Below, piece by piece: positions 1 through 20,525 of a stretch of 20,525 nucleotides of DNA (positions are counted from its first letter, which is position 1; the number at the start of each line of letters is the position of its first letter). The stretch is taken from the NCBI GenBank assembly GCA_021157815.1, contig JAGGVT010000070.1, positions 1 through 20,525 on the forward strand, given 5' to 3'. The position numbers and the translations under genes were made by a program. Source of the DNA: a bacterium (GTDB lineage Bacteria; JAJVIF01; JAGGVT01). The notes under the pieces are model-generated. The model searched no databases. It had not been told where the DNA came from and worked only from the letters and a program-made list of their open reading frames with translations.

Positions 1-187
1 GGAGTTTTTTATTTCTGGGTAATTTCAAAAGACAATAACTATTGAATTTGTGTTTTGAACGCTTAATCTTATTTTCCGCATAGAAATTAGGATTTGACAT
101 ATTTCACAGTCTCTGGAAAAATGTAAGCTATTCGCGATCATCCTTGTTCTACGTTCAAGACAAGAATAAGTTAATAAGAGGAAATAC

Positions 188-2320
188 ATGAATATACATG
201 AATTGCTTGAGGGAATTGAAAAACTTGATATGGTTCTTCCAGAATTCCAAAGGGAATATGTCTGGGAAAAAGAGCAGGCTAAGCAGCTTTTAGTATCTCT
301 TTACAAGGGATATCCCACGGGAAGCCTTCTATTCTGGAAGACAGATAATCCACCTGATATTAAAAACGATGCTGTGAAGCGTGATAAGATTGGAACCACA
401 ATGGTGATCTTGGACGGTCAGCAGAGACTGACAACATTGTATCTTCTGATAAAAAATAGAATCCCTCCCTTTTATAAAGAAGAAGAAATTAAAACTGATC
501 CCAGGAATCTGTATTTTGATGTTGAAACTGGAGATTTCATGTACTATCAACCTAAAATTATGGAGAACAACCCCACGTGGTTATCTGTAACTGGTTGTTT
601 CGATGGAAGTGCTCCATCGATCTTTGAAATTGTTAAGTTGAAATTAGTTGACCAGGATGAGTCATTCAAAGAGGAGTCATTCAAACTCGCAGAAAAATAC
701 AACCAGAACCTGAACAATTTAAAGAAAATTCTTGATAACCTGTATCCAGTCCAATATGTTCCATCGGATGCCGGTATATATGAGGCAATTGATGTCTTTG
801 ACAAAGTTAACAGCATGGGAACTAAATTATCAGATGCTGAACTTGCACTTGCACATATTTGCGGTGAATGGCCACAGGCAAGAAAAGAGATAAAAAGGAA
901 AATTAAAGAACTTGAGAAGCTGCGCTTTAAATTCGATTTATCGTTTATGGTTAGGGCCTTAACTGGGGTTATAATAGGAAGAGGTCTTTTTGAGACAATT
1001 CATAAAACTCCAAAGGATGACTTGAAAGCAGGTTGGAAAAAACTCAATAATTTACTTGATTTTCTTATCAATATACTTGTTAAGCACGCATATATTCACT
1101 CGACTGAAGATTTGAATACTAATAATGTTCTTGTTCCACCAATTGTATATCTAGGAAACAATGGTGGTACTTTTAATAATCAGAAAGATATCAACCTTTT
1201 TGTGCATTGGCTGTACGCTGCTAGTACTTGGGCAAGATACACCGGTCAGACAGATCAGAGATTAGATCAGGACATTTCGATAATTGTCAGAATAAAGAAT
1301 CCCTGGAAAGAGCTTGAGGATAATATTATCGATCAACGAGGGAGGATAGATCTAAAAGAATCGGATATCGATGGACGCGGGATACAACAGCCAGTCTATC
1401 GTATGACTCACATTATTATAAAACGAAAAGGTGCTGTTGACTGGTTTAACGGTTCTCCCCTTGATACACCTATTGGTTCATCATATGCTATTCACAGTCA
1501 TCATATCTTTCCATCATCTGTTTTGTATAATGCGGGAGGATACAATTCTGAAAATCATCTTCATAAGAAAATTGTGAACGAAATTGCGAATCGTGCATTC
1601 CTGTCCAGCACGAGTAATATTAGCCTTAGCAATGAATTGCCAGAGAATTACCTTCCTGAAATCAGGGATAAATATCCCGATGCCATAGAGAAACAGCTCA
1701 TCCCGGCAGATGAAAATCTATGGAAACTAGACAGATATAAAGATTTTCTAAAAAAACGGCGTGAGCTGATTGCTCAAGCCTACAATGAATTAATGGATAG
1801 TTTGTTGAAAGACATTGTCCATGAAGAGTCATTTGAAACCCTTATTGATTTACTAAAAGCGGGGGAAAGTGCCACACTGGAGTTTAAATCTACTCTAAGG
1901 TGGGATGTAAGAGAAAAACAAGTTAATAAAAATCTGCAAAAGGTAATTGTGAAATCAATAGCAGGTTTTATGAACACAGGTGGTGGAATACTTCTGATTG
2001 GAGTTGCAGATGATGGTTCTATACATGGAATTGAAGATGATATGAATACTCTTAGAGGACAAAACAGGGATTCATTCGAACTTTCTCTTGTTGATCTCAT
2101 TACTCATAATACTGGAGCTGAATATTCTGGTTTCATTAGGACTTCATTCGAAGAAAAAGAAGAAAAAACAGTCTGTATCATCAAAATTGAATCATCACCC
2201 AAACCTGTGTATATAAACGGAACAGTTGGAAAAGAGTTTTATATCAGAACAGGTAATTCAACTCGCCAGCTTGATCCTCATGCAACTTATGAATATATTG
2301 GGATGCACTGGCGAGATTGA
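188..2320 (+). CDS. DUF262 (GmrSD-type) / HNH / AlbA_2 fusion protein, candidate defence nuclease
   Basis: The 710-residue protein has three recognisable parts. Residues 1 to about 230 are a DUF262/ParB-like domain, with FQREYVW at 20-26, DGQQRLTTLY at 76-85 and the later family motif VNSMGTKLS. Residues about 430-530 look like an HNH nuclease, with HSHHIFP at 436-442 and NRAFLSSTSN at 468-477. Residues about 555-700 are an AlbA_2 (Schlafen-like) domain, with GESATLEFKS from 559 and NTGGG at 596-600. In the GmrSD/BrxU families the DUF262 part binds or hydrolyses NTP and controls DNA cleavage by the HNH part. AlbA_2 is a putative nucleic-acid-binding domain. ATG 188 is preceded by AGAGGA with a 5-nt spacer. 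The gene stands alone. The defence role is inferred from the domains, since no neighbour supports it; a regulatory role is also possible. Confidence 0.85.
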   Translation: MNIHELLEGIEKLDMVLPEFQREYVWEKEQAKQLLVSLYKGYPTGSLLFWKTDNPPDIKNDAVKRDKIGTTMVILDGQQRLTTLYLLIKNRIPPFYKEEEIKTDPRNLYFDVETGDFMYYQPKIMENNPTWLSVTGCFDGSAPSIFEIVKLKLVDQDESFKEESFKLAEKYNQNLNNLKKILDNLYPVQYVPSDAGIYEAIDVFDKVNSMGTKLSDAELALAHICGEWPQARKEIKRKIKELEKLRFKFDLSFMVRALTGVIIGRGLFETIHKTPKDDLKAGWKKLNNLLDFLINILVKHAYIHSTEDLNTNNVLVPPIVYLGNNGGTFNNQKDINLFVHWLYAASTWARYTGQTDQRLDQDISIIVRIKNPWKELEDNIIDQRGRIDLKESDIDGRGIQQPVYRMTHIIIKRKGAVDWFNGSPLDTPIGSSYAIHSHHIFPSSVLYNAGGYNSENHLHKKIVNEIANRAFLSSTSNISLSNELPENYLPEIRDKYPDAIEKQLIPADENLWKLDRYKDFLKKRRELIAQAYNELMDSLLKDIVHEESFETLIDLLKAGESATLEFKSTLRWDVREKQVNKNLQKVIVKSIAGFMNTGGGILLIGVADDGSIHGIEDDMNTLRGQNRDSFELSLVDLITHNTGAEYSGFIRTSFEEKEEKTVCIIKIESSPKPVYINGTVGKEFYIRTGNSTRQLDPHATYEYIGMHWRD

Positions 2321-2576
2321 TATTATTTAGGCGCTTCAATAACCTGTGTGGGTTATTTGCCCCCCGTAAAAAAAGGGTCATTCCCCGATAACGGGGGATG
2401 TCCACATGAGGCTTCAAATCTGATGTTATCAATATACTATGCTGTAATCCCTTATTTATACTGTGTTTATTCACTTGGTTGGGGCAGTCCCCTTTTTTTA
2501 CTCAATCTAAACTCAACCCACACGATTTATTGAAGAGCCATTTTTTATATGGCATGAATTTGAATTGATATAAACC
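2321..2576. other. Intergenic region with small hairpins and a 12-bp inverted repeat
   Basis: This gap separates two converging genes. A hairpin just after the upstream stop (AATAACC at 2338-2344 with GGTTATT at 2351-2357) may help end the DUF262 gene transcript, but no T tract follows it. GTAAAAAAAGGG at 2366-2377 is exactly repeated in inverse at 2490-2501. The right arm also forms a small GGGG/CCCC hairpin followed by seven T, a weak terminator on the + strand. The short open frames here have no ribosome site or family resemblance. Confidence 0.5.
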
Positions 2577-2603
2577 AAAAACCCGCTGACTTCCAGCGGG
2601 TTT
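2574..2603 (-). terminator. Rho-independent terminator of the propeller lipoprotein gene
   Basis: A perfect 10-bp stem (AAACCCGCTG at 2579-2588 with CAGCGGGTTT at 2594-2603) has a 5-nt loop. Read on the minus strand it runs into TTTTTGGTTT. It lies about 35 nt beyond the stop codon of the 2637-3770 gene. Confidence 0.8.
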
Positions 2604-2636
2604 GGTTTCTTCCAGTTATAAATAATCTCTTGAAAA

Positions 2637-3770
2637 TCACCAAATCACAACAACAGCATCGGGGCCATCGCCCATTTTGAAGCGGTCAACGATTACATTT
2701 CCCTGCGATGTGTCTATCACAATTAAATCATCGTTGTTGAATTCGAGTGCGTACAGGAGGAAGTTCGGTCCCATCGCCAGTCCTGATGCGAAACTGTAAT
2801 CGCCGGGAGTTTCAACCAGTTCGATATCGGGTCCCAATGCGTGGGTGGCTGTATCCATTGTGAGGAGTTTTCCCTCCATGCCATCCGTGATGTAGGCGAT
2901 TCCTGTCGGCGCGACAATCATTTCAAACGGCGCTGCCGGGATGTCGATGCTTGCTGTAATTCCTTTAGAACTGAGATTAAACACATCGATTTTCCCATTC
3001 CCCTCCCATGCCCATGTTGCGGGGTCCATGTCACCTGCGCTGATTATATACATTTTATCCGGTGAGTATGGATCGTGGCAGAGTCCGACTGTGTTTCGTC
3101 CCAGAGTTTCAATCGTTGACAATACCTGATTTGATGGTAAATCGATTAACGCGACAAGTCCGGGGCCGCCTGCAGTGTAGGTCATGGCATCCAGATTCGC
3201 CATTGTGACATACGCGGTGTTTGCATCGATAACAACCGCCTCGGGTGAGCCGTTTGTGCTGTCAACGCCAGTGTCTTTGGGAAGTTCCGCTCCAATGGGC
3301 AGCGGAATTGTCGCAATCACGCGGTCTCCGGTAAATGATGGATGGACATTCAGGCGGACACAATCGTTTGCGATGAAATTCGTAACAAGAAGTTCATAAT
3401 TATTTATGAACGCCATGTTGAACGGGCTTTTACCCGCTCCGACTGATGCCTCGAAATTGACGGTCATCGTGTCAATCTCAAACGACAGGACTGAATTGGA
3501 CATTGAATTGAGAACATATCCGGTGTTACCGTTCACAAGGAACTGATTCGGAGCCTGTCCTGTCTGTGCGATATCGTTTTGGACAATTTTCCCGCCTGCC
3601 GCGTAATTGATCTGGCTGATTGTTTCACCCAGTGAGTTGGCGACAAGTACTTTTGTGCCGTCAGGCACCTCTCCCGGAAGAAGCGGATCTGATCCGCCTG
3701 AACAACCGAAATAAACAACTGAAAAAACTGCAATGGTCACCATAAAAATGGTGTAACGTATGCTGCGCAT
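2637..3770 (-). CDS. Beta-propeller (YncE/YVTN-like) lipoprotein, BtuG-like, under a cobalamin riboswitch
   Basis: The 377-residue protein starts at ATG 3770, which has GGAGG 8 nt upstream. A longer in-frame start at 3833 falls inside the leader terminator and is rejected. The N-terminus is a lipoprotein signal: a basic start, a hydrophobic stretch, then VVYFGC with the lipidated cysteine at 23. Ser follows the cysteine, which fits outer-membrane sorting. The rest consists of repeats of the type GYVLNSMSNSVLSFEID, ending PDAVVVIW, as in seven-bladed YVTN propellers. A cobalamin riboswitch precedes the gene, so it should be made when B12 is scarce. BtuG of Bacteroides is a surface propeller lipoprotein that binds B12 tightly and hands it to BtuB, and this protein matches that architecture. 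No btuB, btuF or cob gene is adjacent. The B12-binding role is inferred from regulation and fold. An alternative is a different metal- or corrinoid-linked sensor or scaffold. Confidence 0.8.
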   Translation of the reverse strand: MRSIRYTIFMVTIAVFSVVYFGCSGGSDPLLPGEVPDGTKVLVANSLGETISQINYAAGGKIVQNDIAQTGQAPNQFLVNGNTGYVLNSMSNSVLSFEIDTMTVNFEASVGAGKSPFNMAFINNYELLVTNFIANDCVRLNVHPSFTGDRVIATIPLPIGAELPKDTGVDSTNGSPEAVVIDANTAYVTMANLDAMTYTAGGPGLVALIDLPSNQVLSTIETLGRNTVGLCHDPYSPDKMYIISAGDMDPATWAWEGNGKIDVFNLSSKGITASIDIPAAPFEMIVAPTGIAYITDGMEGKLLTMDTATHALGPDIELVETPGDYSFASGLAMGPNFLLYALEFNNDDLIVIDTSQGNVIVDRFKMGDGPDAVVVIW

Positions 3771-3814
3771 TTTATGCGCCTCCGTGAAAATGAAATAAGT
3801 TAAGAGTTGGGTGA

Positions 3815-3844
3815 AAATAAAATCCACCCGCATCTCAGGGGTGG
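3815..3844 (-). terminator. Leader terminator in the riboswitch expression platform
   Basis: On the minus strand CCACCC and GGGTGG form a 6-bp stem around a 9-nt loop, followed directly by ATTTTATTTT. It lies between the B12 aptamer and the lipoprotein start. The natural reading is a transcriptional off-switch that forms when cobalamin is bound. Confidence 0.6.
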
Positions 3845-3904
3845 TGATTCGACGGATTTGATAAACCGTGAATGGCCTGGCCCAATCCCGAGAAGCCGTA
3901 CATT

Positions 3905-4078
3905 CACTCGCAGACAGGTCTCCTGACTTAGGGATTAACTCTCCGATTCCGCCTTCTCAAGCCTGTATTTAACCAGCTCAATGGCATCATGGAATGGAAA
4001 TACCCAACACAGTGGCTGGACCGTAACGGATTCTCACCGTTTTCCCTTACACATTTAGTGCAAATGCTTCTGCAAGTT
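3905..4078 (-). promoter_or_regulatory. Cobalamin (B12) riboswitch
   Basis: The minus strand carries the B12 box GTCAGGAGACCTGTCTGCG at about 3927-3909. Upstream on the same strand is the conserved core, GGGAAAACGGTGAGAATCCG, then the GCCACTGT segment. These match the cobalamin aptamer in order and spacing. Downstream, GTGAATG and CATTCAC (ending near 3868) can pair before the terminator hairpin. The regulated gene is the propeller lipoprotein. End coordinates are approximate. Confidence 0.93.
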
Positions 4079-4085
4079 GAGATAG

Positions 4086-4114
4086 TATTTATCAGATTTA
4101 ATCGCTTTTGTCAA
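4086..4114 (-). promoter_or_regulatory. Sigma-70 promoter of the riboswitch leader
   Basis: Reading the minus strand, a perfect TTGACA (4114-4109) is followed after 17 nt by TAAATA (4091-4086), a weak -10. This would start the transcript at the 5' edge of the aptamer. The -35 is strong and well placed; the exact -10 is uncertain. Confidence 0.55.
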
Positions 4115-4124
4115 ATGGTGAAAC

Positions 4125-4167
4125 AGTTAGAAAGTTAGCAGGTTAGCAGGTTAGCAGGTTAGTAAGG
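4125..4167 (-). repeat. Short octamer array, inverted relative to 4363-4626
   Basis: About five 8-bp units of the GTTAGCAG/GTTAGTAA type. Their reverse complement reads ACTAACCT, GCTAACCT, GCTAACCT, GCTAACTT, which are the unit types of the long array 200 bp to the right. The two arrays could pair as a long imperfect stem. Confidence 0.85.
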
Positions 4168-4176
4168 AAAAAACAG

Positions 4177-4346
4177 CACCACGCTAAAGCATGGTGTTAT
4201 TGGTGAAAGGCTAAAGCCTATGTGAATGTTTCAACTAGTATTGCATAACATCACGATTTATTGTGGTGCTTGCACACATCGGATATACTCCTCAGCACCA
4301 CGCTAAAGCATGTTTATGTCGAATCACGCTAAAGCATGGTGTTATT
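4177..4346. repeat. Small hairpin repeats with TAAA loops
   Basis: CACCACGCTAAAGCATGGTG at 4177-4196 is an almost perfect hairpin with loop TAAA. The same unit recurs, cut at its 3' side at 4296-4312 and cut at its 5' side at 4325-4346. AGGCTAAAGCCT at 4208-4219 is a smaller hairpin with the same CTAAAG core. The group lies between the two opposed octamer arrays. No open frame or gene signal is visible here. Confidence 0.75.
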
Positions 4347-4362
4347 TTATAAATTCAATCTT

Positions 4363-4626
4363 ACTAACCTGCCAACTTACTAACTTACTAACCTACTAAC
4401 CTGCCAACTTACTAACCTGCTAACCTGCTAACCTGCTAACTTACTAACTTACTAACCTGCTAACTTACTAACTTACTAACCTGCTAACTTACTAACCTAC
4501 TAACCTGCTAACCTGCCAACTTACTAACTTGCTAACCTGCCAACTTACTAACTTGCTAACCTGCCAACTTACTAACCTTCCAACCTGCTAACCTACTAAC
4601 CTACTAACTTGCTAACCTCCTAACCA
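4363..4626 (+). repeat. 33-unit octamer tandem array, consensus RCYAACYT
   Basis: The stretch divides exactly into 33 units of 8 bp. Nearly all variation is at positions 1 (A/G), 3 (T/C) and 7 (C/T). C at position 3 occurs mainly in the unit GCCAACTT. There is 24-bp higher-order repetition: the triplet GCTAACTT, ACTAACTT, ACTAACCT recurs around units 10-17, and GCTAACCT, GCCAACTT, ACTAACTT recurs around units 19-26. An 8-bp period with TAA in every unit rules out coding. It ends 55 bp before the methyltransferase gene. Confidence 0.95.
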
Positions 4627-4637
4627 TCTGTGATAAT
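4609..4637 (+). promoter_or_regulatory. Possible promoter for the methyltransferase gene, partly inside the repeat
   Basis: TTGCTA at 4609-4614, made by the last octamers, is 17 nt from GATAAT at 4632-4637. A consensus TATAAT also sits at 4639-4644 without a fitting -35. Either could serve the 4682 gene. Confidence 0.35.
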
Positions 4638-4681
4638 ATATAATCGCTTTAAGTAAATCAGTTAGACTGGATTTCAGGGAT

Positions 4682-5275
4682 ATGCTGGACTTGGATCAGA
4701 TACGAAAATTCGCAAAGATAAGAGTTTACACAGGCTACGTGTTCCTGCTTTTTGTTGTTTTACTCGCGGACCCGTCACGCCTGTATTCACTGCCGTTTCT
4801 AATTGTTGGCTCGGTCTTTTTTGCCTTCGGATTAATCATCAGGATTCTAGCTGCGGGTACGCTGGTTAAGGCGGAGGAATTGGTTACAGGCGGGATTTAC
4901 CAGATGACCAGAAATCCTCTTTACTTGGGCAGTTTGTTTCTCGGAATGGGCTTGACAATCATGTCCGCGCAATCGCTTTTGATTATTCTGTATTTCATTA
5001 TCTTCCTGCCCATTTACAACATGATGATTAACATGGAGGAGCAATTCCTATCAGGCGCGTTTGGCAGGGATTTCGAAGAGTACAGGAAAAAAGTTCCGAA
5101 ATTGTTTCCCGGACGTGGAGCGCCTCCCGGACTTGGCGTGAATTTTTCGTTTGCCCGGTATCGAAAAAATCGCGAACTGTCAGGCAATATTGCCTTTCTG
5201 GCGATAGCGGTTATTGTCTGGTTGAAAATGCTTTATCAGATGCCTCCCATTTTTCATATTCCACCTTTTAACTAA
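4682..5275 (+). CDS. Isoprenylcysteine carboxyl methyltransferase / PEMT-family membrane protein
   Basis: This is a 197-residue integral membrane protein with several hydrophobic segments. Its central family motif is GGIYQMTRNPLYLG, which matches the G-x-Y-x-x-x-R-x-P-x-Y signature of the ICMT/PEMT methyltransferases. Downstream is the companion pattern E-E-Q-F-L ... F-E-E-Y-R-K-K-V-P. The family transfers methyl groups from S-adenosylmethionine to lipids or prenylated or other thiol substrates at the membrane; the bacterial substrate is unknown. The ATG is preceded by AGGGA only 1 nt away, so the ribosome site is poor and the start is less certain. A glycosyltransferase gene follows in the same direction, probably in one transcript, which hints at envelope lipid or glycan modification. 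Confidence 0.8.
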   Translation: MLDLDQIRKFAKIRVYTGYVFLLFVVLLADPSRLYSLPFLIVGSVFFAFGLIIRILAAGTLVKAEELVTGGIYQMTRNPLYLGSLFLGMGLTIMSAQSLLIILYFIIFLPIYNMMINMEEQFLSGAFGRDFEEYRKKVPKLFPGRGAPPGLGVNFSFARYRKNRELSGNIAFLAIAVIVWLKMLYQMPPIFHIPPFN

Positions 5276-5314
5276 TGAGGTGAATGTTCAATCGCACCGG
5301 ACTACAAGAGCATA

Positions 5315-6310
5315 TTGATTGTTGACCTTGCACGATTGGGGGATGTTACACTCGCGTCGCCTGTAATTGCGAATCTGAGGGATAACCATCCCGATGCGCG
5401 AATTGCATTCCTTGTCAGCAGGGGAGGTTTGACGACTGTTGAGAATAATCCGAAACTCGACAATGTAATGCTATTTCAAAAACCAGCCGGTGGAATTTTC
5501 AAAGAGTGGGGTTATATCAACCAAACCGCGAGACTTTTACGTGAAAAGAATTTCGATGTCGCTTTTCTTTTGCACAGGTCGTTTGCAAGCGCGCTTATCG
5601 CATGGCTTGCGAAAATCCCAATTAGAATAGGCCATGATACACAGGGACGTGGTTTCTTCCTGACAAAAAAAGTTCCACTGAAAATGCTGATTCACCGTCT
5701 GGATAACAACTTGAATCTTCTGGATGCAGCCGGTGAAAAAATCACTCACAGAACTCCGGAGTATTTCCCATCTGAAAAGATAGGGGAATCAGTTAACAAA
5801 GTGGAGGAGTTTAAAAGGGATAAAACACTGGTGGTTATAAATCCGAATGGTGTCTGGGAAACCAAGCGATGGAATACGGATAAATTCGCCCAACTGGCAT
5901 CGAGAATAACCGGGAATCCCAATGCGGTTGTAGTTGTAATTGGCGCGAAAGGCGACGAGCAGCGTGGCAGGGTAGTTTGCGGAGATAATAATAAAATTCT
6001 GAATCTGACAGGTGAAACATCGGTCGATGACCTCTATCGCATATGTAAAATGAGTGATTTGGTGATAACAAACGACTCAGGCCCTATGCATATCGCGGCA
6101 GCTGCTGGTTCTGAAATCATAGCAATATTTGGTCCCACTGATCCGAATCAATGCGGGCCTAAAAGCGATAATCCGATTATTCTTGCTGGTGATGTTGAAT
6201 GCCTTGGATGCTACAAAAAAACATGCGATGATTTTAAATGCATGGACACACTGACTGTTGACAGGATTTATCATGAGGCCGAAAGAATTTTGAAATCACG
6301 CAACCTTTGA
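5315..6310 (+). CDS. Glycosyltransferase family 9 (ADP-heptose:LPS heptosyltransferase-like)
   Basis: The protein shows both halves of a GT-B fold. The N-terminus is IVDLARLGDVTLASPV. The C-terminal domain has VVINPNGVWETKRWNTDKFA and then DLVITNDSGPMHIAAAAGS with IAIFGPTDP, the donor-binding signature of GT9 heptosyltransferases. It ends with the cysteine-rich tail typical of the family (CLGCYKKTC, then KCMDTL). The expected role is adding heptose or a similar sugar to lipopolysaccharide core on the cytoplasmic face. The only standard start is TTG 5315, which trims the first beta strand (KSIL is upstream). A good ribosome site (GAGGTG, 5277-5282) lies further upstream before an out-of-frame ATG at 5284. 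The true start may therefore be upstream, with a one-base difference. Confidence 0.9.
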   Translation: MIVDLARLGDVTLASPVIANLRDNHPDARIAFLVSRGGLTTVENNPKLDNVMLFQKPAGGIFKEWGYINQTARLLREKNFDVAFLLHRSFASALIAWLAKIPIRIGHDTQGRGFFLTKKVPLKMLIHRLDNNLNLLDAAGEKITHRTPEYFPSEKIGESVNKVEEFKRDKTLVVINPNGVWETKRWNTDKFAQLASRITGNPNAVVVVIGAKGDEQRGRVVCGDNNKILNLTGETSVDDLYRICKMSDLVITNDSGPMHIAAAAGSEIIAIFGPTDPNQCGPKSDNPIILAGDVECLGCYKKTCDDFKCMDTLTVDRIYHEAERILKSRNL

Positions 6311-6364
6311 TAAAATCAGACAGTCCGATATATATAGCATAAATAGCGCAAGGCTGGTTTAAAT

Positions 6365-7159
6365 TTGCTCTTTCCGTATAAAGACGATAATCCAACCAAA
6401 TCTTTCCCATTCGTGACAATTATATTTATTGGCATTAATGTGGTTTGCTTCCTGTTGACAGGTTTGGCGGGTTCCAATGAATTTGTTCGCCATCTATACA
6501 CATACGGGCTTATTCCGGCAGAACTTTTCCATGGGCAAATAATAAATACTATTCCACCGGAATTGATTGAACAGGGGCATCACATGCCTGAGGTTGGGAA
6601 TCTGCCGACATTCGCCACCCTATTCACGCATATGTTTATGCATGGCGGATTAGCTCATCTTATTGGGAATATATGGTTTCTATGGCTGTTTGGTGACAAT
6701 ATCGAGGATAGGATGGGACCATTGAAGTATATTTTTTTCTATCTGATTGCGGGTTTGGTCGCGGCACTTTGCCATGGATTAACAGGAACATCAAGTGTAA
6801 TCCCGATGATTGGCGCATCCGGCGCCATCAGTGGTGTCATTGGGGCATATATAATTCTTTATCCTTATGCCAGAATACACACTATATTTTTCATTTTTGT
6901 CTTTTTCTATAATATTAAATTGCCTGCTTTTATCTTTCTCGGATTATGGTTTATCGGCCAGGTTTTTTGGGGGTTTGCCACTCTTGGCGCGGAAGGCGCG
7001 GGAGTGGCATTTTTCGCGCACATTGGCGGATTTGTCGCCGGAGTTTTAATGGTGAAATTATTTATCCGAAGGAAGTATGTACGGGTTAAGGGGAAGGATG
7101 GCAAATACTATAACCGGGAAGTTACGAATTATCCGGGCAACAAATATATGGATTATTAA
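6365..7159 (+). CDS. Rhomboid-family intramembrane serine protease
   Basis: A 264-residue polytopic membrane protein beginning with the usual N-terminus of this bacterial group (LFPYKDDNPTKSFPFVT). The TTG at 6365 fits that alignment exactly and no ATG is available. Family signatures are HGGLAHLIGNIWFLWLFGDN, the catalytic GASG with Ser152, and the second catalytic residue His219 in AHIGG. The length and the cytoplasmic basic tail after the last helix are normal. Rhomboids cut substrates within the membrane. Some members of this subgroup have an acidic or metal-binding loop after the first helix, and here residues about 45-80 form such an insert. It starts 54 nt after the GT9 gene, so it may be co-transcribed; its substrate cannot be told from the sequence. 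Confidence 0.93.
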   Translation: MLFPYKDDNPTKSFPFVTIIFIGINVVCFLLTGLAGSNEFVRHLYTYGLIPAELFHGQIINTIPPELIEQGHHMPEVGNLPTFATLFTHMFMHGGLAHLIGNIWFLWLFGDNIEDRMGPLKYIFFYLIAGLVAALCHGLTGTSSVIPMIGASGAISGVIGAYIILYPYARIHTIFFIFVFFYNIKLPAFIFLGLWFIGQVFWGFATLGAEGAGVAFFAHIGGFVAGVLMVKLFIRRKYVRVKGKDGKYYNREVTNYPGNKYMDY

Positions 7160-7204
7160 TGAAAAGCAAATGCCAGCAGCCTTGTTTCTTCTGGGATTGG
7201 CTTA

Positions 7205-7654
7205 TTAATCCCAAAAGCTAATCTCAATATTCTTTGCGCACGAGCTTATCGGAAGCCATGGGCAATCGTAGCAAATCTCTCTTAATTTCTCGGATGAAAT
7301 CCTACTTTCAGCACGTTCAAAAGCATCTTTTACACTCATTACTTCGCCCTCAGATATTTCAAGGCAACTCATCACAGCTAAATCACGATCATGAATTCTC
7401 TTTTCCTGGTCCGGTTCATTATCCTCGAAACAAGCATCATCAGACAGATTAGGGCATGACTCGCAAACGCAATCCGGAGATGAGATAATCTGAATTTCGG
7501 TTTCAGGCTTGGTGAGAAAAATTTCCTTAAGGCGATTCATGTTGCTTATAAATTCTTCATTGTAACCTCGCCCGTTGTAGCCGTGAAAGCATAGTATATG
7601 ATGCGCGCGAAGCTTGATTGCATTGCTATTCTGATTGGTGGATTCATCAATCAT
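7205..7654 (-). CDS. DUF1284 protein, cysteine-rich
   Basis: The 149-residue protein has the DUF1284 opening LRAHHILCFHGYNGRGYNEEF, followed by a first cysteine group (CVCESC, then DAC) and a second near the C-terminus (CYDCPW, then SSC). This arrangement suggests a bound metal or iron-sulfur cluster, but no function is established for the family. It is convergent with the rhomboid gene, whose stop is 45 nt away. An inverted repeat, GGGATT with AATCCC, overlaps the stop codon. No clear ribosome site precedes ATG 7654, so the start is only probable. It is divergent from secA. Confidence 0.8.
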   Translation of the reverse strand: MIDESTNQNSNAIKLRAHHILCFHGYNGRGYNEEFISNMNRLKEIFLTKPETEIQIISSPDCVCESCPNLSDDACFEDNEPDQEKRIHDRDLAVMSCLEISEGEVMSVKDAFERAESRISSEKLREICYDCPWLPISSCAKNIEISFWD

Positions 7655-7717
7655 ATGGAGATTCTATCATAAGAAATCCGATAACATAAACGTAACCAGG
7701 TATCTGAAATGAAACCG

Positions 7718-7745
7718 TTAACACGCGATAAATGTCAAATATAAT
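7718..7745 (+). promoter_or_regulatory. Sigma-70 promoter of secA
   Basis: TTAACA at 7718-7723 (one mismatch to consensus), a 16-nt spacer, then consensus TATAAT at 7740-7745. It is about 85 nt upstream of the chosen secA start, in the gap between divergent genes. Confidence 0.65.
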
Positions 7746-7829
7746 GGCGAATATGCTAAAATATATAGTTTGGTATTTTAATCATTCTTTATTATGATGC
7801 GAATGAACACTTCTTAAGGTGAAATGCAA

Positions 7830-10469
7830 ATGGCGTTTTTGAAAAGATTATTCGAGCATCCTGAACGTGAAGTGAATAAGCTTCAAGGGATTGTTGACCA
7901 TATTAACCAGATGGAAAGCACTGTAAAAGACCTTTCCGACGATGGCCTGCGCGCGAAGTTTGGGCAAATCAGAGCGGAAATCGAGCAGGAATTTAAAGAT
8001 AATCCAAATATACTGAAAAAAAATGAGAGCAAGCGAGAGGAGATTCTCAATAATCGGCTGCCTGAGGTTTTCGCCTGTGTTCGAGAGGCGGGCGTTCGGA
8101 CGCTTGGTGAAAGGGCGTACGACACTCAGGTTATCGCGGCAGTGGCGCTTCATCAGGGACGAATCGCGGAGATGAAAACCGGCGAGGGCAAGACGTTGGC
8201 ATCAACAATGCCGCTTAGCCTTAACGCGATGGTCGGAGTCGGCACCCACTGCGTAACTGTCAACGATTACCTGGCAAAACGTGACTCCGAATGGATGGGG
8301 CAGATCTTCACATTCCTGGGATTAACAGTAGGCGCTCTTCAGAACAGGCAGGACAATATCAAACGCAGTAAAATGTATGACTGCGATATTCTCTACGGCA
8401 CCAACTCCGAATTTGGATTCGATTATCTTCGCGACAACATGGTTGTTCGCCTGGAGGACAAAGTTCAGAGATACCTCTATTACGCCATTGTTGACGAGGT
8501 TGACTCAATCCTGATTGACGAGGCGAGAACGCCATTGATTATCAGCGGCGCGGCGCATATCTCAACCGACTTCTATAAAACCGCAAACGCGATTGTTAAA
8601 AAATTAAGGAAATCCACACCGATTGTGCAGGATGATGAAGCGCCTGAACTCGCGCTTCCAACACAGAAAAAATATGTCGAGGGGGATGGCGATTATGATC
8701 TCGATGAAAAGGAGCGTACTGTTCTTTTAACAGCGATGGGCATTCACAAGGTTGAGAAGGAACTTGGAATAGATAATCTTTATGAATCTGATAACACAAT
8801 GCTGGCTCATCATATAAGCCAGGCGCTGAGAGCCAACGCGATTTTCAAACGCGACAAGGATTATGTGGTCAAGGATGGGCAGGTAATTATTGTCGATGAG
8901 TTTACCGGACGAATGATGTTTGGGCGGCGTTATTCTGATGGCCTTCATCAGGCTATTGAGGCGAAAGAGAATGTCAAAGTCGAGGGTGAAAATCAGACAC
9001 TGGCATCCATAACAATCCAGAACTACTACAGGCTGTATGACAAACTCTCCGGCATGACAGGTACCGCGAAAACAGAGGAAGAGGAGTTCAAGAATATTTA
9101 CAGCATGGATGTTGTCGCGGTGCCCACGTATAAGGATATGATTCGTGTGGACTATCCTGATTCCGTTTACAAGACAAAAGAGGGAAAGGTTCGCGCTGTG
9201 ATTAATGATATTGTAGAGCGAAATAAAAAGGGCCAGCCGATGCTTGTTGGTACTATTTCTGTCGAGTCAAGCGAATCTTATTCAAATCTGTTAAAAAAAA
9301 GGAATGTTCCGCATAACGTTCTCAACGCTAAAAATCATGAGAAGGAAGCTGAAATAATCAAGAATGCCGGCCAGAAAGGCGCTGTTACTATCGCGACAAA
9401 CATGGCTGGCCGTGGTACTGATATCAAACTGGGTGAGGGAGTTATTGGCCTTGGCGGCCTTCATGTAATCGGTACGGAACGCCATGAATCACGCCGAATT
9501 GACAACCAGCTTCGAGGGCGGGCAGGACGCCAGGGCGATCCCGGATCATCCCGGTTTTATGTTTCCCTCGATGATGATTTAATGCGCATCTTCGGCGGTG
9601 ATCGCGTGAAAGGCATCATGGAACGCCTTGGCATGGATGATGACACGCCGATTGAACATAACATGATTTCGAAATCGATTGAGAATGCGCAGAAAAAAGT
9701 TGAAGGACACCATTATGAAATTCGAAAGCATGTTCTTAAATATGATGATGTCATGGAGCGACAGCGAAATGTAATCTACGTTGAGCGAAATAAAATACTG
9801 AATGGCGAGGATATTCGCGATGAGGTTTTTAGTTACATCGACTCAATTGCCTCTGTTCGCGCGGAACGATATTGCAACGACAAGGTCAATCGCGCCGATT
9901 GGGATTATGAGGAACTGTTCCAGGATATCCAGACCTGTTTCCCGATTGGGGATGCCACTATTGACGATTTCAAGGAGTTTAGGAAGTCTCATGAGGTTGC
10001 GGAATTTCTTGCAAAACGCGGGAAAAAATATTACGAGATAAAAGAGGCTGAACTTGGTTACGAGAATGTACGTCTTCTGGAAAGATTTATTAGCCTTAAA
10101 GTTATAGATGAACTTTGGATTCGCCACCTTTATGGCCTTGACGCGCTCCGGGATGGAATCGGACTGAGAGCGTACGCCCAAACCGACCCGCTTGTCGCTT
10201 ACACGAAAGAATCGTTCGATATGTATCAGGACATGTGGGACCAAATCCGCCAGGCAGTTGTTAGAACGGTGTTTTCAGCCCGGCCGCAGTCCGCGCCTCA
10301 ACCTGAAAAGGAAGAGAGTTTGTATCAAATCAGTTCGATGGGGCATGGAGCAGAGGGTGGCGGAAAAGCCAGTGGCCGTATTGTCAGGCGTAAAAAAACC
10401 AAAATCGGTCGAAATGATCCCTGTCCATGCGGCAGTGGCAAAAAGTATAAAAATTGCTGCGGAGCGTGA
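7830..10469 (+). CDS. secA: Protein translocase ATPase SecA
   Basis: SecA drives preproteins through the SecYEG channel by ATP hydrolysis at the inner membrane. All hallmarks are present: Walker A GEGKT at 118-122 within MKTGEGKTL, DEVD at 222-225 followed by ILIDEARTPLIISG, the preprotein cross-linking region, MAGRGTDIKLG and LRGRAGRQGDPGSS in the second nucleotide-binding fold, and a C-terminal SEC-C zinc tail (CPCGSGKKYKNCC). The 879-residue length is normal. Two ATGs are possible; AAGGTG at 7816-7821 is 8 nt from ATG 7830 but only 2 nt from ATG 7824, so 7830 is chosen. lnt follows after 3 nt. Confidence 0.98.
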   Translation: MAFLKRLFEHPEREVNKLQGIVDHINQMESTVKDLSDDGLRAKFGQIRAEIEQEFKDNPNILKKNESKREEILNNRLPEVFACVREAGVRTLGERAYDTQVIAAVALHQGRIAEMKTGEGKTLASTMPLSLNAMVGVGTHCVTVNDYLAKRDSEWMGQIFTFLGLTVGALQNRQDNIKRSKMYDCDILYGTNSEFGFDYLRDNMVVRLEDKVQRYLYYAIVDEVDSILIDEARTPLIISGAAHISTDFYKTANAIVKKLRKSTPIVQDDEAPELALPTQKKYVEGDGDYDLDEKERTVLLTAMGIHKVEKELGIDNLYESDNTMLAHHISQALRANAIFKRDKDYVVKDGQVIIVDEFTGRMMFGRRYSDGLHQAIEAKENVKVEGENQTLASITIQNYYRLYDKLSGMTGTAKTEEEEFKNIYSMDVVAVPTYKDMIRVDYPDSVYKTKEGKVRAVINDIVERNKKGQPMLVGTISVESSESYSNLLKKRNVPHNVLNAKNHEKEAEIIKNAGQKGAVTIATNMAGRGTDIKLGEGVIGLGGLHVIGTERHESRRIDNQLRGRAGRQGDPGSSRFYVSLDDDLMRIFGGDRVKGIMERLGMDDDTPIEHNMISKSIENAQKKVEGHHYEIRKHVLKYDDVMERQRNVIYVERNKILNGEDIRDEVFSYIDSIASVRAERYCNDKVNRADWDYEELFQDIQTCFPIGDATIDDFKEFRKSHEVAEFLAKRGKKYYEIKEAELGYENVRLLERFISLKVIDELWIRHLYGLDALRDGIGLRAYAQTDPLVAYTKESFDMYQDMWDQIRQAVVRTVFSARPQSAPQPEKEESLYQISSMGHGAEGGGKASGRIVRRKKTKIGRNDPCPCGSGKKYKNCCGA

Positions 10470-10472
10470 TAG

Positions 10473-12095
10473 TTGCGCGCGAATTGCACTGATATAGAAA
10501 ATCTTGAATCACGCTACAAACTGGATATCAACCCCACGTATTCAACAGGGATAAGCATCACTCTCGCGTTTGTGTCCGGTATGTTGATGGCTGCCGCGCA
10601 GGAGATACATCTGCAGGGCGCGTATTTAATCGCGTTTATTGGTCTTGTTCCCCTGTTAATCGCAATTGAGCGAAAACGTCCACTATCAGCATTTCTTCTG
10701 GCTTTCTTAGCGTTTTTCATATATTTAATCCAGCCTTTGGGATGGATGTCGCAATATGGCTATCCAATTTTATTCGGGCTTATGGTCATGGAAGCCGCTG
10801 TCTATGCTTTTGCTTTCCTGTTCTACAACTTTATCCGTGAAAGAATGAACTGGCGTGATCCCTTCCTGTTGACTCTACCGATGCTGATAGCCATTGTCGA
10901 ATTTAAAAGGTCAATCGGAGTTTGGGCTTTTCCATGGACTTATTTCGCCCATTCTCAAACAGCCACCCTTGTTTTCATTCAGGGAGCCTCGATATGGGGT
11001 GCGATTGGAGTTGGATTTCTGGTCGTATGGATAAACGTGTTTGTCTTCCAGTTCTTGAAAGCGTTCCCAAATCATCCCAGGAAACTGTTGGCTGGAATCC
11101 CACTTCTACTTATGCTGGCATTTAATTTCTCTTACGGCATCCAGAGGATGAACGATGATTCCTTTTTAAACACAACAGCGTACCCAACAACCGTCGCACA
11201 AAGGGAATCATCGAACTTTGCTTCCTGGACTAAAGCTTTTAAAAATAGAGCGTGGAGTGACTACTATAATCTGACTACCAGAGAGATAAACAAAACTCAG
11301 GGGCAGCCGGGATTTGTGCTCTGGCCCGAAAATGCCATACCTGATTTGTTGAATGTTCGTCTTTCGGGAATTACACATCTTGCTAACACCAGCAATAAAT
11401 CATTTATAGTAGGAACGCTTACTTACAAACCTGAGGATGCTGATTACGATAGAGATTACTTTGAACCGTGGTTTATCCTGTACAACTCCGTTGTATCTAT
11501 CGCGCCGAATCATGGCGTTTGCGGTATTTATTCCAAAGTTCATCTTGTGCCTTTTGGTGAATCAATTCCCATGCGCGAGCATCTTGCAATACTGGAATAT
11601 CCCTGGGGGGATAAGAATCTCACAGAGGGGCGGGTTATAAACGCTTTGCCTACATCGTATGGCGGTGTTGGCGCTATGATTTGCTACGAAAGTTTTTTCC
11701 CGTCAATTTCCCGTAATCTTATTATGGATGGCGCGAAATATCTGTTTCTTGTTTCCAACACAAGCTGGTTTGGTGACAGTATCGCGACATGGCAGCATTC
11801 ACGCTATGATGTTTTCCGTTCGATTGAGAATGGGTGTTACTTCGCGAGAGCCGCGACAACCGGCGTTTCAAGCATAATCGACCCGAGGGGCCGCATCCTT
11901 CATGAAACCCAACCGTTTACTAAAGAGAGTTTCACTGAGGATATACACCCAATTCAGGGATTGACGCTATACACCGTTTTTGGCGACTGGGTGGCGTACC
12001 TTTCGCTGATTTGGTTTGTAATCACAATAATGAGAATCTTCCGCCCCAAAACCGCGAAACCTCTTTCTCGGACGATAGCCTATATCGAGGATTGA
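10473..12095 (+). CDS. lnt: Apolipoprotein N-acyltransferase
   Basis: Lnt adds the third acyl chain to the N-terminal cysteine of lipoproteins in the inner membrane, a step needed for outer-membrane sorting in Gram-negative bacteria. The 540-residue protein has a block of hydrophobic helices, then a periplasmic nitrilase domain, then a last helix. The catalytic triad is visible: Glu286 in LWPENAIPD, Lys355 in IYSKVHLVPFGE and Cys404 in MICYESFFP. The start is TTG 10473, with GGAG at 10461-10464, 8 nt upstream and inside the last secA codons. Translation is therefore probably coupled to secA. No internal ATG occurs before residue 38, where the membrane region has already begun. Confidence 0.95.
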   Translation: MRANCTDIENLESRYKLDINPTYSTGISITLAFVSGMLMAAAQEIHLQGAYLIAFIGLVPLLIAIERKRPLSAFLLAFLAFFIYLIQPLGWMSQYGYPILFGLMVMEAAVYAFAFLFYNFIRERMNWRDPFLLTLPMLIAIVEFKRSIGVWAFPWTYFAHSQTATLVFIQGASIWGAIGVGFLVVWINVFVFQFLKAFPNHPRKLLAGIPLLLMLAFNFSYGIQRMNDDSFLNTTAYPTTVAQRESSNFASWTKAFKNRAWSDYYNLTTREINKTQGQPGFVLWPENAIPDLLNVRLSGITHLANTSNKSFIVGTLTYKPEDADYDRDYFEPWFILYNSVVSIAPNHGVCGIYSKVHLVPFGESIPMREHLAILEYPWGDKNLTEGRVINALPTSYGGVGAMICYESFFPSISRNLIMDGAKYLFLVSNTSWFGDSIATWQHSRYDVFRSIENGCYFARAATTGVSSIIDPRGRILHETQPFTKESFTEDIHPIQGLTLYTVFGDWVAYLSLIWFVITIMRIFRPKTAKPLSRTIAYIED

Positions 12096-12123
12096 AAGCT
12101 GTTTTGAAATATATCCGGATTAC

Positions 12124-12379
12124 GTCATTCCCGCGAAATTCGCTGTTGAAAAATGGGTAGGTTTTAATGTAACCCGGAATGCCTTTATAAAAAAACATGA
12201 ATTAATTCTACAACGTTCGCAGGCATTCCGGGGTTGCGCATATCTACCCACTTCCCCGGCATGCCTGATTCACCTTATAGGTAATTGTTGATTTTATTCG
12301 GGACGGCATGACCGGGTTAGGGTATAAATAAGCTACGGTATAAACAAGCTTTTTCAACAGACTCTTTCGCGGGAATGAC
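12124..12379. repeat. Palindrome half-arms flanking an inserted 226-bp repeat
   Basis: GTCATTCCCGCGAAA at 12124-12138 and TTTCGCGGGAATGAC at 12365-12379 are the outer arms of the same palindromic family seen intact at 15519-15745. Between them lies a block whose ends read GCTGTTGAAAAA and TTTTTCAACAG. No clean direct duplication flanks it, since the left side is GAAA and the right side TTTC. This and the next two elements account for most of the 526-bp gap between lnt and pmbA; no gene is seen in it. Confidence 0.7.
12169..12360. repeat. Dispersed repeat, copy 1 (second copy at 17090-17265)
   Basis: Both copies begin GTAACCCGGAATGCC and end CTTTTTCAACAG, and they agree almost throughout. This copy has about 16 bp extra near the right end, from a local duplication of GGTATAAA. 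Each contains an internal inverted repeat, CCCGGAATGCC with GGCATTCCGGG. Confidence 0.9.
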
Positions 12380-12404
12380 GGAATCTTTGGTTGATTTCAA
12401 AAAA

Positions 12405-12570
12405 GGGAGCGCCGCAGTAGCCGGGACTGTTGAAAAACCTAATTATGTAGGGGCAGGTCTCTGTGCCTGCCTTTAGGTTTGCTGTAAATACAGGGCAGCC
12501 ACAGAGGACTGCCCCTACGGTTCGGTTTAAAACAAGCTTTTTCAACAGCCCCGTAGCCTGCGGCGCTCCC
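12405..12570. repeat. GC-rich palindrome split by an insertion
   Basis: GGGAGCGCCGCA at 12405-12416 and TGCGGCGCTCCC at 12559-12570 are perfect 12-bp complements. Removing the element at 12423-12552 and one copy of GTAGCC restores a hairpin with loop GTAGCC. Confidence 0.85.
12423..12552 (-). mobile_element. 130-bp non-autonomous inverted-repeat element, copy B
   Basis: The ends are GGGACTGTTGAAAAACC and GCTTTTTCAACAGCCCC, a 17-bp terminal inverted repeat with two mismatches. It is flanked by the direct repeat GTAGCC at 12417-12422 and 12553-12558. Its interior, read in reverse, matches copy A at 15600-15730, including the CCGTAGGGGCA and GCACAGAGACCT segments. It encodes no transposase. Confidence 0.8.
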
Positions 12571-12621
12571 GGCATTGGCTTTCCAGTTATTCAGAATTAA
12601 CTACTTCTTATTCAGAATCAA

Positions 12622-13935
12622 TTACTTCGCAGCTATCGAAACGCCATCCACTAAAATATACGGCGCTTTGAAAATCGGGAAGAATGGCGGCATGCCAAGC
12701 TGTTGGACATCTTTCGATACCGCGACAATTCCGGTCTTAAACAGGTCGAATACGTTTATCGACAACATTGCATCCTTAATCTGAGCGGTTTTCGCACCGC
12801 TTTTCATTGTGAAACTCATCGCAGGATTGCCGCTTACAATGCCGGAGTAGGGATTTGACATCATCGCGCCGATGATATCATCCACCCAGATATCAGCTTC
12901 CTTCATCATGTCGTCAAGTTCAGTTTCACCAGGGGTGAATTCGAAACCATATCCCGATGACATCGGCAAAGCTGCGAATCCGCTTTTAAATCCGTGTCCG
13001 GTTGGTTTCTGATTTGTCTGCACAGCTGAATCCAGTGAATGATAGAAAGATTCCAGAACACCCTTGTTGATAAAATCGGTAACGCCTGTTGGAGTGCCTT
13101 CGCTGTCGAACGCCATCCTGACAGGAGCGTCCTCGCCGGTTAGATTTGAGCGAATAGAGATTCTTTCATCAAACAGAGTCTCTCCGATTTTATCTGACCA
13201 CGGTGAAATGCCTTTTGCGACAGCGAATCCGTTAAGGCAGGAGAGGAATACATTTATCAGGTACATGATTCCTCTTGGGGAAAACATCACTTTGTACTTG
13301 CCTGGTTCGATATTCACAGTGTTCTGGCAGATTGCGAAATCCTCTTTAACCTTCTGCACAAGCTTGTCGAATCCTGTGTATTGGTCACCGATTCTAAAAT
13401 CATCTACCGAAAGAAAATTGCTCTCGGATTTGTAATCCAGCCCGCATTCCCAGATGATAGTCTTGACTTTTTGTGATAAATCCAAACCACTTGAGTTAAC
13501 AATACGTGATTCAGCAATTATCTTTTTTATCTCGCATTCTGCGAGAGCGCCATCGTGAACAGTCTTAAGTTCATTGACCACCTTTTCACACGTATCGATA
13601 ATAATTTCCTCTGTCAGATTGTCAAAATCGGTCGTGTCAATATCGAATGCTTTCGTGTCAGTCGATTCCGCGAAACTGAATTTGACTTCTTTTCCTTCTT
13701 TTGCCACATCCAGCGCGTAATCAACTATGCTGTCATCGTTCGGTTTACTCGATGATGAGAATCCGATTTTGCCATTCTTAATTACTCGCAGCGATGTTCC
13801 ACCCAAATCGGTTGTGTTGGAATCCTTAATCACGCTGTTTTCAAATGAGACGCTTGAGGATTTAACTCTCTCTGAGAAAACCTCAGCTGAATCCGCGCCT
13901 GCTTTTGCTTTATTTAGAATGTTGTCCATGGACAT
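12622..13935 (-). CDS. pmbA: TldE/PmbA, non-catalytic partner of the TldD/TldE protease
   Basis: The 437-residue protein has the PmbA/TldD fold but lacks the HExxxH metal motif of TldD, as is normal for the E subunit. Recognisable stretches include ISPWSDKIGETLFDERISI and NPYSGIVSGNPAMSFTMKSG near the C-terminus. With TldD it forms a metalloprotease that digests unfolded peptides and matures ribosomally made peptides such as microcin B17, and it acts on the CcdA antitoxin. ATG 13935 is chosen because GGAGGT ends 7 nt upstream; the ATG at 13953 would overlap tldD and has no such site. The ribosome site lies in the last codons of tldD and one nucleotide separates stop from start, so the two are translationally coupled. 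Confidence 0.93.
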   Translation of the reverse strand: MSMDNILNKAKAGADSAEVFSERVKSSSVSFENSVIKDSNTTDLGGTSLRVIKNGKIGFSSSSKPNDDSIVDYALDVAKEGKEVKFSFAESTDTKAFDIDTTDFDNLTEEIIIDTCEKVVNELKTVHDGALAECEIKKIIAESRIVNSSGLDLSQKVKTIIWECGLDYKSESNFLSVDDFRIGDQYTGFDKLVQKVKEDFAICQNTVNIEPGKYKVMFSPRGIMYLINVFLSCLNGFAVAKGISPWSDKIGETLFDERISIRSNLTGEDAPVRMAFDSEGTPTGVTDFINKGVLESFYHSLDSAVQTNQKPTGHGFKSGFAALPMSSGYGFEFTPGETELDDMMKEADIWVDDIIGAMMSNPYSGIVSGNPAMSFTMKSGAKTAQIKDAMLSINVFDLFKTGIVAVSKDVQQLGMPPFFPIFKAPYILVDGVSIAAK

Positions 13936-13936
13936 C

Positions 13937-15310
13937 TTATTTACCTCCAACAATTACATTTTGAATTCGAATATGAGGCGAACCTTCGCTGGTTGGAAGC
14001 GGCATCTGGCCTCGTTTACCGCATCCGCCGGGACCATCCTCCACAAAATAGTCGTTTCCAATCATGTCTATATTTTTAAGGGTTTCAAAAACATTTCCAG
14101 TGAGTGTTACATCACGAACCCGCTCAGCGATTTTCCCATCTCGAATCATAAAAGCATCAGCGGCTGTGAAAGTGAAAAGTTCACCGTTGGTCTGTCCGCC
14201 TCTTGAACTGATGCAGTACAGCCCTTTCTTTGTGTTTTTAACCATATCCTCAAACGGCACATCGCCAGTTTCAATCATTGTGGTTCTCATGCGAGGTATT
14301 GGCGGGAATTTGAAACTAATCGCACGCGCGTTGCCAGTGGCTTTTTCGCCCATCTTTGCCGCTGTTTCACGGGAGTGAAGCCGTCCGACCAGTTTACCCT
14401 CTCTAATTAGATGTGTTTTTTCAGTCGCGACACCCTCATCGTCATAGGGAAGATAACCGCGATTGCCCTTTTCCAATCCCGAATCGGCGACATTAAGGTG
14501 TTTCCCGCCGAAATCCCTGCCAAGTACCATTACTTTCTGAAGATTGGGATCCTCATAAACATTATCGCCTTCGCTTAGATGACCGAACGCCTCGTGGATA
14601 AAGACACCAGCCAGCATTGGGTCAAGGATAACGGTATATTGTCCGCCGTTGACAGATTCAGCATCCGCGATTGCAATTGAATCAGCAGCGATTTTTCTTA
14701 CTTCATCATCCAGATTCAAAACAACCGAGAAATCATCAGTTGAACCGCGTGTTGTGTACGCGAAGAAAGTTCCCGCGTCGATTCGCACAATTGCGGAAAT
14801 CGCGAAACCAAGGTCAACCGCATCACGAACAATGACAGTGCCTTCTGAATTCGCGTATGTCAGTTTTGTTTTCCTGTCGAAATAACGCGTGGATGTTGTT
14901 GTGATTCGTTCATCGAAATCGCGTGCCAGCTGGTTGTATCCACGCATTATTTCGATTTTCTTTTGTAGCGAAACATCGCCGGGGTTTGTTTTGACATCAA
15001 GCGGAATCTCAATGTCAACGACAGGAACATCCGCGAGTTTGAACGGCTCGTTGCGCCTGTCGCCCACGTTTTTCGCATGGCCGAATGCAATATCAAGTTT
15101 CGACTCAATTTCATCAAGGGAATTAAACGTTGTGAATCCCCACGCTCCCTTGTGAAGAACTCTGACATTTCCGCCAAAGCTGACATTTTCGCTGCAGTCC
15201 TCAAGGTCGGGGCCTGTGTATGTGATACGCGAGTTTGTAGTGTCCTCAAGGTGGATTTCAGCGTATTCAGCGTCTGTCTTTTTCAGTATGTCCTGAATTA
15301 TTTCTTTCAA
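13937..15310 (-). CDS. tldD: TldD metalloprotease subunit
   Basis: The 457-residue protein carries HEAFGH at 239-244, the HExxxH zinc motif of TldD, within GVFIHEAFGHLSEGD. Later conserved segments are GYLPYDDEGV, TGNARA and the CISSRGGQTNGELFTF region that includes the metal-ligand area. Length and order are typical. The start is TTG 15310, with GGAG 11 nt upstream; no ATG is available near it. It is the first gene of the pair with pmbA. No RiPP precursor is visible in the window, so a general peptide clean-up role is as likely as peptide maturation. Confidence 0.95.
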   Translation of the reverse strand: MKEIIQDILKKTDAEYAEIHLEDTTNSRITYTGPDLEDCSENVSFGGNVRVLHKGAWGFTTFNSLDEIESKLDIAFGHAKNVGDRRNEPFKLADVPVVDIEIPLDVKTNPGDVSLQKKIEIMRGYNQLARDFDERITTTSTRYFDRKTKLTYANSEGTVIVRDAVDLGFAISAIVRIDAGTFFAYTTRGSTDDFSVVLNLDDEVRKIAADSIAIADAESVNGGQYTVILDPMLAGVFIHEAFGHLSEGDNVYEDPNLQKVMVLGRDFGGKHLNVADSGLEKGNRGYLPYDDEGVATEKTHLIREGKLVGRLHSRETAAKMGEKATGNARAISFKFPPIPRMRTTMIETGDVPFEDMVKNTKKGLYCISSRGGQTNGELFTFTAADAFMIRDGKIAERVRDVTLTGNVFETLKNIDMIGNDYFVEDGPGGCGKRGQMPLPTSEGSPHIRIQNVIVGGK

Positions 15311-15400
15311 TTTTTCGCTAACTCCTGTGTTGGGTTTCCTTAATAAATCTGTAAGGGTGGTCGAGAAGTAATATGCTATTAGATAAGCAACACATTAAAG

Positions 15401-15459
15401 AGCCTGTCGGCAAAGTCAGTAACCCGTCATTCCTGCGAAAGAGCATGTCGGGAAAGTCA
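15401..15459. repeat. Two direct 18-bp repeats
   Basis: AGCCTGTCGGCAAAGTCA at 15401-15418 and AGCATGTCGGGAAAGTCA at 15442-15459 differ at two positions. Between them is GTCATTCCTGCGAAAG, a diverged arm of the palindrome family found intact just to the right. This and the following two elements fill most of the 462-bp gap between tldD and the MoxR gene; no gene is seen in it. Confidence 0.7.
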
Positions 15460-15518
15460 TTATAATGTGCAACTGACACCATTAAATTGTTCCTAAGTCA
15501 GACTAAGAATGATATTCC

Positions 15519-15745
15519 GTCATTCCCGCGAAAGCGGGAATCCATTTTTCTTTTATAGATGAGTTGGCATCTCTCATTTTTAATTGGATTCCCGCTTTCG
15601 GGGCTGTTGAAAAAGCCTATTATATCCCAGACCGTAGGGGCAACTCTCCGTGGTTGCCCTGTATTTATGCCAATATTTAGGGTAGGCACAGAGACCTCCC
15701 CCCTACATTCAGAGCTTTTTCAACAGCCCCTTTCGCGGGAATGAC
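15519..15745. repeat. Palindromic double-hairpin repeat, interrupted by an inserted element
   Basis: The left arm begins GTCATTCCCGCGAAAGCGGG at 15519. The right arm is its reverse complement, split into 15584-15599 and 15735-15745. Each arm is itself a hairpin around GAAA or TTTC. The arms enclose about 40 bp of AT-rich DNA. Removing the insertion at 15600-15730 and one TTTC restores the right arm exactly. Confidence 0.9.
15600..15730 (+). mobile_element. 131-bp non-autonomous inverted-repeat element, copy A
   Basis: The terminal inverted repeats are perfect: GGGGCTGTTGAAAAAGC at 15600-15616 and its complement at 15714-15730. TTTC flanks both sides (15596-15599 and 15731-15734) as a target duplication, and it is the loop of the palindrome it entered. 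The interior holds GGGCAAC with GTTGCCC and lacks a coding sequence of useful length. Copy B lies at 12423-12552 in the opposite orientation. Confidence 0.88.
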
Positions 15746-15772
15746 AGGTTAAAACCCTCTGCTATTTCCTTC

Positions 15773-16762
15773 CTAAGGCACATAAATAGTACTTAAAATT
15801 CTGCTTATCACTTTCTCGGATGTCATATCCTCCGCGTCCGCTTCGTACGTTAGAAGCACTCTGTGGCGAAGGACATCCATCGCGATTCGCTTGACATCAT
15901 CCGGTGTAACATAACCCCGCCCCTGAATGAACGCCAGCGCTTTCGCTCCCATTGTCAGGTAAATGGATGCTCTTGGCGATGCGCCGTACTCAATCAGATA
16001 ACCCAAATCGAGCCCGTATTCGCCCGGTGAACGGGTCGCGAAGACCAGTTCAAGTATATATTTCTTGATATTCTCCTCGATAAAAACCTTGTCGCAGTCA
16101 ACCTGCATCTGCAGAATATCAGCCGGTTTTACAACAGGATCGATTTTTGTAACGATTCCAGATGTTTGCCGGTCAACGATTGTCATCTCTTCTTTCTTCG
16201 ATGGATAACTGACTTTCACTTTCAGCATGAACCTGTCAAGCTGCGCTTCGGGAAGCGCGTATGTTCCCTCGGTCTCGATTGGATTCTGTGTCGCCATTAC
16301 AAGAAACGGCTCATCGAGAATGAATGTTTCATTGCCGATTGTAACCTGTTTTTCCTGCATAGCCTCCAAGAGCGCCGATTGAACTTTCGCCGGCGCGCGG
16401 TTTATCTCATCCGCCAGCAGCAGGTTGGCAAAAACAGGTCCCTTTTTGACATTGAATTCATTTGTCGCCGCATTGTAGATTCTCGTTCCAACAATGTCTG
16501 CCGGAAGAAGGTCGGGCGTAAACTGGATACGGTTGAAATCGCATCCGACAGCATTTGCCAGTGTGTTGATTGTAAGCGTTTTTGCCAGTCCCGGTACGCC
16601 CTCCAGAAGCACATGCGAACGGCAAAGCAGCGCGACAGTGAGTTTCAGAAGCATGTCATCCTGCCCAACGAGAATTTTCTTGACCTCGCTGAACATCTTC
16701 TGCAGTTTAGGCTGATGGGATTGCGCCAGAGCGCCTACTTGTTCTATTTCCACTGATGACAT
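15773..16762 (-). CDS. MoxR-family AAA+ ATPase
   Basis: MoxR ATPases act as chaperones that activate or assemble partner proteins, usually those with von Willebrand A or DUF58 domains encoded next to them. The 329-residue protein shows Walker A GVPGLAKT at 55-62, Walker B LLLADEINRAP with Asp118 and Glu119, sensor-1 region MATQNPIETEGTYALPEAQLDRF, and the AAA_lid segment SPRASI. ATG 16762 has AAGGTGA 6 nt upstream. The usual DUF58/vWA gene would lie downstream on this strand, but that space holds repeats and then tldD, so the partner must be elsewhere. The gap to tldD is 462 nt, so one operon is unlikely. Confidence 0.95.
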   Translation of the reverse strand: MSSVEIEQVGALAQSHQPKLQKMFSEVKKILVGQDDMLLKLTVALLCRSHVLLEGVPGLAKTLTINTLANAVGCDFNRIQFTPDLLPADIVGTRIYNAATNEFNVKKGPVFANLLLADEINRAPAKVQSALLEAMQEKQVTIGNETFILDEPFLVMATQNPIETEGTYALPEAQLDRFMLKVKVSYPSKKEEMTIVDRQTSGIVTKIDPVVKPADILQMQVDCDKVFIEENIKKYILELVFATRSPGEYGLDLGYLIEYGASPRASIYLTMGAKALAFIQGRGYVTPDDVKRIAMDVLRHRVLLTYEADAEDMTSEKVISRILSTIYVP

Positions 16763-16801
16763 TGATAATCACCTTCGATAGATAAAAAATGCAAGTTCCT
16801 G

Positions 16802-16831
16802 ATTATATCAGAAAACGCATTGGTTAGTCAG
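16802..16831 (-). promoter_or_regulatory. Probable promoter of the MoxR gene
   Basis: Read on the minus strand, CTGACT (16831-16826) and consensus TATAAT (16807-16802) are 18 nt apart, about 40 nt before the start codon. The -10 is perfect and the -35 moderate. Confidence 0.5.
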
Positions 16832-16929
16832 TTGAATTGTGTTACTGCTGATTAGTGTGATGCGGTTAAATCGGATTTCGTTCGAATAAATTACCAACGA
16901 AATTTTATAAATTGCATTTAAAGGCGCGA

Positions 16930-16958
16930 TTGACCGTCTGCATATCTGGTTGTATAAT
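16930..16958 (+). promoter_or_regulatory. Sigma-70 promoter of tRNA-Met
   Basis: TTGACC at 16930-16935, a 17-nt spacer, then TATAAT at 16953-16958. This leaves 21 nt to the first base of the tRNA and is the best promoter in the window. Confidence 0.85.
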
Positions 16959-16979
16959 CACTTGCCTTTGAAAAACGAT

Positions 16980-17053
16980 GGCGGGGTAGCTCAGCTGGTT
17001 AGAGCACACGGCTCATACCCGTGGCGTCGAGGGTTCGAGTCCCTCCCCCGCTA
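16980..17053 (+). tRNA. tRNA-Met (CAU), elongator type
   Basis: A complete 74-nt cloverleaf. The acceptor strands are GGCGGGG and CCCCGCT, the D-arm GCTC/GAGC, the anticodon stem CACGG/CCGTG with loop CTCATAC, and the T-arm GAGGG TTCGAGT CCCTC. The anticodon is CAT. The first pair is G-U rather than the C-A mismatch of initiator tRNA, and the anticodon stem lacks the three G-C pairs of initiators, so it is elongator Met. Ile2 with lysidine is less likely given the sequence. The CCA end is not encoded; a T-rich stretch follows directly. Confidence 0.96.
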
Positions 17054-17089
17054 TTTTTTGCATTTTTAGTGAAATGAAAAAACTAATTC

Positions 17090-17265
17090 GTAACCCGGAA
17101 TGCCTTTATAAAAAAGCATGAATCAATTTTACAACGTTCGAAGGCATTCCGGGGTTGCGCATATCTACCCACTTCCCCGGCATGCCTGATTCACCTTATA
17201 GATAATTGTTGCTTTGGTTCGAGACGGCATGACCTAGTTACGGTATAAACAGGCTTTTTCAACAG
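17090..17265. repeat. Dispersed repeat, copy 2 (first copy at 12169-12360)
   Basis: Same sequence family and orientation as copy 1, 37 bp after the tRNA. It ends CTTTTTCAACAG and runs into CCCC, the terminus of the small mobile elements. At its left side only TGAAAAA (about 17074) recalls the matching terminus, so that end seems decayed. Confidence 0.9.
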
Positions 17266-17268
17266 CCC

Positions 17269-17312
17269 CATCCTGCCTGCACAGTTTACATCTCAAGGTT
17301 GCAGTCAGGATG
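17269..17312. repeat. Hairpin after the pilin-like gene
   Basis: CATCCTGCCTGCA at 17269-17281 pairs with TGCAGTCAGGATG at 17300-17312, 12 of 13 positions. It is 37 bp beyond the stop of the 17349-18308 gene and touches the end of dispersed repeat copy 2. No T tract follows on the minus strand, so it may be another palindromic repeat rather than a terminator. Confidence 0.55.
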
Positions 17313-17348
17313 CTTGCACCATAACAAAGTCCTGTTTTAGCCTGATTC

Positions 17349-18308
17349 CTACCTCAAAGGTTCCCACATATCCGCGTTATCAAGCGAAAACGATGGAGGA
17401 TCACTGTTTAAACGCTGTGCAAATTCACTTTCACTCCCAACCCAGACTTTGGGAGTTTGCTCATCACCAATCGCAAATGTTCGAAGGCGGTTTTTCTGGC
17501 TTCGCGGGATAGCGACAATTGTGAATGTTGAATTGGAAAAACTATATTTGCGTTTCTTCAATGATATTCCCGTTTGGAAAACGCAAATGGAATAGTTGTC
17601 GATTATATTCGAACGAGTATATCCTTCCATAATATATTGTAAATCAGCAAGGCTCTGCCAGGAGCCGTAGTTCTTTTGAATATTCGCATCCGCATATGCC
17701 AACTGACATGAACCAAGAGCCCTAAGCGTTAATTTGCAGCGGTTTTCCATGGGGTTTAATTTCTTTTCAACTTTATCTTCAACTCTCGATTTCTTTTTTC
17801 CCTTCCCGGTATCCCAATACCGATTATCTCTCAATCCGGGAGTTGTTGGTGGATAATAACCCGTTCCAAGTTCAGAATCATCACCTATCCACACGACAGG
17901 GATTTGCTCATTACCGATTGCGAATGTTCGCAGCTGATGTTTGTATTTGGTTGGAACAGCCACAATTGTGAAAGTGGAATCATGCGCGCTTTTACCGCCC
18001 ATCCGCGAGGATGCCTCCACATGAAACACAGTCAGCGAATAATTCTCGATGTAATTCGAACGGTCATACGCCTCCTCTACATATCCGGCTTGTTTCAAAG
18101 TCCACCAGGTGCCGTAATTACCATGCGAATTCGATTCCATATACGCCTGCTGGGATGTTCCCAGTGTCCTTAAGAAAAACTTACAATGATTCTCCGCCAT
18201 CCTGATTTCACCCGGCTTGAGAAAGTCCGATTCCCCCGCTATGCAAACTGCTACAAGATAAACAACGAAAAATACTACAAGAGGTAAACCTGTAATTTTG
18301 CGATGCAT
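17349..18308 (-). CDS. Secreted protein with two tandem pilin-like domains
   Basis: The 319-residue protein has a signal peptide (MHRK, then a hydrophobic run, cleavage near CIAG). It then carries the same domain of about 110 residues twice, at about 37-150 and 190-300. Matching segments include LRTLGTSQQAY/LRALGSCQLAY, NYGTWWTL/NYGSWQSL, RSNYIENYSL/RSNIIDNYSI, STFTIVAVP/STFTIVAIP and LRTFAIGNEQ/LRTFAIGDEQ. The pattern resembles the globular part of type IV pilins and pseudopilins (LRT-x-x-x-x-Q-x-x-Y, then a YG turn, then an aromatic strand). The pilin leader and long N-terminal helix are missing. I do not know a named family for it. ATG 18308 has AAGGAG 6 nt upstream. A linker rich in Lys joins the two domains. 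It is likely periplasmic or extracellular; its role is unknown. Confidence 0.8.
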   Translation of the reverse strand: MHRKITGLPLVVFFVVYLVAVCIAGESDFLKPGEIRMAENHCKFFLRTLGTSQQAYMESNSHGNYGTWWTLKQAGYVEEAYDRSNYIENYSLTVFHVEASSRMGGKSAHDSTFTIVAVPTKYKHQLRTFAIGNEQIPVVWIGDDSELGTGYYPPTTPGLRDNRYWDTGKGKKKSRVEDKVEKKLNPMENRCKLTLRALGSCQLAYADANIQKNYGSWQSLADLQYIMEGYTRSNIIDNYSICVFQTGISLKKRKYSFSNSTFTIVAIPRSQKNRLRTFAIGDEQTPKVWVGSESEFAQRLNSDPPSFSLDNADMWEPLR

Positions 18309-18337
18309 GACATGCTCCTTAATGCAAAATGATACAC

Positions 18338-18343
18338 ATTATA
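18338..18343 (-). promoter_or_regulatory. Possible -10 box of the pilin-like gene
   Basis: TATAAT on the minus strand, 29 nt before ATG 18308. No convincing -35 lies at the right distance, so this is tentative. Confidence 0.35.
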
Positions 18344-18430
18344 GAATACTCTAAAATTAGACATAAGTTAATAGTAATTGTTTGGGGGATTTTTTGATTG
18401 TTTAAGATGCGTTTTGAACGGTTGTCATGA

Positions 18431-18459
18431 TTGACGTTATACTGAGTTTCAGATAATAT
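18431..18459 (+). promoter_or_regulatory. Promoter of the AAA_16-type ATPase gene
   Basis: TTGACG at 18431-18436, 17 nt, then TAATAT at 18454-18459. The start codon is about 50 nt downstream. Confidence 0.55.
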
Positions 18460-18509
18460 ATAATGAAGTAGAAGTGAGAAGTAAAATAATTTCGTATGGA
18501 GTATTTTTT

Positions 18510-19694
18510 GTGACTAAGGAATATTCACCATTTACACCTGGAATTCCCGTGCCAGTAGAGTTTTTTGTCGGCAGGAATGCGGAGGTAAAAAAACTCCTTG
18601 CAAGCGTCAAGAAATCAAAAGAATTAAAAACACTCGAAAGGATTTTTGTGACAGGCGAAAGGGGAATTGGGAAAAGTTCGCTGTGTAAATTCGCAATCAG
18701 GCTTGCTGAGAAAGACGAGAACGTTTTAGGGCTTCATGTATTTCTTGGTGGAGTTACAACCATGGAGGAAATGATAAGGAAGATTTTTGAACGGCTCCTG
18801 AATGACAGCATTGACAGGCCTTGGTTTGATTCGATAAAAAGCTATCTGGGAAACCGAGTAAAACAGGTTGGAATGTTTGGCATTACTGTTGAGTTTGATG
18901 CTTCAAACAAGGAACTGAAAAAAGCAGTGGGGGATTTTGTTCCGGCGTTAATGAATCTGATTAAGCATCTGAAAAAACAAAAAAGCACTATACTTTTAGT
19001 TCTTGATGATCTCAATGGGCTTGCCAATAAGGAACATTTTGCAAACTGGTTGAAAAGCATTGTTGATGAAATTGGGTCTCTGCGAGAACCTTTGCCATTA
19101 ATTCTGGTCCTTGTTGGATTACCAGATAGAAGAAACCAGTTAGTAACTCTTCAACCTTCACTTGATCGAGTCTTTGATATCATTAAAATCAATCGTTTTG
19201 ATGAAGACGAAACAATACGATTTTATAAAAATGCATTTGCGAAAGTGGGGGTAAAGGTTACTGAGGATGCTCACAATATTCTATGGCGTTTCTCAGGTGG
19301 GCATCCTGTTTTTATGCACGAAATTGGTGATACTGTTTTCCAGGTGGATAAGGATAATGTAATAGATGAAGAAGATGCTGTTAATGGTATCTGGCTTGCA
19401 GCGGATATTATTGGAAACAAGTATATAGAACCGAATGTTCTGTCCGCTATTAAAAGCAAAAAGTACAGGGAAATTTTGAATAAAATCGCAAAGGGACCAC
19501 TAGGGTATCTGTTCTCTCGAAAGGATGCAGTCGATAGGTTATCAAGTGAAGAGATAAAAGTATTCGATAATTTTATCCAGAGGATGAAAAAATTGAATGT
19601 TATTCAGTCGGCGACTGAACGAGGACATGGATACTATGAATTTACCAGTGAGTTATACTATCTGTTCTTCTGGATGCAGGCAAGGGCAAAATAA
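18510..19694 (+). CDS. AAA_16 / STAND-like ATPase with C-terminal winged-helix-like region
   Basis: The 394-residue protein begins with FFVGRNAEVKKLL, the usual entry to AAA_16 and archaeal-type ATPases. Walker A is GERGIGKS at 49-56 and Walker B is LLVLDDL with Asp166 and Asp167. LVLVGLPD is a sensor-1-like strand, and FSGGHPVFMHEIGD is the family's lid motif. The last 80 residues look like a winged helix and end in an aromatic stretch (YYEFTSELYYLFFW). GTG 18510 is chosen because GGAG is 8 nt upstream; an earlier GTG at 18474 lacks one. Such ATPases often sense nucleic acid or protein signals, and some belong to defence or mobile loci, but this one stands alone. No effector domain is visible, so the role is unknown. 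Confidence 0.8.
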   Translation: MTKEYSPFTPGIPVPVEFFVGRNAEVKKLLASVKKSKELKTLERIFVTGERGIGKSSLCKFAIRLAEKDENVLGLHVFLGGVTTMEEMIRKIFERLLNDSIDRPWFDSIKSYLGNRVKQVGMFGITVEFDASNKELKKAVGDFVPALMNLIKHLKKQKSTILLVLDDLNGLANKEHFANWLKSIVDEIGSLREPLPLILVLVGLPDRRNQLVTLQPSLDRVFDIIKINRFDEDETIRFYKNAFAKVGVKVTEDAHNILWRFSGGHPVFMHEIGDTVFQVDKDNVIDEEDAVNGIWLAADIIGNKYIEPNVLSAIKSKKYREILNKIAKGPLGYLFSRKDAVDRLSSEEIKVFDNFIQRMKKLNVIQSATERGHGYYEFTSELYYLFFWMQARAK

Positions 19695-19728
19695 ATTTTC
19701 CAAATGAAACAAATTGTTTTTACTAATT

Positions 19729-20525
19729 TTAACTGCTCGGAGACATCTCCCTCAGCTTGATAATCGCGGGTTTGAGAACCTCGACAATTCGGTCCATTTC
19801 TTCCATCGTGTTGTAACGGCTGAGCGAAAATCTTGTGGAACCATGCGCTCTTGTGAACGGAACTCCCATTGCGCGTAAAACATGGCTTGGTTCAAGCGAT
19901 CCGGATGTGCAGGCGCTTCCCGAACTCGCGCAGATTCCCTCACGGTCAAGCATCAGGAGTATCGCCTCGCCCTCGACAAATTCAAACGATATATTTGTGG
20001 TATTCGGTAAACGATTTTCAGCATTACCGTTTAAACTGGCTCCGGGAACATCATCCAGAATCCGCTTCTCAAGATAGTCGCGCATTTTCCTGACAACGGT
20101 ATTTTCGTTTTCTATGTTGTTAGCGGCAAGTTCACAGGCTTTCCCGATTCCAACAATGTACGGTACATTTTCAGTGCCGCCTCGACGGCCATGTTCCTGA
20201 TGCCCCCCAATTAAAAACGGTCTGATTCGTGTTCCGCGCTTGATATATAAAGCTCCGACTCCCTTTGGCGCGTGGATTTTATGCCCCGAGATGGAGAGAA
20301 GGTCAATTGGGCTGTCCTTTAGATTAATGGGGACTTTTCCCGCTGCCTGAACGGCATCCACGTGATAAACAATATCGTGTTCCTTAATGATACGACCGAG
20401 GGATTCAACCGGATGAATATTTCCGGTCTCGTTGTTTGCCCACATTATTGATGCCAGTACGGTATCCTTGCGAATCGATTTGAGCAACTCATCAGGATCA
20501 AGATTACCTTTTGAATCGACATCCA
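19729..20525 (-). CDS. nifS: Cysteine desulfurase, NifS-like (5' end outside the window)
   Basis: This is a PLP enzyme that takes sulfur from cysteine and passes it on for iron-sulfur cluster assembly or tRNA thiolation. The visible 265 residues are the C-terminal two thirds. They include MWANNETGNIHPV, HVDAVQAAGK, the PLP lysine in SGHKIHAPKGVGALYI, GGTENVPYIVG, and the catalytic cysteine in SSGSACTSGSLEPSHVL. The short loop around that cysteine and the HVLRAMG sequence after it fit the NifS branch of group I rather than SufS. The frame stays open to the right edge (DVDSKGNLDPDEL upstream of residue K), so no start is seen here. It converges with the ATPase gene; the stops are 34 nt apart. 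Confidence 0.95.
   Translation of the reverse strand, partial: DVDSKGNLDPDELLKSIRKDTVLASIMWANNETGNIHPVESLGRIIKEHDIVYHVDAVQAAGKVPINLKDSPIDLLSISGHKIHAPKGVGALYIKRGTRIRPFLIGGHQEHGRRGGTENVPYIVGIGKACELAANNIENENTVVRKMRDYLEKRILDDVPGASLNGNAENRLPNTTNISFEFVEGEAILLMLDREGICASSGSACTSGSLEPSHVLRAMGVPFTRAHGSTRFSLSRYNTMEEMDRIVEVLKPAIIKLREMSPSS

Follow-up and report, generated by a model that had tools for sequence, protein, structure and literature searches.

Does the structure of a palindromic target decide where a small transposable element inserts, and how many base pairs are duplicated when it does so? The question is raised by two copies of a miniature element in the window, i.e., the whole 20,525-nucleotide stretch of bacterial DNA analyzed here, which lies on contig C162 of the source genome (a 3.2-Mb draft assembly in 221 contigs, ~91% complete). 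A first-pass annotation had placed each copy in the loop of an unrelated palindrome, the loop being duplicated on both sides, and had proposed an enzyme that recognizes hairpins.

The coordinates given for both copies were exact. Element B (130 bp, 12423-12552, taken as the plus strand) lies between two copies of the 6-bp tip GTAGCC (12417-12422 and 12553-12558), themselves bounded by the left arm (GGGAGCGCCGCA, 12405-12416) and the right arm (TGCGGCGCTCCC, 12559-12570) of the target hairpin. Once rejoined, and using DNA folding parameters, this site forms a 13-pair hairpin of -20.0 kcal/mol; an unoccupied counterpart, whose loop is GGCTAC, is present at L106:539. Element A (131 bp, 15600-15730, minus strand relative to B) is flanked by two copies of the 4-bp tip TTTC (15596-15599 and 15731-15734). 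The left arm of its target (GGATTCCCGC, 15586-15595) reads (GG)ATTCCCGC and ends at 15595, the right arm (GCGGGAATGAC, 15735-15745) reads GCGGGAAT and starts at 15735, and the rejoined site folds into a stem of 8 pairs capped by a loop of 4 nt. An empty inverted partner of this hairpin, CGTCATTCCCGC-GAAA-GCGGGAATCCA, is located at 15518-15544. A and B are homologous and in opposite orientations, as annotated, and represent two subfamilies; B starts with GGGACTG, not with GGGGCTG as previously given. A third, older and worn element with CTGTTGAAAAA ends (226 bp, 12139-12364) is found directly upstream of the site taken by B. It is of the inverted-tip type described below, with GAAA on the left and TTTC on the right, and its flanks are CGTCATTCCCGCGAAA (12123-12138) and TTTCGCGGGAATGACGG (12365-12381), respectively.

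Genome-wide, the end motif CTGTTGAAAAA occurs 219 times, compared to 4 times for the reversed control, and in 66 places both exact ends are present 88 to 112 bp apart. With up to 3 mismatches allowed, the core of subfamily A has 72 genomic matches and that of subfamily B has 15, giving a total of >85 copies of the miniature transposon. Copies were gathered by pattern and by region, and the DNA was read around the matches and a few divergent copies. The element has the attributes of a MITE: it is short (130 to 131 bp), carries terminal inverted repeats (ends GGG(G/A)CTGTTGAAAAA), encodes no gene, is present in many copies, and is flanked by direct target duplications. Many contigs, e.g., C7, C19, C103, C43, and C47, start or stop inside or beside an element; since the assembly breaks at copies, the count may be an underestimate. 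One 121-bp element (L113, C163:17590-17700) appears to be a B/A hybrid, suggesting recombination between the subfamilies.

Hairpin-tip insertion was assessed in the 61 catalogued copies for which both flanks were readable. A copy was scored as positive if a tip of 4, 5, or 6 bp was present on both sides with no more than one mismatch, in direct or inverted orientation, together with complementarity at 5 or more of the next 8 positions, a criterion that was fixed once the flanks had been given an initial inspection. By this measure, 54 of the 61 copies were positive, compared to 1.1% of displaced flanks used as the null (binomial p = 6e-97), which strongly supports the hairpin-directed insertion proposed in the first-pass annotation. 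Direct tip duplications were found in 46 copies (31 of 4 bp, 11 of 5 bp, and 4 of 6 bp), while the remaining 8 had inverted tip copies between symmetric arms. The seven failures are mostly worn or chimeric sites, and examples such as L043, L076, L107, and L119 retain one or two recognizable hairpin halves; among the 61 copies, L008 has no hairpin at all. Most copies sit in hairpins, and the outcome that would have spoken against the proposal, i.e., a majority of copies in nonpalindromic DNA with a duplication of fixed length, was not obtained.

The tips themselves vary in sequence as well as in length. Those of 4 bp are mostly GAAA/TTTC, those of 5 bp include AGGAT, AAGAT, and TTCCA, and those of 6 bp include AAGGCT and GTAGCC. 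Only two palindrome families had been recognized previously; at least four unrelated types are in fact occupied (ATTCCCGC-GAAA, GCAGGC-AGGAT, GCGGAC-AAGGCT, GCCGCA-GTAGCC, and GGGAGCGCTGG variants), with no shared arm sequence, and subfamilies A and B use the same palindromes, each in several types. The sequence 130 to 230 bp outward is unrelated for 52 of 59 copies, indicating that most insertions are independent. Most sites fall in two or a few repeat families, which partly confounds duplication length with sequence family.

Folding of the rejoined flanks with DNA parameters refines how the duplication relates to the loop. The 4-bp duplication (GAAA/TTTC) is the 4-nt loop itself, whereas those of 5 and 6 bp correspond to a loop of 3 and 4 nt, respectively, plus its closing pair. 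The previous claim that the duplication follows the loop is hence upheld as regards the tracking of 4, 5, and 6 bp and corrected as regards the closing pair, which the two longer classes include. In d(GAAA) loops, the G and the last A can engage in a sheared pair. Were such a pair to form in GAAA here, a rule of "loop plus one closing pair" would be uniform across all three classes.

A related element of ~150 bp, with the same ends, is present in a second genome (G002), which belongs to the same class but to a different family and has 52 copies of the end motif. Among 15 elements read there, eight had an exact duplication of 5 bp and one of 4 bp, the stem showing 5 or more of 8 pairs in each case; two were of the inverted-tip type and four fitted poorly (L145, L150, L157, and L159). 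The palindromes differ from those of the source genome, e.g., CATGCGC-TTCCA-GCGCATG.

The position at the tip, the duplication of the tip, the tracking of 4, 5, and 6 bp, the breadth over palindromes and two genomes, and the agreement of the termini with those of an IS1182 remnant (see below) are direct observations. Taken together, we consider it probable that A and B are nonautonomous elements moved by an IS1182-family transposase and that the palindromes, at whose tips they almost always insert with duplication of exactly the tip, are recognized in hairpin or cruciform form. Both strands would be cut 5' of the tip, at the stem-loop junction or one base pair below it; each element end would then join at a cut, and gap filling would duplicate the tip. 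The pattern points to target shape, and not to a fixed enzyme ruler, as what sets the place and width of the cut.

An alternative that we regard as unlikely, albeit the most serious one, is linear recognition, in which a symmetric dimer would bind inverted half-sites (e.g., GC...GC) on duplex DNA with a spacing of 4 to 6 bp and no hairpin would form. Many DDE transposases prefer palindromic targets, which counts for this reading, as does the GC found directly outside the tip on both sides in most targets. However, 6 or more of 8 stem pairs are seen in only 6.3% of the 2,091 GC-N4..6-GC places in the DNA read, versus 40 of the 46 sites with direct duplications, so that something beyond a two-base GC half-site is needed to account for the targets; the AAGGCT and GTAGCC sites, moreover, lack the GC motif and keep the long complementarity, and a variable spacing would be unusual for a DDE enzyme.

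Recognition of the REP-like repeat sequence itself, each repeat family having its own fixed duplication, would fit the concentration of sites in two families, and REP-specific IS elements such as IS1397, ISPsy8, and ISRm22 are well known (PMC1525189). That the same element uses at least four families with no common arm sequence, and other palindromes again in the second genome, makes this explanation quite improbable. The constancy of the position in every copy could also be accounted for if palindrome and element had spread together as a composite, the nesting reflecting a single ancestral event. We give this scarcely any credence in view of the many empty palindromes, the occurrence of A and B in several palindrome types, the duplication of the tip, and the mostly unrelated outer flanks.

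Empty palindromes are indeed abundant, two types having 65 and 59 matches, respectively, when as many as 3 mismatches are allowed, and they often form closely spaced inverted pairs reminiscent of REPINs. Empty AGGAT palindromes, for instance, are seen in inverted pairs 48 bp apart (C61:1311/1359 and C175:21145/21193). By our count, 30 of 43 direct copies of the two main families have a partner hairpin within ~200 bp, compared to none of the eight inverted-tip copies (hand-worked hypergeometric probability, ~3e-4). Because the inverted-tip copies never have a partner hairpin, they are probably what remained after a hairpin pair collapsed: an element would have entered each of the two oppositely oriented hairpins, and the DNA in between would then have been lost through recombination of one element with the other, leaving inverted tips. 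Alternatively, these copies may stem from one replacement event, as proposed for IS1272.

As to the enzyme, a search with PF13751 identified a 995-bp decayed element on contig C90 with the ends GGGGCTGTTGAAAAA and TTTCAACAGCCCC. Its first 24 bp are those of element A and its right end is identical over ~13 bp. The remnant matches PF13751, PF01609, and PF05598 (DDE_Tnp_1_6, DDE_Tnp_1, and DUF772, respectively), and the plasmid genes related to it carry the annotation of IS1182-family transposases. The miniature element hence shares its termini with a transposase-encoding IS1182-family element and, judging from these termini, the transposase of A and B is likely to belong to the IS1182 family, not to the IS3 family as implied by the earlier parallel with IS1397. 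A second transposase remnant is present on C56, and the reading frames of both remnants are broken. The junctions of the C90 remnant consist of REP-like hairpin halves with no matching duplication. The transposase gene with the same ends that the first-pass annotation called for was therefore recovered in decayed form only; an intact one was not found in the source genome (~91% complete, 221 contigs) or in the four genomes of the phylum examined. A scan of genome contigs for the transposase returned only Neisseria and Haemophilus proteins with 30 to 35% identity. Two potential full-length elements (C64:1142-2571 and C103:4084-5614) were discarded due to the presence of unrelated genes inside, as were, for want of such ends, a PF13751 protein on C155 and an intact IS1182-like protein of the second genome.

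Hairpin targeting by the IS1182 family is already known. IS1272 and TnSha1, both of this family, are reported to insert into hairpins with no primary sequence specificity and to delete or replace part or all of the hairpin with no target duplication (PMC5678879, PMC4923244). The family and the hairpin targets of no fixed sequence are as observed here; however, IS1272 and TnSha1 are autonomous and often located in terminators, whereas in our system the stem is kept and the tip duplicated. Replacement of the IS1272 kind is not what the copies display, 46 of 61 keeping both arms and duplicating the tip. A cited remark also has some IS1182 members targeting palindromes. In the literature covered, which was incomplete, no loop-duplicating MITEs or IS1182 loop targeting was found beyond IS1272/TnSha1, and a prior description is possible; a duplication confined to the tip and tracking the loop, made by a miniature element, appears to be new. 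The elements IS1397, ISKpn1, and ISPsy8 (IS3 family) and ISRm22 insert into REP palindromes, ISPsy8 and ISRm22 doing so at the symmetry axis with duplications of 3 and 6 bp, respectively (PMC1525189). These differ from the present element in having other transposases, a single repeat type each, and, where given, a fixed duplication, as opposed to the several families and the 4-, 5-, and 6-bp duplications found here.

A further parallel is provided by intact IS1182 elements in Providencia and Macrococcoides plasmids, which lie between two direct copies of one complete hairpin. Five different sites of this kind (L165, L166, L172, L175, and L176) have terminator-like duplications of 18 to 28 bp (AAGCCCCTAAATCAGGGGCTT, ATAAATCCCGCTAATAAGCGGGATTTTT, AAGCGACCAATATAGGTCGCTT, AGGCGGCCTAAGCCGCCT, and AGGCAACCTCTTGGTTGCCT). 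The duplication length likewise follows the hairpin, but the cuts are at its base instead of at its tip. The nearest intact relatives, alphaproteobacterial IS1182 elements (L161 to L164; ~42 to 56% identical over the aligned part), have ends resembling those of the miniature element (GGGCTGTTGAAAAA-like). Unlike the latter, they show a 5-bp duplication and no hairpin in all four examples (L161 by eye), indicating that not all members of the group track the loop. L161 to L163 sit in similar sequence around GGCAGCGCTGCC, which resembles an IS256-type transposase gene. In all, insertion by IS1182-family elements has at least four different results: duplication of the tip, as in the present element, duplication of the entire hairpin, loss of the hairpin, and a 5-bp duplication with no hairpin.

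Among classical DDE transposases, the number of base pairs duplicated at the target is taken as an almost invariant signature of each enzyme. In the two genomes described here, this number tracks the hairpin loop across dozens of insertions that appear to be independent, and among related elements it tracks the entire hairpin. A tentative, though by no means far-fetched, generalization is that DNA secondary structure sets the duplication in IS1182 elements, with cutting at the tip giving 4 to 6 bp, cutting at the base giving 18 to 28 bp, and removal of the hairpin occurring in IS1272. If true, duplication length would belong to the target instead of the transpososome, a possible reason for the variable duplications in the IS1182 family. 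The system makes it directly testable whether a transposase can read DNA shape, and the insertions constitute a natural record of palindromes that may extrude in living cells.

The sequence AAATGTCGAAAGTCGAG abuts half-palindromes at several element copies (L044, L107, L014, and L024), as if replacing one arm. In the window, positions 188-2320 encode a protein whose N terminus has a GmrSD domain and whose C terminus has a Schlafen AlbA_2 domain, possibly a defense gene.
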